Under the pieces are notes generated by a model. That model did no database searches and had not been told where the DNA came from. It saw nothing but the letters and a program-made list of their open reading frames with translations. A stretch of 64,000 nucleotides of DNA from Parafrankia discariae. Lineage in GTDB: Bacteria; Actinomycetota; Actinomycetes; Frankiales; Frankiaceae. Every line of letters starts with the position of its first letter. Positions within the stretch are counted from its first letter, which is position 1. Below, piece by piece: positions 1 to 64,000 of the stretch. The stretch is taken from the NCBI RefSeq assembly GCF_000373365.1, contig NZ_KB891210.1:1-64000 (forward strand), read 5' to 3'. Position numbers and translations under genes: made by a program.

Positions 1-10
1 GGAGACGTAG

Positions 11-826
11 ATGGGAAAGCTTGACGGCAAGGTCGCGTTCATCACCGGCGCGGCGCGGGGCCAGGGTCGCAGTCATGCGTTGCGGTTAGCGCGGGAGGGC
101 GCTGACATCATCGCGGTGGACCTGTGTGCCCAGATGGATTCGGTGCCCTACCCGATGGCGACTCCGGACGACCTCGAGCAGACCGTGAAGGAGGTCGGGG
201 AGACGGGGCGGCGGATCGTGGCGCGGCAGGCCGACGTCCGTGACGTGGTGGCGCTGGGGAAGGCGTTTCAGGATGGTGTCGCCGAGCTGGGTCCGGTCGA
301 CATCGTGCTGGCGAACGCCGGTATCGGGCCGGGTGGGGCGGCGAGCGAGGAAGAGCAGTGGGCGGACGTCGTCGGGGTCAACCTGACGGGGGTGTGGAAC
401 ACCGGGCGGGTGGCGATCCCGTCGATGGTCGAGCGGGGCCGGGGTGGGGCGATCGTGCTGACCAGTTCGACGGGTGGGCTGGTCGGGGTGGGTATCCCGA
501 CGGCGGGGTTTTTGGGGTACACCGCGGCCAAGCACGGTGTCGTCGGGCTGATGCGGTCGTGGGCGAACTATCTGGCGCCGCACAGCATCCGGGTGAACAG
601 TGTCGCCCCGACCACGGTGAAGACGCCGATGGCCGCGAACGGGGATCTGTCGGTGATCACGGCGGGGTCCCCGGAGCTGGCCCGGGTGCTGGCCAACGCG
701 ATGCCGGTCGACGCGGTGGACCCGCTGGACGTCTCGAACGCCATCGCCTGGCTGGTCTCGGACGACGCCCGGTACGTGACCGGCACCGTCGTCCCGGTCG
801 ACGCCGGCCAGCTCAACAAGCGGTAA
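11..826 (+). CDS. mycofactocin-type SDR family oxidoreductase
   Basis: Short-chain dehydrogenase/reductase of 271 residues, NAD-dependent. The Rossmann glycine motif TGAARGQGRSHA lies near residues 13-24 and the catalytic YxxxK is Y170-K174 (YTAAK), preceded by a serine-rich strand (LTSSTGG). The long insert after the second strand (CAQMDSVPYPMATPDDLEQT region) is characteristic of the mycofactocin-coupled SDR subfamily, in which the nicotinamide cofactor does not exchange freely and electrons pass to mycofactocin; that property is family knowledge. A GGAG at bases 1-4 serves as ribosome binding site for the ATG at 11. The substrate is unknown. Given the catabolic cluster downstream, a hydroxyl-to-keto oxidation of an alcohol or terpenoid is plausible but inferred. 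It converges with the HAD gene. Confidence 0.92.
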   Translation: MGKLDGKVAFITGAARGQGRSHALRLAREGADIIAVDLCAQMDSVPYPMATPDDLEQTVKEVGETGRRIVARQADVRDVVALGKAFQDGVAELGPVDIVLANAGIGPGGAASEEEQWADVVGVNLTGVWNTGRVAIPSMVERGRGGAIVLTSSTGGLVGVGIPTAGFLGYTAAKHGVVGLMRSWANYLAPHSIRVNSVAPTTVKTPMAANGDLSVITAGSPELARVLANAMPVDAVDPLDVSNAIAWLVSDDARYVTGTVVPVDAGQLNKR

Positions 827-852
827 CACCCACGCGACAGCCCGCGCGGATC

Positions 853-1629
853 TCAGGAACCCGGGCGGCGTTCCACCGGGCCGTCGCCGAGGCCGTCGCC
901 GTCGCAGAGGACGGCGAGGCGGAGGGCGGTCAGGTCGGTCAGGTCGGCCAGGGCGGCGTCGGCCCCGGCCGCCGCCAGACCGGCCATGGTGGTGGTGCCG
1001 GTGGCGACGCCGACGGCCCGGACACCGGCGTCGCGCGCGCCCTTCATGTCGTGCGGGGTGTCCCCGATGACGACGGTGCGGGCCGGGTCGAAGGTGAGGT
1101 CGTAGGCGGCCTCGGCCCGTTTGACCGCCTGCCGGACCAGCCCGGCCCGGTCGGCGTCGTCATCCCCGTAGCCGCCGACGGCGAGGTCGAGGTGCTCCGC
1201 CAGGCCGAGGGCGCGCAGCTTCACCGCCGAGACGGAACGGAGGTTGCCGGTCACCACCGACTGCACGACCGGCCCGGCCGGCGGGCTCGAAGCGCCTGTC
1301 GGGCCGGCGGAACTCGCGAGGCTCGCGACGGCCGCCCGCGCGCCGGGCATCTGCTCGCCGACCTGTCGCATCCGGGCCTCGAGCCGCTCGGCCGCCGCGC
1401 CCATCGCCACGTAGAGGGCGCTGAGTACCGCCTCGTCGACGGCGGCGCCGTTGAGCCGCAGGGTGTCGCGCAGGATCGCGCGCTCGGTGCGGCCCGTCGT
1501 GTCCGCCCGTTCGCCGAGCGGGCGGCCGACGACCGCCTCGAACGCGGCGGCGTGGATCTCGCGGCCGAGCGGGCCGACGGAGAGCAGGGTCCGGTCGATG
1601 TCCCACAGGACGAGCGACGGCGTGGCCAC
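853..1629 (-). CDS. HAD family hydrolase (phosphatase)
   Basis: Haloacid dehalogenase-superfamily protein of 258 residues. Motif I is LWDIDRTLL near the N-terminus (nucleophile and acid/base Asp pair), motif II is the VVTGN strand, and motif IV is VVIGDTPHDM; an alpha-helical cap lies between motifs I and II, as in phosphoglycolate phosphatase-like HADs. The start is taken as the GTG at 1629 because motif I begins seven residues later; the frame stays open upstream to 2043 but encodes proline/arginine-rich sequence overlapping the kinase gene on the other strand. A hydrophilic insert (about SSAGPTGASSPPAGP) interrupts the cap. It converges with the SDR 26 bp away. Substrate unknown. Confidence 0.85.
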   Translation of the reverse strand: MATPSLVLWDIDRTLLSVGPLGREIHAAAFEAVVGRPLGERADTTGRTERAILRDTLRLNGAAVDEAVLSALYVAMGAAAERLEARMRQVGEQMPGARAAVASLASSAGPTGASSPPAGPVVQSVVTGNLRSVSAVKLRALGLAEHLDLAVGGYGDDDADRAGLVRQAVKRAEAAYDLTFDPARTVVIGDTPHDMKGARDAGVRAVGVATGTTTMAGLAAAGADAALADLTDLTALRLAVLCDGDGLGDGPVERRPGS

Positions 1630-1759
1630 GCGGCGATGGTCCCACGGCGGCGGCGGCGGCCGACGCGTCGATACGCACAGGACGTTCGACCAGGCAAGGG
1701 ACCTTCGGCCACCCACCTGATGCTGGGATGCCCGGTGAGCTTCATGGCAGGGTGACGCT

Positions 1760-4393
1760 ATGGGGACGTCCGACGGGTGCCGGGGCGACGACCGCCCGGG
1801 GTCGCCGGGCGACTCCGTCCCGCCCGTGACTCTCGCGGCGCCCACGGCGGCGCTGGCACCGGCACCGGTGTTGACACCGACGCCGACACCGACACCGATA
1901 TCGATACCGACGCTGATACCGATGCCGGCACCGAGGTCGGCGCCGTGGCCTTCGGCTCCGCTCGCGACCGGCCGTCCCGGGGACGGCGATGACCTGGCCG
2001 GGGCGTCGTCCGCGCGGGCCGGCGCGGAGCTGGAGCGGTCCACCGTCCGGGCGCTCGCGGTGCTGCGGACGGCCGGCCTCGTCCTGACGCCGGTCTACCT
2101 CGCGGTGTGGCGTTCCTGGTACGCGCACGAGATCGCCGCGGTGGCGGTCGTCGTGGCGGCCTCCGCGTGGGGTGTCCTGTTCGTGGTCCTGAGTCTGCGT
2201 CGCGGTGTGGACGCGCGTCTCGCCGCCGGCACGGTCGTGGCGGCGGCCGTCCCCGCGGCGCTGAGCTCGGTCTGCCTGCCGCCGCCGTCCGCCGGGGACA
2301 CCGGGAGCTGGGTGATGCTCGCCGTGTTCCACGCCGGGCTGACGGCGGCCTGGGCGTTGCCGCCGCGGGCGTTCGCCGCCGCCGAGGCCGTGCTGGTGCT
2401 GTCGGTCGTGGTCGGTGGGCACGACGGGCGGCCGCAGGTGTTCACGGCGGTCACCTTCACCCTGGTCGTGCCGATCCTGTTCGCGTTCGCCGCGTGCCGC
2501 CTGCGCGAGTCGAGCAGACGGGCGGACGACCGTCTCACCTCGGCGATGTTCGGTCACCGGGCCCGGGTTCTCGTGCTCACGCTGGACCGGGACCGGCGGG
2601 AGCGCCAGCGGGTGCTGCACGACACCGTCCTCAACATCCTGACGGGCATCGCGTGGGGTGGCGGTGAGGATCTCGGGCTCGTGCGCCGCCGGTGCGCGGC
2701 CGGCGCCGCGGCGGTGCGCCACCTGCTCGCCCACGATCACGGGCCACCCGACATCGGCCTGGACGCCGCGCTCGCCGCGGTGGTGGGCAGCGCTCGGGAA
2801 CGTGGTCTGACCGTGCACCTGACCGGCGCGGCCCCCCTCGAACCGGGGGAATCGGCCGGCGGGCCGGCGGCGGCGGTCGTGGCCGCGCTGGCCGGTGCCA
2901 TCGGTGAGGCGCTGGCCAACGTCGAACGGCACGCGGGGACGGGCGAGGCGTGGGTGTGCCTGGAGCGTTCGCCGCGGCGGCTGACGATCCGGGTGAGTGA
3001 CCGGGGTGCCGGGTTCCAGCCGGGCAGGTCCGCTCCCGACCGGCTCGGGGTGCGCCAGTCGGTGCTCGCGCGGATCCGGGACGCCGGTGGTCTGGCGACG
3101 ATCGACTCCGCCCCCGGGCAGGGCACCACCGTGACGCTGACCTGGCCGGACCGCGCCACGAACACGGACGGAAGCCCGGCCGCCGGCACCGCCGCCGGCC
3201 GGGCCGGCGCGGAGGCGACGCGTGAGACGACCGCCGCGGACCTGCGGCACGACTACGCGGCCGGTCTGCGGGTGGTGATCGCCGCCATCGCCGTCGCCTG
3301 GCACGTCCTGATGCTGCTGCCGCTGCTCGTCACCCTGGGACGGGTCCACTCCGCGGCCACCGCGATCGGTGTCTGGGTGGTGCTCACGGCCTCGACGGTC
3401 ACCGTCGCGTCGGTGGTCCGCCGCCGTCCGCTGTCGGGGGTGGAGGCGACCGGGGTGACGGCGCTGGCCGTCGGGGCGGTGCTGGCCAGCGACAACGTCG
3501 ACAACGTCGACCTGCTGCGGGTGGTGAACTGGCCGCTGATCGCGGTGGCGCTGCTGGTCGCCTTCGTGACGGCGTCCCGGCGGGCGGTGGAGTCGCTCGT
3601 GTCGATGGCCGTCGTCGTGGCCGCCGTGGTCGGGACCGTCGTCGTCCGCGGCGCGACGGATCCGCTCACCGTCTCGCGGTTGCTCTCGCTCGGGTACGGG
3701 ATCACCGGGCTCCAGCTGATCGTGGCCATGCTGGGACCGTTGCTGCGGCGGACCGCCGACACCACCGCGCGGGCCGTCCGCACCGAGGCCGAGACGGCCG
3801 CCGGCCGGGACTCGGACGTGATGATCCGGCGCGAGCGGGCCCGGTGGCTGGGCGCCATCCGCGATGACGTGCTGCCGACCCTCGACGCGCTCGCCGACGG
3901 GAGCGCCGACCCGCGGGACCGCCGGTGGCGCCGGCAGTGCGCCCGGCAGGCGGGGGCGATCCGCCGGATGCTCATTCAGGGAGGTGCGGGCTCCACCCTG
4001 GCCACGCTCGCCGCCGACATCGAGGCGGTCGTCGCCGCGGCGGAGGACCGGGGGATGACGGTCGACGTGCAGGCCGCGGGGGAGCCGGGTTTCATCCCGC
4101 TGGAGCTGCGGGCCGGGCTGGTGGACCTGCTCGACCGCACCCTCACGATGCTGCCGGAGAACCGGGCGCTGCTCACCCTGTTGGGGGACGCCGAGGGCGG
4201 CAGCGTCTTCGTCTCGGGGGCCTGGCCGGGCCGGGCGGAACCCCCCGCGCTGACCGGAGCCGTCCAGGCGATCGTCGACGTCGACGACGGGCGGCTCACG
4301 GTCGAGCTGCGCTGGGACACCCGTGGTCCCGAGGGGGCGGCCCGGCGGCCTGCCGACGCCGAGCGGCATCGGCAGGCCGGTCATCCCGGTTGA
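1760..4393 (+). CDS. duplicated sensor histidine kinase, second half degenerate
   Basis: Protein of 877 residues built from two similar halves. Half one: repeat-rich leader, about five membrane segments (roughly 100-245), an H-box with H287 (RERQRVLHDTV) and an HATPase domain containing an N-box (EALANVERHAG), DRGAGF and a GQGTTV glycine loop. Half two: membrane segments near 500-660, then the equivalent helix RERARWLGAIRDDV, in which the histidine position is G698, followed by a poorly conserved ATPase-like region. Half one is therefore a candidate HK_3/NarX-type kinase and half two a pseudokinase or sensor. AGGG at 1749-1752 sits 7 nt before the ATG. No response regulator is adjacent, so it is an orphan here. 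It converges with the binding-protein gene 48 bp downstream. Confidence 0.82.
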   Translation: MGTSDGCRGDDRPGSPGDSVPPVTLAAPTAALAPAPVLTPTPTPTPISIPTLIPMPAPRSAPWPSAPLATGRPGDGDDLAGASSARAGAELERSTVRALAVLRTAGLVLTPVYLAVWRSWYAHEIAAVAVVVAASAWGVLFVVLSLRRGVDARLAAGTVVAAAVPAALSSVCLPPPSAGDTGSWVMLAVFHAGLTAAWALPPRAFAAAEAVLVLSVVVGGHDGRPQVFTAVTFTLVVPILFAFAACRLRESSRRADDRLTSAMFGHRARVLVLTLDRDRRERQRVLHDTVLNILTGIAWGGGEDLGLVRRRCAAGAAAVRHLLAHDHGPPDIGLDAALAAVVGSARERGLTVHLTGAAPLEPGESAGGPAAAVVAALAGAIGEALANVERHAGTGEAWVCLERSPRRLTIRVSDRGAGFQPGRSAPDRLGVRQSVLARIRDAGGLATIDSAPGQGTTVTLTWPDRATNTDGSPAAGTAAGRAGAEATRETTAADLRHDYAAGLRVVIAAIAVAWHVLMLLPLLVTLGRVHSAATAIGVWVVLTASTVTVASVVRRRPLSGVEATGVTALAVGAVLASDNVDNVDLLRVVNWPLIAVALLVAFVTASRRAVESLVSMAVVVAAVVGTVVVRGATDPLTVSRLLSLGYGITGLQLIVAMLGPLLRRTADTTARAVRTEAETAAGRDSDVMIRRERARWLGAIRDDVLPTLDALADGSADPRDRRWRRQCARQAGAIRRMLIQGGAGSTLATLAADIEAVVAAAEDRGMTVDVQAAGEPGFIPLELRAGLVDLLDRTLTMLPENRALLTLLGDAEGGSVFVSGAWPGRAEPPALTGAVQAIVDVDDGRLTVELRWDTRGPEGAARRPADAERHRQAGHPG
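1855..1935. repeat. ACCGAY-type hexanucleotide repeat in kinase N-terminus
   Basis: A run of degenerate six-base units (CACCGA/TACCGA/CGCCGA) lies inside the start of the histidine kinase and encodes alternating Pro-Thr and Pro-Ile (TPTPTPTPISIPTLIP). Such a run can change length by slippage. It precedes the first membrane segment, so length variation would only alter the cytoplasmic leader. Confidence 0.6.
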
Positions 4394-4441
4394 GACGGTG
4401 CCGGCGAGCCGGCCGTTGTCTCGGTCCTCCTGGCGGTTGTC

Positions 4442-5755
4442 TCAGTCCTCGATCGGTGTCACGCCGACCGCCTCGTACGTGGTGGGCTGGCCCTTCGCGT
4501 CCAGGGTCGTGATCAGACCGCCGCGGGAGCACTCCGCCGGGGAGGCCGGGTAGGCCTTGCCGTTGCAGCGGAACCGCAGGCCGGTGGCTCCGGGCAGGTC
4601 CTTCTCCGGCATGGCCTTGATCTTGGCGATGACGGCGGCCGGGGTGAGGTCGCCCGTGATCCCCTCCAGAGCGGAGTGCAGGGCGGAGATCGTCAGGTAG
4701 ATGCCGGCCACGCCGGCCTCGGTGGTGTCGATGTCCTTGCCGTAGGTCTTCATCACGGCCTCGAAGCGGCGGATGCCCGGGTCGTCCGAGCCGAGCGGGG
4801 CGGTCGCCGTGACCGTCATGCCCTCCAGGAAGTCGCCGGGAACGGCCTCGCGGGTCGCGTCGGTGATGCAGTGCGCGATGGCCGCGAGCGGCCCGTCGTA
4901 CCCGACCGCGCGCAGTCCGTTGAAGGCGCTGATGCAGAAGGCGTCGCTGCCGACCACCTGCACGATCCCGGGGTCGCCGCCGACGACGCGCTGCATCTGC
5001 GGCGTCATGTCGGCGGTGCCCGGCGGGACCAGGATGACGTCGAGCGCGATGCCCTCCTTCTCGAACTGGGGCCTGGTGAGCTGGTAGAGACCGGTGGTGA
5101 CGGGCAGGTCGATCGCGATGACCGTGACCTTCTTGGCGCCCTCGTCCTTGGCCACCTTGATCGGCATGGTGACCAGCGGGAAGAACTGGTCACTGAGGGC
5201 GAAGGTCGACTCGCCGTCGGCGAGCGACCCGGCGCCGTTGGCGGTGTAGGACATGACCGGGATGTGCGCGTCGTGCAGCGGCGCCCAGATCTGCTCCCCG
5301 GCCCCGGAGGAGCCGACGACGACGGCGGTGACGTTCTCCTCGATCATCCGGTTCGCGCAGTCGGCGGCCTTGCCCGGGTCGGCCAGCGCCTCGCACTGCA
5401 CCAGTTCGATGGGCCGGCCCGCGATGCCGGAGCCGTGCTCGTTGAGGTACTTGACGGTCGCCTCGGCGGTGGTGAACTCGTAGGAGAGGTCCGCGGCCGG
5501 GCCCTGGCCGTCCGAGACGATCCCGATCTTCACCGGGGCGCCCTTAGCCTGGGCCACCGGGCCCAGGAGCTCGGCGGTGGCCCCGGTGTCGCCCGCCGCC
5601 CCGCCGTCGTTGTCGTCGCTGTCGCCGCACCCGGCCAGGAACAGGCTCCCGGCCAGGGCGCCTAACGCCCCCAGGGCGGCTAAGCGCACGCCTGCAGGTT
5701 GTCCCGGTTTCCGCCTGCGCGTCAACCCACCGGGCAGGATCCCCGACTTCTGCAT
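4442..5755 (-). CDS. branched-chain-type ABC substrate-binding lipoprotein 1
   Basis: Periplasmic-binding-fold (LivK/ANF receptor type) lipoprotein of 437 residues. The N-terminus is basic, followed by a hydrophobic helix and a lipobox ending LAGC, with the lipidated Cys at residue 43, and then an acidic DSDDND linker. The mature part starts KIGIVSDGQGP, typical of type I binding proteins for branched-chain amino acids, amides or aromatic acids. The ATG at 5755 is chosen because GAGGG lies 8 nt upstream; an ATG 14 codons earlier lacks such a site. A close paralogue lies at 8906-10228 and the permease/ATPase fusion lies between them. This copy has its own upstream promoter with two palindromic operators (5896-5951), so it may be controlled separately from the permease. 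Ligand unknown. Confidence 0.92.
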   Translation of the reverse strand: MQKSGILPGGLTRRRKPGQPAGVRLAALGALGALAGSLFLAGCGDSDDNDGGAAGDTGATAELLGPVAQAKGAPVKIGIVSDGQGPAADLSYEFTTAEATVKYLNEHGSGIAGRPIELVQCEALADPGKAADCANRMIEENVTAVVVGSSGAGEQIWAPLHDAHIPVMSYTANGAGSLADGESTFALSDQFFPLVTMPIKVAKDEGAKKVTVIAIDLPVTTGLYQLTRPQFEKEGIALDVILVPPGTADMTPQMQRVVGGDPGIVQVVGSDAFCISAFNGLRAVGYDGPLAAIAHCITDATREAVPGDFLEGMTVTATAPLGSDDPGIRRFEAVMKTYGKDIDTTEAGVAGIYLTISALHSALEGITGDLTPAAVIAKIKAMPEKDLPGATGLRFRCNGKAYPASPAECSRGGLITTLDAKGQPTTYEAVGVTPIED

Positions 5756-5895
5756 GTCGATGTCCCTCGTCTCGCGTTGGATGCGTTGCCTCGCCACCGG
5801 CCGGGACGGTGTGGTTCATGACGGGATCCGCGGGGGGTCGCCGGGCCACCCGCCGCCGGCACGGTCGAGTCTCCGGCCAGCTGATCCCCTCGAAT

Positions 5896-5951
5896 CGGAC
5901 CGCCGGTCCGGTATGAAGGGCTACCGTACGGACCGCCGGTCCGCCTCACAA
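5896..5951 (-). promoter_or_regulatory. repressible promoter with two palindromic operators
   Basis: Reading the minus strand, a -35 TTGTGA (5946-5951) is separated by exactly 17 nt from a -10 TACGGT (5923-5928). The spacer is filled by a palindrome, CGGACCGCCGGTCCG (5929-5943). An identical 15-bp copy lies at 5896-5910, just past the predicted start of transcription near 5916; the two copies are 33 bp apart, about three helical turns. The layout fits a dimeric TetR/GntR-like repressor blocking polymerase. The transcript would have a leader of about 160 nt before the binding-protein ATG at 5755. Confidence 0.6.
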
Positions 5952-6010
5952 GCGGAATCTGAAGAAATCCTTAGGTGGTTCCGGGTGGGGTTCCCGGCGA
6001 GCTCACGAGC

Positions 6011-8827
6011 TCACGAGGTCACCGCCGAGGTGTCGTGGGTGGTGCCGAGGTAGGCGTCGGCGACGGCCCGGTCGGCGCGGATCTCGGCCGGGGTGCCCTC
6101 GGCGATGACCGTGCCGAAGTCGAGCACGTAGATGTGGTCGCAGACGCCGAGCACGAGGGCGACGTCGTGGTCGACGAGCAGCAGGCCGACGCCGGTCCGG
6201 CTGATGGCCCGGATGCGCTCGCCGAGCCACGTGGTCTCGGTGGAGTCGAGTCCCGCGGCCGGTTCGTCGAGCAGCAGGATCCGGGGGCCGGTGGCACAGG
6301 CACGGGCGATCGAGACCAGCTGACGTTCACCCTGGCTGAGCTCACCGGCGGGCCGGTCGGCCCGGTCACCGATGCCGACGAGGTCGAGCGCGGCGCGCAG
6401 GGCCCGGTGCAGCCCCTCACCGCGGATGCCGAACAGCGCGGCGCCGATGTTCTCCTCGACGGTGAGGTCGTCGTAGAGCTCAAGGGACTGGAAGGTCCGG
6501 GCCAGGCCGCGCCGCACCAGCTGGTGCGGCGCCAGCTGCTCGACGCGCCGCCCGCCGAGCCGCACCTCCCCCTGCGCCCGGGTGAAGCCGGTGACCGCGT
6601 CGATCACGCTGGTCTTGCCGGCGCCGTTCGGGCCGATCAGGCCGACGATCCGCCCGGCAGGCACCCGCAGTGAGACGTCCGAGACCGCGACCGTGCCGCC
6701 GTAGCGCACGGTGAGCCCGGTGACGTCGAGCCCCGGCGCCCCGCCTGGCGGCTCTCCCGCCACCGTGTCCGCGACGGTGCCGGCTTCGGGGGCGGTGCCG
6801 GCTTCCGGGGCGGTGCCGGTCTCCGGGGGGCCTGCCGTCGCCGAGGTCGCGTCCGAGGTCGCGACCGCCACTGGTTTTCCGCCGGTCCGGCTCCGCCGGC
6901 CGCGCCGGCGGGCCAGGCGGTCGGCGAGGTGGTGGCCGGGGCTGGCGGCCCCCTCGGGGTGGACGAGCAGGACGACGACCACGCCGAGCCCGGACAGGAC
7001 GGGGAACCAGTCCCCGAGGTCGACCCACCGGTCCAGGGCGATGAAGATGATGCCGGTCCCGGCCGTCACGCCGGCGAGGATGCCGCCGTACACCGAGGTC
7101 ACCCCGGCCAGGTACGCCGTCGACAGCAGGGTCAGGCCGCTGATCGCGGTGAACGACTCGTAGGTGACCGTGCTCTGCCGGTAGGCGAGCAGGCTGCCGC
7201 CGAGACCGGCGATGAAGGACGCCAGCGCGAAGCTCGTGACCTTGATGAGCACGACGTTCACGCCGATGCCGGCCGCGGACCGCTCGTTGGCGCGCACGGC
7301 GAGCATCGCCGACCCCAGCGCGCTGGTCCGCAGACGGGCGACACCCCACCCGGTGGCGACGAGTACGGCCAGGCAGAGCAGCCCGAACTGGAGGCGGGGG
7401 AACGCGTGCCCGGTGCCGATGCTCAGGTCGAGGCCGAACAGCGAGGGCTGGGTCACCGGGGCCCCGCTGGCGCTGACGATGTCGGTGTTGCGGAACCAGA
7501 CGGCCTCGATGGCGTAGGCGAGGGCGAGGGTGACGACCCCGAGGGTCAGCCCGCGCAGCCGCAGGGCGGGCAGTCCGACGAGCACCCCGAGGACGGTGGC
7601 GAACAGGGCGGCCAGCAGCGGCGCGAACGGGAACGGGACCTGCCAGCTCCGGGTGAGGCCGGACAGGGTGAAGGCGGCGCTGCCGGCGAGGGCGAGCTGG
7701 GCCAGCGACACCTGGCCGGCGTAGCCGGTGACGACGACGAGGGAGAGGCCGATGACGGCCGCGATGAACGTGCCGATGACGGCGCTGCGCCAGGTTCCGT
7801 CGGTGAGGAGCAGTGCGATCACGCCGAGCGCGGTTCCGGCGACGGTCGGCGGGAGCAGCGAGCGCGGCCGGGGCGCCCGCCCGAGGGGCTGGCGGACGAG
7901 GGTGCCGCGCACGGGCAGGCCCCGCCCGGTGGCGAGCAGCGCCACCAGGATCACCACCAGCGGCACCAGCTCCGCCGACCCGCTCTGCGGCAGCCAGGAG
8001 TGTCTCGCGGCCAGCGCGATCGCCTCCGCCTGGAGCATGCCGATGGCCAGCCCGGCGGTGACGGCCGGGAGCAGCTGCTGGAAGCCACCGACGACCGTGG
8101 CGGCCAGCGCCGGGACGACGAACAGGGTGTAGGTGGCCGGCGCGAGCGGGGTCAGCGGGGCGATGAGGATCCCGGCCGCGCCGGCGACCGCACTGCTGAT
8201 CATCCAGTTGAGCAGGGCCACCCGCTCGGGGTTCACGCCGCTCACGTACGCGCCGGTCCGCGACTCGGCGGTCGCCCGGGTGAGCAGCCCGAACCGGGTG
8301 AAGCGGTAGACGGCGCTCAGCGAGAGGGTCAGCACCAGCACCGACAGCGCGAGGTAGAAGCGGTCGGAGAGCACGGTCAGCGAGCCGAGCCGCCACCGTT
8401 CACCCGGGAAGATCATCTTGACGCTCACCGGTGCCACGCCGACCCGGATCACCAACAGCGACTGGATCACGAGGAGGACACCCAGCGAGGCGACCGCTCT
8501 GGCCAGCGGCGGCGCCTCGCGCAGCTGTCGGAACACCAGCAGGTAGAGCAGGGCGCCGAGTAGCGCGCCGATCGCGAGGGCGATCGGCGCCGCCGCGGCG
8601 AAGCCCAGCGGCCGGCCGAGGTCGACCGAGGTCGGCAGGCCGGGCACGAGCACGAGCAGCTCGCCGTCCCGTAACCAGGCGTAGGTGTAGGCGACGTAGG
8701 AGGCGATCGCGCCGGTCGCGAAGTTGATGACGCCCGAGCTGCGGTAGGTCAGCACGAGTGCCACGGCCAATGCCGCGAACACCCCTCCGTTGCCGAGCCC
8801 GAGGAGAAGCGAGGCGACGTGATCCAT
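6011..8827 (-). CDS. fused LivH-LivM-LivG ABC transporter
   Basis: Single 938-residue protein carrying three parts that are usually separate. Residues about 1-300 are a LivH-type permease (starts MDHVASLLLGLGNGGVFAAL; SGVINFATG motif). About 320-640 are a LivM-type permease. About 642-700 is an Ala/Pro/Glu linker with tandem 18-bp repeats (6775-6826). About 705-938 are a LivG-type ATPase with Walker A GPNGAGKTS, signature LSQGERQL, Walker B ILLLDEPAAGLD and the H-loop in LLLVDHD. LivH-LivM or LivM-LivG fusions occur in actinobacteria; the triple fusion is less usual. No LivF ATPase is in the window, so the complex may dimerise on itself or recruit LivF from elsewhere. GGGAG sits about 7 nt before the ATG. 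It lies 78 bp downstream of binding protein 2 and is probably cotranscribed with it. Confidence 0.93.
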   Translation of the reverse strand: MDHVASLLLGLGNGGVFAALAVALVLTYRSSGVINFATGAIASYVAYTYAWLRDGELLVLVPGLPTSVDLGRPLGFAAAAPIALAIGALLGALLYLLVFRQLREAPPLARAVASLGVLLVIQSLLVIRVGVAPVSVKMIFPGERWRLGSLTVLSDRFYLALSVLVLTLSLSAVYRFTRFGLLTRATAESRTGAYVSGVNPERVALLNWMISSAVAGAAGILIAPLTPLAPATYTLFVVPALAATVVGGFQQLLPAVTAGLAIGMLQAEAIALAARHSWLPQSGSAELVPLVVILVALLATGRGLPVRGTLVRQPLGRAPRPRSLLPPTVAGTALGVIALLLTDGTWRSAVIGTFIAAVIGLSLVVVTGYAGQVSLAQLALAGSAAFTLSGLTRSWQVPFPFAPLLAALFATVLGVLVGLPALRLRGLTLGVVTLALAYAIEAVWFRNTDIVSASGAPVTQPSLFGLDLSIGTGHAFPRLQFGLLCLAVLVATGWGVARLRTSALGSAMLAVRANERSAAGIGVNVVLIKVTSFALASFIAGLGGSLLAYRQSTVTYESFTAISGLTLLSTAYLAGVTSVYGGILAGVTAGTGIIFIALDRWVDLGDWFPVLSGLGVVVVLLVHPEGAASPGHHLADRLARRRGRRSRTGGKPVAVATSDATSATAGPPETGTAPEAGTAPEAGTVADTVAGEPPGGAPGLDVTGLTVRYGGTVAVSDVSLRVPAGRIVGLIGPNGAGKTSVIDAVTGFTRAQGEVRLGGRRVEQLAPHQLVRRGLARTFQSLELYDDLTVEENIGAALFGIRGEGLHRALRAALDLVGIGDRADRPAGELSQGERQLVSIARACATGPRILLLDEPAAGLDSTETTWLGERIRAISRTGVGLLLVDHDVALVLGVCDHIYVLDFGTVIAEGTPAEIRADRAVADAYLGTTHDTSAVTS

Positions 8828-8905
8828 GACGGTCTCCCGACGTCGTTCCCGGCCGAGGCCTGTGCCGGCGGGCTGGCCGTTGTCCCAGCCCTCCCGGCGG
8901 TTGTC

Positions 8906-10228
8906 TCAGTCCCCGATCGGTGTCACGCCGACCGCCTCGTACGCGGTGGGCTTGCCCTTCGCGTCCAGGGTCGTCAGGAGGCCGCCCCGGGAGCACTCCG
9001 ACGGCGACGCCGGGTAGGCCTTGCCGTTGCAGCGGAACCGCAGGCCGGTGGCTCCGGGCAGGTCCTTCTCCGGCATGGCCTTGATCTTGGCGGTGACGGT
9101 GGCCGGGGTGATGTCACCCGTGATCCCCTCCAGCGCGGAGTGGAAGGCGGACACCGTGAGGTACATGGCCGCCGCACCGGCCTCGGTGACGTCGATGTCC
9201 TTGCCGTAGGTCTCCACCACGGCGTTGAACAGCCGGATCGCCGGGTCGTCCGAGCCGATCGGGGCGGTCGCCGTGATCGTCATGCCCTCGAGGAAGTCGC
9301 CGGGCACGGCCTCACGGGTCGCGTCGCTGACGCAGTGCGCGATGGCGGTGACCGGGCCGTCGTACCCGACGGAGCGCAGTCCGTTGAAGGCGCTGATGCA
9401 GAAGGCGTCGCTGCCGACCACGTGCACGATCCCGGGGTCGCCGCCGATGATGCTCTGCATCTGCGGCGTCATGTCGGCGGTGCCCGGCGGGATCAGGATG
9501 ACGTCGAGCCCGAGGCCCTGCCGCTCGAGCTGAGGCCGGATGATCTGGAAGAGACCCTTGGTGATGGGCAGGTCGATCGCGATGGCCGTGATCTTCTTGG
9601 CGCCCTTGTCCTTGGCGACCTTGGCCGGCATGGTGACCAGCGGGAAGAACTGGTCGGCCAGGACGAAGGTCGACTCGGCGTCGCCCAGCGACCCGGCGCC
9701 GTTGGCGGTGTAGAACATCACCGGGACGTGCGCGTCGTGCAGCGGCCCCCAGATCTGCTCCCCGGCCCCGGCCGAGCCGACGACGACGGCGGCGGCGTTC
9801 TCCTCGACCATCCGGTTCGCGCAGTCGGTGGCCTTGGCCGGGTCGGCCAGTGCCTCGCACTCCACCAGTTCGATGGGCCGGCCCGCGATGCCGGAGCGGT
9901 GTTCGTTGAGGTACTTGACGGTCGCCTCGGAGACCTTGAACTCGTAGGAGAGGTCCGCGGCCGGGCCCTTGCCGTCCGAGATGATCCCGATCTTCACCGG
10001 GGCGCCCTTCGCCCGGGCCACCGGGCCCAGCACGTCGGAGGTGGCCCCGGTGCCGCCCGCCGTCCCACTGGTCCCGTCGTCGTCGCTGTCGCTGTCGCCG
10101 CAGCCGGCCAGGAACAGGCCGGCGGCCAGCGCGCCCAGGGCCCCCAGCGCGGCTAAGCGCACGCCCACCGACTGCCGTGGTCGCCGTCCGCCTGTCGACC
10201 GGCCGGGCAGGATCCCCGAATTCCGCAT
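8906..10228 (-). CDS. branched-chain-type ABC substrate-binding lipoprotein 2
   Basis: Lipoprotein of 440 residues, near-identical in layout to the 4442-5755 product: same lipobox (LAGC, Cys 43), same mature start KIGIISDGKGP and the same C-terminal GVTPIGD/GVTPIED. Differences cluster in the linker and in surface stretches. Similarity extends past the stop codon (shared GGCGGTTGTCTCAG before both stops) and upstream of the start (shared GTCCCTCGTCTCGCG), so a DNA segment was duplicated rather than only the coding region. The ATG at 10228 has GAGGG 8 nt upstream. Gene order CoA-transferase, binding protein 2, permease fusion on the same strand suggests an operon for uptake and CoA activation of one compound class; this is inference. 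Confidence 0.92.
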   Translation of the reverse strand: MRNSGILPGRSTGGRRPRQSVGVRLAALGALGALAAGLFLAGCGDSDSDDDGTSGTAGGTGATSDVLGPVARAKGAPVKIGIISDGKGPAADLSYEFKVSEATVKYLNEHRSGIAGRPIELVECEALADPAKATDCANRMVEENAAAVVVGSAGAGEQIWGPLHDAHVPVMFYTANGAGSLGDAESTFVLADQFFPLVTMPAKVAKDKGAKKITAIAIDLPITKGLFQIIRPQLERQGLGLDVILIPPGTADMTPQMQSIIGGDPGIVHVVGSDAFCISAFNGLRSVGYDGPVTAIAHCVSDATREAVPGDFLEGMTITATAPIGSDDPAIRLFNAVVETYGKDIDVTEAGAAAMYLTVSAFHSALEGITGDITPATVTAKIKAMPEKDLPGATGLRFRCNGKAYPASPSECSRGGLLTTLDAKGKPTAYEAVGVTPIGD

Positions 10229-10386
10229 GGTGGTGTCCCTCGTCTCGCGATAGGTGATCTGTACTTTCAGCGGCACCGGATGGGTGACGGCGGCACTCTC
10301 GACCGGGTGATCGGTGCCTGTGGCCGGGCGTGGGTGCGGTGCGTGGCGGGGTTCTCAGCGGCGGGGGCCGTCGGCCGTCGGCCGGG

Positions 10387-11619
10387 TCAGGTCGCCACGC
10401 CGTCGATCTTCAGCTGGATCAACTCGTCCTCCGACCAGCCCAGCTCCCGCAGGATCTCGTCGGTGTGCTCGGCGAAACGTGGCCCGCGGCTGAGCTCGGC
10501 GGGCGTCTCGTCGAACTGGACGGGATTCACGACCAGCTCGCGGTCCCTGCCCTCGGTGTCGACGAGCGTCCCGATGTGGCCGTTGGCGCGCAGCGAGACG
10601 TCCTGGCCGACGTCCCAGGCGTCCTGGACCACGGCCCACTGGCCCTTCATCCCCTCGACCGTCCTGAGCCATTCGGAGTAGGTCAGGGAGGCGATGATCT
10701 CGGCCACCAGGTCGGCGGCCTCCGCGGCGTTCGCCATGATCTTCTCGGCCGAGTCGAACCGGTCGTCCTCGGCGAGCTCCGGGCGCCCGACGACCGCGCA
10801 GAACTCCGGCCAGTACACCCCCGGCTGGAGCATCGACAGCTGGAGCCACCGGCCGTCCGCGGTCCGGAAGGCGCCGATCAGCGGGTTCGTCGGCGCGCCG
10901 TGCCGGGGCTCCTCGACGTCCGGCAGCGGCCCGCCGGCCAGCAGGGCCAGGTTCACCGAGAACTGGGTGGTCCAGGCTCCGACGCCGAGCAGGGACACGT
11001 CCACCACCGAGGGCGCGCCGGTCGCCGCGCGCCGGTAGAGGGCCGCGGCGATGCCGCCGGCGATCGTCAGCCCGCCCATCGAGTCGCCGTAGGCGCCGGC
11101 CGGCATCTTCGTCATCCGGTCGGCCCCGGGCGGGGTGACGCCCGACGCGCTGCCGCCCCGGGCCCAGAACGCGGTCCCGTCGTACCCGCCCTTGTCGCGC
11201 TCCGGGCCGCGCTGGCCGAAACCACTGCCCCGTACGTAGATGATGTCGGGATTGATCGCCCTGATGTCCTCGACGTCGATCCTCAGCCGGGACCGTGACC
11301 TGGGCAGGAAGTTCGTCACGAACACGTCGGCCCGCGCGACGAGCTTCTCCAGAACGACGCGCGCGCCGGGTTTCTCGAGCGCGAGCCCGATGCTGCGTTT
11401 GCCGCGGTTGGGGGCCTCCATGATGGGAAAGAACGTGTTTCCGTCGCTGGAGACATCGAGACCCAGGAGTCGGATCAGCCCGCGCTGGGCGTCGCCGTAC
11501 TCGGCGTGTTCAACCTTGATCACATCCGCTCCCCAGTCGGCCAGAACCGCTCCGGAAGCGGGGACGAAAGTGTATTGGGCGACCTCCAGCACTCGGACGC
11601 CCTCCATCGGTCGAGCCAT
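10387..11619 (-). CDS. CaiB/BaiF family III CoA-transferase
   Basis: Protein of 410 residues beginning MARPMEGVRVLEVAQYTFVP, the typical start of formyl-CoA/carnitine-type (family III) CoA-transferases. DWGADVIKVEH and a GKRSIGLAL-type segment follow, and the region GDSMGGLTIAGGIAAALYRR contains the Asp that in the family forms the aspartyl-CoA anhydride. These enzymes move CoA between carboxylic acids. Of several in-frame ATGs, the one at 11619 is chosen because GGGAGG lies 8 nt upstream and the conserved domain starts at once. A strong-looking promoter lies at 11653-11683. The binding protein and permease follow on the same strand. Confidence 0.9.
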   Translation of the reverse strand: MARPMEGVRVLEVAQYTFVPASGAVLADWGADVIKVEHAEYGDAQRGLIRLLGLDVSSDGNTFFPIMEAPNRGKRSIGLALEKPGARVVLEKLVARADVFVTNFLPRSRSRLRIDVEDIRAINPDIIYVRGSGFGQRGPERDKGGYDGTAFWARGGSASGVTPPGADRMTKMPAGAYGDSMGGLTIAGGIAAALYRRAATGAPSVVDVSLLGVGAWTTQFSVNLALLAGGPLPDVEEPRHGAPTNPLIGAFRTADGRWLQLSMLQPGVYWPEFCAVVGRPELAEDDRFDSAEKIMANAAEAADLVAEIIASLTYSEWLRTVEGMKGQWAVVQDAWDVGQDVSLRANGHIGTLVDTEGRDRELVVNPVQFDETPAELSRGPRFAEHTDEILRELGWSEDELIQLKIDGVAT

Positions 11620-11652
11620 CTGTGCCGCCTCCCGTCGCGCCATGTGGGTACC

Positions 11653-11683
11653 GATATATCTCATCGCCCCCATGGCCTGTCAA
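11653..11683 (-). promoter_or_regulatory. sigma-70-like promoter for CoA-transferase/ABC operon
   Basis: On the minus strand a perfect TTGACA (11678-11683) is followed, after about 17-18 nt, by the AT-rich GATATAT (11653-11659), a rare A/T cluster in this DNA. It lies about 35-65 nt upstream of the CoA-transferase start at 11619 and its GGGAGG ribosome site. The exact -10 register is uncertain. Confidence 0.5.
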
Positions 11684-12734
11684 CTGCGTATTTGTATTTA
11701 GTCGCCGTGCCGTCCCGCGGTCGTCGGGGTGCTCTATTACTTGTCACGAAGCAGATTAAGACCCGTCAGGTGCTTTTTGTTGTGCCGAAAGTGATCCGTA
11801 TGCGGAGCTCGTCGGGCGGCGTGCGGATCCGTCGTTCCGGACGCCGAACTCCCGGCTCGCGGCCCGGCCGTCACCGGCGGCCGGCGGCGCCGGACCCACT
11901 CCGGCGGCGTGCTCGCCCGACGCCGGAGAGCTCGCCCGCGGTCCGCGGTGAGTGCGCCGGAAATGCTTCTGACCTGCTGAGACGATTCTGGCTGCGCGGG
12001 CCGAGGTGCGGCTCCCTGCGGCCTGGCCAACCTTCCGGCCGGCCAGTTCCCGTCCGCGGGATCCGGATCGGATTTCGGGAGGGGAGTAGACACATGGAGG
12101 TAAGGCTTCTAATCTTGTAAATGTTAGCGTCCGAAGATCGTTTACAATCTGGTCGGTGGCTGTGGCCATGGCGACTGCGGTCTGTGGCCATGGCGACTGC
12201 GGTCTGAGGCCATGGCGACTGCGGTCTGACAACCACGGTCCAAGACCGCGGTCCAGTGGCTGCGGCCATGGTGAACGTTGCTATCCGGAAGGCGGCCCTC
12301 GGCGAGCTGGAGGGCGGTGTCGGAAAAGCGGATTCCGTCGCCGGCCGCAGTGACGGGTCCGTTCCGGATCGTATGGAACCGACCGGAACCGGTATGGGGT
12401 GTGCCGGCGGTGGCGCACTTTCTTTCGGGGTTTGACAAAGAGCAATCAACATTCCCGGTCCGGTAAGGTTCCAGGCGTTGCGGGCTGCGTTCCGGCAAAC
12501 CACGGAAGCGAACCGGAGGCGATTTCCTCGGAACTGTGCAGTCAGTGACAGTTCAGCACGTTGAACATCCTGGTCCGGGTGTGGCGCACCCGGCGCGGAC
12601 CCTTCCCTGACCCGGATCCCGGTCTCGTCACCGACGGCTCGTACCCGTCGGACGGCCGACGGCTCCCGCGCCCGTCGACGGGCGGACCTTCACCTGATCC
12701 CGCCACGCCGAGACGGCGAGAACGGAGGAAAGCC
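11684..12734. other. long divergent intergenic region
   Basis: About 1.05 kb between the CoA-transferase and the P450 with no convincing gene on either strand; the open frames here are arginine/serine/proline-rich and show no family motif. Base composition is lower in GC than the neighbours around 11690-11790 and 12100-12150. It holds an inverted repeat TTGTAAA (12115-12121)/TTTACAA (12141-12147), then the 22-bp tandem repeats at 12161-12226. A regulatory or degenerate region is the simplest reading. Confidence 0.5.
12161..12226. repeat. three tandem 22-bp repeats
   Basis: Three back-to-back copies of a 22-bp unit (12161-12182, 12183-12204, 12205-12226) that differ at one base. Each contains the palindromic core GCCATGGC followed by GACTGCGGTC. 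A weaker related sequence (GGCTGCGGCCATGG) occurs at about 12258-12271. The period is about two helical turns, and the array begins 14 bp after the TTGTAAA/TTTACAA inverted repeat. It may be an iterated protein-binding site or simple slippage. Confidence 0.8.
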
Positions 12735-13937
12735 GTGCCCGGCGACACCGGGGTCCACCAGTTCCCGTCCGGCCCACCGGCCGGCCTCGACATCCATCCC
12801 CTGTGGGCGAAGATCCGCCGGGAGGAGCCGGTCGCCCGGGTACGGCTGCCCTACGGCGGCGTCGGCTGGCTGGTCACCCGCTACGACGACATGAGGCAGG
12901 CGCTGAGTGATCCGCGACTGAGCCGCGCCGCGGCGGTCGGCCGCGAGGACGTCCCACGGACCACCCCGCGGCCGGCGCAGCCGTCCGCGCTGCTCAGCAT
13001 GGACCCGCCGGAACACACCCGGCTGCGCCTGCTGATCTCCCGGGCCTTCACCGGCCGCCGCGTCGAGCGGTTACGCCCGCGTGCCCAGGAGATCGTCGAG
13101 GCGCGCCTGGAACGGATCGAGCGGTCGGGGCCGCCCGCCGACCTCGTGCGGGACCTCGCCCTGCCGCTGCCGGTCACGCTGATCTGCGAGATGCTCGGCG
13201 TGCCGCCGGAGGATCAGCACCGGTTCCGCGAGTTCGCCGACGTCATGCTGTCGACGACCGCGTACACCGAGGACCAGATCGTCGGCGCCCGGGCGCGGCT
13301 CGCGGGCTACCTCGCCGAGCTGGTCGCCCTCCGCCGGGCGCACCCGACGGACGACCTGCTGGGCGCCCTGGTCGCCGCCCGCGACGACGATGATCGGCTC
13401 AGCGAGGAAGAGCTGATCGACATCGGCGTCACCCTGCTGATCGCCGGCCACGAGACCACCGCGAGCGAGCTGTCCAACTTCATCTACGTGCTGCTCACCG
13501 AGCCCGGGCACTGGGCGGCGCTGCGGGCGCGGCCCGAGCTGATCCCCGGGGCGGTGGAGGAGCTGCTGCGCCACGTCCAGCTGTCCGTCGGCGGCAACAA
13601 CCCCAGGGTGGCCACCGAGGACGTCCGACTGGGCGACGTCACGGTGTCGGCCGGCGAGGCCGTGATCGTGTTCGCGCAGTCCGCGAACCGCGACGAGGCC
13701 GTCTTCGACCGTCCGGACGAACTGGATCTCACCCGGCACCCCAACCATCACCTGGCCTTCGGGTACGGCGCGCACTACTGCCTCGGTGCCCAGCTGGGCC
13801 GGATGGAGCTGCAGGTCGCGCTGGCCGCGTTGCTGCGCCGGTTCCCCGCGCTGCGGCTGGGCGTGCCGGTCGAGGAACTGCCATGGAAGTCGGGCCTGCT
13901 CGTGCGGGCCCCGGAGTCGCTCCCGGTCGAGTGGTGA
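12735..13937 (+). CDS. cytochrome P450
   Basis: Soluble bacterial P450 of 400 residues. The I-helix oxygen-activation motif is AGHETTASE (about residues 236-244), the K-helix ExxR is in EELLRH, and the haem-binding loop is FGYGAHYCLGAQLGR with the proximal Cys at 349. The chosen GTG start has GGAGG 6 nt upstream (12724-12728); the frame is open from 12561, but that stretch is Arg/Pro-rich and not P450-like. These enzymes insert oxygen into C-H bonds using ferredoxin and ferredoxin reductase, neither of which is in the window. It is first in a plus-strand run whose members overlap or nearly touch, so it probably performs an early hydroxylation in the pathway. Confidence 0.93.
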   Translation: MPGDTGVHQFPSGPPAGLDIHPLWAKIRREEPVARVRLPYGGVGWLVTRYDDMRQALSDPRLSRAAAVGREDVPRTTPRPAQPSALLSMDPPEHTRLRLLISRAFTGRRVERLRPRAQEIVEARLERIERSGPPADLVRDLALPLPVTLICEMLGVPPEDQHRFREFADVMLSTTAYTEDQIVGARARLAGYLAELVALRRAHPTDDLLGALVAARDDDDRLSEEELIDIGVTLLIAGHETTASELSNFIYVLLTEPGHWAALRARPELIPGAVEELLRHVQLSVGGNNPRVATEDVRLGDVTVSAGEAVIVFAQSANRDEAVFDRPDELDLTRHPNHHLAFGYGAHYCLGAQLGRMELQVALAALLRRFPALRLGVPVEELPWKSGLLVRAPESLPVEW

Positions 13938-13947
13938 GGCGGTCAAG

Positions 13948-14502
13948 TTGACAGAAAAACCGACCGGAACCGGAACCGGATCTGGACCCGGCACCGTACC
14001 TGGAACCGATGCCGAACCGAACTGGAAACCGGTCGGCGGCGACCTGTTCGCCGTCCTGTGCCCCCCGTGCCGGCAGCTCGGGCGCTGTCGGATGGGGATG
14101 GAGGAGGAGACGCTGGCCGCGGACGGGTCGGCGCACTACCGCCTGCGCTGCGGCCCGGAGCACGAGGGCGGCCCGGGCGTGGCGCACGGCGGCTGGATCT
14201 CGGGTGTGTTCGTCGAGATCGTGGGTCATCTCGCCGTGCAGCTGGAGCAGCTCGCGGTGACCGGGGCGCTGAGCGTCACCTACCGCAGGCCGGTGCCGAT
14301 CGACCGGCCGTTGACCGCGCGGGCCTGGCTCGCCGGGAAGGACGGCGGGAGATGGACCGTCGAGGGCAGCATCCACCTCGCGTCGAGCGGCACCGAGCTC
14401 GCCCACGCGACGGCACTGCTGGTCGAACGCGAGATGAGTCATTACACGCGGGCCCGGGAGTGGCTCGGCCGCGAGGAGGCGGGCTCAGATGGCACTGCGT
14501 GA
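13948..14502 (+). CDS. PaaI-like hotdog thioesterase
   Basis: Protein of 184 residues with a hotdog-fold core: GGPGVAHGGWISGVFVEIVGHLA matches the HGG(W/A) motif of PaaI/4HBT acyl-CoA thioesterases, followed by the strand VTYRRPVPIDRPL. An N-terminal tail rich in Gly-Thr-Pro and a CPPCRQLGRC cysteine cluster precede it. The start is assigned to the TTG at 13948, with GAGG 8 nt upstream overlapping the P450 stop; no ATG lies between that stop and the domain. Its 3' end overlaps the next gene by 14 bp, implying translational coupling. It probably hydrolyses a CoA thioester intermediate or rescues dead-end CoA esters. Confidence 0.8.
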   Translation: MTEKPTGTGTGSGPGTVPGTDAEPNWKPVGGDLFAVLCPPCRQLGRCRMGMEEETLAADGSAHYRLRCGPEHEGGPGVAHGGWISGVFVEIVGHLAVQLEQLAVTGALSVTYRRPVPIDRPLTARAWLAGKDGGRWTVEGSIHLASSGTELAHATALLVEREMSHYTRAREWLGREEAGSDGTA

Positions 14503-15643
14503 CGTCGCGATCGTCGGAATCCACGCCACCGAGCAGGCCCGCCGGCTGCCGCACCGCACCGCGCTCGATCTCGCCCAGGAGGCCGTCTTCGGCGCGATCG
14601 CCGACGCCGGCCTGCGGCCCGCCGACGTCGACGGGGTCGCCGCCGACTGGCCCGGCCCCGGCGGGACGGTCGACGAGAGTGCCTCGTGGGCCCGCTCCCT
14701 GGGGCGCTCCCTCAACTGGGTCGGCGAGGGGATGCTCGACACGGCCGGCGCCCGCGGCGTGATGAAGGCCGCCGCCGCGATCTCGGCGGGCCTGTGCGAC
14801 GTCGCCGTGGTCGGCGGCGGGCTCTCGGGCCGGTTCGGCGGGCGCGGGCCGGTGGGTGTGGCGGTGGCGGAGGTCGAGTTCGTCGACGTCTGGGGCGCCT
14901 ACTCCATTCCCCTGTTCGCCCTGGTCGCCCAGGGGTACCTCCGCCGGTTCGGGACCACCCCGGAGCAGCTGGCGACCGTCGCCGCCACGATCCGCAACAA
15001 CGGCTCGTCGAACCCCGAGGCGATGATGTACGGGAAGGGCCCGTACACGGTCGACGACATCCTGGCCTCGCCCCTGGTGGCGACGCCGTTCCACCTGCTC
15101 GACGTGTGCATCACCGGCGAGGGCGGCGGAGCCGTCGTGCTCACCTCGCTGGAACGGGCCCGCGACCTGCCCCATCAGCCGGTCGCCGTACTCGGGGCCG
15201 GGATGGAGTTCGCCGGCAACCACGGCATGCCGCCGCTGGACTACCGGACGGTGGGCCGGCTCGGCGCCGCCGCGGCGCGGCGGGCGTTCGGCGCCGCGGG
15301 CGTCACGGCGCGCGACGCCGACGTGTTCGCCCTCTACGACCCCAACTCGTTCGAGCTGCTCAGACAGCTCGAGGTGATCGGGCTGTGCGACGAGGGGGAG
15401 GGCGGCGCGTTCGTCGACGACGGGCACATCGCCCTCGGCGGCCGCTACCCGACCAACCCCGAGGGCGGCTGCCTGTCCCACTCCTGGAACGGAACCCAGC
15501 ACATGACGCTGAAGGTGGCCGAGGCGGTCCGGCAGATCCGCGGCACCGCGGTGCACCAGGTGCCGGACGCCGAGGTCGCCGTCGTGGCGAACGCCGGGTC
15601 CGGCACCCGGCACTACGAGGTCGTCGTCCTGGGGAAGGCCTGA
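14489..15643 (+). CDS. thiolase-fold lipid-transfer protein (Ltp2-like aldolase)
   Basis: Thiolase-superfamily protein of 384 residues of the SCP-x/Ltp type, starting MALRDVAIVGIHATEQARR. It has no obvious nucleophilic Cys at the usual N-terminal thiolase position (the region reads GEGMLDTAGARGVMKAAAAI), but keeps the C-terminal YDPNSFELL, EGGAFVDDG and GGCLSHSWNGT blocks. Length and motifs resemble Ltp2, the actinobacterial steroid side-chain retro-aldolase, which works only with a DUF35 partner; the next gene encodes such a protein 1 bp downstream. The product is thus better read as a C-C cleaving aldolase or transfer protein than as a beta-ketothiolase. It overlaps the thioesterase by 14 bp. 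Confidence 0.85.
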   Translation: MALRDVAIVGIHATEQARRLPHRTALDLAQEAVFGAIADAGLRPADVDGVAADWPGPGGTVDESASWARSLGRSLNWVGEGMLDTAGARGVMKAAAAISAGLCDVAVVGGGLSGRFGGRGPVGVAVAEVEFVDVWGAYSIPLFALVAQGYLRRFGTTPEQLATVAATIRNNGSSNPEAMMYGKGPYTVDDILASPLVATPFHLLDVCITGEGGGAVVLTSLERARDLPHQPVAVLGAGMEFAGNHGMPPLDYRTVGRLGAAAARRAFGAAGVTARDADVFALYDPNSFELLRQLEVIGLCDEGEGGAFVDDGHIALGGRYPTNPEGGCLSHSWNGTQHMTLKVAEAVRQIRGTAVHQVPDAEVAVVANAGSGTRHYEVVVLGKA

Positions 15644-15644
15644 G

Positions 15645-16088
15645 ATGACACGGTCGACACCCACCCCCTCCGAGCTCTCCGTCGAGTTCTGGTCCGCGGC
15701 GGCCGAGCACCGCCTGGTCGTCCCGCACTGCGGCGGGTGCGGGATCCGGTACTTTCCGCCGGAACGCCTGTGTCCGGGATGCGGCGAGCCCGGCTGGCGC
15801 TACGTGGAGAGCAGCGGGACGGGCCGGGTGGTGGCCCACACGGTCGTGCACCGGGCGCTGTCCCCGGACCTCGCGACCCCGTTCGTCCTCGCCGCCGTCG
15901 AGGTCGACGGTGAGTGGACGATGCTGACCAACATCGTGGACTGCGATCCGGAGGAGGTGGCCGTCGGCCTGCCGGTCCGGGTGCGGTTCCTCGACTGCGC
16001 GGGCGGCGCCCTGCCGTGCTTCGCGCCGCGGCCCGCCGCCGGGTCCCCGCCCGGCCAGCCGGGGCCGACGCCGGAGGCGACGCCGTGA
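15645..16088 (+). CDS. DUF35 zinc-ribbon/OB-fold protein
   Basis: Protein of 147 residues with an N-terminal rubredoxin-like zinc ribbon (CGGCGIRYFPPERLCPGCG, two CxxC pairs) followed by an OB-fold (GTGRVVAHTVVHRALSP and LAAVEVDGEWTMLTNIV). In steroid catabolism DUF35 proteins or domains (as in ChsH2) bind thiolase-fold partners and acyl-CoA. Here it follows the Ltp2-like gene with 1 bp between stop and start and itself overlaps the next gene (GTGA), so a heteromeric complex with the Ltp2-like protein is the natural prediction. Confidence 0.88.
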   Translation: MTRSTPTPSELSVEFWSAAAEHRLVVPHCGGCGIRYFPPERLCPGCGEPGWRYVESSGTGRVVAHTVVHRALSPDLATPFVLAAVEVDGEWTMLTNIVDCDPEEVAVGLPVRVRFLDCAGGALPCFAPRPAAGSPPGQPGPTPEATP

Positions 16089-18610
16089 CCGAACGGACCG
16101 TGACCGAACGGACCGTGGCGGGGCGGACCGTGACCGGGCGGAGCTCGGCGGGGCCGTCGGACGGCGGCGTCGAGCTGCCGCTGACCGGCGTCCGGGTCGT
16201 CGACCTGTGCCGCGGCGGCGCCGCGCTCGCCGCGCGGGTGCTCGGCGACCTCGGCGCCGACGTCGTCCGGATCGAGCCGCCCGGGACCCCCGGCCGGGCG
16301 CCCGGCACGGACGTCCGGCACGAGACGCACAACTTCAACAAGCGCGCCCTGGCGCTCGGTCTCGAGTCCGCCGCCGGACGCGAGCGGTTACTGGGCCTGC
16401 TCGCGACGAGCGACATCGTCATCGAGGGGCTCGACGGGCCGCTCCCGGGCCGGCTCGGCCTCGGCGAGGGCGAGTTCCGACGCCGGTTTCCCGCGCTCGT
16501 CGTCGTCTCCGTCACCGAGTTCGGCCGGTCCGGGCCCTACCGGGACTGGGCCGGCACCGACGCCGTGCACGCCGCGCTCGCCGGCTTCCTCTCCCGCTCG
16601 GGGCTGCCCGGCCGGCCGCCGCTGCTCCCGCCGGCGGCCCTGCCCACCGGGTCCGCGGCGCTGGTCGCGGCGTGGTCGGCGCTGCTCGCCCACCACAACC
16701 GGCTGGTCACCGGCATCGGTGACGACGTGGAGGTGTCGATCTTCGAGAGCACGGTCCAGGTCATCGATCCCGGCTACGGGATGGCGGGCTCCGCGACGAG
16801 CGGCATCCCCACCTCCGACGGCCCCCGGGGCCGCCCGGACGCCGGCCACCTCTACCCGGTGTTCCGCTGCGCGGACGGCTACGTCCGGCTGTGCATCCTC
16901 AAGCCCCGGCAGTGGCGGGCGGTGTTCGAGTGGATGGGCCGTCCCGCCCGGTTCGCGGACCCGGCGCTGGCGGACATGTCCCGGCGCTTCGCCGTCGCGG
17001 ACGTGCTGCATCCCGAGATCGGTCGTCTGCTCGCCCACCGGAAACGTGACGAGGCCGCGGCCGAGCTGCAGCGGCTGGGGATTCCCGCGGCGGCGGTGCT
17101 CGACCTCCCCGGGGTCCTGCGCGCGGACCACTTCGCCGCCCGCGGCGTGTTCACCGGCGTCCCCACGCCGGAGGGGGAGATGTCCGTCCCGGACTGTCTG
17201 TTCGGGATCGACGGTCACCGGGTCGGCCTGCGCACACCGGCACCGCAGGCCGGTGAGTCGGCGGGCGATCCGGCGGGACCCGACGCGGCCGGCGGCACCG
17301 CGCTCCCGGTGCCTCTGGCGCTCCCGGTGTCGCCGGCGCCCCCGGTGTCCGCCGGGCCGCGTCGGCCGCTCGACGGCCTGCGGGTGCTCGATCTCGGCGT
17401 GATCGTCGTGGGTGGGGAGAGCGGGCGGCTCCTCGCCGACATGGGCGCCGAGGTGATCAAAATCGAGAGCGCGGCGTTCCCCGACGGCTCCCGGCAGTCG
17501 CTCACCGTGGAACCGATCAGCCCCGTCTTCGCCTGGGGTAACCGCAACAAGGCGAGCCTGGGGCTGGACCTGCGCGACCCGCGCGGCCGGGCGCTGTTCC
17601 TGGAACTCGCGCGGAGCTCCGACGTCGTGCTGTCGAACTTCAAGCCCGGGACGATGGAGAAGCTGGGGCTCGGTGCGGCCGAGCTGCACCGGGTCAACCC
17701 GCGGCTGGTGGTGGCCGACTCCAGCGCCTTCGGGGCGGACGGCCCGTGGGGCGACTGGCTCGGCTACGGCCCCCTCGTGCGCGCCGCGACCGGCATCAGC
17801 CTGCTGTGGCGGGACGACATCCCCGACGCCCGGGGTGGCTCCGGCGGTGGTCCGGGTGGCTCCGGCGGTGACGCGGGCGGCTTCGCCGACGCGTCGACGA
17901 TCTACCCGGACCACGTCGCGGCCCGGGTCGCGGCGATCGGCGTTCTGGCCCTGCTCGTCCGGCGCCGTCGCACCGGCCGCGGCGGGACCGTGAGCGTCGC
18001 CCAGGCCGAGGTCATCCTCGGCCAGAATCCCGACCTGTACGCCGCGGCGTCGCTCGGCCGGGCCGACGGCGCGCGGCGGCACGCGCCGCGGGGGGTGTAC
18101 CCGTGCGCCGGTGACGACGAGTGGGTGGTCGTCGACGCGCGGGACTCCGCCGACTGGCGCCGGCTCGCCGCGGTGATCGGCGGCCCGTCCCTCGCGGCGG
18201 ACCCGCGGTTCGCGACCACCCGGGACCGCCGCGACCACGCGGCGGAGATCGACGGGCTGATCGCCGCGTGGACCAGCCAGCGCCCGCCCCGTGCCGCGGC
18301 GTCCGCGCTCCAGGCGGTGGGCGTGCCGGCCGGGATGATGCTGCGGCTCACCGAGCTGCCGGACGACGAGCACCTGCGGGCCCGCGGGGCGTTCCGCGTC
18401 GCGCGGCACCCGCTGATCCCGCGGCCGATGCCCAGCGAGAACACGCCCGCGCGTTTCCGGAACATTCCGGACGTCGAGTTGCGCCCGGCGCCCATGCCCG
18501 GCGAGCAGACCCGCCGGGTCGCCCGCGAGCTGCTCGGTCTCGACGAGGACGAAATCCAGCGCCTGGTCGACGACGGTGTGCTACAGGAGACGACTCCGTC
18601 CGACTATTAG
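16085..18610 (+). CDS. double-domain CaiB/BaiF CoA-transferase
   Basis: Protein of 841 residues with two family III CoA-transferase domains in tandem (about 30-385 and 430-835) joined by an Ala/Pro/Val linker. Each begins with the family strand (LPLTGVRVVDLCRG; RPLDGLRVLDLGVI) and has the LGADVVRIE/MGAEVIKIE loop. Domain 2 keeps the Asp expected to carry the acyl anhydride (D609 in IYPDHVAARVAA). In domain 1 the aligned position appears to be Thr (T188 in LPTGSAALVAAW), so domain 1 may be inactive or structural. The GTG at 16085 overlaps the previous stop; a 15-bp repeat reiterates in-frame GTG codons at 16085, 16100, 16115 and 16130, so the true start is uncertain by up to 15 codons. Confidence 0.85.
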   Translation: MTERTVTERTVAGRTVTGRSSAGPSDGGVELPLTGVRVVDLCRGGAALAARVLGDLGADVVRIEPPGTPGRAPGTDVRHETHNFNKRALALGLESAAGRERLLGLLATSDIVIEGLDGPLPGRLGLGEGEFRRRFPALVVVSVTEFGRSGPYRDWAGTDAVHAALAGFLSRSGLPGRPPLLPPAALPTGSAALVAAWSALLAHHNRLVTGIGDDVEVSIFESTVQVIDPGYGMAGSATSGIPTSDGPRGRPDAGHLYPVFRCADGYVRLCILKPRQWRAVFEWMGRPARFADPALADMSRRFAVADVLHPEIGRLLAHRKRDEAAAELQRLGIPAAAVLDLPGVLRADHFAARGVFTGVPTPEGEMSVPDCLFGIDGHRVGLRTPAPQAGESAGDPAGPDAAGGTALPVPLALPVSPAPPVSAGPRRPLDGLRVLDLGVIVVGGESGRLLADMGAEVIKIESAAFPDGSRQSLTVEPISPVFAWGNRNKASLGLDLRDPRGRALFLELARSSDVVLSNFKPGTMEKLGLGAAELHRVNPRLVVADSSAFGADGPWGDWLGYGPLVRAATGISLLWRDDIPDARGGSGGGPGGSGGDAGGFADASTIYPDHVAARVAAIGVLALLVRRRRTGRGGTVSVAQAEVILGQNPDLYAAASLGRADGARRHAPRGVYPCAGDDEWVVVDARDSADWRRLAAVIGGPSLAADPRFATTRDRRDHAAEIDGLIAAWTSQRPPRAAASALQAVGVPAGMMLRLTELPDDEHLRARGAFRVARHPLIPRPMPSENTPARFRNIPDVELRPAPMPGEQTRRVARELLGLDEDEIQRLVDDGVLQETTPSDY

Positions 18611-18666
18611 CTTTTCAGCAAACAATAGGTCGTTCCGGCCAGGTTCCGTCGTTCTCGCGCTGGCTG

Positions 18667-18695
18667 TTGAGGACGGCGACCAGCCTCGCTATCCT
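18667..18695 (+). promoter_or_regulatory. candidate promoter for SMP-30-like gene
   Basis: TTGAGG (18667-18672), a 17-nt spacer and TATCCT (18690-18695) lie in the 230-bp gap after the CoA-transferase. A/T content rises locally (GATATACGGCCATAAAG just downstream). Predicted transcription starts near 18702, about 140 nt before the SMP-30-like start. It would make the propeller and monooxygenase genes a second transcription unit. Confidence 0.4.
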
Positions 18696-18840
18696 TGCAA
18701 AGATATACGGCCATAAAGCAGACGGATAATCGGCGTGGGCACGTGGCCGGTACGGATGTGGTCCGCGCGCCCGCCGTCCGACGGCCGGTGGCGGACTCGT
18801 CCCGCGGACACCGATGTCCTCAGTACAGGGGGTCTCTATC

Positions 18841-20436
18841 TTGGCTCAGGGGGCGCGCTACACCAGCCTTGCTCCGACCACCCTCGCGGCGGGTTGGAGC
18901 TTGGACCGCCTTACGCCGACAAGCAGGCTTTTCGGGGCCAACGGGCTGCGCACCGGTCCCGACGGCCGCATCTACATAGCCCAGGTGACCGGCAGTCAGA
19001 TCAGCGCGCTGGACGTCGCCACCGGGGCGGTGGAGGCCGTCAGCCCCAAGGGCGGCGACATCGTCGGCCCGGACGACGTCGCGTTCGACTCGGCCGGCAC
19101 CATCTACGCGACCGAGTACATGGACAACCGGGTGAGTGCCCTCGGCACCGACGGTCGCGTCCGGGTCGTGGGCGAGGACCTGACCGCCGTCAACGGCATC
19201 ACCGTGCACCAGGACCGGCTGTTCGTGAACGAGTGCCGGCCCGGCGGCCGGCTGATGGAGCTGCCGCTCGGCGGCGGCGCGCCCCGGGTGCTCGCCGACA
19301 ACCTGGGCCAGCCCAACGCCATGGAGGTCGGCCCGGACGGGTACCTCTATTACCCGGCCATGATCACCAATGACATCTGGCGCATTCACCCCGACGGCGG
19401 CGAACCGCAGCGGGTCGCCGGTGACCTGGGTGTTCCGGACTCGGTCAAGTTCGACGACGCCGGATTCATCGTGTCCACCCAGGTCCTCACCGGTGAGGTG
19501 CTGCGCATCAACCCGCGTTCCGGCGACCGGGAGGTGCTCGCCAAACTCCAGCCCGGCCTCGACAACTGCACCTTCCTCGACGGCCGGCTGTTCGTCTCGA
19601 ACTTCACCGGCGAGATCACCGAGGTGCTGGGCGGCGGCGAGACCCGGGCGACACTGCCCGGCGGTCTGAACTGGCCACTGGACCTCACCCTCGACACCGA
19701 CGGCACCCTTTACATCGCCGACGGCCCGTTCTTCTACGCGCTGAGCCCGGGCGGCTCCCCGCGAACGGCCGGCATGCTGTTCAGCCCCGGCAGCCCCGGT
19801 TTCATCCGCGGGGTGACCACCGCCGGGCCCGGCGAGTTCATCGTCACCACCGGCAACGGCGCGATCGCGCGCTTCCGGCCCGCCGAGTTCGCGAGCGAGG
19901 TGCTGGCCGACGGCCTGGACCAGCTCTACGGGGTCGCGATCGCGCCGGACGGCGCGGTGGTGGCCGTCGAGTTCGCGCGCGGCCGGGTGCTGGCCGTCCG
20001 GGCCGGCGCGGTCGAGGTGCTCGCCACCGGCCTGAACGAACCGGTCGGGGTGACCTTCGGGTCCGACGGGGCCTGCCTGGTCTCCGAGGCCGGCGCCGGG
20101 CGGATCGTCTCGGTCGGCGGCCCGCGGGTGGAGACCGTCGTCGACGGCCTGGACACGCCGCAGGGCGTCCTGGCCCGGGACGGGCGGCTGCTGATCGTCG
20201 ACGCCGGTGCCAAGACGCTGCTCGACGTCGACCCGGGCACCGGGGCGCGCACCACGATCGCGCGCGACCTCCCGGTCGGCGCCCCGCCCGGCGTCGTCCC
20301 CAAACCACTGCGCGGACAGCCGCCGTTCTCGGGGCCGCAGGGCCCGTTCGCGGGCATCGTCGCCGGCCCGGACGGCACCCTCTACGTCTCGGCGGACGCC
20401 GAGGGCAGCGTCCTGGCCCTGCGGCCGGAACGCTGA
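18841..20436 (+). CDS. SMP-30/gluconolactonase-like beta-propeller protein
   Basis: Protein of 531 residues made of repeated beta-propeller blades with SMP-30/strictosidine-synthase/NHL character: NGLRTGPDGRIYIA, DDVAFDSAGTIYATEYMDN, PNAMEVGPDGYLYYP, GVLARDGRLLIVDAG and similar segments. Several family members are lactonases that open a ring lactone at a metal centre. A lactonase role next to a Baeyer-Villiger monooxygenase, which makes esters and lactones, is attractive but inferred. The start is the TTG at 18841 because AGGGGG (18827-18832) lies 8 nt upstream; an in-frame ATG at 18814 is the alternative and adds nine residues. No signal peptide is evident. Confidence 0.82.
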   Translation: MAQGARYTSLAPTTLAAGWSLDRLTPTSRLFGANGLRTGPDGRIYIAQVTGSQISALDVATGAVEAVSPKGGDIVGPDDVAFDSAGTIYATEYMDNRVSALGTDGRVRVVGEDLTAVNGITVHQDRLFVNECRPGGRLMELPLGGGAPRVLADNLGQPNAMEVGPDGYLYYPAMITNDIWRIHPDGGEPQRVAGDLGVPDSVKFDDAGFIVSTQVLTGEVLRINPRSGDREVLAKLQPGLDNCTFLDGRLFVSNFTGEITEVLGGGETRATLPGGLNWPLDLTLDTDGTLYIADGPFFYALSPGGSPRTAGMLFSPGSPGFIRGVTTAGPGEFIVTTGNGAIARFRPAEFASEVLADGLDQLYGVAIAPDGAVVAVEFARGRVLAVRAGAVEVLATGLNEPVGVTFGSDGACLVSEAGAGRIVSVGGPRVETVVDGLDTPQGVLARDGRLLIVDAGAKTLLDVDPGTGARTTIARDLPVGAPPGVVPKPLRGQPPFSGPQGPFAGIVAGPDGTLYVSADAEGSVLALRPER

Positions 20437-20545
20437 GCAGCCGCGCCGTGGACCTTCCGACCCGGCCGATCGAAATCCCGCGGAGCCGGCCATGACCGGA
20501 CCCGTCGTCCCCGACCGTGACCACGAGCAGGACCGAGGATCTCTC

Positions 20546-22387
20546 ATGTACCAATCGCCCCTGGATCACTGCGCGCCGACGACCACCCCCGAGGTCGATC
20601 AGGAGGCACTGCGCGACAGGTACCTCGCCGAGCGGGACCGGCGGCTGCGCACCGACGGCCAGAAGCAGTACGTCGAGTCCGGTGACGAGTTCGCCGAGTT
20701 CTACGAGGTCGACCCGCACACGCCGCTCGTCCCGCGCACGCCGATCGACCTCGACATCGAGGTGGTGATCCTCGGCGGCGGCTTCTCGGGGCTGATCGCC
20801 GCGGACCGGTTACAGAAGAAGGGGATCACCGACTTCAAGATCGTCGAGCTGGGCGGCGACTTCGGTGGCGTCTGGTACTGGAACCGCTATCCGGGGATCC
20901 AGATCGACTCGGACGCCTACTGCTATCTCCCGCTGCTCGAGGAGACCGGCTTCATCCCCAAGGAGAAGTTCTCCCACGGCGACGAGTGCTACGAGCACGC
21001 CCAGCGGATCGGCCGCCACCTGGGGGTCTACGACAAGACGCTGTTCCACACCATGGTCCGGTCGCTGGAGTGGGACGAGGGGATCGGCCGCTGGCGGATA
21101 GCCACCAACCGCGGTGACGACATCCGGACCAGGTTCATCATCATGTGCCAGGGGCCCTACAACCGGCCGAAGCTCCCCGGCATCCCCGGCATCACCGACT
21201 TCAAGGGGCACACCTTCCACACCGCCCGCTGGGACTTCGACTACACCGGCGGTGACCTGCACGGCGGGCTGGACAAGATCGGCGACAAGCGGATCGCGGT
21301 GATCGGTACCGGCTCCAGCGGCGTCCAGGCGATCCCGCACCTGGCGCGTGGGGCGAAGCATCTGACGGTGTTCCAGCGGACGCCGTCCTACGTCTTCGAG
21401 CGTTCCAACTACCCGACCGATCCGGAATGGGTGGCCAGCCTGAAGCCGGGCTGGCGGGAGGAGCGCCAGCGCAACTTCCACAACGCGACGTTCGCGTTCT
21501 ACTCGCCGGGCGAGCCGGACAACATCTGCGACGCCTGGACCGAGGTCGCCCGTAACCTCGCGGCGCACCTCAACTCCACGAACGGCTGGGGCGCGCTGGC
21601 CGACCCCGTGAAGTTCATGGAGCTGCACGAGGCCGAGGACTACCGGGTCGCGGAGCGGATCCGCCAGCGGGTCGACCAGGTCGTCGGGGACCCGGCGACC
21701 GCGGAGCTCCTGAAGCCGTACTTCCGCATCCTGTGCAAGCGCCCGGTGTTCAACGACGACTACCTGCCGACCTTCAACCGGCCGAACGTCACCCTCGTCG
21801 ACGTGTCGGACGCCAAGGGCGTCGACCGGATCACCGAGCGCGGGGTCGTCGCCAACGGCGTCGAGCACGAGGTCGACTGCATCGTGTTCGCCAGCGGCTT
21901 CGAGATCACCGGGGCGCTCGACCGGCAGCTGGACATCAGGCCGCTCGCGGGCCGGGACGGGCGCTCGCTCTACGACCACTGGGGCAAGGGCTTCCGCACG
22001 CTGCACGGCATCATGGCGCACGGTTTCCCGAACTACTTCGCCACCGGCTTCATCCAGGGCGGGGTCACCGCGTCCACGACCAAGATGTTCGAGCAGCAGG
22101 CGGACCACATCGCCTACATCCTCGGCGAGGCGGCGGCCCGCGGGACGAAGATCGTGGAGCCCACCGCCGAGGCCGAGGAGGCCTGGGTCCGGACCATTCG
22201 CGACAACAAGATCGACAACACCCGGTTCGTCACCGAGTGCACCCCCGGCTACTACAACAGCGAGGGCGAGTCGAACGCCCGGTGGTTCCTCGGGGAGCCC
22301 TACGGGCCCGGGTTCTACGCGTTCGAGGAGCTGTTGCAGGCCTGGCGCGACGCCGGTGACCTGGCCGGACTGGTCCTGACCGACTGA
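20546..22387 (+). CDS. Baeyer-Villiger flavin monooxygenase
   Basis: FAD- and NADPH-dependent monooxygenase of 613 residues. The FAD-binding motif GGGFSGL lies near residue 77, the Baeyer-Villiger fingerprint FKGHTFHTARWD (FxGxxxHTxxWD) near 215-230, and the NADPH motif GTGSSGVQ near 252. Length and an N-terminal extension of about 75 residues (LRDRYLAERDRRL) match the steroid/cyclopentadecanone monooxygenase branch rather than shorter cyclohexanone enzymes. It inserts oxygen beside a ketone to give an ester or lactone. The ATG at 20546 follows GAGGA with 6 nt spacing. It ends the plus-strand catabolic run and is followed by a strong hairpin terminator. Confidence 0.93.
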   Translation: MYQSPLDHCAPTTTPEVDQEALRDRYLAERDRRLRTDGQKQYVESGDEFAEFYEVDPHTPLVPRTPIDLDIEVVILGGGFSGLIAADRLQKKGITDFKIVELGGDFGGVWYWNRYPGIQIDSDAYCYLPLLEETGFIPKEKFSHGDECYEHAQRIGRHLGVYDKTLFHTMVRSLEWDEGIGRWRIATNRGDDIRTRFIIMCQGPYNRPKLPGIPGITDFKGHTFHTARWDFDYTGGDLHGGLDKIGDKRIAVIGTGSSGVQAIPHLARGAKHLTVFQRTPSYVFERSNYPTDPEWVASLKPGWREERQRNFHNATFAFYSPGEPDNICDAWTEVARNLAAHLNSTNGWGALADPVKFMELHEAEDYRVAERIRQRVDQVVGDPATAELLKPYFRILCKRPVFNDDYLPTFNRPNVTLVDVSDAKGVDRITERGVVANGVEHEVDCIVFASGFEITGALDRQLDIRPLAGRDGRSLYDHWGKGFRTLHGIMAHGFPNYFATGFIQGGVTASTTKMFEQQADHIAYILGEAAARGTKIVEPTAEAEEAWVRTIRDNKIDNTRFVTECTPGYYNSEGESNARWFLGEPYGPGFYAFEELLQAWRDAGDLAGLVLTD

Positions 22388-22395
22388 GGCGCGGG

Positions 22396-22435
22396 CGGCG
22401 GGCGTCCACGGCTGCCTCGCCGTGGACGCCCGCCG
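22396..22435. terminator. bidirectional hairpin terminator
   Basis: A perfect 16-bp stem, CGGCGGGCGTCCACGG (22396-22411) with its complement at 22420-22435, and an 8-nt loop. It sits 8 bp after the monooxygenase stop and 58 bp before the amidohydrolase stop on the other strand, so it can serve both converging genes. No long U-run follows, as is usual in high-GC actinobacteria. Confidence 0.85.
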
Positions 22436-22493
22436 TTCGACCCGGCCGGCCGGCCGGTCGGGTCGGGCTGGGGCGGGCCGGTGCGGCCCTCGT

Positions 22494-23654
22494 TCAGCCC
22501 AGCCGCTGGGCCAGGGCGGGGAACAGGCGCAGGGCGTTGCCGCGGGCGATCGCCGCGCGGGCCGGGGCGTCCAGCGCCGGGTCGGCGCGCAGCGCCGCGA
22601 GGCTCTCGCCGACCGTCGCCGCGGGGATGGCATTGTAGTCGGAGCCGTAGAGGATCCTCCCGGAGCCGGCGGCCGCGAGCAGGCTGGGCGTGGCGTACGG
22701 GGACATCGGCCCGGCCGTGTCGTACCAGAACCGTCGCACCGCGGCCCGGACGGCCCCCGGGTCCGCGCCGTAGCCGAGGCCGCGGCCCAGCGCCAGGCGG
22801 CCCGCCAGGTAGGGGAAGGCGCCGCCGCCGTGCGCGAGGATCCACCGGATCCGCGGAAACCGGTCGAGCGCGCCGGACACGGTGAGCTGCACGGCGGCGC
22901 GGGTGGTGTCCGCCATGAAGTCCACGACGAAGGCCGGCACCGCGATCGGGGCCGCGCCGGGCAGGTCGAACGGGTGCACCAGCACGACCGCGTCCCGGTT
23001 GTTCAGAGCCGCCAGGACCGGATCCAGCGCCGGGTCGCCGAGGTACCGGGTGCCGGCGTGCGCGGTGAGCAGCACCCCGTCGGGCGCCTGGCCGCCGTAC
23101 ACCCGGTCGATCTCGGCGACCGCGTCGCCCGGTTCGAGGTACGGCACGCTGGCCAGCCAGCCGAAGCGGGACGGCCGCTCGCGGGCCAGCGCGCCCAGGC
23201 TGTCGTTCGCGAGGGCGGCCAGCTCCGCCGCCTGCGCGGCGGTCGGGGTGAACGCGGTCGGCACCGGCGCGGACAGGACGGCGAGCTGGATGCCGTACTG
23301 GTCCATGGTGGCGAGGGTGACGCCGAGATCCCACTGCGCGAACAGCGGGCCGCCCGCCGGCGGGAGCATGCCGTGCTCCACCAGCCAGGCGTGGACGGGC
23401 GCCGGCATGGCGTGGTGGTGCACGTCGACGCGCGGCGGCGGGTCCCCAGCGGACTGGCCCGACCCCGGGCCGCCCGGGCGCACCGCGGCCGCGGCCACGC
23501 CGCTCGTCAGAACCGCCGCGGGCACGGCGCCCGCCGCGGCCAGGAACAGCCCGCGGCGGGAGGGAACACGACCCGGGCCCGTGGATTCGGGCCCGGGAGC
23601 GATTTCCGGTGCGGGAACCGTGGGCGGTGCGGGAACCACAGGATGGTCGGGCAT
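22494..23654 (-). CDS. TAT-exported amidohydrolase (ACMSD-like)
   Basis: Metal-dependent TIM-barrel hydrolase/decarboxylase (amidohydrolase_2 family) of 386 residues. The N-terminus carries a twin-arginine signal (SRRGLFLAAAG, then an alanine-rich hydrophobic stretch ending SGVAAAA near residue 58), so it is probably exported folded. Metal motifs: DVHHHAMP (HxH), VLVHPFDLP, ILAHGGGAFPY and LYGSDYNA, in family order. The start ATG at 23654 follows GAGAGGA and gives a normal leader; the frame is open for another 326 codons upstream but that stretch is low-complexity. Relatives decarboxylate or hydrolyse aromatic or lactone-like acids. Its location after the catabolic run suggests action on a related compound outside the membrane; substrate unknown. 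Confidence 0.88.
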   Translation of the reverse strand: MPDHPVVPAPPTVPAPEIAPGPESTGPGRVPSRRGLFLAAAGAVPAAVLTSGVAAAAVRPGGPGSGQSAGDPPPRVDVHHHAMPAPVHAWLVEHGMLPPAGGPLFAQWDLGVTLATMDQYGIQLAVLSAPVPTAFTPTAAQAAELAALANDSLGALARERPSRFGWLASVPYLEPGDAVAEIDRVYGGQAPDGVLLTAHAGTRYLGDPALDPVLAALNNRDAVVLVHPFDLPGAAPIAVPAFVVDFMADTTRAAVQLTVSGALDRFPRIRWILAHGGGAFPYLAGRLALGRGLGYGADPGAVRAAVRRFWYDTAGPMSPYATPSLLAAAGSGRILYGSDYNAIPAATVGESLAALRADPALDAPARAAIARGNALRLFPALAQRLG

Positions 23655-24190
23655 GGCTGGTGCCGTCCTCTCCGGGACGCCTGTCTGAAGGCAGGATTGT
23701 CCGGCGCCCCGTCCGGCTTTTGTGAAAGCACCGCCAGCCGCCGCGGGAATTCTCGCCGGCGGCGAAGTGAACTGGAAGCACAGAAGCCCGGACGCGGGCG
23801 CGGAACTGATTACGTCAGGTGTCGGGAACTGACCGTGGGCCGTTGGGACACCCCTGGGAGGCGTCTTCGGTGACCTGCTCGAGCACCCCGCGCCTGACCG
23901 GCACCTGCACCCATGTGAACCCCCGACATGGACAGAAACGAAGCGCCCGGCGCACACGCCTGCCGCGGCCTCGAACTGGACGGCGCCCCGAGTGGGACGG
24001 CGCCCCGACTGGACGACGGCTCGCGACTGCTGTCGATCACCGTAAACGGATGATAGGTCCGCCGTCCGCGTTGGGGAAGAGTTGTGGATTATTTCGTGCG
24101 GGATCCGCGATTTCTTCATGGTGACCACAAAGCGGGCGGTGACCCCCCGCCATTTGGCGGGCATTCCGCCACGCGCCATCGGTCGGAGAG
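23655..24190. other. intergenic region, no gene seen
   Basis: About 535 bp upstream of the amidohydrolase and downstream of the small minus-strand gene. Frames are short and without family motifs. A direct repeat GGACGGCGCCCCGA occurs twice around 23968-23998. A/T-rich tracts near 24030-24125 may carry promoter elements, but I could not fix a -35/-10 pair. Confidence 0.4.
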
Positions 24191-24556
24191 TCAGATCGGC
24201 CAGTCGAGCTGTGAGTCGGGGATGCCGTGGGCGCGGCCGTGTCCCTGGGCCTCGGCGCGCCCCTGCGGGTCCCCCCGTCGATAGCGGGTCACTTGGCCGG
24301 GGAACACGACGAAGGTGTCCTGAGCGGTGTTCAGGTCCACGTACCATCCCGGTGTATCCAGGGCGTTGCTCAGCTGAGTGGCCAGTGCCTCGGCCTCGGT
24401 GTCGGCGACGTCGAAGAAGACCAGCGTCCAGACAGGCGGCTGCTCGGCGGTGACCTTTCCCGGCGCCGACCGTTGGATTTTCCGGACGATGAGCGACAGA
24501 TTCTCCAGGACGGTCCCGACGCGCAGGCTCTCCGCGATCAGTATTCCGGCGGCCAC
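24191..24556 (-). CDS. conserved actinobacterial small protein, function unknown
   Basis: Protein of 121 residues, GTG start with GAGGGAG about 7 nt upstream. The sequence begins AAGILIAESLRVGTVLENL and contains QPPVWTLVFFDVADTEAEAL and DTPGWYVDLN, followed by TFVVFPGQVTRYRRGD and a charged C-terminus ending QLDWPI. It looks like a single alpha/beta domain, with no signal peptide or membrane segment. I recognise the pattern as one recurrent among actinobacterial hypothetical proteins but know no function. It is divergent from the phosphotransferase gene 199 bp away. Confidence 0.78.
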   Translation of the reverse strand: MAAGILIAESLRVGTVLENLSLIVRKIQRSAPGKVTAEQPPVWTLVFFDVADTEAEALATQLSNALDTPGWYVDLNTAQDTFVVFPGQVTRYRRGDPQGRAEAQGHGRAHGIPDSQLDWPI

Positions 24557-24743
24557 GGGTGTGCTCCCTCGGGTCGAGCCCGGCTGACAGGCGGCGAGGC
24601 TGTGTGTGGGGATAGCGTTTCATGGCCGCCACCGCCTCGATGCCGGGCCTGCCGAGCGGGGTGAAAGCGTCCCTTCACCGGACGAATCTCGGCCATGGGT
24701 CCGTAGTCCGTACAGCGCGGGCATGCTCGCCCTCTCGGAGCGC

Positions 24744-24755
24744 TAGCCTGGATCT
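24744..24755 (+). promoter_or_regulatory. -10 box for a leaderless transcript
   Basis: TAGCCT (24744-24749, consensus TANNNT) is followed by exactly 6 nt and then the GTG start of the phosphotransferase. No ribosome binding site is visible. This spacing is the standard arrangement for a leaderless mRNA in actinobacteria. Confidence 0.55.
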
Positions 24756-25427
24756 GTGGAGCTGCTCGGCGCGGGGCGTGACTCCGACATCTTCGCCCAT
24801 GGGCCGGGCACTGTTCTACGGCGCTACCGCGACGGGAGATCCGCGGCGGCGGAGGCGGAAGTGGTCGGGCGGTTGCACAGGCTGGGCTATCCCGTTCCGG
24901 CGGTGCGGGCCGTAGCGGGTCCGGACCTCGTGATGGAGCGAATCGACGGCGGGACCATGACACGGAGCCTGCTTGGCGGGGACCTCTCGCCGGGGACCGG
25001 CGGCGCGCTGCTCGCCGCGCTGCAGGACCGGCTGCACGCGCTGCCCTGGCCGGGCGATCGGCCCCTCCTGCATCTCGACCTCCATCCGGACAACGTGCTG
25101 ATAGGGCCGGGTGGGCCTGTCGTGATCGACTGGGCCAACGCCCGTCCCGGGCCGGTGGGTGTGGACGCGGCGCTGACGGCGCTGATCCTGGCGCAGGTGG
25201 CGATGACGCCTGGCACGTCGCCGGTGTCCGCGGAGCAGGTCGGGCCGTCGCGCGACGGGGTGATCGTCACGCTGCGCGCCTTCGCCGCGGCGGTCTCGAC
25301 CCCGTACGCCAGCCACCTGACCGACGCCGAGATCCTCCGCCGCCGAGACCCGCGCCTGACAACCGTTGAACTCACCCACCTGGCCGCCGCGGCCGTCCTT
25401 GCCCGGTCCGCCGGCCCGTCGCCCTGA
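24756..25427 (+). CDS. APH-family phosphotransferase
   Basis: Protein of 223 residues of the aminoglycoside phosphotransferase/choline kinase fold. It has a shortened N-lobe (ELLGAGRDSDIFAHGPGTVLRRY, containing the nucleotide-loop glycines and a lysine-equivalent arginine), MERIDGGTMTRSL in the hinge, the catalytic HLDLHPDNVLI (HxDxxxxN) and the metal-binding VVIDWANA. These kinases phosphorylate small molecules such as sugars, amino alcohols or antibiotics. At 223 residues it is shorter than the usual 260-300. The GTG start is probably leaderless. Substrate unknown; there is no specific reason to call it a resistance gene. Confidence 0.85.
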   Translation: MELLGAGRDSDIFAHGPGTVLRRYRDGRSAAAEAEVVGRLHRLGYPVPAVRAVAGPDLVMERIDGGTMTRSLLGGDLSPGTGGALLAALQDRLHALPWPGDRPLLHLDLHPDNVLIGPGGPVVIDWANARPGPVGVDAALTALILAQVAMTPGTSPVSAEQVGPSRDGVIVTLRAFAAAVSTPYASHLTDAEILRRRDPRLTTVELTHLAAAAVLARSAGPSP

Positions 25428-25602
25428 GGCTGTCCAGCTGGTGCCTCCGCCCGTCACGGGAACATCCGATCCACGGCTCCGGGTCCGGGTCCGGCTCCGC
25501 GGCCCGGGTCCGCGGCCCGGCTGGCAAAGGCTGCCGACGTCCAGAGGTCATCCCGCTGCGGATCTATCGGACAAAACCCTCGAACGTCAGGGTGGTCTGC
25601 TT

Positions 25603-25690
25603 GCCGTTTGGCATCCTTCTCGCCCTTGCAGAGCGAACTTCGCCGGAAATGCTGTCTGAAACGGCGAGAAAGAAACCAAACGGCGAGTAG
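25603..25690. repeat. structured palindromic element, copy 1
   Basis: An 88-nt imperfect palindrome. Outer stem GCCGTTTGG (25603-25611) pairs with CCAAACGGC (25676-25684); inner stem TTCTCGCC (25617-25624) pairs with GGCGAGAA (25663-25670), separated by a 5x5 internal loop, with a 38-nt terminal loop. It ends with GAGTAG. A second copy with the same layout and compensatory stem changes lies at 62347-62433. It sits in a 587-bp gap that otherwise holds a small ACCCT/AGGGT hairpin (25576-25593) and the 12-bp repeats below. Confidence 0.75.
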
Positions 25691-25870
25691 CCCAGCACCA
25701 GAAACGGACCGGGCCCCCACCGCCGTCAGATCGAGGCCCGCCGACGGTCGGGGCACCGGGCCGGCGCCGTGGCCGCACTCGACGGCTGCCAGTCGGGGGA
25801 CCACCTCGGCGAGCCAGCCGGGTCGGGGTTCGGTCGGCGAGCGCGTCCCAGGACGGGGTGTCCTCGCGAC

Positions 25871-25914
25871 CGGGACGTCAGCCGGGACGTCAGCCGGGAC
25901 GTCAGCCGGACGTC
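25871..25914. repeat. 12-bp tandem repeats with GACGTC cores
   Basis: Three exact copies of CGGGACGTCAGC (25871-25906) followed by a partial fourth (CGGACGTC). Each holds the palindrome GACGTC. They lie 100-145 bp upstream of the thioesterase start, so they could be iterated operators or slippage products. Confidence 0.7.
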
Positions 25915-26014
25915 GGGAGGCCGGTGGCCGGAGACCGGGTGGGCATGGTCTGATGGAAGTGGTGGGTCCGGAAACGGTCCGCTCTGTTCCCGTCCCTGTC
26001 CCGGCCAGACGGTG

Positions 26015-26785
26015 GTGACCTTGACCAGCGACATCGACCGCTGGCTGCGGCGGTTCCCCCGCGGCAGCGAGACGGGCCCCCGGCTCGTGTGCTTCCCGCA
26101 CGCCGGTGGAGCGTCCACGTTCTTCCACCCGCTGGCCGCGGCGCTGGCGGATGTCGCCGAGGTCTGCGCCGTCCAGTACCCGGGCCGGCAGGACCGGCTG
26201 GCCGAGGCCCCGCACACCAGCATCGACCCGCTCGCCGACGAGATCGCGGCGGTGCTGGGTCCGCTCACCGACCGGCCGTTGGCCCTGTTCGGGCACAGCA
26301 TGGGCTCGATCGTGGCGTTCGAGGTGACCCGCCGGCTGGAGGCCACGCCGGGGGCACCTGTTCCGTCGATCGTGTTCCCGTCCGGCCGGGCCGCCCCGTC
26401 CAGGAGCCGGCCCGGCACCGTCCACCAGGGGGATGACGCGGCCGTCCTGGACTCGATCGCGAAGCTGGGCGGCACCGACCGGCGGGTCCTCGCGGACCCG
26501 GAGCTGATCGACCTGATCCTGCCCGCGACGCGGGCCGACTACCAGGCCATCGAGACCTACCGCTGCGCGCCCGGTGCCACGGTGGCCGCGGAGCTGCGGG
26601 TGACGATCGGTGACAGCGACACGGCCGTGACCGAGGCGGAGGCGGCGGCCTGGGCCGAGCACACGACGGGTGGTTTCGACCTGGCCGTGCTGCCCGGCGG
26701 GCACTTCTACCTCTCGACGCAGATCGAGGCCGTGGCCGAGCGTGTCCGCACCGGGCTGCTCGGCGCCGGCATCCCCCTGGCCTGA
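26015..26785 (+). CDS. type II thioesterase (GrsT-like)
   Basis: Alpha/beta-hydrolase of 256 residues of the type II thioesterase family that edits non-ribosomal peptide and polyketide synthases. It shows the entry motif RLVCFPHAGGASTFFHPLA, the nucleophile elbow GHSMGS, the QYPGRQDRL segment and the terminal GGHFYL with the catalytic His. The GTG at 26015 is preferred (GTG also at 26012 and TTG at 26021); there is no clear ribosome site. No NRPS or PKS module is in the window, so its partner cluster must be elsewhere or lost. Confidence 0.87.
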   Translation: MTLTSDIDRWLRRFPRGSETGPRLVCFPHAGGASTFFHPLAAALADVAEVCAVQYPGRQDRLAEAPHTSIDPLADEIAAVLGPLTDRPLALFGHSMGSIVAFEVTRRLEATPGAPVPSIVFPSGRAAPSRSRPGTVHQGDDAAVLDSIAKLGGTDRRVLADPELIDLILPATRADYQAIETYRCAPGATVAAELRVTIGDSDTAVTEAEAAAWAEHTTGGFDLAVLPGGHFYLSTQIEAVAERVRTGLLGAGIPLA

Positions 26786-26863
26786 GCGGCTGTGCCTGCC
26801 AGCGCCCGTGCTGCCAGCGCCCGTGCCTGCCGGCGGGCGGGCGGGCCGTGACCGCCAGCGGCG

Positions 26864-28975
26864 TCAGCTCTGGGCCGAGGTGTGCCGGGTCAACTGGTTG
26901 CGCCGGACCATGTCCACGATCTGGGTGACGGGACCGACCACGAGCAGCTCGTCCCCGGGCCGCAGCTTGGTGTGCCGGCCGGGGCGGTAGTCCGGGGAAC
27001 TCGCCTCCGGGCCGTGGGCTGTGCCGTCCCCGAGGCCGTCTGCGAGGCCGTCCCGAAAGCCGTCGCCGGGCCCGCCGTGGAGGCCGCCGCGGTGGCCGTT
27101 GTGCCTGGTCACGGCCAGGACGCGGGTTCCGGTGGCCAGCTCGCCGAGGGTGGGCCCGGCCAGCCCCCCGCCAGGGCGGACCGTCATCCGCGCGACCAGG
27201 AACGGCGTCCGCTCCACGTAGAAGGCGCTGATCACCTCGTGGCCGAGCGCGGCGGCGACGAAGTACGGCGTCGCCAGCGTGGACGCGCTGCGGGCGGTGT
27301 GGATCCCGAAGCGACGCTCGAACTCGTCGGCCATGGTGGCGTCGAAGACCCGCAGGACGACGCGCAGCGCCGCCTCCGGCCCACCATCGGCGGGCGGGGC
27401 GGGATCGTGGCGCCCGCCGTGGTACGCCCGGCCGCCGGCGCCCTGGGCGGCGGCCCGCGCGGCCCGCCGGGCGGCGTGGGCGCGGCGCAGCTCCGAGTGA
27501 GTCTCCCGGGCTGAAAGGATGGTCTCCAGGTTGGCCAGGCCGTCGCTGGTCACCGCCGCGATCGTGGTCGCGTGCGCGAGCCCGGCCTCCAGCAGCGTCG
27601 CCTGTACCGTCGCGTCGCCGATCACCACCGGGACGCCGCGCTCGCGGGCCACCGGCAGGAACCGGTTGTTCTCGTCCCGTTCGATGACCACGATCCGTCG
27701 CCCGGCCCGCAGCAGGCCCTCCATCGTGGCCACGCCCACCGAGCCGAGCCCGCAGAGGATCACGTGCCCGCGGACGGCGTCCGCCCGGCCGCGTCCCAGC
27801 GCCCGTTCCAGCCGGCGGCTGATGATGACGTTCGTGATGAACGCGTAGACGACGGCGATGGACAGGGCGCCGAGCAGCATCAGGGCGATACCGAAGGCCT
27901 GCAGCCAGCCGTCCGCGGCGCCGAAGTTGTAGTCGCCGTAGCCGACCGTGACCATGGTCTCGACCGTCAGGTACAGCGCGTCGAGCGCGTCGAAGTTCGC
28001 CGGCGCGCCGGGGTTGTTGTCCTCGTAGGTCAGCGTCAGCACGACAGTGCTGATCACCATGAGGGTCGCGACGACCGTGAGGGCCCGGCGGAACGGCCGG
28101 TCGAGCTCGCCGCGCACCGTCGCCAGCAGCGCCCGCAGCCGGGCCGGCACGCGCCGTGCGCGGCCGGGGAGGTCCGACGCCCCCTCGCGGTAGTCGCCGT
28201 CGCCGCCGCGGGTGTCGGAGCCGGAGTCCTCCTGGGCGGCGGCGACCAGGGACGCGAAGGTGCGGGCGTCGTGCACCTCGTCGACCGCCATCCCACGCGC
28301 GCGGAGCTCGCCGAGCCGGCCCAGCAGGGTGAGGCGGTCACCGGGGGCCAGCGGGACGTCCCGTGGCGGGCACACCTCGGCCAGCCGCTCGCCCGCCCGG
28401 CGCAGCGAGATGGGCGTCAGGTCGCCGTAGAGCGCCCGGAAGGGCGCCCGGCTGGTGACCGGTTCGTCGACGACGGCGAAGATCTCCCCGGCCCCGGCCG
28501 GCTCGTCCAGCGGAAACGCGTGGATCACCGCGGAGCGCACGCAGGCCTCGACGAAGCCCGGGCCGGCCAGCTCGCCGACGCTGCGCACCCGGACCTGGGT
28601 GAGCGCGTCCCGGAGCTGGTCGCCGAGCTGGCGGTTGCCGATGCCGGCGACGATCCGGATCCGTGGCGCGGCGTTGACCGCCACCAGGGCGATCTGCAGG
28701 TTCTCCAGGTCGGTCTCGTGGCAGGCCACCACGGCCAGCGCGGTGTCGAGACCGGCCTCACGCAGGGACTCCGGCGTCCGGGCGCTCTCCCGGACCAGGG
28801 CGACGCCCCACCGCTCGAGCCGCCGGTGCAGGCCCGGCGCGTCACGCTCGTCGACGACCACGGCGCGTACCCCGGCGGCGTCGAGCTGCTCGACGACGCT
28901 CAGGCCCAGGTCGTTCAGGCCGCACACGATCACATGGCCGGCGATCGTCGCAGGTCCGGCAACCCCACTGCGCAT
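26864..28975 (-). CDS. potassium channel with two RCK/TrkA domains
   Basis: Protein of 703 residues. Order: N-terminal TrkA-N/RCK domain (HVIVCGLNDLGLSVVEQL) with TrkA-C-like part (PLAPGDRLTLLG), an acidic linker, a two-helix ion channel (about 295-400) with selectivity filter TVGYGD near residue 343, a second RCK Rossmann domain (HVILCGLGSVGVATMEGL) and a final TrkA-C domain (LRPGDELLVVGP). RCK domains bind NAD(H) or nucleotides and gate the pore. Most bacterial homologues have the channel first; the leading RCK is the notable feature. Insertions rich in Ala/Arg/Gly (after RETHSEL) and Gly/Asp (NGHRGGLHGG) sit in the second RCK part. The ATG at 28975 has only a crowded AAGG upstream and may be leaderless. 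Confidence 0.88.
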   Translation of the reverse strand: MRSGVAGPATIAGHVIVCGLNDLGLSVVEQLDAAGVRAVVVDERDAPGLHRRLERWGVALVRESARTPESLREAGLDTALAVVACHETDLENLQIALVAVNAAPRIRIVAGIGNRQLGDQLRDALTQVRVRSVGELAGPGFVEACVRSAVIHAFPLDEPAGAGEIFAVVDEPVTSRAPFRALYGDLTPISLRRAGERLAEVCPPRDVPLAPGDRLTLLGRLGELRARGMAVDEVHDARTFASLVAAAQEDSGSDTRGGDGDYREGASDLPGRARRVPARLRALLATVRGELDRPFRRALTVVATLMVISTVVLTLTYEDNNPGAPANFDALDALYLTVETMVTVGYGDYNFGAADGWLQAFGIALMLLGALSIAVVYAFITNVIISRRLERALGRGRADAVRGHVILCGLGSVGVATMEGLLRAGRRIVVIERDENNRFLPVARERGVPVVIGDATVQATLLEAGLAHATTIAAVTSDGLANLETILSARETHSELRRAHAARRAARAAAQGAGGRAYHGGRHDPAPPADGGPEAALRVVLRVFDATMADEFERRFGIHTARSASTLATPYFVAAALGHEVISAFYVERTPFLVARMTVRPGGGLAGPTLGELATGTRVLAVTRHNGHRGGLHGGPGDGFRDGLADGLGDGTAHGPEASSPDYRPGRHTKLRPGDELLVVGPVTQIVDMVRRNQLTRHTSAQS

Positions 28976-29129
28976 CCTTGAAGCATGCGGGACCGCGGTC
29001 CCCGGCACGTCCCCGGGCCACTCCCGGGCACGTCCCCTGGGCGTCTCCGGTGCGTTCCCGGCGCGTTCCCGGGCAGGCCGATTCCGGCCGGTTGGTCCGC
29101 CCGCGGTTGCTCGGGCGCATGATGGGACG

Positions 29130-30020
29130 GTGGCGCTGCCCAGGATGCGGATCGACGCGGAAGCTCTGCGCACCCGGCTCGCCGGGGAGGTGTTCTCCCG
29201 GGTGGCGGGTACGAGCGGACCGCGGCGGCGCGAGCAGATCTTCGAGGCCCCCGGCGAGCGCTGGTTCGGCGAGGACCGGCCGATCCGCCGGGTGCACGCC
29301 GACGCGGCCATGTTCGTCGGCGGCCTGCGGGCCCTGCTCCTCCAGTCGCTGCACCCGCTCGCGATGGCCGGCGTCGCCGAGCACTCGGACTACCGGGCGG
29401 ACCCGTGGGGCCGGCTCCAGCGGACGAGCTTCTTCCTGGCGGTCACCACGTTCGGCCCGGTCCACGAAGCCGAGCGGGCGGTGGACCGGGTGCGCGGCGT
29501 GCACCGGCGGGTCCAGGGCGTCGCCGCGGACGGCCGCCCCTACTCGGCGGGGGACCCGCACCTGCTGCACTGGGTGCACGTCGCCGAGATCGACAGCTTC
29601 CTGGCCGCCCACCAGCGTTACGGGGCGGCGCCGCTGAGCCCGTCCGAATGCGACGACTACGTCGCCGACGCCAGCCTGATCGCCAGCCGGCTCGGCGTGC
29701 CGGATCCGCCGCGGAGCAGGGCCGAGCTCGCCGAGCAGCTCGCCGCGTTCCGGCCCGAGCTGCGGGGGACCCCGCAGGCCCGCGGCGCGGCACGCTACCT
29801 GCTGCTGCGAGCGCCGCTGCCGCTGGCCGCCCGGGTTCCCTACAGCGCGCTCGCCGGCGCGGCCGTCGGGCTGATGCCCGCCTGGACCCGCTGGCCGCTG
29901 CGCCTGCCCTACCTCCCGGCGACCGAAGCCACCTGGGGACGGATCGCCGGGCACAGCGTGGTCTCCAGCATCCGCTGGGCCACGGCCTCCCGGGCCAGCG
30001 CCACCGACCCAGCCGCCTAG
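29130..30020 (+). CDS. MpaB/rubber-oxygenase-like (DUF2236) protein
   Basis: Protein of 296 residues of the DUF2236 or oxygenase MpaB family, which includes fungal MpaB and latex-clearing proteins that bind b-type haem. Signature region: LLLQSLHPLAMAGVAEHSDY followed by DPWGRLQRTSFFLAVTTFG, with conserved His residues as likely haem ligands, and LHWVHVAEIDSF downstream. The GTG at 29130 lies 6 nt after a CATGAT -10-like box, suggesting a leaderless message; an in-frame ATG at 29145 is the alternative. It is divergent from the channel gene. Substrate unknown; family members act on hydrophobic compounds. Confidence 0.87.
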   Translation: MALPRMRIDAEALRTRLAGEVFSRVAGTSGPRRREQIFEAPGERWFGEDRPIRRVHADAAMFVGGLRALLLQSLHPLAMAGVAEHSDYRADPWGRLQRTSFFLAVTTFGPVHEAERAVDRVRGVHRRVQGVAADGRPYSAGDPHLLHWVHVAEIDSFLAAHQRYGAAPLSPSECDDYVADASLIASRLGVPDPPRSRAELAEQLAAFRPELRGTPQARGAARYLLLRAPLPLAARVPYSALAGAAVGLMPAWTRWPLRLPYLPATEATWGRIAGHSVVSSIRWATASRASATDPAA

Positions 30021-30568
30021 GCCGGCTGCCTCGCCCACGGCCTGGCCGGCTGCCCTGGTCGGCTGCCTCGCGCACGGCCGCGCCTCGCCCACGGCCGGTC
30101 GGGCCGACGTACCGGAGGGAGCAGGCGCGCCCCCCTCACTGGCGCGCCTGCCCACCCGGCCGGCATCCGGCGCCCGCGCGCCCGGCCGGGTGGCCACCCG
30201 GGCCGGCCCGGCACGCATCGCCGTGGGCCCGCCACGTCTCGACGCGGCAGGCACCCGCCGTCCGGCGGCCGCTGACCCACCGTGCGGGACCGCGGACGCC
30301 GTCGTGAGAAGTACGCGGCCAGCCGCCGGCACCCGCGTCGAGAAAAGACGATCTGGGCCACCGGCACCGACCGACCGACCACCGCGGCCGCCGCCGCCGG
30401 GCCCGCCGGGGGACTTCGCCGAAGCGTGTTGTGTGAGCGGTGTATCGGGCGGCTGAGCCAACTCGCTTGGACGTTCCTCCTGCCGGAGGCGTCCCGGCGC
30501 GCGATCACGCGGCAGCCTCCGGTGGGGAGCGTGTGATCGATCATGGCGGGATGGGTAGGTGATCGACC
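30021..30568. other. intergenic region with GC hairpin
   Basis: A 548-bp gap. Its first 100 bp contain degenerate direct repeats (GGCTGCCTCGCCCACGGCC-like). At 30469-30494 a hairpin pairs GGACG with CGTCC and CCTCC with GGAGG around a TGCC loop with a two-base bulge; it could be a terminator or a leader structure of the small gene that follows. No gene was recognised. Confidence 0.45.
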
Positions 30569-30823
30569 ATGTTGAGTTGGCTGCGCCGGTCGGCGTCCGC
30601 GCGACGTGACCACGACCAGGCGGACAGTTCGTCGTGGAATCCGTCCGGATGGTGGTGGTGCCTGGAGCACGGGCGCGTGGAGAACCCGCCGGACGCCCCG
30701 GGACACCGCCGGCTGGGTCCCTATCCGAGCGCGGCCGAGGCCGAGAACTGGCGCGACGGGCTGGACCGGCGCAACGAGCGGTGGGACGAGGAGGACCGCC
30801 GCTGGGCCGGGGAAGACCGCTGA
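30569..30823 (+). CDS. small SPOR-like conserved protein
   Basis: Protein of 84 residues. The core WWWCLEHGRVENPPDAPGHRR, then LGPYPSAAEAENW, resembles short actinobacterial proteins of the form 'CL.HG.VE....RLGPY.T.EEA...L', related to SPOR-type folds; the C-terminus is very acidic/basic mixed (RRNERWDEEDRRWAGEDR). AGGTGAT sits about 5 nt before the ATG, a good ribosome site. Function unknown. Confidence 0.75.
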   Translation: MLSWLRRSASARRDHDQADSSSWNPSGWWWCLEHGRVENPPDAPGHRRLGPYPSAAEAENWRDGLDRRNERWDEEDRRWAGEDR

Positions 30824-31067
30824 GTCGGCGGGTGCGCGGGTACGCGGGGGCGGGGGAGCGGTGCCGCGGGCGACTCGACGGGGCGACCGGCGGACCGGGC
30901 GCGGGCCGGCCTGACGTGTGCCGACACGCGCCACGTGGGGCGCCTGGCGGCGACTATGACCCCATAGGGTGACCACTCGACTTCATTGAGTGGTGCGTGG
31001 TGTCGGTGGTGCCTGGCGACGTCGCCCGGCGGGGTACGGCGTCCGCGTCCCGGTGGGAGGAATCCGA

Positions 31068-31379
31068 GTGCGTTCCCCGTCGACTGACCCCCCTCCGCCC
31101 CCGCCCCCGCCCCCATCGCCGCCCCGGCCCGTGCCCGCGGGCCCGTCCCCTGGACGCCCGTTGCCGCGTGGCCTCGTCCGGGCGGCGGTCACGGTGCTGC
31201 TCTCCGCCCAGGTGGTGGCGCTGATGCTGGTGGGGACCTACGCGCGCGTCGAGCCGCGGGTGTGGGGCTTCCCGTTCTTCTACTGGTACACGCTGCTGTG
31301 GGTCGTCGCGGGCGCGGCGAGCCTGGCCGGCGCCACCTGGCTTCTGCGGCGCGCCGCGGTCCGACCGGACGTCCGATGA
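31068..31379 (+). CDS. DUF3311 membrane protein
   Basis: Protein of 103 residues: a poly-proline N-terminal leader, then two membrane helices separated by VEPRVWGFPFFYWYTLLWV, the DUF3311 signature. These small proteins are nearly always encoded directly before a sodium:solute symporter, as here, and are probably an accessory subunit. The GTG start has GGGAGG 7 nt upstream. Its stop overlaps the next ATG (ATGA), implying coupled translation. Confidence 0.85.
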   Translation: MRSPSTDPPPPPPPPPSPPRPVPAGPSPGRPLPRGLVRAAVTVLLSAQVVALMLVGTYARVEPRVWGFPFFYWYTLLWVVAGAASLAGATWLLRRAAVRPDVR

Positions 31380-33121
31380 GCCCCGGTCCCGGCACCGGGT
31401 GGCTCCCGCCCGGTGACCCGCCGCCGTTCCACGCCGCGCCGTTCCACGCCGAGTTCCACGGTGTCGAGTTCACGGTCTTCCTGGCGCTGTTCGTCCTGGT
31501 CACCGTCATCGGGTTCGGCGCGGCGCGCTGGCGGCGGGCCGACAGCCTCGACCACCTCGACGAGTGGGGACTCGGTGGCCGCGGATTCGGCTCGTTCGTC
31601 GCCTGGTTCCTCATCGGCGGCGACATCTTCACCGCCTACACGTTCATCGCCGTTCCCGGGGCGATGTACGCGACGGGCGCCGTCTCGGGCTGGTTCGCCG
31701 TGGTGTTCACCAGCGTGGTCTGGCCGATCGTCTTCGTGATCATGCCGCGGCTGTGGGTCGTCGCCAGTCGGAACGGGTACGTCACGCCGGCCGACTTCGT
31801 CCGCGGGCGGTACGGGTCGCGGGCGCTCGCGCTGGCGGTCGCCGTGACCGGCATCGTCGCGACGATGCCGTACATCGCCCTCCAACTGGTGGGCATGCAG
31901 GCCGTCCTCGAGGCGATGGGGATCGGCAGCGGCGGTGACAACCCGATCGTCCGGGATATCCCGATCGTCATCGCGTTCACGGTGCTGGCCGCGTACACCT
32001 ACCGCTCGGGACTGCGGGCACCGGCGCTCATCGCGTTCGTGAAGGACGTTCTGATCTACGCCGTGGTGCTCGTCGCGGTGATCTACATTCCGCACCGGCT
32101 CGGCGGGTACGGCGCGGTGTTCGACGCGGCCCAGGCGAAGTTCGACACCGCGAACGCGGCCGCGGCGGCGGCGGGCCGACCGCCGAAGGCGGCGTTCATC
32201 CCGGGCCCGTCGGACTTCCTCGCGTACGCGACCCTGGCCCTCGGCTCCGCGATGGCATTGTTCATGTACCCGCACGCGATCACCGGGATTCTCTCGACGC
32301 GCAGCCAGGACGTCATCCGGCGCAACACGGTGGCGCTGCCGCTCTACTCCCTGCTGCTCGCCTTCCTGGCGCTGCTCGGTTTCGCCGCGATCGCCTCGGG
32401 GGTGAAGACCGACAACCCGCGGCTGGTCGTCCCGCTGCTGTTCGACCAGCAGTTCCCGGCCTGGTTCACGGGTGTCGCGTTCGCCGCGGTGGCGATCGGC
32501 GCGCTCGTCCCGGCGGCGATCATGTCGATCGCGGCGGCGAACCTGTTCACCCGCAACATCTACGTCGAGTTCTTCCGGCCGGACGCGACGCCCGCTCAGG
32601 AGACCTCGGTCTCCAGGACGGCCTCGCTGCTGGTGAAGGTCGGCGCGCTCGTCTTCGTCCTCGGGATGGACACGCAGAACTCGATCAATCTGCAGCTGCT
32701 CGGCGGCGTCTGGATCCTGCAGACGTTCCCGGCGATCGTGGCCGGCCTGTGGACGCGGTGGCTGCACCGCTGGGCGCTGCTCGGCGGCTGGCTGGCCGGG
32801 ATGGCCTACGGCACGTTCGAGGCCCACGCGCAGCGCGGCGCGACCGCGCGGCACTTTGGCAGCTCGCTCGCCGAGGTCCCCGGACTCGGCCGAACGGCCT
32901 ACATCGCGCTGACCGCGTTCGTCCTGAACGTCGTGATCGCCGTGGCGCTGACCGGCCTGCTGCGGGCACTGCGCGTGCCCGCCGGCGCGGACACGACGCA
33001 GGTCGGCGCCGACGCGACGCGGGCCGTCGGCGCGCCGGTGCCCGCCGACGGCGGTGCCGGCGTGCCCGCCCAGCCCCCCGCCCAGGTCCCCGCGCGGGAG
33101 ACGGCCGGGCCACCAGCCTGA
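31376..33121 (+). CDS. sodium:solute symporter (SSS family)
   Basis: Protein of 581 residues with about 13 membrane helices. Characteristic stretches: DEWGLGGRGFGSFVAWFLIGG near residue 60, PRLWVVASRNGYVTPADFVR, GVKTDNPRLVVPLLFDQ and ALVPAAIMSIAAANLFTRN, as in the MctP-like monocarboxylate/acetate branch of SSS. It would import a small organic acid with Na+ or H+. A His-rich N-terminal stretch (FHAAPFHAEFHG) and a Pro/Ala C-terminal tail are unusual but cytoplasmic or peripheral. It forms an operon with the DUF3311 gene and ends at a hairpin terminator. Confidence 0.9.
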   Translation: MSPGPGTGWLPPGDPPPFHAAPFHAEFHGVEFTVFLALFVLVTVIGFGAARWRRADSLDHLDEWGLGGRGFGSFVAWFLIGGDIFTAYTFIAVPGAMYATGAVSGWFAVVFTSVVWPIVFVIMPRLWVVASRNGYVTPADFVRGRYGSRALALAVAVTGIVATMPYIALQLVGMQAVLEAMGIGSGGDNPIVRDIPIVIAFTVLAAYTYRSGLRAPALIAFVKDVLIYAVVLVAVIYIPHRLGGYGAVFDAAQAKFDTANAAAAAAGRPPKAAFIPGPSDFLAYATLALGSAMALFMYPHAITGILSTRSQDVIRRNTVALPLYSLLLAFLALLGFAAIASGVKTDNPRLVVPLLFDQQFPAWFTGVAFAAVAIGALVPAAIMSIAAANLFTRNIYVEFFRPDATPAQETSVSRTASLLVKVGALVFVLGMDTQNSINLQLLGGVWILQTFPAIVAGLWTRWLHRWALLGGWLAGMAYGTFEAHAQRGATARHFGSSLAEVPGLGRTAYIALTAFVLNVVIAVALTGLLRALRVPAGADTTQVGADATRAVGAPVPADGGAGVPAQPPAQVPARETAGPPA

Positions 33122-33125
33122 GACC

Positions 33126-33146
33126 GGCGCGGGGGTGTCCCGCGCC
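33126..33146 (+). terminator. hairpin terminator
   Basis: GGCGCGGG (33126-33133), a 5-nt loop and CCCGCGCC (33139-33146) form a perfect 8-bp stem 4 bp after the symporter stop. Confidence 0.7.
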
Positions 33147-33283
33147 GCCGGGTCGTTGGTACTCCGCCCCGACGACCAAGGCCGGATGATGCGGGCTTTC
33201 CCAAATGACACCGTTCTGTAACGACAGAGTCGTGTGACGAGTGTGTCTCCACACAACACAGCCGCCGGGGGTGGGAGGGCCTG

Positions 33284-33721
33284 ATGAGCCGCCGTCCGAT
33301 CGTGTCAGACGCCGTGACATGGGAATTCAACGCCACGTACCTGGCCGAGAACGGCGAGCGGGTTCCGCTGCCGACAAGCCTGAGGTACGACCCGGCCGAT
33401 CCGATCGCGATCACCATGAGCATGTGGGTGACCGATCAGAAAGCCGTCGTGTGGACTTTCGCGCGCCGGCTCTTCGTCGACGGGGCACGCCGCTGCGCGG
33501 GGCTCGGTGACGTCCGGGTCCGCCCGATCGTCCGGGACCGCCGTCGGGTGCTGCTGGTCGAGCTTTCCAGCCCCGGCGGACACGCGATGATCGAGCTGCC
33601 CGCGGACCGGGTCGGTGACTTCGTCTGCCACACCTACGACCTGCTGCCCGCGTCGGCGGAGGACGCCGTGGTCGAGCGCGATCTGGTGCTGCGGGTGCTG
33701 CGAGGACGCAGCCGCAGCTGA
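33284..33721 (+). CDS. SsgA-like sporulation/cell-division regulator
   Basis: Protein of 145 residues of the SsgA/SsgB family (SALPs). It shows the family blocks SLRYDPADPIAITMSMWV, VVWTFARRLFVDG, GDVRVRPIV and LLVELSSPGGHAMIELPA. SALPs localise cell division and septal peptidoglycan remodelling in sporulating actinomycetes and are restricted to morphologically complex actinobacteria, which supports the taxonomic reading. GGGAGGG lies just upstream of the ATG at 33284. Paralogue identity (SsgB versus others) cannot be settled from sequence reading alone. Confidence 0.88.
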   Translation: MSRRPIVSDAVTWEFNATYLAENGERVPLPTSLRYDPADPIAITMSMWVTDQKAVVWTFARRLFVDGARRCAGLGDVRVRPIVRDRRRVLLVELSSPGGHAMIELPADRVGDFVCHTYDLLPASAEDAVVERDLVLRVLRGRSRS

Positions 33722-33827
33722 CCGGCCGGTGGCACCCGGACGTCTGGACTGATCGGCCTCCGGACGTCCGGTGGTGAGCCTGGCGCCGCGACCGGCCCGC
33801 CGGCCGTGACCGCTGCCGGCCCGCCGG

Positions 33828-35582
33828 CTACAGCGGGGCCGTCCAGCGGAGGTGGGTGCCGCCGCCGGGGGGCGTGGTGACGGAGCAGGCGCCGCCGACG
33901 ATCTCGGCGCGGGTGCGGAGGTTGTCCAGGCCGCTGCGCCGGGTGGAGTCGCCGATGCCGACCCCGTCGTCGACCGCGTCGAGGGCGATGGTGTCGCCCT
34001 GCACGGCGAGCCGGAGCTCGGCGGTGGTGGCGCGGGCGTGCCGGGCGGTGTTGGTGAGGGCCTCGCGGGCGACCGCGAGCAGGTGGTCGGCGAGCCGCTC
34101 GTCGACGAGGGAGTCGAGCGGGCCGCTCAGCGTGATCACGGGGTTGAAGCCGAGCGCGGGCCGGATGTCCTCGGAGATCTTCTCCAGCGCCCCGCGCAGG
34201 CGTCCGCCGCGGGTGGGGTGGGTGCTGCGGAGCTCGAAGATGGTGCGGCGGATGTCCTTGATGGTGGCGTCGATGTTCTCGATGTAGGCGGTGATGCGGT
34301 CGGCGTTGGACGGGTTCTCGTACTGGGCGAGATCCTGCATGCCGAGCGCGACGGCGAACAGCCGCTGGATGACGTGGTCGTGCAGGTCCCGGGCGATGCG
34401 CCCGCGGTCGGCGAGGACGAGCAGACGCTCCTGGTCGGCCTTGGTGTGGGCGAGCTCGAGCGCGATGGCGATGTGGCCGGCGAAGCTGGTGGCGAGGACG
34501 AGGTCGGTGTCGGTGAAGGCCCGGGCTCCGTGGTCCCGGCCGACGAGCAGCGCCCCGTCACACTGGTCCGTCCCGGCGACCAGGGGGACGACCATCAGCG
34601 GGCCGGTGCGGTCCGTGCGCTCGTCCGGCAGGGCGTCGAGCTGGGCGTTGTCGACCCGCAGGGCCTGCCGCTCGGTGAGGACCCGGCCGGTCAGGGTGTG
34701 TTCGAGGGGGATGCGCCGCCCCGCCCGCCCGCCGCCGGCATCCCGTTCCTGGTCTCGTTCCTGATCGTGGTCCTGGTCGGTCACCGCGACGGCGACGCGG
34801 GCGTGCTGGCCGGCGCCGTCCCCGTCCTCGGCGCGCAGCGCGAGGGCGACGAAGGTCGCGTCGGCGACGTCGAGCACCCGGCGGGCCAGCATCCCGAACG
34901 AGTCGGGCGCCCCGGCCATGAACAGCCGGGTGATCTCGGCCGAGGCTGTCATCCACAGGTGCCGCTGCTGCGACTCGTGGTAGAGCCGCGCGTTCTCGAT
35001 GGCCACCCCGGCGTTGGCGGCCAGCGCCAGGGCGAGCTCCTCGTCCTCCGCGGTGAACGGGGCGTCATCGTGCTTGTCGGTGAGGTACAGGTTCCCGAAG
35101 ACCTCCCCACGCACCATGATCGGGACACCGAGGAAGGTCCGCATCGGGGGATGCCCCGGCGGGAACCCGTAGGCGCTCGGGTCGTCGGCGATGTCGTCGA
35201 CGCGCCGCGGCCGCTGGTCGTCGATGAGCAGCCCGAGGATCCCCTGCCCGGTGGGCAGGTAGCGGATCCGGGTTACGTCGGCGTCGGTCATCCCGACGTG
35301 CACGAACTCCTCGAGTGTGCGGTCGGGCGCGATGACGCCGAGCGCGCCGTAGCGGGCGCCGAGCAGGTCGGTGGCGGCCTCGACGATGTGCCGGAGCAGG
35401 ACGGGCAGCCGCAGGTCGGTGGCGATGATCCGGTTGGCCTGCAGCAGGCCGCGCAGCCGGCTCTGGGTGGCGAGGACGTCACGGGCACGGTCGACGAGCT
35501 GGGTCAGCAGGTCGTCGAGCTCCAGCCGGGCCACGGTGGGGAACATCAGCCCGTCGCCGCCGGGTCCGGGGGACGGCGTCAT
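33828..35582 (-). CDS. GAF-domain sensor histidine kinase (DevS/DosS-like)
   Basis: Cytoplasmic kinase of 584 residues: two GAF domains (about 50-200 and 220-370; first with ARYGALGVIAPDRTLEEFVHVG), a HisKA_3 dimerisation helix with RIARDLHDHVIQRLF (phospho-acceptor His near 400) and an HATPase domain (EALTNTARHARA, DGVGIGD, GGGTHLRWTAPL). The order matches DevS/DosT, which sense O2, NO or CO through haem in GAF-A; whether haem binds here is not visible. No DevR-like partner is adjacent. The ATG at 35582 avoids overlapping the upstream gene; a TTG at 35729 would add a Pro-rich leader overlapping it by 59 bp, and ATG 35546 is also possible. Confidence 0.85.
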   Translation of the reverse strand: MTPSPGPGGDGLMFPTVARLELDDLLTQLVDRARDVLATQSRLRGLLQANRIIATDLRLPVLLRHIVEAATDLLGARYGALGVIAPDRTLEEFVHVGMTDADVTRIRYLPTGQGILGLLIDDQRPRRVDDIADDPSAYGFPPGHPPMRTFLGVPIMVRGEVFGNLYLTDKHDDAPFTAEDEELALALAANAGVAIENARLYHESQQRHLWMTASAEITRLFMAGAPDSFGMLARRVLDVADATFVALALRAEDGDGAGQHARVAVAVTDQDHDQERDQERDAGGGRAGRRIPLEHTLTGRVLTERQALRVDNAQLDALPDERTDRTGPLMVVPLVAGTDQCDGALLVGRDHGARAFTDTDLVLATSFAGHIAIALELAHTKADQERLLVLADRGRIARDLHDHVIQRLFAVALGMQDLAQYENPSNADRITAYIENIDATIKDIRRTIFELRSTHPTRGGRLRGALEKISEDIRPALGFNPVITLSGPLDSLVDERLADHLLAVAREALTNTARHARATTAELRLAVQGDTIALDAVDDGVGIGDSTRRSGLDNLRTRAEIVGGACSVTTPPGGGTHLRWTAPL

Positions 35583-35670
35583 GGCCGGGCTCGCGGCCGG
35601 CTGGGCGGGCGGTTGGCCGGGCGCCGGGGCGGCCTGGCGGGCGGGCGGCGACGGGTGGGCGGCCGGCGGT

Positions 35671-37149
35671 TCACCGCGTGGCCCGCCGCGCCGTCCGGAG
35701 GATGTCGGTCGGCGTGGGTCCGTGTTCAAGCGTCTTCGCCTCCGGCCACGGGTCGGTGTGGAAGGGGTACTCGTGCCCGGTCAGCGCGGACCGGTCGAAA
35801 CCCGGCCCGGCCTGCGCGACGGAACGGCCCGCCAGGGCCGGCTCCGGGGGCGCGCAGCGCAACTGGACGAGGTCGGTGGCGGTGGCACGGGCGAGCGCGG
35901 CGGCGCGCTGGCGGTCGTGGCGACGGGCCCAGGACGCGTCGATGACGACCGACTCGCCGCGCTCCACGGCGGTGCCGGCCCGCCGCAGCAGCTCGGAGTA
36001 CACCGCGTCACCCGCATCGCCCGCGTCGGCATCGCCGGTGCGCGGCAGGTGGTTCAGCTCGCGGGCGACGGACTCGGCCCGCAGCACCGTCCAGCCCTCG
36101 GCCTCGGCCAGGTCGGCGGCCAGCGCGGAGCGCCCCGACTCGGGCGTGCCACCCACGAGGACGAGCCGCACCCGGCCGCGGCGCAGGCTCGCCAGCGCGA
36201 GCGAGGCCAGTGCGCGGGCCTCCGCGGCGGCGGCCGCCGAGCCCTGCGCGTACTGGGTGCAGGCGATCCGGCACATCACGAACGCCCGGTACGCGATGTA
36301 GAGGCTCTCCAGGGACAGCGGATGGGTGACGGCCGTGTAGGCCCGGTACTGGTCGAGCAGGAAGCGGCTGAGGTCGGCCCGGCCGAGCCGCTCGAGGTCC
36401 ATCGCGAGGAAGGCGACGTCCGCCAGCACGTCGCCGACCCGCAGCCGCCGGTCGAACTCCAGACAGTCGAGGATGCGCGGGCCGTCGTCGAGGCAGTAGA
36501 TGTCGTCGGCGACCAGATCGCCGTGGCCGTCGCGGATGCGGCCGTCGCGCTGCCGTTCGCGCAGGAGCGGCTCGCGGCCCTCGATGTAACGCTCGGCCAG
36601 GTGGCGGACGGTGTCGATGGTGGTCGTGTCGAGCACCGGCCCGAGGTAGGGCTCGACACCGCGCAGGACCTCGTCCCACAGGCTGCGCAGGGTGGCGGCC
36701 GACCCGGCCTCGGTGATCTCCGCCGACGTCGAGCAGCGGGCGTGGAAGTCGGCGAGCAGCCGGGCGATGGCGCGCAGCGGGCCGGTGACGTCGCTGCCGG
36801 CCGTGACCAGCGCGGACAGCCGGCGGTCGGCGGGCAGGCGCCGCATCACGACCATGTGGTCGAACACGGTTCCGTCGGGGCCGGAGATGTCGGCGACGCC
36901 CAGGTAGACGTCCGGGGCCAGCCGGCGGTTGAGGTCGACCTCGGCCTGACAGGCGGCGAGACGTGCGTCACGGGTGCGGAAGTCCAGGAACCCGAGATCG
37001 GCTGTTTTCTTTATCTTGTAGACCCGGTCGCCGAGGAAGATGAGTACCGACGTCAGCGTCTCGGTGAGAGTGGCGGGCAGCCCCGGCACCGTGCCGAGAC
37101 CCTGCCCGGCACCCACGGGGACCCCGCTGCCGGTCATCGCCACACGCAT
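35671..37149 (-). CDS. phosphotransferase-P-loop kinase fusion (Rv2004c-like)
   Basis: Protein of 492 residues with two parts. Residues about 30-310 are an APH-like kinase domain (FLGDRVYKIKKTADLGFLDF; GHGDLVADDIYCLDDGPRILD with the catalytic HGD). Residues about 325-492 are a P-loop domain of the gluconate-kinase/zeta-toxin kind whose phosphate loop reads GGTPESGRSALA, with Arg in place of the Walker A lysine, so ATP use by this half is doubtful. The architecture matches M. tuberculosis Rv2004c, a DosR dormancy-regulon protein of unknown biochemistry. A CAGTCT box 6 nt before the ATG suggests a leaderless transcript. It is divergent from the methyltransferase gene. Confidence 0.82.
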   Translation of the reverse strand: MRVAMTGSGVPVGAGQGLGTVPGLPATLTETLTSVLIFLGDRVYKIKKTADLGFLDFRTRDARLAACQAEVDLNRRLAPDVYLGVADISGPDGTVFDHMVVMRRLPADRRLSALVTAGSDVTGPLRAIARLLADFHARCSTSAEITEAGSAATLRSLWDEVLRGVEPYLGPVLDTTTIDTVRHLAERYIEGREPLLRERQRDGRIRDGHGDLVADDIYCLDDGPRILDCLEFDRRLRVGDVLADVAFLAMDLERLGRADLSRFLLDQYRAYTAVTHPLSLESLYIAYRAFVMCRIACTQYAQGSAAAAAEARALASLALASLRRGRVRLVLVGGTPESGRSALAADLAEAEGWTVLRAESVARELNHLPRTGDADAGDAGDAVYSELLRRAGTAVERGESVVIDASWARRHDRQRAAALARATATDLVQLRCAPPEPALAGRSVAQAGPGFDRSALTGHEYPFHTDPWPEAKTLEHGPTPTDILRTARRATR

Positions 37150-37418
37150 TGCACGAGACTGCCGGTCAACGCATGGGGATCACAGCGTGCGTGAGTCGGG
37201 CTGCCGACGTCCGAAGGTCGGCCCGCCACGGGCGAAAGGTCACCCGGCCCCGCGCCGGCGGTGGTCCGGATGACCGGGTTGGGTCAGGCGTGACCGCGCA
37301 GGTGGCGGCGGCCGGCGGGCCGCGGGCAGGTGAGCGGCGGTGTCCGGAGCCCAGGTCGACGCGGAGGCGCCGGACGACACTCACGGGCCTTTCGGAGCGA
37401 ACCAGGAGGGGAATCAGC

Positions 37419-38174
37419 GTGCCGACGACATCCTCATGGCAGTACGGGCGGCTGTGCTCGCTGGTCTACCAGCTCGACAAACCGATCGGCACCAGTTTCG
37501 GCGACGTCGAGTTCTACACGGAGCTGCTGGACGGCGTGACCGGTGAGATCCTCGAGCCCGCGGTCGGCACCGGCCGGCTGATCATCCCGCTCACCCGGTC
37601 AGGGCTGCGGGTGCGCGGCTACGACGTGTCCGAGTACATGCTCGGAATCGCCCGCGAGAACTGCGCGGCCCATGGAGTGCGCCCCGACCTGTTCGTCGCC
37701 GACATGGTGACCTTCCGCGAGCCCGGGACCTTCGACGCGGTCATCGTCCCCACCGGCTCCTTCGCGCTGGTCCTCGGCCGGGACGACGCGCTGCGCGCCC
37801 TGCGCAACATCCGGGAGAGCCTGCGCCCGGGCGGGCGGCTCATCGTGGACGTCGAACCGCTGCGGCCGTCCACCGCGACCCACCCGCCCGGGCACTGGTG
37901 GCACGGGGATGATCTTCTCACGCTCACCGCCGTCGAGGAGGTGCGCGCCGCCGAGCGCCAACTCGTCTACTGGAGCCGCTACGAGCTGTGGCGCGAGCGC
38001 CGGCTCGTCGAGACCGAGCTCGAGCTCTTCACCCTGCAGATGTGGGAACTGGACGAGTTCTCCGCCCTGCTCGACGAAGCCGGGTTCGGCTCCGTCGCGG
38101 TACACGCCGACTACACGGCGGCCCGGCCGCCCCGAGCCGACACCGCCGTGTGGACCTTCGAGGCGACCGCCTGA
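37419..38174 (+). CDS. class I SAM-dependent methyltransferase
   Basis: Protein of 251 residues. Motif I is ILEPAVGTGRLIIPL, followed by the acidic-loop equivalent VRGYDVSEYMLGIARE, then DLFVADMVTF and LRPGGRLIVDVEP. N-terminal YQLDKPIG and GDVEFYTELL segments precede it, as in small-molecule methyltransferases. The GTG start has AGGAGGGG 7 nt upstream. The neighbouring Rv2004c-like gene echoes the Rv2003c-Rv2004c pair of mycobacteria. Substrate unknown. Confidence 0.86.
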   Translation: MPTTSSWQYGRLCSLVYQLDKPIGTSFGDVEFYTELLDGVTGEILEPAVGTGRLIIPLTRSGLRVRGYDVSEYMLGIARENCAAHGVRPDLFVADMVTFREPGTFDAVIVPTGSFALVLGRDDALRALRNIRESLRPGGRLIVDVEPLRPSTATHPPGHWWHGDDLLTLTAVEEVRAAERQLVYWSRYELWRERRLVETELELFTLQMWELDEFSALLDEAGFGSVAVHADYTAARPPRADTAVWTFEATA

Positions 38175-38197
38175 ACCACGAGTGCGATCATGGCGAG

Positions 38198-39244
38198 ATG
38201 AGCCCGCTGTACCCTCCGATCGAGCGGTACGCGCACGGCCTGCTGCCGGTCGGGAACGGCGACGACGCCGACCCGAACCAGATCTACTGGGAGACCTGCG
38301 GGAACCCGTCGGGCCGGCCGGTCCTCGTCGTCCACGGTGGCCCGGGCTCCGGGTGCTCCGCGGGCTCGCGCCGCTACTTCGACCCGGCCCGGTACCGGAT
38401 CATCTTGTTCGACCAGCGCGGCTGCGGGCGCAGCACACCGCACGCGGCGGACCCGGCGACCGACCTGCGGCACAACACCACCGACCACCTGATCGCCGAC
38501 ATGGAACTGCTCCGTCGGCATCTCGGCGTCGACCGGTGGGCGCTGTACGGGGCCTCCTGGGGGTCGACGCTGACCCTCGCCTACGCCGAGCGGCACCCCG
38601 GGCGGGTGTCCGGGATCGTCGTCGCGGGGGTGACCACCACACGACGGACGGAGATCGACTGGCTGTACGGAGGGGTGGCGCGGTTCCTGCCGCAGGAGTG
38701 GGAGCGGTTCCGCGCCGCGATGGCCCCGCCCGGGGCCGCGCCTCCTGAGGGGGCGCACCCTGGCCCGGCCCTCGCCGTGCCGCGCGGGCGCGAGCTGGCG
38801 GCGGCGTGCGCCCGGCTGATGACACACCCGGATCCCGAGGTCAGGGCCTCCACCGCGCGTGAGTGGTGCGCCTGGGAGGACGCGGTGATCTCGCTGGAGC
38901 CGAAGGGGCGGCGCAACGTCTACAGCGACCGGGCGCCCGCGGCCCGGCTCGCCCTCGTCCGCATCTGCGCGCACTACTTCGCGCACGGCGCCTGGCTGGA
39001 GGAGGGAGTGCTGCTGCGCGAGGCGGGACGGCTGGCCGGTATCCCGGGCGTGCTCATCCACGGTCGCCAGGATCTGAGCAGCCCCTACGCGACCGCCTGG
39101 GAACTCGCGCGTGCCTGGCCGGGAGCCCGTCTCGTTCCCGTGACGGATTCGGGCCACACCGGCAGCGAGGCGCTGGGCAGGGAGATCATCCGGGCACTGG
39201 ATGACATCGCGGACGGGGATGCCCGCGGCCACCTTCCGTCGTAG
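38198..39244 (+). CDS. pip: prolyl aminopeptidase (proline iminopeptidase)
   Basis: Alpha/beta-hydrolase of 348 residues, S33 peptidase family. It has the diagnostic oxyanion motif HGGPGSGCS, the DQRGCGRSTPH block, LIADMELLRRHLGVDRW, the nucleophile GASWGS (Ser near 120), GRQDLSSP with the catalytic Asp and DSGHTGSE with the catalytic His. It releases N-terminal proline from peptides in the cytoplasm. The ATG at 38198 lies 6 nt after a GATCAT -10-like box, consistent with a leaderless message. It is 23 bp after the methyltransferase. Confidence 0.93.
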   Translation: MSPLYPPIERYAHGLLPVGNGDDADPNQIYWETCGNPSGRPVLVVHGGPGSGCSAGSRRYFDPARYRIILFDQRGCGRSTPHAADPATDLRHNTTDHLIADMELLRRHLGVDRWALYGASWGSTLTLAYAERHPGRVSGIVVAGVTTTRRTEIDWLYGGVARFLPQEWERFRAAMAPPGAAPPEGAHPGPALAVPRGRELAAACARLMTHPDPEVRASTAREWCAWEDAVISLEPKGRRNVYSDRAPAARLALVRICAHYFAHGAWLEEGVLLREAGRLAGIPGVLIHGRQDLSSPYATAWELARAWPGARLVPVTDSGHTGSEALGREIIRALDDIADGDARGHLPS

Positions 39245-39686
39245 CAACCGCTCATCCCGGGGCGACGGCTCCGACGAGGACCGTCGGCCCCAGGGACGAC
39301 GGGTCCCGCAGGATTCGGATCGTGTGCTGCCCAAGAGGCAGATCTCCGAATTTCCAGGCCTGCGGAGAGAACCGGAGAATGCGGCACGGTCGCAATCGAT
39401 CCGGCCTGCGGCTGCCCTCCGCGATTCCGGCAGCTATGCAGGCGAAGACAACCGGCCCGGTACGGTTGCGACGGGCCGGTCGCGGGTCGGAAAACATCGC
39501 GCCAAAGCGCGGAGAGAAGGGAATGCCGCGACGCGGAGAGGTGGAGGAGGACCCGATGGACAGGGAGATTGTGGGGCCTTTCGGAGCGCCTGAACAGAGG
39601 GCTCTAGGATGACGCGTCGTGGGCGAGGTCTGCGGCATTTATGGGGATAGCGCAGGGGTCCTCGGGTCGATCCGCGACGGGATCCG
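39245..39686. other. intergenic region, possible gene remnant
   Basis: A 442-bp gap of lower GC content than its surroundings. On the minus strand, a frame ending at 39252 has a protein-like tail (AWKFGDLPLGQHTIRILRD, then TVLVGAVAPG) but no convincing start or ribosome site, so it could be a decayed gene end; I do not call it a gene. No hairpin or promoter pair was fixed upstream of the kinase. Confidence 0.35.
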
Positions 39687-41855
39687 GTGGAGATGATCTA
39701 TGATCGGGCGAGGCTTGCCGCGGCGCTACCGGGTTACACCCTCGGCGACCTGCTGGGCGCGGGCGCCTCCGGTTTCGTCCTGGCGGGCTGGCATCGAGGG
39801 TTGCAGCGCGATGTCGCCGTCAAGATGGTGATGCGGGGGCCGGGCAGGCGCAGCTTCGCGGACGAGGCGCGGATCCTCGCCGGCCTTGACCATCCCCATG
39901 TCGTCCGGGTCTACGACTATGTCGAGACGGGCGAGCTCAGCCTGCTCGTCATGGAGATGCTCAGCGGCGGCACGCTCACCCGGCGCCGGGCCGGCATGAC
40001 GTCGCTGACCGCCTGCGGGGTCGGCCTTGCCGTCGCGCAGGCGCTGCGCTGCGTGCACGACCACGACGTGCTGCACCGCGACATCAAGCCGGACAACATC
40101 CTCTTCGACACGGCTGGCCGGTTGAAGGTGGCGGACTTCGGTATCGCGAAGGTCGTCGCCGGGTCCGGTCCGGCGGCGAGCACGGTCGTAGGGACTCCGC
40201 TCTACATGGCCCCCGAGCAGTTCGAGGGTGGCCAACTGCAGCGCGCGACAGACATCTACGCCCTTGGCGTGGTGCTCTTCGAGCTGTTGACGGGTGTGGC
40301 CCCCACCAACCCCGCGTCCGTTCCGCGCCAGGGCTCGGACGGCCCGTCCCGGTTCGGCCTGTCACGGGGATCGAGGATCCCCGATCCAGTCGCAACGGTG
40401 GTGGCGGGCGCACTGGCCCGTGACCCGGGGGACCGTCCCCCGTCGGCGTACGCCTTCGCCTTCGACCTCTCCCGAGCCGCCACCGAGGCGTTCGGACCTG
40501 ACTGGATCCCACGGTCGGGCGTGCCCGTGCACGTCGACCACGACCTGATGGCCGCCACCGGCATGGCACCGTCCAGGACGCGGCACGCGGGCGGGATTCA
40601 CGTGACGCCGCTGCCGGTGGAACCCGGGACGCCGCCCCAGCCGCCGGGGAAGGTAGCAGAGGGGAAACGAGCGGGTCCCGCACCTGACGACCGCGCGCCC
40701 GGGAAGGCGCCGGCGGACGGGAACACCCCGAGCGGGGCGGGCCGCGACCCGGCCGAACCGGAAGCCGGCTCGCGCGGGCGAGCCCGGCGTGGCCCACGCC
40801 GTTCGCCCGGCCGGCGGCTCATCGTGACGGCCGCCGTCCTGGTGGTTCTGCTCGGAGCGGTCGGCACCGGGCTCGCCGTCGTCCTGGGCCGCCCGGACGG
40901 TGCCCGGCTGCTGGGCCACCCGCTGGGCGGGCACACGGACTGGGCGCTGTCGGCGGTGTTCTCCCCGGACGGGAAGATCATGGCCAGCAGCGACACGAAG
41001 GGTGAGGTGTGGCTCTGGGACCTGCGGGACAGAACCGCCCCCCAGCGCCTCGGTCGCCCGCTCACCGGACCGGCGGACGGGGTCACCGCGCTGGCGTTCT
41101 CCCCGGATGGCCAGGCCCTGGCCGGCAGCGACTGGAACGGCACCGTCTGGCTGTGGGATGTGACCGGCCACGACCCGAAATCCGTAACCGGCACGCCGCT
41201 GCTCGGTCACGTCGGGCACGCGTGGTCCGTCGCGTTCTCGCCGGACGGGCGCACGCTGGCCAGTGGCGGCGAGGACGGCACGGTGCGCCTGTGGAACGTC
41301 GCTGACCGCGGCATGCCGCGGCCGATGGGGTCGCCGCTCACCGGCCACCGTGGCTACGTCACGTCCGTGCTGTTCTCCAGGGACGGGCTCGTCCTGGTCG
41401 CCGCCGGCGGTGACAGCACCGTCGTGCTCTGGGGAGTGGACGATCTCGCCGCCCCGCACCGGCTGGAGCGGGGGCTGCCCGGGCCGAGCGCGGTGTTCGG
41501 GGCGGCGTTCTCCCCGCACGGGCGGGTGCTGGCCGTGGGCGATGCCGACGGCGTGATCCGCTTGTGGGATCTCGCGATTCCCGGCGAGCCGCGCCGCGTC
41601 GGCAGGGACCTGACCGGGCACACCGCCCGTGTGTGGTCCCTGTCGTTCTCACCCGATGGCCGCACGCTGGCCAGCGGTGGCCTCGACAACACCGTCCGGT
41701 TGTGGGACGTCGCCGACCTCTCCAACGTGCGGCGACGGGGCGGACCACTCACCGGGCACACCGACTGGGTCCTGTCGGTGCGGTTCTCTCCGGACAGCGC
41801 CGTACTGGCCAGCGCGAGCACAGACGCCACCATCCGGCTGTGGTCGATCCCCTGA
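39687..41855 (+). CDS. transmembrane Ser/Thr kinase with WD40 propeller
   Basis: Protein of 722 residues. Residues 15-270 form a Hanks-type kinase: GAGASGFVLAG glycine loop, VAVK lysine, LHRDIKPDN, ADFGIAK and MAPEQ, all catalytic residues present. A Pro/Ala/Arg linker, one membrane helix (about 377-400, LIVTAAVLVVLLGAVG) and seven WD40 repeats (about 408-722; FSPDGxxLAS...VRLWDV) follow, enough for one complete propeller outside the cell. This is a typical actinobacterial receptor kinase layout with WD40 as ligand or protein-binding sensor. Start is the GTG at 39687; ATG 39693 is equally possible and a GGTGGAG overlaps it. Confidence 0.9.
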   Translation: MEMIYDRARLAAALPGYTLGDLLGAGASGFVLAGWHRGLQRDVAVKMVMRGPGRRSFADEARILAGLDHPHVVRVYDYVETGELSLLVMEMLSGGTLTRRRAGMTSLTACGVGLAVAQALRCVHDHDVLHRDIKPDNILFDTAGRLKVADFGIAKVVAGSGPAASTVVGTPLYMAPEQFEGGQLQRATDIYALGVVLFELLTGVAPTNPASVPRQGSDGPSRFGLSRGSRIPDPVATVVAGALARDPGDRPPSAYAFAFDLSRAATEAFGPDWIPRSGVPVHVDHDLMAATGMAPSRTRHAGGIHVTPLPVEPGTPPQPPGKVAEGKRAGPAPDDRAPGKAPADGNTPSGAGRDPAEPEAGSRGRARRGPRRSPGRRLIVTAAVLVVLLGAVGTGLAVVLGRPDGARLLGHPLGGHTDWALSAVFSPDGKIMASSDTKGEVWLWDLRDRTAPQRLGRPLTGPADGVTALAFSPDGQALAGSDWNGTVWLWDVTGHDPKSVTGTPLLGHVGHAWSVAFSPDGRTLASGGEDGTVRLWNVADRGMPRPMGSPLTGHRGYVTSVLFSRDGLVLVAAGGDSTVVLWGVDDLAAPHRLERGLPGPSAVFGAAFSPHGRVLAVGDADGVIRLWDLAIPGEPRRVGRDLTGHTARVWSLSFSPDGRTLASGGLDNTVRLWDVADLSNVRRRGGPLTGHTDWVLSVRFSPDSAVLASASTDATIRLWSIP

Positions 41856-41942
41856 CCGGCTCCGTGCCGGGCACGCTGCCACCCGGCCGGGTCTGAGATC
41901 GCCCCCGACGATCTGACCACGGCTATGGCCACGGCCGCCGCA

Positions 41943-41960
41943 CGATGACAGATGTCATCG
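41943..41960. promoter_or_regulatory. 18-bp operator palindrome before ABC/two-component operon
   Basis: CGATGACAGATGTCATCG: two perfect 8-bp arms around GA. It lies 58 bp upstream of the ATPase start. The TCAT/ATGA half-sites recall sites of NarL/DesR-type response regulators, and such a regulator is the last gene of this operon, so autoregulation is possible; a TetR or GntR repressor would fit equally well. Confidence 0.55.
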
Positions 41961-42017
41961 GGGAGCGGTGACCGCGGAGACTACGCACCGGCCGCGTGGC
42001 TGCGGATCATCGTGGCC

Positions 42018-42989
42018 ATGAGGGAGACATCAGGAGCCGGCCCGCTGGGCGCCGGTGCGGAGCCCAGCGTGCGGCTCGCCGGCATTCGCAAGCGGTACGG
42101 CTCACGGACCGCCGTGGACGGGGTGGACGTCACCGTCGCGCCCGGTGAGATCGTCGCGCTGCTGGGTCCGAACGGCGCCGGAAAGTCGACGACCATCGAC
42201 ATTCTGCTCGGGCTCACCCGGCCCGACGCCGGCACCGCCAGGCTCTTCGGGCACGCCCCGCGCGACGCCTGCGCCGCCGGGCTCGTCGGGGCGATGCTGC
42301 AGAACGGCGGCCTGCTCGCCGGAGTCACGGTCGCGACGATGCTCGAGACGATCAGCGCGCTGTACCCGAGCACCCGGCCGGTCGGTGAGGTGCTGGCGCT
42401 GGCCGGTGTGGCCGAGCTGGCCCGCACCCGCACCGACCGGCTCTCCGGCGGCCAGCGGCAGCGGGTGCGCTTCGCCCTCGCGTTGCTGCCCGATCCCAGC
42501 CTGGTGGTCCTCGACGAGCCGACCGCGGCGATGGACGTCGAGAGCCGGCGCGAGTTCTGGGCGGCCATGCGCGCCTGGGCCGCGGGCGGGCGGACGGTGC
42601 TGTTCGCCACCCACTATCTGGAGGAGGCCGACGCCTTCGCCGACCGCATCGTGCTGCTCCGCGCGGGCCGGGTGGTGGCCGACGGGCCGACCACCGAGGT
42701 GAAGGCGCTGGTCGGCGGCCGGACGATCCGCGCGACACTGCCGCACGCCGCCGCGGGGCCGCAGGGGCCACCGGGGCCACCGGATCTGGCGGGTCTGCCC
42801 GGTGTCACCCGGGCCGAGACCCGCGGCGAGACCGTCGTGCTGCGCTGCCATGACAGCGACACCGCGCTGCGCGCCCTGCTCGCCGCCCATCCCGACGCCC
42901 GTGACATCGAGATCGCCGGCGCCGGCCTCGAGGACGCCTTCCTCGCCTTGACCGGTGCTCAGCCCGTCCCGGAGGAGATACCGGCATGA
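42018..42989 (+). CDS. ABC-2 type transporter ATPase
   Basis: ATPase of 323 residues of the DrrA/CcmA drug- and lipid-export type. Walker A is GPNGAGKST, the Q-loop is in MLQNGGLLAG, the signature LSGGQRQRV, Walker B VVLDEPTAAMD and the H-loop ATHYLEEAD. A C-terminal domain of about 90 residues (VGGRTIRATLPHAAA; EDAFLALTG) follows as in DrrA. The ATG at 42018 is preferred because an earlier ATG at 41952 falls inside the operator palindrome. It overlaps the permease gene (ATGA) and precedes a DesK/DesR-like pair, an arrangement typical of two-component-controlled exporters that respond to membrane or antibiotic stress. Confidence 0.9.
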   Translation: MRETSGAGPLGAGAEPSVRLAGIRKRYGSRTAVDGVDVTVAPGEIVALLGPNGAGKSTTIDILLGLTRPDAGTARLFGHAPRDACAAGLVGAMLQNGGLLAGVTVATMLETISALYPSTRPVGEVLALAGVAELARTRTDRLSGGQRQRVRFALALLPDPSLVVLDEPTAAMDVESRREFWAAMRAWAAGGRTVLFATHYLEEADAFADRIVLLRAGRVVADGPTTEVKALVGGRTIRATLPHAAAGPQGPPGPPDLAGLPGVTRAETRGETVVLRCHDSDTALRALLAAHPDARDIEIAGAGLEDAFLALTGAQPVPEEIPA

Positions 42990-43756
42990 CCACCGCGACC
43001 GTGCCGTCGGCCGACATCCGCCTGGTCAACTTTCGTTACGTCGGCTCCGAGATCGGCCGGGTCTGGCGCAACGCGCGCTTCATCATGTTCAGCGTCACGC
43101 TGCCGGTGCTCCTGTTCGCCGCGTTCAGCGCCGGCGACCAGGACGAACGCCTCGGCGGCCTGACCGTCGCCCCCTACATCATGATCAGCATGGCGACCTT
43201 CGGGGCGATGAACGGAGTGTTCTCGATCGGTGGCCGGATCGGCATGGAGCGTGCCACCGGCTGGAACCGGCAGCTGCGGCTCACCGCGCTCACCGGGCGG
43301 CAGTACCTCGCCGGAAAGGTCCTGACCGGGTTCACCGTCGCGCTGCCCGGCATGATCGTGGTCTTCCTGTTCGGCCATTTCGCCCGGGACGTCGACCTGC
43401 CGGCGGGCCGCTGGGCGCTGGCCGGGATCTCCATCCTGTTCGCGCTGCTCCCGATAGCGGCGCTCGGCTGCTGGATCGGCTACCTCGTCCGGCCGGAGAA
43501 CCTCCAGGCGGTCGCCGGCGGCCTCTACTCCCTGCTGGCGCTCGCCGGTGGGCTCTGGGTGCCCGCGGACACCTTCCCGTCCTGGCTCGAGGCGATCGTC
43601 AGGATGCTGCCGATGTACTGGGCGGCGTTCGCCGGCAGGGCGGTCATCTCCGGAGACTGGCTGGGATGGCGCGGGGTGGCCACCGTCGTCGTCTGGACGG
43701 CGGTCCTCGGCGCGTGCGCGGTTCGCGCCTACCGCGCCGACCAGCTGCGCACCTGA
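42986..43756 (+). CDS. ABC-2 type transporter permease
   Basis: Integral membrane protein of 256 residues with six predicted helices, ABC2_membrane family: FRYVGSEIGRVWRNARFIMF at the N-terminus, IGMERATGWNRQLRLTALT in the cytoplasmic coupling region and FPSWLEAIVRMLPMYWAAF near the C-terminus, the usual DrrB-like end. It partners the ATPase whose stop codon it overlaps, forming an exporter as a homodimer of each subunit. Confidence 0.9.
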   Translation: MTTATVPSADIRLVNFRYVGSEIGRVWRNARFIMFSVTLPVLLFAAFSAGDQDERLGGLTVAPYIMISMATFGAMNGVFSIGGRIGMERATGWNRQLRLTALTGRQYLAGKVLTGFTVALPGMIVVFLFGHFARDVDLPAGRWALAGISILFALLPIAALGCWIGYLVRPENLQAVAGGLYSLLALAGGLWVPADTFPSWLEAIVRMLPMYWAAFAGRAVISGDWLGWRGVATVVVWTAVLGACAVRAYRADQLRT

Positions 43757-43837
43757 GCCGGCGCGGGCTGGTTACGGTCGCGGGGCGGGTCGGGTGGTCG
43801 CGGGCGGGCCCGGGTGGGGACGAGCGGAGGTGGGGCG

Positions 43838-45067
43838 GTGACGGTGGCGGCGGTGCTCGCGCGCAGCGCGGTGTGGCACTGGCTGACCGAGCCGGTGCTG
43901 GGGCAGAGTCCCGAGGGCCGGGCGCTGGCGGTGCGGCGCTGGCGCTACACGTCCGGGATCTTCCTCGTCTACCTGGCCTACGCCGTCGGTGACATGGTCC
44001 AGGCCGGCGGGGTGGCGCGGATCGCCCTCGGTGCGGTGCTCATCGCGCTGTTCACATACATCTACCTGGGGCCGCTTCCGGCGGCGTCGCTCGGCGGCGA
44101 ACGCCGGCTGTGGTTCCTCGTGCTCCTGTCCATGCCCGCGATCATGGTCTTGTTCCTGGCGGCCGTCGGGCGGGGCGGGCTGGTCTTCGGGGTGTACGTC
44201 GCGGTCGCGTTCGTGATCCTGCTGCGCCCGATCGCGTTCATCCCGCTGACCGCCGCGCTGTTCGTCCTGATCACCTGGGTACCGCAGCATGTCGCCAGGT
44301 GGGACGTCCACGGCCCGCAGTGGTCGGTCTCGGTGCCCGTGCTGCTCGTCGCGTTCGGGGTCGGCGGGCTGCGTTCCGGGCTGCGGCAACGGATCCAGCT
44401 GCACCGGGCCGAGGCGGAGGTGGCCCGGCTCGCGGCCGGGCAGGAGCGGCTGCGGATCGCGCGTGACCTGCACGACCTGCTCGGCCACGCGCTGACGACG
44501 ATCACCGTGAAGGCCGAGCTGGCCTCCAAGCTGGCGGTCCGCGACCCGGTCCGGGCCGCCGCGGAGATGGCCGAGGTGGCGGTTCTCGGTCGGCAGGGGC
44601 TGGCCGACGTCCGGGCGACCGTCGCCGGCTACCGGGAGGTCAGCCTCGTCACCGAGCTGGCCTCCGCGCGGCAGGTGCTCGCCGCCGCCGGGATCCAGGC
44701 CGAGCTGCCGGCCACCGTGGAGAACGTCCCCGGCGACCTGCGGGAGCTGTTCGGCTGGGTGCTCCGGGAGGGCGTGACGAACGCGGTACGGCACAGCGGG
44801 GCGCGCCACCTGCGGGTGGAGGTCGACGCGCGGTCCATCGAGGTGGTGGACGACGGCCTCGGTGAGCGCGCCGCGGGCGCCGCCGGCGGTGGCAACGGGC
44901 TGGCCGGCCTGGCCGAGCGGGCCGCGGCCGTCGGCGGCCTGCTCGTCGCCGGCAGTCCGCGCGACCGCGCGGAGAATGCCCGCGGTGCCGACCGCGCCGA
45001 CCGCACGGGCGGCCCGGGTGGCCGCGGGTGGCCGGTGGGGTTCTCGCTGCGGGTGGAGCTGCCCTGA
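43838..45067 (+). CDS. DesK-like sensor histidine kinase
   Basis: Kinase of 409 residues. The N-terminal half has about six membrane helices without a large extracellular loop, as in membrane-sensing DesK/LiaS kinases. The H-box RIARDLHDLLGHAL has the phospho-acceptor at H212; the N-box is EGVTNAVRHSGA, then VVDDGLG and GNGLAGLAERA. An Arg/Asp/Gly-rich insertion lies near the end of the ATPase domain (SPRDRAENARGADRADRTGG). The GTG start has GGAGG 7 nt upstream. It is followed 10 bp later by its response regulator. Confidence 0.9.
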   Translation: MTVAAVLARSAVWHWLTEPVLGQSPEGRALAVRRWRYTSGIFLVYLAYAVGDMVQAGGVARIALGAVLIALFTYIYLGPLPAASLGGERRLWFLVLLSMPAIMVLFLAAVGRGGLVFGVYVAVAFVILLRPIAFIPLTAALFVLITWVPQHVARWDVHGPQWSVSVPVLLVAFGVGGLRSGLRQRIQLHRAEAEVARLAAGQERLRIARDLHDLLGHALTTITVKAELASKLAVRDPVRAAAEMAEVAVLGRQGLADVRATVAGYREVSLVTELASARQVLAAAGIQAELPATVENVPGDLRELFGWVLREGVTNAVRHSGARHLRVEVDARSIEVVDDGLGERAAGAAGGGNGLAGLAERAAAVGGLLVAGSPRDRAENARGADRADRTGGPGGRGWPVGFSLRVELP

Positions 45068-45077
45068 TGAGGCTTCG

Positions 45078-45683
45078 GTGATCAGGGTTCTGCTGGCGGA
45101 CGACCAGCACCTCGTCCGCGGCGCGCTGGCGGCGCTGCTCGCGCTCGAGGACGACATCGAGGTCGTCGGGCAGGTGGGGCGCGGCGACGAGATCGTCGGC
45201 GAGGTCTCCCGGCTGCGCCCCGACGTCGCGCTGCTCGACGTCGAGATGCCCGGGATCGACGGGCTCGCGGCCGCGTCCGCCATCCGCACGACGTCGCCGG
45301 GCACCCGGGTCCTGATCGTGACCACGTTCGGCCGGACCGGCTACCTGCGCCGGGCGATGGAGGCCGGAGCGCTCGGGTTCGTCGTCAAGGACACGCCGGC
45401 CGAGCTGCTCGCCGACGCGGTGCGCCGGGTGTCCCGGGGTGAGCGGGTGGTCGACCCGACGCTCGCCGCGGCGACGCTCGCCGGCGGCCCGAGCCCGCTG
45501 ACCGGGCGGGAACGGGACGTCCTCGTCGCCGCGCGGGACGGCGTGACGGTCGCCGACATCGCCGGCCGGCTGTTCCTCTCCGAGGGGACCGTCCGCAACT
45601 ACCTGTCGTCCGCGATCGCCAAGACCGGGACCCGCAACCGGATGGAGGCGCTGCGCGTCGCCGAGCACAACGGCTGGCTCTGA
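45078..45683 (+). CDS. NarL/DesR-type response regulator
   Basis: Response regulator of 201 residues. The receiver has the acidic pair ADD (8-9), phospho-acceptor D54 (LLDVEMPG), the Thr switch VTTFG and the KDTPA lysine. The LuxR-type helix-turn-helix follows: LTGRERDVLVAARDGVTVADIAGRLFLSEGT, quoted by its ends LTGRERDVL and LFLSEGTVRN. It pairs with the adjacent kinase and probably controls the exporter operon through a palindromic site such as 41943-41960. The GTG at 45078 has a weak ATGAGG upstream, so translation is probably coupled to the kinase. Confidence 0.92.
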   Translation: MIRVLLADDQHLVRGALAALLALEDDIEVVGQVGRGDEIVGEVSRLRPDVALLDVEMPGIDGLAAASAIRTTSPGTRVLIVTTFGRTGYLRRAMEAGALGFVVKDTPAELLADAVRRVSRGERVVDPTLAAATLAGGPSPLTGRERDVLVAARDGVTVADIAGRLFLSEGTVRNYLSSAIAKTGTRNRMEALRVAEHNGWL

Positions 45684-45701
45684 GTCGCGGCCGCCGCCGG
45701 C

Positions 45702-45724
45702 CGCCAGCGGTGCCGCCGCTGGCG
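45702..45724 (+). terminator. hairpin terminator after two-component operon
   Basis: CGCCAGCGG (45702-45710) and CCGCTGGCG (45716-45724) form a perfect 9-bp stem with a 5-nt loop, 19 bp after the regulator stop and flanked by further GC-rich pairing potential. Confidence 0.7.
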
Positions 45725-45773
45725 CCGGCCACGGCCCCGGTCCGTTGGTCCGCGTTTCGTCGGACCCCGGGTC

Positions 45774-45785
45774 TACGGTCCTCCC
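45774..45785 (+). promoter_or_regulatory. -10 box for leaderless LigD-polymerase transcript
   Basis: TACGGT (45774-45779) followed by exactly 6 nt and the ATG at 45786; no ribosome site is present. Confidence 0.55.
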
Positions 45786-46847
45786 ATGGCGGTGTCCAGA
45801 CACGGTGAGCCGGTCGAGCTGGTGGTCGGCGACCGGTCGGTGCGGGTGACGAACCCCGACCGGGTGTACTTCCCCGCGGCCGGCGTCACCAAGATCGAAC
45901 TTGTCCGCTACTACCTCGCGGTCGCCGACGGGCTGGTCCGGGCCCTGCGCCTGCGGCCGACGACGCTGGAGCGGTGGCCCGGCGGCGTGGTCGAGGGCGC
46001 CCAGCTCACCCAGCGCGACGGGACCATGGGCGACGCGTTCTACCAGAAGCGCGCCCCGAAGAACGCGCCGTCCTACGTGGAGACCGCGCGGATCACGTTC
46101 CCCAGTGGGCGCACGGCCGACGAGATCTGCGTGACCGAACCGGCCGTCGTGGCCTGGGCGGCGAACCTGGGCACCATCACGTTCCACCCGTGGCCGGTGC
46201 GGCGCGCCGACGTCGACCACCCCGACGAGCTGCGCATCGACCTCGACCCGCAGCCGGGCACCGGCTTCGCCGACGCGGTGGCCGTCGCCGCCGAGACCCA
46301 CGCCCTGCTCGACGAGCTGGGCTGGGTGGGCTGGCCCAAGACGAGCGGCGGCCGTGGCGTGCACGTGTACGTCCGGCTCCAGCCGCGGTGGACGTTCACC
46401 GAGGTGCGCCACGCGGCCATCGCACTCGCCCGGGAGCTGGAGCGACGCCGACCCGACCTGGTGACCACCGCCTGGTGGAAGGAGCAGCGCGGCGAGAAGG
46501 TGTTCGTCGACTACAACCAGAACGCCCGGGATCGCACGATCGCCTCGGCCTACTCGGCGCGGGCGTGGGCCTGGGCGCCGGTCTCCACCCCGCTCGGCTG
46601 GGCCGAGCTCGCCGACGTCGAGCCGCGCGAGCTCACCGTCCGCACGGTGCCCGAGCGTTTCGCGCGCCTCGGTGACCTCTGGGCCGGCATCGACGAGACC
46701 GCGCACGATCTCACCCCACTGCTGGAGTGGTGGGAGCGGGACCTGCGCGAGCACGGCCTCGAGGACATGCCCTATCCGCCCGACCACCCGAAGATGGCGG
46801 GTGAGCCGCGGCGCGTGCAGCCGAGCCGCGCGAAGAAATCCCACTGA
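45786..46847 (+). CDS. ligD: LigD-type polymerase/primase domain protein
   Basis: Stand-alone archaeo-eukaryotic primase-type polymerase domain of 353 residues, as found in the bacterial non-homologous end-joining protein LigD. Metal-binding acidic pair in RIDLDPQPG (about D150 and D152), nucleotide-binding KTSGGRGVHVYV and third carboxylate in FVDYNQNARDRT. The 5'-phosphate-binding N-terminal region (RVTNPDRVYFPAAGVTK) is typical. No ligase or nuclease domain is fused and Ku is not in the window, so it may act with a separate ligase; actinobacteria often have several separate PolDom genes. It fills gaps or adds nucleotides at double-strand breaks. The transcript is probably leaderless. Confidence 0.9.
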   Translation: MAVSRHGEPVELVVGDRSVRVTNPDRVYFPAAGVTKIELVRYYLAVADGLVRALRLRPTTLERWPGGVVEGAQLTQRDGTMGDAFYQKRAPKNAPSYVETARITFPSGRTADEICVTEPAVVAWAANLGTITFHPWPVRRADVDHPDELRIDLDPQPGTGFADAVAVAAETHALLDELGWVGWPKTSGGRGVHVYVRLQPRWTFTEVRHAAIALARELERRRPDLVTTAWWKEQRGEKVFVDYNQNARDRTIASAYSARAWAWAPVSTPLGWAELADVEPRELTVRTVPERFARLGDLWAGIDETAHDLTPLLEWWERDLREHGLEDMPYPPDHPKMAGEPRRVQPSRAKKSH

Positions 46848-46858
46848 CGGTAGGTCAC

Positions 46859-46944
46859 CGGTAACGATTGACCGCCGGAAACACGGCACAGTTCGTTACC
46901 GCCGACAGCCCGTAACCGCCGCCACGGCAGTGCTCGCGTACCCT
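46859..46944 (+). promoter_or_regulatory. inverted repeat and -10 upstream of VWA-TIR gene
   Basis: CGGTAACG (46859-46866) and CGTTACCG (46894-46901) form an inverted repeat with a 27-nt spacer; a further GTAACCGCC follows. A -10-like TACCCT lies at 46939-46944, about 57 nt before the GTG start of the VWA-TIR gene. No good -35 was found, so promoter assignment is tentative. Confidence 0.4.
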
Positions 46945-47001
46945 GATCCACATACCCGAGGTCCCGTTCCGGTTGCCGTCGGTCAGGGGGGAGTCGGCGC
47001 G

Positions 47002-50000
47002 GTGTGGATTGTTCTGCTCGACCATTCGGCGTCCATGACCGAGCCGTTCGCCGTCGATTCCGCCCGGCCGCTGTTCGGTCGGCGCGCAAGTGCGCGCCGC
47101 GGCGCCGGCCCACGGTCTTTCCCGCACCTTGCCGGGCGTCGCCACGGGCGCTCTCCAGCTGGCTCGACTACCGCCGATCAGGGCCCTGACCAGGCTGTTT
47201 CCGAAAATCCAGTTTCCGGTGAGTCTGGTGGTGAGCCACCGGGCTCCAATCAGCACGGAGCGGTCGGCCGGCGCAAGCTCGACGTCGCGGTGGAGAGTGT
47301 CGCGAACACCCTCGCCACCCTGCCGCCGGACATGCCGACCGTCCTGGTCGGATTCGTCGAGTCCGCCGACGTGGTCTACGAGGGCCTGGCCGGCGGGCGG
47401 GCGGCCTTCGAGCGCACACTGCGCACCGCGGCCCCGACCGGTGCCACCGATCTCGCCGCCGCGCTGGAACGGGCCCGGCTACATGTCGCCGAACTGGCCG
47501 AGAGGCCGCTGTTCGTCCGTCTGCTGCTGGTCACCGACGACCTCACGGCACCCGGGGACCTGCTCCAGGCCGCCTACGACTGCGCCCGGGCCCGCATCAC
47601 GGTCGACGTCGTCGTGCTGGACCCGTCGCGGCGGGTGAGTGAGCTGGCCGGTGCGATCGTCGGTGTCACCGGCGGCACGTGGGAGGCCGCGGCCGGCGGG
47701 GAGGAGCTGGCCGGGACAGTCGCCGCCGCCGGCCGGCGCGCCGCCTGGCAGCTGCGGCAGGCCGAGGCCGAGTCCGGCCGGCCGGCCACCCGGCGCCGGA
47801 GCGCCACCCGCGGGCGCTCACGGCCCGCCGCGCCCGCCGCGTCCGCCGCGCCCGCGGCACCGACCGAGCCGGTGGCGCCCGCGGGGCCGGCAGGGCCCGT
47901 GGAGCCGGTTGTGGCGGCGGAGCCCGCCGTGCCGCCCGCGGAGCCCACCGTGCCCGTGGAGCCGGTCGTACCGGAAGCGCCCGTCGAACCGGTTCCGCCG
48001 GGTGTTTCGGCCGAGCGGTCGGCGGTGCTGTTCACCGCGCGTCATCCCGTGGCCGCCGTCGCGGGTGAATGGCGGGCGCTCACCGTCGGGGTGCCCGCCG
48101 CGCCCGGTTCTGTTCCGGCCGGGACTGAGCTCGAGATCGCACCCACGGTTCCCCATCTGCGTTTCCGGCCGCCGCGTGTTCCCGTCGTGTGGGGGTCGGA
48201 GCCGGAGACGGCATCGTTCGAGGTCATCCACGTGCCGGGCGGCGGTGGCGATGAGCGCTGTCACGGGCAGGTCCAGATCAGCCTGGGCGGCCTTCCCGTC
48301 GCCCGGATTCCGCTGGAGCTCGCCGTCTCCACCGCCGCGGACCCGTCGACAACCCCGGTGACGGCCACCGGCTCCGCGCCGATGTTCCGGGAGATCTACG
48401 GTTCCTACGCGCAGGCCGACCTCGACATCGCCCGACGATTCCGGGAGATCTACCGGGCACTGGGCATCACCTTGTTCCTGGACGTCCTCGACGTCGACGG
48501 AACCCGGGAGTGGAAACCCGAACTTGAGGCGGCGATCGATCGCGCCGACCTGTTCGCGCTCTTCTGGTCGCCGGGCTCCGCGGCGGCGGGCTACGTGGAG
48601 AAGGAATGGCGCCGGGCGTTGGAGGTCGCGGCGAACCGCCGGCCGCGGGGCGCGTTCGTCTTCCCGTTCCAGTGGTCCCGGCCGGCGCCCGAGCCGCCGC
48701 TGCCGCTCGGGGATCTCCCGTTCCGGGAGGTCGATCCCTGGTCGGCCGCGCTGAACCGCTTCGCGAACCCCGACCGCGCCGGCGCCGGCGCCGGCACGGG
48801 CACAGTGCCGGGCCCGACTCCCGTCCCGTCGGGCCAGACCGGAACCGGCCGACCGGGCGGCCCGAGTGGCTCGAGCGCCCCGGGTGGTGAGGGCACGGCG
48901 CGGCGGCGGGTCGACGTCACCTTCCCGGTCTTCTCGCTCGTCCCGGCGCTGTCGGGCGGCAACGTCGAACGGATCGGGGAGTCGCTGCGCACCGTCGTGC
49001 CGTTCCTGGAGGATCTCACCGGCCTGCGCTACTACCCGCCACCCACCTACGTCACCGACGACACGACGGTCACCAGCCTGCGCCGCAACTGCGAGCCGGA
49101 CGCGCGGCACTTCGCCGTCGAGCACACCGGTGACGTACCGCCCGGTGTGCTCGACCTCGGGGACGAGGCGGTCACCGACCGGGTCCGCGAGCTCCTGCTG
49201 GTCTTCCACTCCCACGTGCTGGACGTCGGGCCCGGCACCGACCTCGAGCACGTGCGCCGGGAGGCGGCGGGCGGCTTCGTCGGCAACGCCCGCCGCTACC
49301 TGGCGGGGCGGCCCACCGACCTCGGTGCCGGCTCGGAGCACCCGGCCGGCACCGAACCGCCGCTGATCTGGCGTCAGCGCTGCGCCGAGGACTTCCCCAG
49401 CTTCGCCGGCCTGTACAGCGAGCTGGTCACCCGCTACGTCGACCGGCACATCCGGGCGAACTCGCGTAACCGCATCGACCCCGGGGTGCGGGCCAGGCTG
49501 GTCGCCGAGCTGGGGCCGCGGGCCGCCGAGGCGATCGAGCGCTCGGTGGGCGGCGTCGTGGTCGACCCGCCGGTCGACCACGCCTTCCGGGCCCGGCTCG
49601 GCGCGGCGCTGGAGGAGCTCCGGCTGCTGGTCGACACCCGGGAGCCGGTCGTCTCCGATTATCTGCGTTCCGGCGCGCCCGCCTTCGGCGTCTTCCGGCA
49701 CACCGGTGGGGCGGGGCGGTTCGGGCGCTCCGGGATGCTCGTGCCGACGTCCGCGCCGGCCGTGCTCATGGGGGCCGGCGCCTTCCGCTGGATCGCGGCC
49801 GCGCTGCGTGGCGACGCGGTCGTGGACGAACCGACCTGGGACCGGGCCGCCGCGTTCTGCGAGATGGCGCTGGTGCACGAGCACGCCCACGCGGCGATCG
49901 CCACCGGCCTCGACGACCACGGCGCCCGGGCCGGCGCGGCGGGCACGCCCGCGTGGGCGGCGGCCTCCCGGCTGAACGAGGCGCTGGCGGCGTGGACCCA

Positions 50001-50214
50001 GCGGCACTACTACCGCCGTGACCCGCGAATGTGGGAGGAGTGCGCCCGCTACATCCGGTCGGGCTCGCTGCGGTCCTGGCCGTACCGCGGGGCCGATGTG
50101 CTGGAGGAGCGCTACGCGGCCGAGGGGGTCGAGGCCGTCCGCCGCTTCATCCGGCTGCTGCGGGACTCGCCCGAGGCCGCGCAGGCCCAGTTCGACCTGC
50201 TGCTCGCCCGCTGA
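47002..50214 (+). CDS. VWA-TIR-metallopeptidase multidomain protein
   Basis: Protein of 1070 residues with three recognisable parts. (1) A von Willebrand A domain begins at once: VWIVLLDHSASM holds the MIDAS DxSxS (D7, S9, S11), and PTGATDL and LVTDD supply the later MIDAS residues; about 65 Arg/Gly/Ser-rich residues are inserted after the first motif. (2) After an Ala/Pro/Val-repeat linker (about 270-335) and a beta-rich segment, a TIR domain (about 461-580, MFREIYGSYAQADL...) keeps the Glu used for NAD cleavage in active TIRs, E535 in YVEKEWRRAL. (3) The C-terminal region has HEHAH (959-963, HExxH) and NEALAAW with E993, a zinc peptidase pattern. The GTG has GGGGGGAG 8 nt upstream. A sensor-effector role in defence or signalling is inferred. 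Confidence 0.85.
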   Translation: MWIVLLDHSASMTEPFAVDSARPLFGRRASARRGAGPRSFPHLAGRRHGRSPAGSTTADQGPDQAVSENPVSGESGGEPPGSNQHGAVGRRKLDVAVESVANTLATLPPDMPTVLVGFVESADVVYEGLAGGRAAFERTLRTAAPTGATDLAAALERARLHVAELAERPLFVRLLLVTDDLTAPGDLLQAAYDCARARITVDVVVLDPSRRVSELAGAIVGVTGGTWEAAAGGEELAGTVAAAGRRAAWQLRQAEAESGRPATRRRSATRGRSRPAAPAASAAPAAPTEPVAPAGPAGPVEPVVAAEPAVPPAEPTVPVEPVVPEAPVEPVPPGVSAERSAVLFTARHPVAAVAGEWRALTVGVPAAPGSVPAGTELEIAPTVPHLRFRPPRVPVVWGSEPETASFEVIHVPGGGGDERCHGQVQISLGGLPVARIPLELAVSTAADPSTTPVTATGSAPMFREIYGSYAQADLDIARRFREIYRALGITLFLDVLDVDGTREWKPELEAAIDRADLFALFWSPGSAAAGYVEKEWRRALEVAANRRPRGAFVFPFQWSRPAPEPPLPLGDLPFREVDPWSAALNRFANPDRAGAGAGTGTVPGPTPVPSGQTGTGRPGGPSGSSAPGGEGTARRRVDVTFPVFSLVPALSGGNVERIGESLRTVVPFLEDLTGLRYYPPPTYVTDDTTVTSLRRNCEPDARHFAVEHTGDVPPGVLDLGDEAVTDRVRELLLVFHSHVLDVGPGTDLEHVRREAAGGFVGNARRYLAGRPTDLGAGSEHPAGTEPPLIWRQRCAEDFPSFAGLYSELVTRYVDRHIRANSRNRIDPGVRARLVAELGPRAAEAIERSVGGVVVDPPVDHAFRARLGAALEELRLLVDTREPVVSDYLRSGAPAFGVFRHTGGAGRFGRSGMLVPTSAPAVLMGAGAFRWIAAALRGDAVVDEPTWDRAAAFCEMALVHEHAHAAIATGLDDHGARAGAAGTPAWAAASRLNEALAAWTQRHYYRRDPRMWEECARYIRSGSLRSWPYRGADVLEERYAAEGVEAVRRFIRLLRDSPEAAQAQFDLLLAR

Positions 50215-50225
50215 CGGCGCCGCGC

Positions 50226-51158
50226 TCAGCGCAGGTCGGGGCGCACCCCCCAGGATCCGCCGAACGACTCGCCCGGTTCGAGTACCCGTAGCCCGTCGCC
50301 GCTGTTGAACGCGTTCGCCGGGCAGGTCAGCGGCTCGACGGCGATGCTGCGCCGCCGCTCGCCGGGGGCGAGGGTGTCACCGGTGAACAGCTGGACGTAG
50401 GGCCACGCCTCGTCCTGCCAGATCGTCAGGGTGCCGCCGGCCGCGGTGAGCGTGACGCCGGCCCGGCCGTCCGCCGCGCGCCGCAGATCGGTGAAGCAGG
50501 TGTCGAGGACGAGCCCGCCCAACGGGCGGGGGTCGCGCAGGTCGAACGGCCCGCCGGTGACCTCCTCGGCGCCGGTGGGGATGAGGCGCTCGTCGGTGCG
50601 CAGGCGGGTCGCCGCGGGCACCGTGACCGTGATGTCGTCGGCCGGCGCGGGTGATCCGTCGGCGCCGGCGAGGACGAAGTACGGGTGGGCGCCCATGCCG
50701 ACCGGTGCCGCGGTGTCACCCAGGTTGGTCGCGGTGAGCGTGACGGTCAGCCCGGTGTCGTCCAGCCGGTACCGGGCGGAGAAGGCGACGGTGAACGGGT
50801 AGCCCGACTGGGCGCGCAGCACGACCCGGGCCCGCGCCGCGGCCGGGTCCAGGCGTTCGAGCTCCCAGCCGAGCCAGCGGGTCAGGCCGTGGCTGGCGTT
50901 GCCCAGCGCCACCTCGTTCACCGGGAGCTGGTGGTTCGTGCCGCCGAAGGTGTAGCGGCCGGCGGCGACCCGGTTCGGCCAGGGCAGCAGGAGCTGCCCC
51001 CGGCCGCGGCTGGCCATCTCCCCGGGGCCGTAGCCGTCGAGCACCGCCGCGGCGCCGACCCGGTAGTCGCGCAGTCCGCCACCGACCTCGGTGACCACCG
51101 CGCGGCTCTCGCCGTGGACCAGTTCGAGCTGACGCCCGGACGGCGCCGTCGTCTCCAC
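50226..51158 (-). CDS. aldose 1-epimerase family protein
   Basis: Galactose-mutarotase-fold protein of 310 residues. GYGPGEMASRGRGQLLLPWPNRV at the N-terminus, NASHGLTRWLGWELE and MGAHPYFVLAG (catalytic His pair region), and the C-terminal VEPLTCPANAFNSGDGLRVLEPGE carrying the catalytic Glu are in family order. It equilibrates alpha and beta anomers of aldoses. The GTG at 51158 has GGAGG 7 nt upstream; the frame is open further but without domain content. It converges on the VWA-TIR gene with only 11 bp between stops. Confidence 0.88.
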   Translation of the reverse strand: METTAPSGRQLELVHGESRAVVTEVGGGLRDYRVGAAAVLDGYGPGEMASRGRGQLLLPWPNRVAAGRYTFGGTNHQLPVNEVALGNASHGLTRWLGWELERLDPAAARARVVLRAQSGYPFTVAFSARYRLDDTGLTVTLTATNLGDTAAPVGMGAHPYFVLAGADGSPAPADDITVTVPAATRLRTDERLIPTGAEEVTGGPFDLRDPRPLGGLVLDTCFTDLRRAADGRAGVTLTAAGGTLTIWQDEAWPYVQLFTGDTLAPGERRRSIAVEPLTCPANAFNSGDGLRVLEPGESFGGSWGVRPDLR

Positions 51159-51552
51159 CGCACTGCCTCCGTCCGTGGGACGGACCGGCTGCCCGTGGCC
51201 CGGCGCCACGGAGCCGTGGGGCCGCGGGGCCCGTCCGTCCGGGTCCATCATCGCGATGGCACCCGCCGGCGTCGCACCGGCCTCCGGCGGGTGCCGGGTG
51301 GGCCTTCTCACGGGCGAGGACCGCCACAGTGCCCGGCCGCCCGGCACCGGTGCGGCGCATGGTTACGCGCCCGGGACGATTTCTCCCCCGCCACCGACGG
51401 CCAGGATTACACTTTCGTCCGGTTTCTCAGCGTTTCCGGGTGCGTCCGGCGCCCCGGTTGGGTGCGCACTGAAAAAGGTGGGTGTCCGGATTATTATGGA
51501 TGACCCCACTAACGGCGGACTGGTCATTTATCTGCCGTTCTAGGGTGTTCAA
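51159..51552. other. divergent intergenic region with leaderless -10
   Basis: About 394 bp between the divergent epimerase and MMPL genes. The right half is A/T-rich for this DNA (GGATTATTATGGATG near 51490). TAGGGT at 51541-51546 followed by 6 nt and the ATG of the MMPL gene is a leaderless-type promoter. No gene was recognised. Confidence 0.5.
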
Positions 51553-53895
51553 ATGACCGACAGGCCCGAGAAGCTCGCCGGGTTCGTGGGACTTCTCGCG
51601 CGTTGCTGTGCCCGCTACCGATGGATCGTCCTGGCGGCCTGGTTGGTCGCCCTCGTGCCCGCCGTCCACTACATTCGCGACGGGGGTGCCCGGTACACCC
51701 AGGAAGTCGCCCCCGCCGGTTCGGAATCCGCCCGGGCGATGGACGGTGTCGCCCGCGCCTCGCCCGGCCGCCACCTTCCCGACGTCGAGACGATCGTCGT
51801 GCGCGCCCGGCGCGGCAGCGTCGACGGCGGTCGGGCCCGGGACCGGATCACCGCCCTGGTCGCGGAGGTCGGCCGGCTGCCCGGCGTCACGTTCGTCGCC
51901 GACCCGGCGGGGCCGCTGGGCACCGCCACCGCCGGGGTGGACCCGATCAGCACCGACCGGCGCACCGCGCTGATCTCCGTCCTGATGGACGGCGGCGCCC
52001 TCCAGCCCCACCTCGACGACGTGCACCGGGTCATCGAGGCCTCCCGCGCCTACGACGGCCCGGAGCTGCAGGTCGAGGCGTCCGGGCCGGGCGCCACCAT
52101 GATCGGGTCGGCGGAGCTCTCGTTGGCGCCGCTAGTCGTCGCCGCCTTCGCCGCGCTCGTGCTGCTCGGCGTCACGCTGCGGTCCCGGCTGGGCATGCTG
52201 GTGTGCCTGCTGCCGGCGGCGGTCTGCACCCTGCTGGCGGTCGCGGTCACCGCGCGCCTGTCGCACACGACCCTGCTGCCGCCGTTCGCGCCCGTCACCG
52301 CCGGGATCCTGGCGTTCGGGACGTGCCTGGGCAGCGCGGTGGTGGTCGTGCACCGGGCCCAGTCGGCCCTGCTGAACGGGCAGAACCGGCTCCAGGCCGC
52401 CGCGTCGGCGACGACGTCCACGGGTGCGGCGGTGGCCGTCGGCGGCCTGGGGGTGAGCCTCGCCCTGCTCGCGGTCGCCGCGCTCGGGCTGAGCGGTTTC
52501 GGCGGCCTGGCGCTCGCCGCGGCGGGGTCCGCCGCGCTGGCCGTCCTGGTCGTCCTCACCCTGCTGCCGGCGCTGGTCGCCGGCGGCGGCGTACGGCTTC
52601 TCAGCTGGGCCGAACGGCACTACCTGGCGATGGCCGGAGCCGGCCTGGCCCGGCGGCCCGGTGTGCGCTCCTGGTGGGCCGCGCAGGTCGGCCGGTATCC
52701 CGCCCTGGTCGTCGTCGCGGCCGGGGTCCTGCTGATGTCGCTGGCCAACCAGACCGACGGGCTGCGCGTCGGCGGGGGCGACGCCGGTACCGACCCGACC
52801 TCGATGACCACCCGGCGCGCCTACGACCTGATCAGCGAGGGCTTCTTCCCTGGCCTGAACGGGCCGATCCTGGTCGCCGTCGACCGCGGCGACCCGAACA
52901 GCGTGCCGGGCGGCGGGGGACGGGTGGTCCAGCCCGGGGACGTCGCCGCCGCGCTGCGCGCCACCCCGGGCGTGCGCACCGCCGCGGTGTCGCTGGACGA
53001 CCCCGCCCTCGGCCCGGCGGTCGTGCGGGTGCTGCCCGAGGCCGCCCCGCGCAGCCCACAGGCCAGCGACCTGGTGCGCCGGCTGCGCGACGACGTGCTG
53101 CCCGCGGCGCTGCGCGGCAGTGTCACCAACGCCGCCGTCGGCGGCCCCACCGCGATGTTCGACGACGCGGCGAGCAGCTTCCGGGCCACCCTGCCGCTGT
53201 TCCTCGCCGTCGTGGTGCTCACGATCGGCCTGGTGACGTTCGCGGTCGCCGGGTCGATACCGCTCGCCGTCGTGCTCGGCGTGGCCGGCATGCTCAGCGT
53301 GCTGGCGTCCGCCGGCATGCTCCGCGTGTTCTTCCAGGACGAGGACATCGCACGCCGCCTCGGCGTCATGACCAGCCCGGCCGAGCCGTTCGTGCTCGTG
53401 CCGATCATGCTCGCGGTCTTCGGGCTGGCCCCGGGGATGAACCTGGTCCTGCTCACCCGGCTGCGCGCGGGCGGCGGCGCCGACCCGGCCGGTTCCGGTT
53501 CCGGTCGCGGGGGAGTACTGCGCGGGATCGGCCGGGTCTTCGCCCGACGCCGCGACGGTGCCCGGCCCGACCCGATCCGCGACGGCCGGGACGCCGTCCG
53601 CCGGGGCCACGCCGACCTGGGGCATGTGGTGCTGACGATGAACTTCGTGATGCTGTTCGTGTTCCTCGCGATAGCGGCACAGCCGTCCAGGACGCTGAAG
53701 ATGCTGGGGTGCGGCCTGGCGATCGGGGTGGCCGTGGACGCCGTCGTGCTGCGCGCCGCCATCCTGCCCGCGTCGGTGCAGCTGGGGCAGCGGTGGCAGG
53801 GCGACCGCGCGCTGCGCCGCCGGCAGGGCGCCGCCGCCAGCGCCGCCGAGCCCGAGGCGGCGACCGTGGCCCGGGCCTCCGCCGCCCACCGGTAG
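51553..53895 (+). CDS. MMPL/RND family transporter
   Basis: Membrane protein of 780 residues with the two-repeat MMPL layout: N-terminal helix (YRWIVLAAWLVALVPAVHYI), an extracellular domain with PAGSESARAMDGV, five helices (about 190-345), a second large loop (about 400-545, SEGFFPGLNGPILVAVDRG) and a second helical bundle. MMPL proteins export lipids, glycolipids or siderophores and use the proton gradient. The ATG lies 6 nt after a -10 box and has no ribosome site, so the message is probably leaderless. No lipid-synthesis gene is adjacent, so the cargo is unknown. Confidence 0.9.
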   Translation: MTDRPEKLAGFVGLLARCCARYRWIVLAAWLVALVPAVHYIRDGGARYTQEVAPAGSESARAMDGVARASPGRHLPDVETIVVRARRGSVDGGRARDRITALVAEVGRLPGVTFVADPAGPLGTATAGVDPISTDRRTALISVLMDGGALQPHLDDVHRVIEASRAYDGPELQVEASGPGATMIGSAELSLAPLVVAAFAALVLLGVTLRSRLGMLVCLLPAAVCTLLAVAVTARLSHTTLLPPFAPVTAGILAFGTCLGSAVVVVHRAQSALLNGQNRLQAAASATTSTGAAVAVGGLGVSLALLAVAALGLSGFGGLALAAAGSAALAVLVVLTLLPALVAGGGVRLLSWAERHYLAMAGAGLARRPGVRSWWAAQVGRYPALVVVAAGVLLMSLANQTDGLRVGGGDAGTDPTSMTTRRAYDLISEGFFPGLNGPILVAVDRGDPNSVPGGGGRVVQPGDVAAALRATPGVRTAAVSLDDPALGPAVVRVLPEAAPRSPQASDLVRRLRDDVLPAALRGSVTNAAVGGPTAMFDDAASSFRATLPLFLAVVVLTIGLVTFAVAGSIPLAVVLGVAGMLSVLASAGMLRVFFQDEDIARRLGVMTSPAEPFVLVPIMLAVFGLAPGMNLVLLTRLRAGGGADPAGSGSGRGGVLRGIGRVFARRRDGARPDPIRDGRDAVRRGHADLGHVVLTMNFVMLFVFLAIAAQPSRTLKMLGCGLAIGVAVDAVVLRAAILPASVQLGQRWQGDRALRRRQGAAASAAEPEAATVARASAAHR

Positions 53896-53999
53896 TTCCC
53901 GCGCCCGTCAGTTCCACCGCCCACCGGCGGTTCCCTGATTCTTTTCCGGGGAGAAACGTCCTGGGGCGGCGATCTACCGGCTTCCCGGTGATACTCCTC

Positions 54000-54020
54000 C
54001 CGTACTTGTCCGTCGTACGG
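54000..54020 (+). promoter_or_regulatory. inverted repeat at hydrolase ribosome site
   Basis: CCGTAC (54000-54005), 9-nt spacer, GTACGG (54015-54020), directly abutting the GGAGG (54021-54025) of the hydrolase. It could be an operator or an RNA hairpin influencing access to the ribosome site. Confidence 0.35.
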
Positions 54021-54032
54021 GGAGGAACATCG

Positions 54033-55244
54033 GTGGCTGCCAAGGATCTGAGCAAGATAAAGAAGGCCATGGGTCCGGTCGGGTTGGTGACCCCGGCCGA
54101 GGCGCAGGCCGGCGCGCAGGCGCCCAATCCCGACATGGAATGGAAAGTCCAGGGCGGCGCGGCCCGGATCTGGCTCGGGGCCCAGAACAAGGGGCTGGTC
54201 CGTCCCGTCCTGCTCGCCGACGGCTTCAACATGGGGCCGACGGATTTCGACTGGTTGTGGGAGGAGCTCGACGGCGATCCGTTCCGTTTCCTGACCGAGC
54301 TGCGTGAGCGCGGCCAGGACGTCGTCCTGATCGGTTTCGACGAGCGCAGCGCGTCGATTCTCGACAACGCCCGGGTCGTCACGGAGATTATTCTCCGGGC
54401 CATCGCCGAGCGGCAGGGCGACCAGCCGCTGACCGTCGGCGGATTCAGCATGGGCGGCCTGGTCACCCGCTACGCCCTCGCCAAGCTCGAGACCGAGCGG
54501 ATGGACCACCAGACGGCGCTCTACCTGTCCTTCGACAGCCCGCACCGCGGCGCGTCCGTACCGATCTCGCTGCAGGCGATCGCGCACATCCTCGCGCCGA
54601 TCAACGACGCCTTCTCGAGGCAGGTCAACAGCCCTGCCTCCCGACAGCTGCTCTGGCGGCACATCGAGACCGCCGACGACCAGCCGCGGGTCGACCCGCT
54701 GCGCACCGAGTTCCTGAGGGCCCTGGACCGGGCCGGCGGCTGGCCGCAGCGACCCCGCAAGATCGGTGTCGCGAACGGCGTGAGCGACGGCCGGCGCAAC
54801 GGCATCCCGCCGGGCGTCGAGGCGCTGCGCTGTACCGGGCCCTACTTCAAGGACACCGTCCTGTACACGCAGGCCGGCGGCCGTGACCGGATTGTCGCCG
54901 AGTCCCGGGGCCTGTTCGGGGAGAAGGACATCAGGACCAACGACTTCCCCGACATCGACGGCGCGCCCGGCGGCACCCTGGAGTCGTTCGGCATTCTCGC
55001 CGACGCGCTCAAGGACGCCGGCGAGGGCGTGGACGTCGCCCACCGCATCGTGTGCTTCGTGCCGTCCGTCAGCGCGGTCGCGGTGCGCGACGTCGAGACG
55101 AACGACGACCTCTACACCGACATCAACGCTCTGTCCCCGGACGAGAGCGAGCTGGACGAGTTCCTGTGCTCGTCGCGCGCCACGGCGCACTCGGCGATGA
55201 CCGAGCAGCTCGGCCAGTGGGTCATCGACCGCATCGCGCGCTGA
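54033..55244 (+). CDS. PGAP1/lipase-like alpha/beta hydrolase
   Basis: Protein of 403 residues with no signal peptide. VRPVLLADGFNMGPTDFDWL, then the nucleophile elbow GGFSMGG (Ser 139) and LYLSFDSPHRGASVP mark a cutinase/PGAP1-like lipase or esterase fold with an extended lid region (about 170-290). The C-terminal third (RIVCFVPSVSAVAV and ALSPDESELDEFLCSS) includes the likely active-site His near RATAHSAM. The GTG at 54033 has GGAGG 7 nt upstream. It is followed by a 13-bp terminator stem, so it is transcribed apart from the nuclease operon. Target unknown; such hydrolases also serve as membrane-attacking effectors in conflict systems, which I mention only as a possibility. Confidence 0.8.
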   Translation: MAAKDLSKIKKAMGPVGLVTPAEAQAGAQAPNPDMEWKVQGGAARIWLGAQNKGLVRPVLLADGFNMGPTDFDWLWEELDGDPFRFLTELRERGQDVVLIGFDERSASILDNARVVTEIILRAIAERQGDQPLTVGGFSMGGLVTRYALAKLETERMDHQTALYLSFDSPHRGASVPISLQAIAHILAPINDAFSRQVNSPASRQLLWRHIETADDQPRVDPLRTEFLRALDRAGGWPQRPRKIGVANGVSDGRRNGIPPGVEALRCTGPYFKDTVLYTQAGGRDRIVAESRGLFGEKDIRTNDFPDIDGAPGGTLESFGILADALKDAGEGVDVAHRIVCFVPSVSAVAVRDVETNDDLYTDINALSPDESELDEFLCSSRATAHSAMTEQLGQWVIDRIAR

Positions 55245-55250
55245 TCCGGG

Positions 55251-55285
55251 CGCGGGCGGGCGGGGTGTCGGACCGCCCGCCCGCG
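55251..55285 (+). terminator. strong hairpin terminator after hydrolase
   Basis: CGCGGGCGGGCGG (55251-55263) and its exact complement (55273-55285) form a 13-bp stem with a 9-nt loop, 6 bp after the hydrolase stop. Confidence 0.82.
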
Positions 55286-55291
55286 GCTCCG

Positions 55292-55318
55292 GCCGGATAA
55301 TCCGGCAAAAGCATTGCC
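55292..55318 (+). promoter_or_regulatory. operator palindrome upstream of nuclease operon
   Basis: GCCGGATAATCCGGC (55292-55306) is a perfect palindrome of 7-bp arms around one A; it is overlapped by a second small inverted repeat, GGCAA/TTGCC (55304-55318). It lies about 105 bp upstream of the nuclease start and just after the previous terminator, the expected place for the operon's promoter and a repressor site. Confidence 0.5.
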
Positions 55319-55410
55319 GACATGCCGGACGAAGACTGGACGGATGCCCCCGCCGGCGGCATCGTTGCCGACAGTTGCTCCGCGACGACGGCCGTCCTGA
55401 AGGTGGGTTG

Positions 55411-56742
55411 GTGACTGCTGGTGGGCCAGCACTGGCTGGTGGGTCGGCGCTGACTGATGGGTCGGCGCAGGCTGGTGGATCCGTACGGGCTGACAGGTCG
55501 GCGTGGAACCGGACCGAGTCACGCCTGGACCGCCTGCGCGGCTCCGCCCCGCCCCGGCGGCACGACGCGCGCACCATCGCGGCGCTGACCCGCAATCCGG
55601 GCTGCGGGCGCCGCGCGGTGCTCGACGCCGCGGGCGTCGACAAGGATCTCCTCGCCCGCCAGATCGGCTTCCCGGCCGCCTTCGGTCAGTCGCGTTTCGC
55701 GATCGTGCGCGGCAACGTCTTCGAGGCCCGGGTGAAGGCCGACGGCGGCGTGGACCTGCTCCGTATGTTCCACGAGTGCCTCGGGATCGAGCCCGGGGGA
55801 GCGGCGGCCGGCGACGAGCCGGTGCTCGTCGCCGGCGACCCCGTCCCCGGCGAGACACTCGCGGCGCGCCACGAGCGCACCGCCGCCGCCCTGCGCGCGG
55901 CCACCGGCACCGACCGGCCGGTCCTGATCACCCATCCACTGCTGCGGCTCGCCGTCGGCGGCCGGGACGTCCACCTCGAACCCGACCTCGTGCTGGTCCG
56001 CCCCGGTGGGCTGTGCCACGTCGTCGAGATCAAGTCCTTTCCGGTGATCGACGGCCAGGCGGAGGGCGAGAAGGTCGCGGCGGCCGCCATCCAGGCCGCC
56101 GTCTACGTCCTGGCGTTGCGCCGGCTGCTCGGCCGGCCGGACACGGTGTCCCCCGACGTGGTCCTGGTGTGCCCCCGGGACTTCTCGAACGCGCCGCTGG
56201 CGACCCGGATCGACGTCCGGCGCCAACTGCTCGTCCTCGACCATCAGCTCGCCCGGCTCAGCGCCGTCGACGCGCTGGTCGCCGAGCTGCCGCCGGACCT
56301 GACCTTCGACCTCGCGCCGGGGCCCGACGGCCGGCCGACCCGCCCCGCGGCCGAGCTCATCGCCGGGCTGGGCCGTCTCGACGCCCGCTACACGCCGGAC
56401 TGCCTCGCCATGTGCGAGCTGGCGTTCCGGTGCCGGCACGAGGCCACCGGCCGGACCGCCGCGCTCGGCGCGAGCGTGCGCGAGGAGCTCGGCGGCGTCG
56501 AGACCGTCACCGAGGTGCTCGAGCTCGCCGCCGGCACCCGCGCACCCACCGCGGACCAGGCCGAGGCGGCCGAGCGGCTGCGCACGACCGCCCGGATGTA
56601 CGCCGCGGGACTCGCCGCCGGCACCCGCGCACCCACCGCACTCACCGCACCCGCCTCGGGATCCACGGCCGGACCCGCCTCGGGACGTGCGGCCGGATCC
56701 GCCGCGGAACCGGCGGCGGGAGATCGCGACCCGGCCCCGTGA
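55411..56742 (+). CDS. Cas4/Dna2-like PD-(D/E)XK nuclease with Fe-S cysteines
   Basis: Protein of 443 residues. The catalytic core reads HLEPDLVLVR (E190, D192), VVEIKSF (E206-x-K208) and IQAAVYVLAL with the RecB-family QxxxY (Q228, Y232). Four cysteines in Cas4/AddB/Dna2 spacing, C65 (NPGCGRR) and C331-x3-C335-x5-C341 (CLAMCELAFRC), probably hold a 4Fe-4S cluster clamping the domain. It would cut or trim single-stranded DNA ends. The N-terminal 35 residues come from a degenerate short tandem repeat (Gly-Gly-Ser-Ala) and the C-terminal tail is a low-complexity Ala/Gly/Ser stretch. The GTG start has AAGG 7 nt upstream; its stop overlaps the next GTG (GTGA). First gene of a three-gene operon. 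Confidence 0.85.
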   Translation: MTAGGPALAGGSALTDGSAQAGGSVRADRSAWNRTESRLDRLRGSAPPRRHDARTIAALTRNPGCGRRAVLDAAGVDKDLLARQIGFPAAFGQSRFAIVRGNVFEARVKADGGVDLLRMFHECLGIEPGGAAAGDEPVLVAGDPVPGETLAARHERTAAALRAATGTDRPVLITHPLLRLAVGGRDVHLEPDLVLVRPGGLCHVVEIKSFPVIDGQAEGEKVAAAAIQAAVYVLALRRLLGRPDTVSPDVVLVCPRDFSNAPLATRIDVRRQLLVLDHQLARLSAVDALVAELPPDLTFDLAPGPDGRPTRPAAELIAGLGRLDARYTPDCLAMCELAFRCRHEATGRTAALGASVREELGGVETVTEVLELAAGTRAPTADQAEAAERLRTTARMYAAGLAAGTRAPTALTAPASGSTAGPASGRAAGSAAEPAAGDRDPAP

Positions 56743-58226
56743 CGGCGATCAGCTCCTACGCCCGCGCCCTGGCGGCCGCGTCCGGGACCGCGGTGCCGAC
56801 CGCCACCGTCCGGCACGTGCACCTCGCCGAGCGCCCGCTGGTTCTCGTGCCGCTGGCGATGGCCGGCGAGGCGAACGCGCCGCTGGCCGCCATGGTCGGC
56901 ACCGAGCGTGAGCACCCGTCGCTGCTCGTCGTCCCCCAGCCCCGCAACCGCAGTCTGCGGTTCGCCTTCGCCGCCCGGCTGGCCGAGATCCTCCTTCCGT
57001 ACGTGCTGGGCTTCGCCACCGACGTCGAGGAGCTCAAGAACGGGCCGCGGTGCCTCGACGCGCCCCAGCTGATCGTCCCGAACCAGGCCGGGGTCGCCTT
57101 CGTCCGCCTGTTCGGGCGGTCCACCCGGTTCCGCGCGACCACCGGCGACCACGCGGTCGAACCGAGCGTGCCGCTGCTGGGCCGGTGGCTCACCTTCTTC
57201 GCGGAGCGGGCCGAGATCCCGGGATCGTCCCTGATGCGGCCGGCCACCGAGATGCTGTCCCTGCACTGGGCGACCGGGCAGAGCGGGCTGGAGGACGCCA
57301 ACCTGGCCGCGCTCATGGGGTGGATCGACCCGCCCGCGGGCGTCGACGGCCCGACCGCCGCCCGGCTGGCCGAGGACCCCCGGCACTGGCCGCCTGCCGG
57401 GCCGACGACCGACCCCCGCTTCGACAACGAGGTGCTCACCCCCGCGATCGCGGCCTACGACGCCGTGACGGAGACCGCCCAGCTGCCCGCCGCCGTGAGA
57501 CGGCTCGAGGAGGCGCTGCACAGCCAGCTCCAGCCGACCTGGGACCTCGTGTGGCGGGCCCTCGACCGGCTCCGCGAGCTGCCCGCCGGCGCGTCCGTGC
57601 CGGGGCGGTGGGAGGCCGACCGCTCCCGGTACACCGGTTTCCACACCTACCTGGTCGACGAGGGCCTCCCGCAGGCCCGCCGGGACGGCGCGGTCGCGGC
57701 CGCGAGCCGGCTGAACCGGATGGAGCAGGCCCAGGCCTCCTACGACGCCGACCGCGCGTTCGACGACCCGCTCGTCATGGCCGACCACCGGGTCACCGGC
57801 GAGGCGTTCCTCGGCTCGGTCGTCGCGGTCGACCGTGACCGCCGCATCCCCAACGGGAGTGGCAAGGGCCGGCTGGTGACCCGCCCGCTGGTCACCCTGC
57901 GCACCGAGGACGCCGTCCGCCTGGCGGTCGGGATGAAGGTCGCCGCCGCCGAACGCCGCCGGCAGGAGTGTGTCATCGCCGGCGTCGAACCCTGCGACGC
58001 CGGGCTGCTGGTCACGCTGGAGGTGCAGAAGGGGATGGGCCGGTCGGCCGTTCCCGCGCCCGGTACCGTCCCGGAGGTCGGCGAGACGCTCTGCTACAGC
58101 GGCGTGCTGGCCGAAAGCGTCCGTTCGGCCAGCATGCCGGCCGCGGAGGACACCCCGTGGACGCACGGCGGCCCGCCGCAGCCCTACGAGCCCACCGAGC
58201 AGGACACGGCGGAGGCCTGGGAGTGA
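56739..58226 (+). CDS. unrecognised protein of nuclease-helicase operon
   Basis: Protein of 495 residues with no family I recognise. It is soluble, without signal peptide, membrane helix or zinc motif. Segments that look conserved: VRHVHLAERPLVLVPLAMAG at the N-terminus, HPSLLVVPQPRNRSLRFAFA, RPATEMLSLHWATGQSGLED, and a C-terminal part (about 345-440, GSVVAVDRDRRIPNGSGKGR; GDTL-like GETLCYS) that reads like an OB- or SH3-like nucleic-acid-binding barrel. The GTG overlaps the nuclease stop and its own stop overlaps the helicase GTG, so all three proteins should be made in step. A bridging or DNA-loading subunit of a nuclease-helicase complex is the simplest inference. Confidence 0.8.
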   Translation: MTAISSYARALAAASGTAVPTATVRHVHLAERPLVLVPLAMAGEANAPLAAMVGTEREHPSLLVVPQPRNRSLRFAFAARLAEILLPYVLGFATDVEELKNGPRCLDAPQLIVPNQAGVAFVRLFGRSTRFRATTGDHAVEPSVPLLGRWLTFFAERAEIPGSSLMRPATEMLSLHWATGQSGLEDANLAALMGWIDPPAGVDGPTAARLAEDPRHWPPAGPTTDPRFDNEVLTPAIAAYDAVTETAQLPAAVRRLEEALHSQLQPTWDLVWRALDRLRELPAGASVPGRWEADRSRYTGFHTYLVDEGLPQARRDGAVAAASRLNRMEQAQASYDADRAFDDPLVMADHRVTGEAFLGSVVAVDRDRRIPNGSGKGRLVTRPLVTLRTEDAVRLAVGMKVAAAERRRQECVIAGVEPCDAGLLVTLEVQKGMGRSAVPAPGTVPEVGETLCYSGVLAESVRSASMPAAEDTPWTHGGPPQPYEPTEQDTAEAWE

Positions 58227-59608
58227 GCGCGACTCCAGCGGCCCCGTCAGCCTCGGCGGTCCCGGCGGCTCCGTCGGTCCCGGCGGCGGAGGAGGCCGAG
58301 CGGGTCATCCAGGCGATCCTCGGCGACCTGCGCCGCGGCCACAGCCGCGGGGTGATCGTCGACTCGCCGCCGGGCGCGGGGAAGTCGACCCTCGTGGTCC
58401 GGGCGGCCGCGGTCATCGCCGGGTCCGGTGAGCCGCTGATGATCGTCGCGCAGACCAACGAGCAGGTCGACGACCTGGTGGAACGGCTCGCCGCGCGGCT
58501 CGCCGACGAGGTCCCGCACGCCCGGGTCGGCCGGCTCGGCCGGGCCGGGTACGCGCCGTCGGCGCGCATCGCGGGCCTGCCGAACATCGTCACCGCCAGC
58601 GACCTCGCCGGCCTGGGTGATCCCGAGGTGACGATCTCCACCGCCGCGAAGTGGGCGTACGTCCGGGAGGGCACCTGGCCGTGGGCCATCATCGACGAGG
58701 CGTACCAGATGCGCTCGGACACCCTGCTGGCCGTCGCCGCGCGGTTCGAGCGGGCGCTGTTCGTCGGTGACCCGGGCCAGCTCGACCCGTTCTCGACGGT
58801 CGCGAACGACCGCTGGCACGGCCTGGTCTGGAACCCCACGCAGAGCGCGGTGGCGGTGCTCCAGCGGGCGAACCCCGACCTGCCCGTGCACCGCCTGCCC
58901 GTCTCCTGGCGGCTGCCGCACACCGCCCAGGCGGTCGTCGCGGACGCCTTCTACCCGTTCGTCGGCTTCCGGACGGGAACCGGCCCGGGTGAACGTGTCC
59001 TCACGGTGCCGGGCCAGGCCCGCGGCCCCGCCGACGAGGTGCTCGACCTCGCCGCCGCGACCGGCTGGGGGCTGCTCGAGCTACCGGCCCGGCACACCGT
59101 GCGCACCGACGCCGAGGCGGTGGGCGCGGTGGCGGAGGTGGCCCGGCGACTCGTCGAACGCCGGGCGGTCGCCAGATCGGGGACCGACGAACGCGTCGTC
59201 ACCCCCGACCGGATCGCGGTGGGAGCCGCCCATCGCGACCAGGTCGTCGCCATCCGCGCGGCACTGGGCGACCTCGCCGACGGCACCGGGCCGGGGCAGG
59301 TCGTGGTCGACACGGCCAACCGCCTGCAGGGCCGGGAGTACGACGTCACCGTGGTGCTGCACCCGCTCTCCGGGCGGCGGGACGCGACTGCGTTCCACCT
59401 GGAGGCCGGCCGGCTGTGCGTCCTCGCCTCCCGGCACCGGCAGGCGTGCGTGATGGTCGCCGGGGCCGGCATCCGGGACCTGCTCGACACCCATCCGACC
59501 AGCGACCCGGTGCACCTGGGGGAGCCGGTGAAGTTCCCGGACGGCTGGGCCGCGAACCAGGCGGTCCTGGCCCACCTCGCCTCCAGGAGCGTTCAGGCCG
59601 CCAGGTAG
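58223..59608 (+). CDS. SF1 (UPF1/Dna2-like) helicase
   Basis: Superfamily 1 helicase of 461 residues. Motif I DSPPGAGKST (K54), motif Ia MIVAQTNEQVDDLVERLA, motif II WAIIDEAYQM (D158, E159), motif III LFVGDPGQLDP, motif IV region LPVSWRLP, motif V VDTANRLQGREYDVTVV and motif VI LASRHRQACVM. The compact size and the DEAY/GDxxQL pattern place it near UPF1/Dna2 5'-3' helicases without accessory domains. With the Cas4-like nuclease two genes upstream it makes a split version of Dna2. The GTG overlaps the previous stop. Its last 16 bp overlap the converging HD gene. Confidence 0.88.
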   Translation: MSATPAAPSASAVPAAPSVPAAEEAERVIQAILGDLRRGHSRGVIVDSPPGAGKSTLVVRAAAVIAGSGEPLMIVAQTNEQVDDLVERLAARLADEVPHARVGRLGRAGYAPSARIAGLPNIVTASDLAGLGDPEVTISTAAKWAYVREGTWPWAIIDEAYQMRSDTLLAVAARFERALFVGDPGQLDPFSTVANDRWHGLVWNPTQSAVAVLQRANPDLPVHRLPVSWRLPHTAQAVVADAFYPFVGFRTGTGPGERVLTVPGQARGPADEVLDLAAATGWGLLELPARHTVRTDAEAVGAVAEVARRLVERRAVARSGTDERVVTPDRIAVGAAHRDQVVAIRAALGDLADGTGPGQVVVDTANRLQGREYDVTVVLHPLSGRRDATAFHLEAGRLCVLASRHRQACVMVAGAGIRDLLDTHPTSDPVHLGEPVKFPDGWAANQAVLAHLASRSVQAAR

Positions 59609-60261
59609 CCGCGACGGACGGCGTCACCCACAAGCTGGCTGATGTAGTCCCACAGGGCGTGCGAGCCCTCGGCGATCACGCGCTGGTGGGCCAGGACGTC
59701 CTCGGCGCGCACCCCGTGGGTCTGCCAGCTCCCGCCGCCCGTCGCGTAGTTCAGGATCAGCGGCTGCACCCGGTCCAGGGCGCGGGCGAACCGGGCGTCG
59801 GCGGTGCGCCGCGCCTCGAACTCGTCCCACAGGCTGCGCAGCTGAACGGCCTGATCCCGGGGGAGGAGGGGGAACAGCTGGTCGGCGGCCGCCTTCTCCC
59901 GGGCCTCCTGCTCGGCCGCCTCGGTCGGATCGTAGAGAAAAGTGTCCCCCGCGTAGATCTCGACGAGGTCGTGGACCAGCAGCATGCGCAGGACGCGGCC
60001 GGTGTCCACCTCCTCGTCGGCGTACTCGCCGAGCACGATGGCCATCATGGCCAGATGCCAGGAGTGCTCGGCGTCGTTCTCCAGGCGTGAACCGTCGGCG
60101 AGCTGGCTGCGCCGCAGCACCGACTTGAGCTTGTCGATCTCCAGGACGAACGCGAGCTGCCGCGCGAGGCGGGAGTCGGGGGCGGACGGGAGAGTGGCGA
60201 CCGGTTCTCCCGGCGAGGGCTGGGACTTCGCTTCCCGTGAGGTCGGGGACTGCGTCGACAC
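59593..60261 (-). CDS. HD-domain phosphohydrolase (YfbR-like)
   Basis: Protein of 222 residues. The HD metal site is formed by ENDAEHSWHLAMMAIVLG, LLVHDLVEIYAGD (the HD pair) and a later Asp, matching the YfbR/HDDC2 5'-deoxynucleotidase branch that dephosphorylates deoxynucleoside monophosphates. An N-terminal Ser/Pro-rich leader of about 30 residues precedes the domain. The GTG has GGAGG 6 nt upstream. It converges on the helicase with a 16-bp overlap of coding ends. Nucleotide hydrolases are known in antiviral nucleotide depletion, but a housekeeping role is equally likely. Confidence 0.87.
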   Translation of the reverse strand: MSTQSPTSREAKSQPSPGEPVATLPSAPDSRLARQLAFVLEIDKLKSVLRRSQLADGSRLENDAEHSWHLAMMAIVLGEYADEEVDTGRVLRMLLVHDLVEIYAGDTFLYDPTEAAEQEAREKAAADQLFPLLPRDQAVQLRSLWDEFEARRTADARFARALDRVQPLILNYATGGGSWQTHGVRAEDVLAHQRVIAEGSHALWDYISQLVGDAVRRGYLAA

Positions 60262-60523
60262 CTCTGGCCTCCTCGTATCTCCTGCGCGCCTGCTGGTCGC
60301 CGTCGGGTCCCGTCCCGTCCTGCCGCGCCCGCGGCCCGGGTGTCAGCCGGCTCGCGGACGGGCCGGGAACCGGCGTCAGCCTTCAGTGTGCGCGGATTCG
60401 GGGGTAGGTGCGTCGCCTAGCGGTGTGAACAGAGTCCAATCATCTATCGGGTTGACAATGGGCGGGTCTGGTTGATTCTCAACGCTCCTCCATTGCCTGT
60501 CCGTGGGGTTTCGTCTCCGGGTT

Positions 60524-61360
60524 CTAGCGGAGGGTGATCACGCTCTCCAGATAGCTGGCCGGCAGCGCGACCGCGTCCTGGTCGCCGCGGTACCGGTCCC
60601 AGCGGCGCGCGAGGTCCGTCAGGTCGGCCGCGAGCTCCCGGCGTCCCGTCGGGTCGAGTGACTCGAACGCCATGTGGGTCGGCCCGTACCAGCGGCGGAA
60701 GAACTCCACGAACTCCTGCGCGGAGGAGAACCGGAAGGTGCAGATCCGCTCGGTCGAGCGGGTGTCGGCGACCGCGCCGCCGAAGAGCTCGGCGAGGTGT
60801 GCCTCGGTGCCCCACAACAGCGGGGACGCCACCCCGGGCGGGCCCGGGACACGTGCGGCGATGACCCGGAACATGTCGCCGATGAACCCGTCGGGTCGCC
60901 AGGACGCGAGCGCCACCGTCCCGCCCGGGCGCGCGGCCCGCACGATCTCGTGGGCGGTGCGCTCGTGGTCGGGAGCGAACATCGCGCCGAAGACACTGAG
61001 GACCGCGTCGAACGAGTCGTCGTCGACCGGCAGGTCCTGGGCGTCGCCGACGCGGAACTCGACATCGAGCCCCTCGGCGCCGGCCCGCACCCGCGCGTCC
61101 TCCAGCAGCGCGGGGACGTAGTCGATGCCGACGGCCCGGGTCCCGGACCGGGCCGCCGCGATGGCCGCGTTCCCGGTGCCGCAGGCGACGTCCAGCACGC
61201 GCCAGCCGGCCCGCAGGTCGGCGGCGTCGGCCAGCAGCTCGCTGGTGAGCACGATGCGGGACGCGACCATCGCGAAGTCGCCGCTCGACCAGACGCGCTG
61301 CTGCCGGGTCGTGACCTCGGCCAGGTCCGGCCGGGCCGGTGGGGTGTGGGTGGTGGCCAT
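60524..61360 (-). CDS. class I SAM-dependent methyltransferase (UbiE-like)
   Basis: Protein of 278 residues. Motif I is VLDVACGTGNAAIAAA, then AVGIDYVPALLEDAR, FRVGDAQDLPVDDDSFDAVLS and ARPGGTVALASW, all in UbiE/Methyltransf_11 order. A helical C-terminal part (FSSAQEFVEFFRRWYGPTHM) is typical of small-molecule methyltransferases. GAGGAG lies just upstream of the ATG. It is divergent from the HxlR-type regulator across a 258-bp region with two matching palindromes, so it is probably the regulator's target. Confidence 0.9.
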   Translation of the reverse strand: MATTHTPPARPDLAEVTTRQQRVWSSGDFAMVASRIVLTSELLADAADLRAGWRVLDVACGTGNAAIAAARSGTRAVGIDYVPALLEDARVRAGAEGLDVEFRVGDAQDLPVDDDSFDAVLSVFGAMFAPDHERTAHEIVRAARPGGTVALASWRPDGFIGDMFRVIAARVPGPPGVASPLLWGTEAHLAELFGGAVADTRSTERICTFRFSSAQEFVEFFRRWYGPTHMAFESLDPTGRRELAADLTDLARRWDRYRGDQDAVALPASYLESVITLR

Positions 61361-61441
61361 GAGGGTTCTCCTCTCGCGCGGTCGCCGTGTGGCACGGCGT
61401 CGTCGACCCCGAGGATGCGTCGCGCGCGATCCGGCCGACGA

Positions 61442-61456
61442 GTACCGATCCCGTAC
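61442..61456. promoter_or_regulatory. GTAC-N7-GTAC palindrome, site 1
   Basis: GTACCGATCCCGTAC, flanked by A and T to extend the symmetry (AGTAC...GTACT). It shares architecture with the site at 61569-61583 in the same divergent promoter region and lies 82 bp upstream of the methyltransferase start. Likely HxlR-family binding site, by position and symmetry. Confidence 0.5.
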
Positions 61457-61486
61457 TGGTCCTGCCCGCGCCGGGCTGGTATCGCC

Positions 61487-61550
61487 CGCCTGCCGCCTGC
61501 CGCCTGCCGCCTGCCAGTCGGCCAGTCGGCCTGGTCCGGCCTGGTCCGGG
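61487..61550. repeat. short tandem repeats in divergent promoter
   Basis: Four copies of CGCCTGC (61487-61514), then two of CAGTCGGC (61515-61530) and two of CTGGTCCGG[C/G] (61531-61550), directly consecutive. They separate the two GTAC palindromes and probably arose by slippage; they set the spacing between operator sites. Confidence 0.7.
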
Positions 61551-61568
61551 CCGAGCAGGGTCAGGCCG

Positions 61569-61583
61569 GTACAGGATCTGTAC
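61569..61583. promoter_or_regulatory. GTAC-N7-GTAC palindrome, site 2
   Basis: GTACAGGATCTGTAC, a perfect inverted repeat (GTACAG/CTGTAC around GAT), 36 bp upstream of the regulator start. A leaderless-type -10 GACCAT lies 6 nt before that ATG, so a protein bound here would cover the -35 region and autoregulate the gene. Confidence 0.6.
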
Positions 61584-61618
61584 TACCGTCGGGGCCCGCC
61601 CGGTGCGACCATCCGGGG

Positions 61619-62329
61619 ATGGCCCGCCATGCCGAGTACTGCCCGATCGCTGTCGGCGTCGAGATCCTCGGGGACCGATGGACACCACTCGTCCTGCGCG
61701 AGCTCAGCATCGGTGCGAGCGGGTTCAACGAGATCCACCGCGGTCTGCCGAGGCTCAGCCGGACCCTGTTGGCGCAGCGGCTGCGGACGCTTGAACGGCG
61801 TGGCCTGGTGCACCGTGCCGCGGCCGTGCCGGGACGGCAGGTCCGGTACTCGCTGACTCCGGCCGGCGCGGCGCTGACGCCCGTGGTCTGGGCGCTCGGC
61901 CAGTGGGCGGCGGAGTGGATGTTCGGTGATCCGGCCGACGGCGAATGCGACGGCCTGACCCTGATGTGGCGCCTGCACCAGTGCGCGGTGCGCGGATCAC
62001 TGCCCGACCGGCGCACCATCGTGCACCTCGTCCTCACCGGAGCCGGAGCGGCCGAGGGATGGCTCGACATCGACGAGCGCACCGTGACCGTGTGCCGGGA
62101 GGACCCGGGCCGCGACGTCGACCTGACCCTGGAGGCCGAGACCGCGCACATGCACCGGTGGCTCATGGGGCTCGCGTCCTTCCGTGAGCTCACGGTGGAC
62201 GGGCATGTGCGCATCCAGGGGCCCGCCCGACTCGTGCGGGCGTTTCCGGAGTGGTTCAGCACCACCGCCTTCGCCGAGGGACTGCGCCGGGGCCGGCTGC
62301 GCCGCGATCAGGACGCCGTTCCGGCCTGA
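61619..62329 (+). CDS. HxlR-type regulator with SCP2-like domain
   Basis: Protein of 236 residues. Residues 1-100 are an HxlR winged helix: YCPIAVGVEILGDRWTPLVL, FNEIHRGLPRLSRTLLAQRL and LERRGLVHRAAAVPGRQVRY. Residues about 130-225 resemble a sterol-carrier-protein-2 domain (TVTVCREDPGRDVDLTLEAE; FRELTVDGHVRIQGPARLVRAFPEWF quoted by its ends FRELTVDG and FPEWF), which could bind a hydrophobic ligand. It is probably a ligand-responsive repressor of itself and the divergent methyltransferase through the two GTAC palindromes. The ATG at 61619 lacks a clear ribosome site and is likely leaderless. Confidence 0.88.
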   Translation: MARHAEYCPIAVGVEILGDRWTPLVLRELSIGASGFNEIHRGLPRLSRTLLAQRLRTLERRGLVHRAAAVPGRQVRYSLTPAGAALTPVVWALGQWAAEWMFGDPADGECDGLTLMWRLHQCAVRGSLPDRRTIVHLVLTGAGAAEGWLDIDERTVTVCREDPGRDVDLTLEAETAHMHRWLMGLASFRELTVDGHVRIQGPARLVRAFPEWFSTTAFAEGLRRGRLRRDQDAVPA

Positions 62330-62346
62330 GGAGCCGGCGCCCCCTC

Positions 62347-62433
62347 GCCCTTTGCCTTCTTCCTCGCCGGTTCAGGGGTTGATTTAGCCGAAAACAACCC
62401 CGAAAGACGAGAAGGAAAGCAAAGGGCGAGTAG
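62347..62433. repeat. structured palindromic element, copy 2
   Basis: An 87-nt imperfect palindrome 17 bp after the regulator stop. Outer stem CTCGCCCTTTGC (62344-62355) pairs perfectly with GCAAAGGGCGAG (62419-62430); then CTCG (62363-62366) pairs with CGAG (62408-62411), and an apical stem GGGGTTG (62375-62381) pairs with CAACCCC (62395-62401). Compared with copy 1 (25603-25690) the left 22 nt match at 17 positions and the right 28 nt at 24, and two stem pairs have changed from G-C to C-G on both sides. It also sits where a terminator for the regulator would be expected. Confidence 0.75.
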
Positions 62434-62527
62434 GCCGCCCGGAGGTTAGGGCGTTTTGTTCGGTAGACGGTGCCTCGGCGGTCTGGTGGGCGCCTCGGTG
62501 GCCGGGGAGGCGTCGGCTACCTCGTGA

Positions 62528-64000
62528 TCAGGGGGCCGGCTCGTCCTGCGGTGCCCCGGCCGCGGGTCGTCGGCCGGCCACGCCAGCCGGCTCGGCCAGC
62601 TCGTCCGGCTCGGCCACTAGTTCAGCCGACTCGGCGGAGTCTCCCGGGCCGGCGGCCTCGGTCAGGCCGGCCGACTCGGTGGTGTCCGCGGGGCCGGTCG
62701 GACCGGCCCCGCTCTTCGCCGCTTCGGCCCGCATCGCCTCGATGCCGGACACGGTGCGCAGCGGGACCTCGCGCAGCAGCAGCGCCAGCACCAGACCGAG
62801 CACGAGAACGCCGACGCCGACCAGGAACATCAGGTCCATCGCGTCGGAGAAGCCGACCATGAACGGGTGGGCGATGGCCTTCTCGACGGACTGCAGGAAA
62901 CCGGTGTCGTCCAGCGAGCCGCTCGAGGTGACCTGCTGGAGTTGGTCCGGGTGCGCGGCGGCGGCCGCGGCGAACTCCGGGGCGCCCTCGGCCGCGGAGT
63001 AGGCGTCGGCGATCCGGGACGGTGCCGCGCCGAAGAGGATCGAGAGGAACACCGCGGTCCCGAGCGTGCCACCGATCTGCCGGAAGAAGGTCGCCGAGGC
63101 CGTCGCGACCCCGATGTCGCGCGGCGCCACGCAGTTCTGCATGGCCACGACGAGGGTCTGCATGTTCAGCCCGAGGCCGACACCGAACAGCAGCATGTAG
63201 AGGTCGGTCTGCCACAGGGGGGTGTCGGCGCCGACGAACGACAGCAGGCCCAGTGCGACGAGCAGCGCGACGCAGCCGATGATCGGGTAGCGGCGGTACC
63301 GGCCGTTGCGTGACGTCAGCCGCCCGGACGTCGTCGACGCGCCCAGAACGCCGAGCATGAGCGGGAGCAGCAGGAGCCCCGCCTCGGTGGGCGAGGCGCC
63401 CTTGACGATCTGCAGGTACAGCGGGAGTGCGGCCAGCCCGCCGAACATGCCCATGCCGACGACGACCGAGAGGGCCGAGCCCACCGAGAACGTGTGGATG
63501 CGGAACAGCCGCAGGGGGATCAGCGCGTCGTCGCCCATCCGCCGCTCGGCCAGCACGAAGCCGGCCAGGCCGGCCAGGCCGATCAGGTAACAGGCGATCG
63601 AGGCGATCGAGACCCAGCCCCACTCGCGGCCGCGTTCGGCCACCAGGAGCAGCGGGACGACCGCGGCCACGATCGTGGCGGTGCCCCACCAGTCGATCTT
63701 CGTCGACCCGCGCTGTGCGGACGCGCGCAGCACCCTGTTGACGACCACCAGGGCGACCAGGCCGATCGGGACGTTCACCCAGAAGATCCACCGCCAGCCG
63801 GCGATGCCCAGCACGCTGTCACGGCCCGACAGGAAGCCGCCGATGACCGGACCGGCCACGCTGGAGGTCGCGAACGTAGCCATGAAGTAGGCCATGTACT
63901 TGGGACGCTGCTGCGGCGACACGATGTCCGCCATGATCGACATCGCGAGCGCGAAGAGCCCGCCGGCGCCGAGGCCCTGCAGGGCTCGGAACCCGGCGAG
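62528..64000 (-). CDS. MFS drug exporter, DHA2/EmrB-QacA type (partial)
   Basis: Partial gene: the frame runs off the right end of the window, so the N-terminus is missing. About 490 residues are visible. The first part reads RALQGLGAGGLFALAMSIMADIVSP, quoted by QGLGAGGLF and ADIVSP, followed by GPVIGGFLSG (antiporter motif C) and GWRWIFWVNVPIG, hallmarks of 14-helix DHA2 exporters. About ten more helices follow, a large extracellular loop (SGSLDDTGFLQSVEKAIAHP), the last helix and a Glu/Ala/Pro-rich cytoplasmic tail. It would export drugs or metabolites with protons. Gene regulation and start lie outside the window. Confidence 0.92.
   Translation of the reverse strand, partial: LAGFRALQGLGAGGLFALAMSIMADIVSPQQRPKYMAYFMATFATSSVAGPVIGGFLSGRDSVLGIAGWRWIFWVNVPIGLVALVVVNRVLRASAQRGSTKIDWWGTATIVAAVVPLLLVAERGREWGWVSIASIACYLIGLAGLAGFVLAERRMGDDALIPLRLFRIHTFSVGSALSVVVGMGMFGGLAALPLYLQIVKGASPTEAGLLLLPLMLGVLGASTTSGRLTSRNGRYRRYPIIGCVALLVALGLLSFVGADTPLWQTDLYMLLFGVGLGLNMQTLVVAMQNCVAPRDIGVATASATFFRQIGGTLGTAVFLSILFGAAPSRIADAYSAAEGAPEFAAAAAAHPDQLQQVTSSGSLDDTGFLQSVEKAIAHPFMVGFSDAMDLMFLVGVGVLVLGLVLALLLREVPLRTVSGIEAMRAEAAKSGAGPTGPADTTESAGLTEAAGPGDSAESAELVAEPDELAEPAGVAGRRPAAGAPQDEPAP

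Follow-up and report, generated by a model that had tools for sequence, protein, structure and literature searches.

The two hairpins in this 64,000-nucleotide stretch of Parafrankia discariae DNA (the window) belong to an interspersed repeat. At least 42 copies and one half copy are present in the genome of this soil actinobacterium (G000), and at least 20 in its relative Parafrankia soli NRRL B-16219 (G003). The copies are dispersed inverted repeats, mostly inserted into spacers, that lie outside predicted genes and are concentrated where genes converge. We consider the repeat to be, probably, a lineage-specific, non-autonomous REP/MITE-like element of these two Parafrankia species. The initial annotation had described a non-coding, hairpin-forming element in more than one copy, which these counts bear out, and the dispersed copies make the "small mobile palindrome" that it listed among several identities the best reading.

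Both hairpins, placed at 25603-25690 and 62347-62433 in that annotation, are real. Their lengths of 88 and 87 nt were correct, and the paired arms run from 25600 to 25687 and from 62344 to 62430, 3 bases to the left of the ends first given. The copy at 62347 is in reverse orientation, so the arms of the two copies had been matched crosswise. At each site the conserved unit is larger than the hairpin:

25562-25707, + strand: copy 1, whole modelled unit (leader, hairpin and subfamily-A tail); 157.3 bits with model R1, 85% identity to the next best copy
25562-25599, + strand: copy 1 leader, ATCTATCGGACAAAA..., conserved across copies; its − strand has a candidate small hairpin ahead of TTTTGTCC, unsupported by re-dealing of the leader halves
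25600-25631, + strand: copy 1 left arm, with two CTCGCC-type boxes
25655-25687, + strand: copy 1 right arm, with two GGCGAG boxes
62324-62468, − strand: copy 2, whole modelled unit, reverse, group B, without the A tail; 106.7 bits on −, 82.6 on +
62431-62468, − strand: copy 2 leader; terminator-like match at 62436-62453 on the + strand
62399-62430, − strand: copy 2 left arm
62344-62376, − strand: copy 2 right arm, starting 14 bases past the stop codon at 62329

About 41 of 50 arm positions had been said to match, and we count 40 identical columns of 50 in two arm blocks of our own choosing (columns 6-30 and 69-93 of the pairwise alignment). The exchange of G-C for C-G between the two copies at two stem positions is present, as are the common terminal letters GGCGAGTAG on the + strand of each hairpin. 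Folding of the window hairpins as RNA, on either strand, gave z scores of −5.2 to −6.6, and folding as DNA −5.2 and −5.9; 0 of 200 shuffles were as good. The word CTCGCCNTTT occurs four times in the window (0.14 expected), and since all four lie within the two elements, a genome-wide uptake-type word was rejected. No Rfam family attains its gathering score in a scan of the window. Downstream of copy 1, at 25870-25910, a 12-base unit CCGGGACGTCAG is repeated three times head-to-tail with a partial fourth.

The unit consists of the 88-nt hairpin preceded by a leader of about 40 nt (ATCTATCGGACAAAAnnCCcg...cGGGGcGGC). The left arm is pyrimidine-rich (CTCGCCnTTTG...CTTCTCGCCCTTTCgG) and the right arm reads CCcGAAACGGCGAGaAAGAAAcCAAAnGGCGAG; the arms are 32-33 nt long and the loop is 21-24 nt in 61 of the 62 copies. 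Each arm carries two six-base CTCGCC/GGCGAG boxes, 19 nt apart, whose letters are near-invariant (depending on the box, 45 to 48 of 48 copies have no more than one mismatch). The copies were divided by eye into group A (n = 24), which adds a common 3' tail and in some copies aligns over 240-315 nt, and group B, the remainder (n = 38). About a dozen diverged copies keep little besides the hairpin, and the scores in P. discariae range from 31 to 157 bits, several copies being degenerate. The half copy (L134:2283-2345) comprises the leader and left arm and stops at the inner box beside a predicted gene end. At L019 the initial left-arm bases (CCTGCTCGCCGTTT) are duplicated immediately upstream of the hairpin.

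Genome searches, in which the 90 or 150 top-ranked candidates from a first look were scored in each genome, yielded matches (E 1e-7 or better) among these candidates in 2 of 35 Frankiaceae genomes. Among the best candidates of each of the 33 others (4 Parafrankia and 29 from other genera) there was no copy. A pattern scan of 84,980 species genomes, with a pattern that fits 40 of the 62 known copies and in a collection from which records close to the window's genome may be absent, returned 20 stretches. Fourteen of these come from P. soli, and the remaining six reach a best model score of only 10.7 bits. Copy 1 as query had no match at E 0.01 in plasmids and phages, and the literature matches listed include no paper on this hairpin repeat.

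Thirteen of the 20 P. soli copies share their locus with a P. discariae copy. For 15 P. discariae copies lacking a P. soli partner, we compared the corresponding P. soli stretches, 14 of which match on both flanks, together with 20 stretches of four other relatives. The model finds no copy in any of the 35 (best 14.3 bits, E 0.08). Where both flanks could be used (23 comparisons at 12 loci), the spacer with the repeat exceeds the repeat-free one in length 21 times, in 17 cases by 130-430 nt, which indicates that most copies arrived by insertion; in the other two comparisons the P. soli gap is itself long. Some absences are likely losses, since at L032, one of the 15 loci, the P. soli stretch (L094:2080-2400) retains leader and 5' flank but lacks the hairpin. 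The spacers are too diverged for exact insertion ends or a target duplication to be read. The P. soli spacer matching copy L022 (L090, 2080-2420) contains a palindrome of 40 bases without mismatch, made of GTGGCGATTGAGTGAGTCCA with its complement, that is unrelated to the repeat.

At the 13 shared loci the two arms are 83% and 91% identical and the loop 78%, compared with 64% and 71% in the next 50 nt and 64-75% in the outer flanks. In several pairs, such as L035/L063 and L045/L064, the hairpin is a conserved island amid unalignable spacers. The identity of the arms suggests constraint on them, homogenisation by fresh copies being another possibility. This island-like conservation exceeds the prediction for a purely selfish, decaying repeat.

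With gene ends taken from our own codon-usage gene caller, not from curated annotation, none of the 49 independent hairpins (the 62 copies minus the 13 from P. soli whose locus is shared) lies mostly inside a predicted gene and one touches a gene edge. Orientation was counted at 47 loci, which leave aside the same 13 copies as well as L027 and L044, where one side is geneless. The flanking genes are convergent at 26 of these loci, run in the same direction at 16 and diverge at 5, as compared to 23, 114 and 37 of the 174 other junctions in the same stretches, a convergent excess with P of about 1e-11 by count. Divergent loci are depleted by spacer length (P 3e-10) and not clearly by count (P 0.08). 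The distance from hairpin to gene 3' end has a median of 123 nt (69 ends), and 16 ends lie within 50 nt. At the same-direction loci neither orientation of the repeat is preferred (9 vs 7). In the window, copy 1 is flanked by two + strand genes, one a partial phosphotransferase-family match (PF01636) and the other a thioesterase (PF00975), while copy 2 is flanked by a convergent HxlR-like gene and MFS transporter gene.

The initial annotation had taken the two G-C/C-G exchanges as direct evidence that pairing is maintained. Of all 62 copies, 36 have a standard pair at one flipped position and 45 at the other, which leaves 26 and 17 unpaired. When right arms were randomly re-dealt among 48 independent copies (leaving aside the 13 P. 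soli shared-locus copies and L018, which has an arm indel), own partners made 26.0 of 32 pairs as compared to 25.4, and 0 of 10,000 shuffles were as good. The signal is seen at position 6 (44/10,000), at position 10 (27/10,000) and without both flipped positions (87/10,000); it resides in group B (2/10,000) and is absent in A (4067/10,000). A copy's own right arm does not pair measurably better than one taken from the nearest relative, with 25.9 pairs for the latter (P 0.21), or 26.25 (P 0.91) when relatives are ranked by arm distance. Arms of the three nearest relatives give 25.8 (P 0.10) or 26.1 (P 0.70), depending on the distance used. The power of this control is limited, since close relatives have few stem differences, and the box letters vary so rarely that the boxes say little on pairing. 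RNAalifold returned 13 pairs with no double change among 30 rows, one of which, the copy at 62347, was in the wrong orientation.

Comparison between the species adds to this picture. In the stems of 10 locus pairs (L052, L065 and L038 were dropped from the 13), 20 single changes keep both species paired and 41 unpair one, and 4 of the 14 double changes are paired in both. Transitions that yield G-U on the + strand RNA and on the − strand RNA are about equally frequent (85 vs 80, counting G-U against A-C changes), with no strand asymmetry. Descent therefore suffices for the flipped positions, and these tests indicate no one-strand RNA role. The nearest-relative control, for all its limited power, removes the case for compensatory pairing, which is not upheld beyond descent. 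The initial annotation had named a lack of further copies, or stems that do not covary, as grounds against it: further copies were found, and stem covariation beyond relatedness was not. A one-strand RNA whose stem is kept by compensatory changes would account for the exchanges between the window copies and for the significant random re-dealing. It is nonetheless very improbable given the nearest-relative result, the lack of an effect in group A, the symmetry of G-U changes and the unpaired changes at shared loci, together with the lack of an Rfam match in the window and of a promoter-like match near either window copy.

The excess at convergent junctions would also be expected of a portable transcription terminator acting in both directions, or of an mRNA 3'-end structure, selected at such sites, a role that we regard as possible though unlikely. 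The strong hairpin on both strands and the arm conservation at shared loci are consistent with this role. So are the terminator-like matches near copy 2, three where 0.2 are expected, and a small stem followed by a T-run that the − strand of the leader shows in many copies. On the other hand, there are no terminator-like matches around copy 1, the same-direction loci favour neither orientation, half of the gene 3' ends are 123 nt or more away, and the main stem gives no covariation beyond nearest relatives. By eye the leader hairpin had looked like a covarying terminator, and this candidate was rejected. In the 33 of 49 independent copies with a clear leader, a copy's own halves (−4.92 kcal/mol) pair no better than hybrids between copies (−4.65 kcal/mol; 1963 of 10,000 shuffles as good). 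The leader stem folds with a mean z of −0.83, with 16 of the 33 below −1.

The near-invariance of the boxes as sequence would suit a different role, in which the four CTCGCC/GGCGAG boxes would bind, at the DNA level, a topoisomerase or architectural protein that relieves supercoils between converging genes. Such a role has been proposed for E. coli REPs and gyrase, and these REPs are reported to be gyrase targets (PMC3733652). Placement at converging gene ends and the absence of strand asymmetry would fit such a site. However, the spacing and the palindrome are equally expected of transposon ends, and no binding protein is known; by analogy a protein site of this kind is conceivable, and we think it improbable. 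The terminator and protein-site readings are both compatible with mobility, so that their odds overlap with those of the mobile repeat.

The mobile repeat that we favour resembles known families in part. REPs (PMC3733652) are palindromes of 20-40 bp whose stem is short and which carry a GTAG or CGTC tag, unpaired, at one end. Some of their families are species-specific, subfamilies differ in complementary letters of the stem, and most REPs are found close to gene 3' ends where the neighbours converge or run in the same direction. Like the REPs of that account, the Parafrankia repeat is many-copy, intergenic and lineage-restricted, lies near 3' ends between convergent or same-direction genes, and has subfamily swaps of stem letters; unlike them, its hairpin is 88 nt long, with arms of 32-33 nt. 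A GTAG tag is not conserved: 18 of 62 copies have it at the 3' foot (15 of 24 in A, 3 of 38 in B), where its first G belongs to the arm, and 8 of 62 have it on the other strand. REPs occur as paired units, each a small hairpin (REPIN). The single arms of the two window copies form no hairpins of their own (0 to −3.8 kcal/mol, at best with 17-18 of 200 shuffles as good).

Matches to the RAYT/Y1 transposase family PF01797 number 3 in P. discariae and 9 in P. soli, both draft genomes, and no RAYT gene flanks a copy in these drafts, the nearest Y1 being a partial match 3.5 kb from a copy (G003 contig 267). Two further genomes, G001 and G002, carry the PF01797 family without the hairpin repeat. No partner transposon was found at the Y1-type loci examined, and a link to an IS200-type transposase was rejected, as ten Y1 loci in four genomes gave nothing beyond short BLAST matches of low significance (E 4e-4 or worse) and a single box word, in L128. 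In P. discariae 57 of 58 arm matches fall inside the 42 copies and one in the half copy. The repeat departs from REPs in size, GTAG tag, unit and transposase, and we place it in the broader class of interspersed intergenic palindromic repeats rather than among the REPs. An integron attC site was also considered and set aside.

The ERIC and RU-1 elements of enterobacteria are MITE-type, intergenic inverted repeats that are presumed to be non-autonomous. By description, the Parafrankia repeat is like them in its size of around 100-170 bp, its inverted repeats, its intergenic location and its presumed non-autonomy; of MITE-type features, no transposase or target duplication was found for it. Bacterial stem-loop sequence families are repeated and intergenic, and some were suggested as terminators (PMC2267715). 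The likeness to these families is again by description alone, the Parafrankia repeat being intergenic, repeated and stem-loop forming; the word Frankia is absent from the main text of that paper.

If the repeat is mobile, an enzyme acting in trans would have spread the copies, and it may recognise the CTCGCC/GGCGAG boxes. Copies that landed in genes or promoters would have been lost, and those harming no promoter or reading frame, as at 3' ends, would survive. Some copies may then have been kept because a strong hairpin in either strand's RNA, or the binding of a protein, was useful where transcripts meet. The repeat would thus be tolerated, and perhaps useful, at gene 3' ends. Against this explanation, the analysis found neither a gene that would mobilise the repeat nor its exact ends nor a duplicated target site. 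In a bolder version, the repeat would be a mobile gene-end cassette that spreads to convergent junctions and works there as a two-way insulator, through the boxes as a putative protein site or through transcription-ending hairpins; we hold this to be rather unlikely.

For the reading of structured repeats, the lesson is that "compensatory changes" between two copies can stem from subfamily descent. If the cassette reading were true, a species would be rebuilding its gene ends with a transposable part. A repeat of two species with filled and empty sites would allow the spread of gene-end palindromes to be measured, and these sites could show whether the copies at convergent junctions persist because they are functional.
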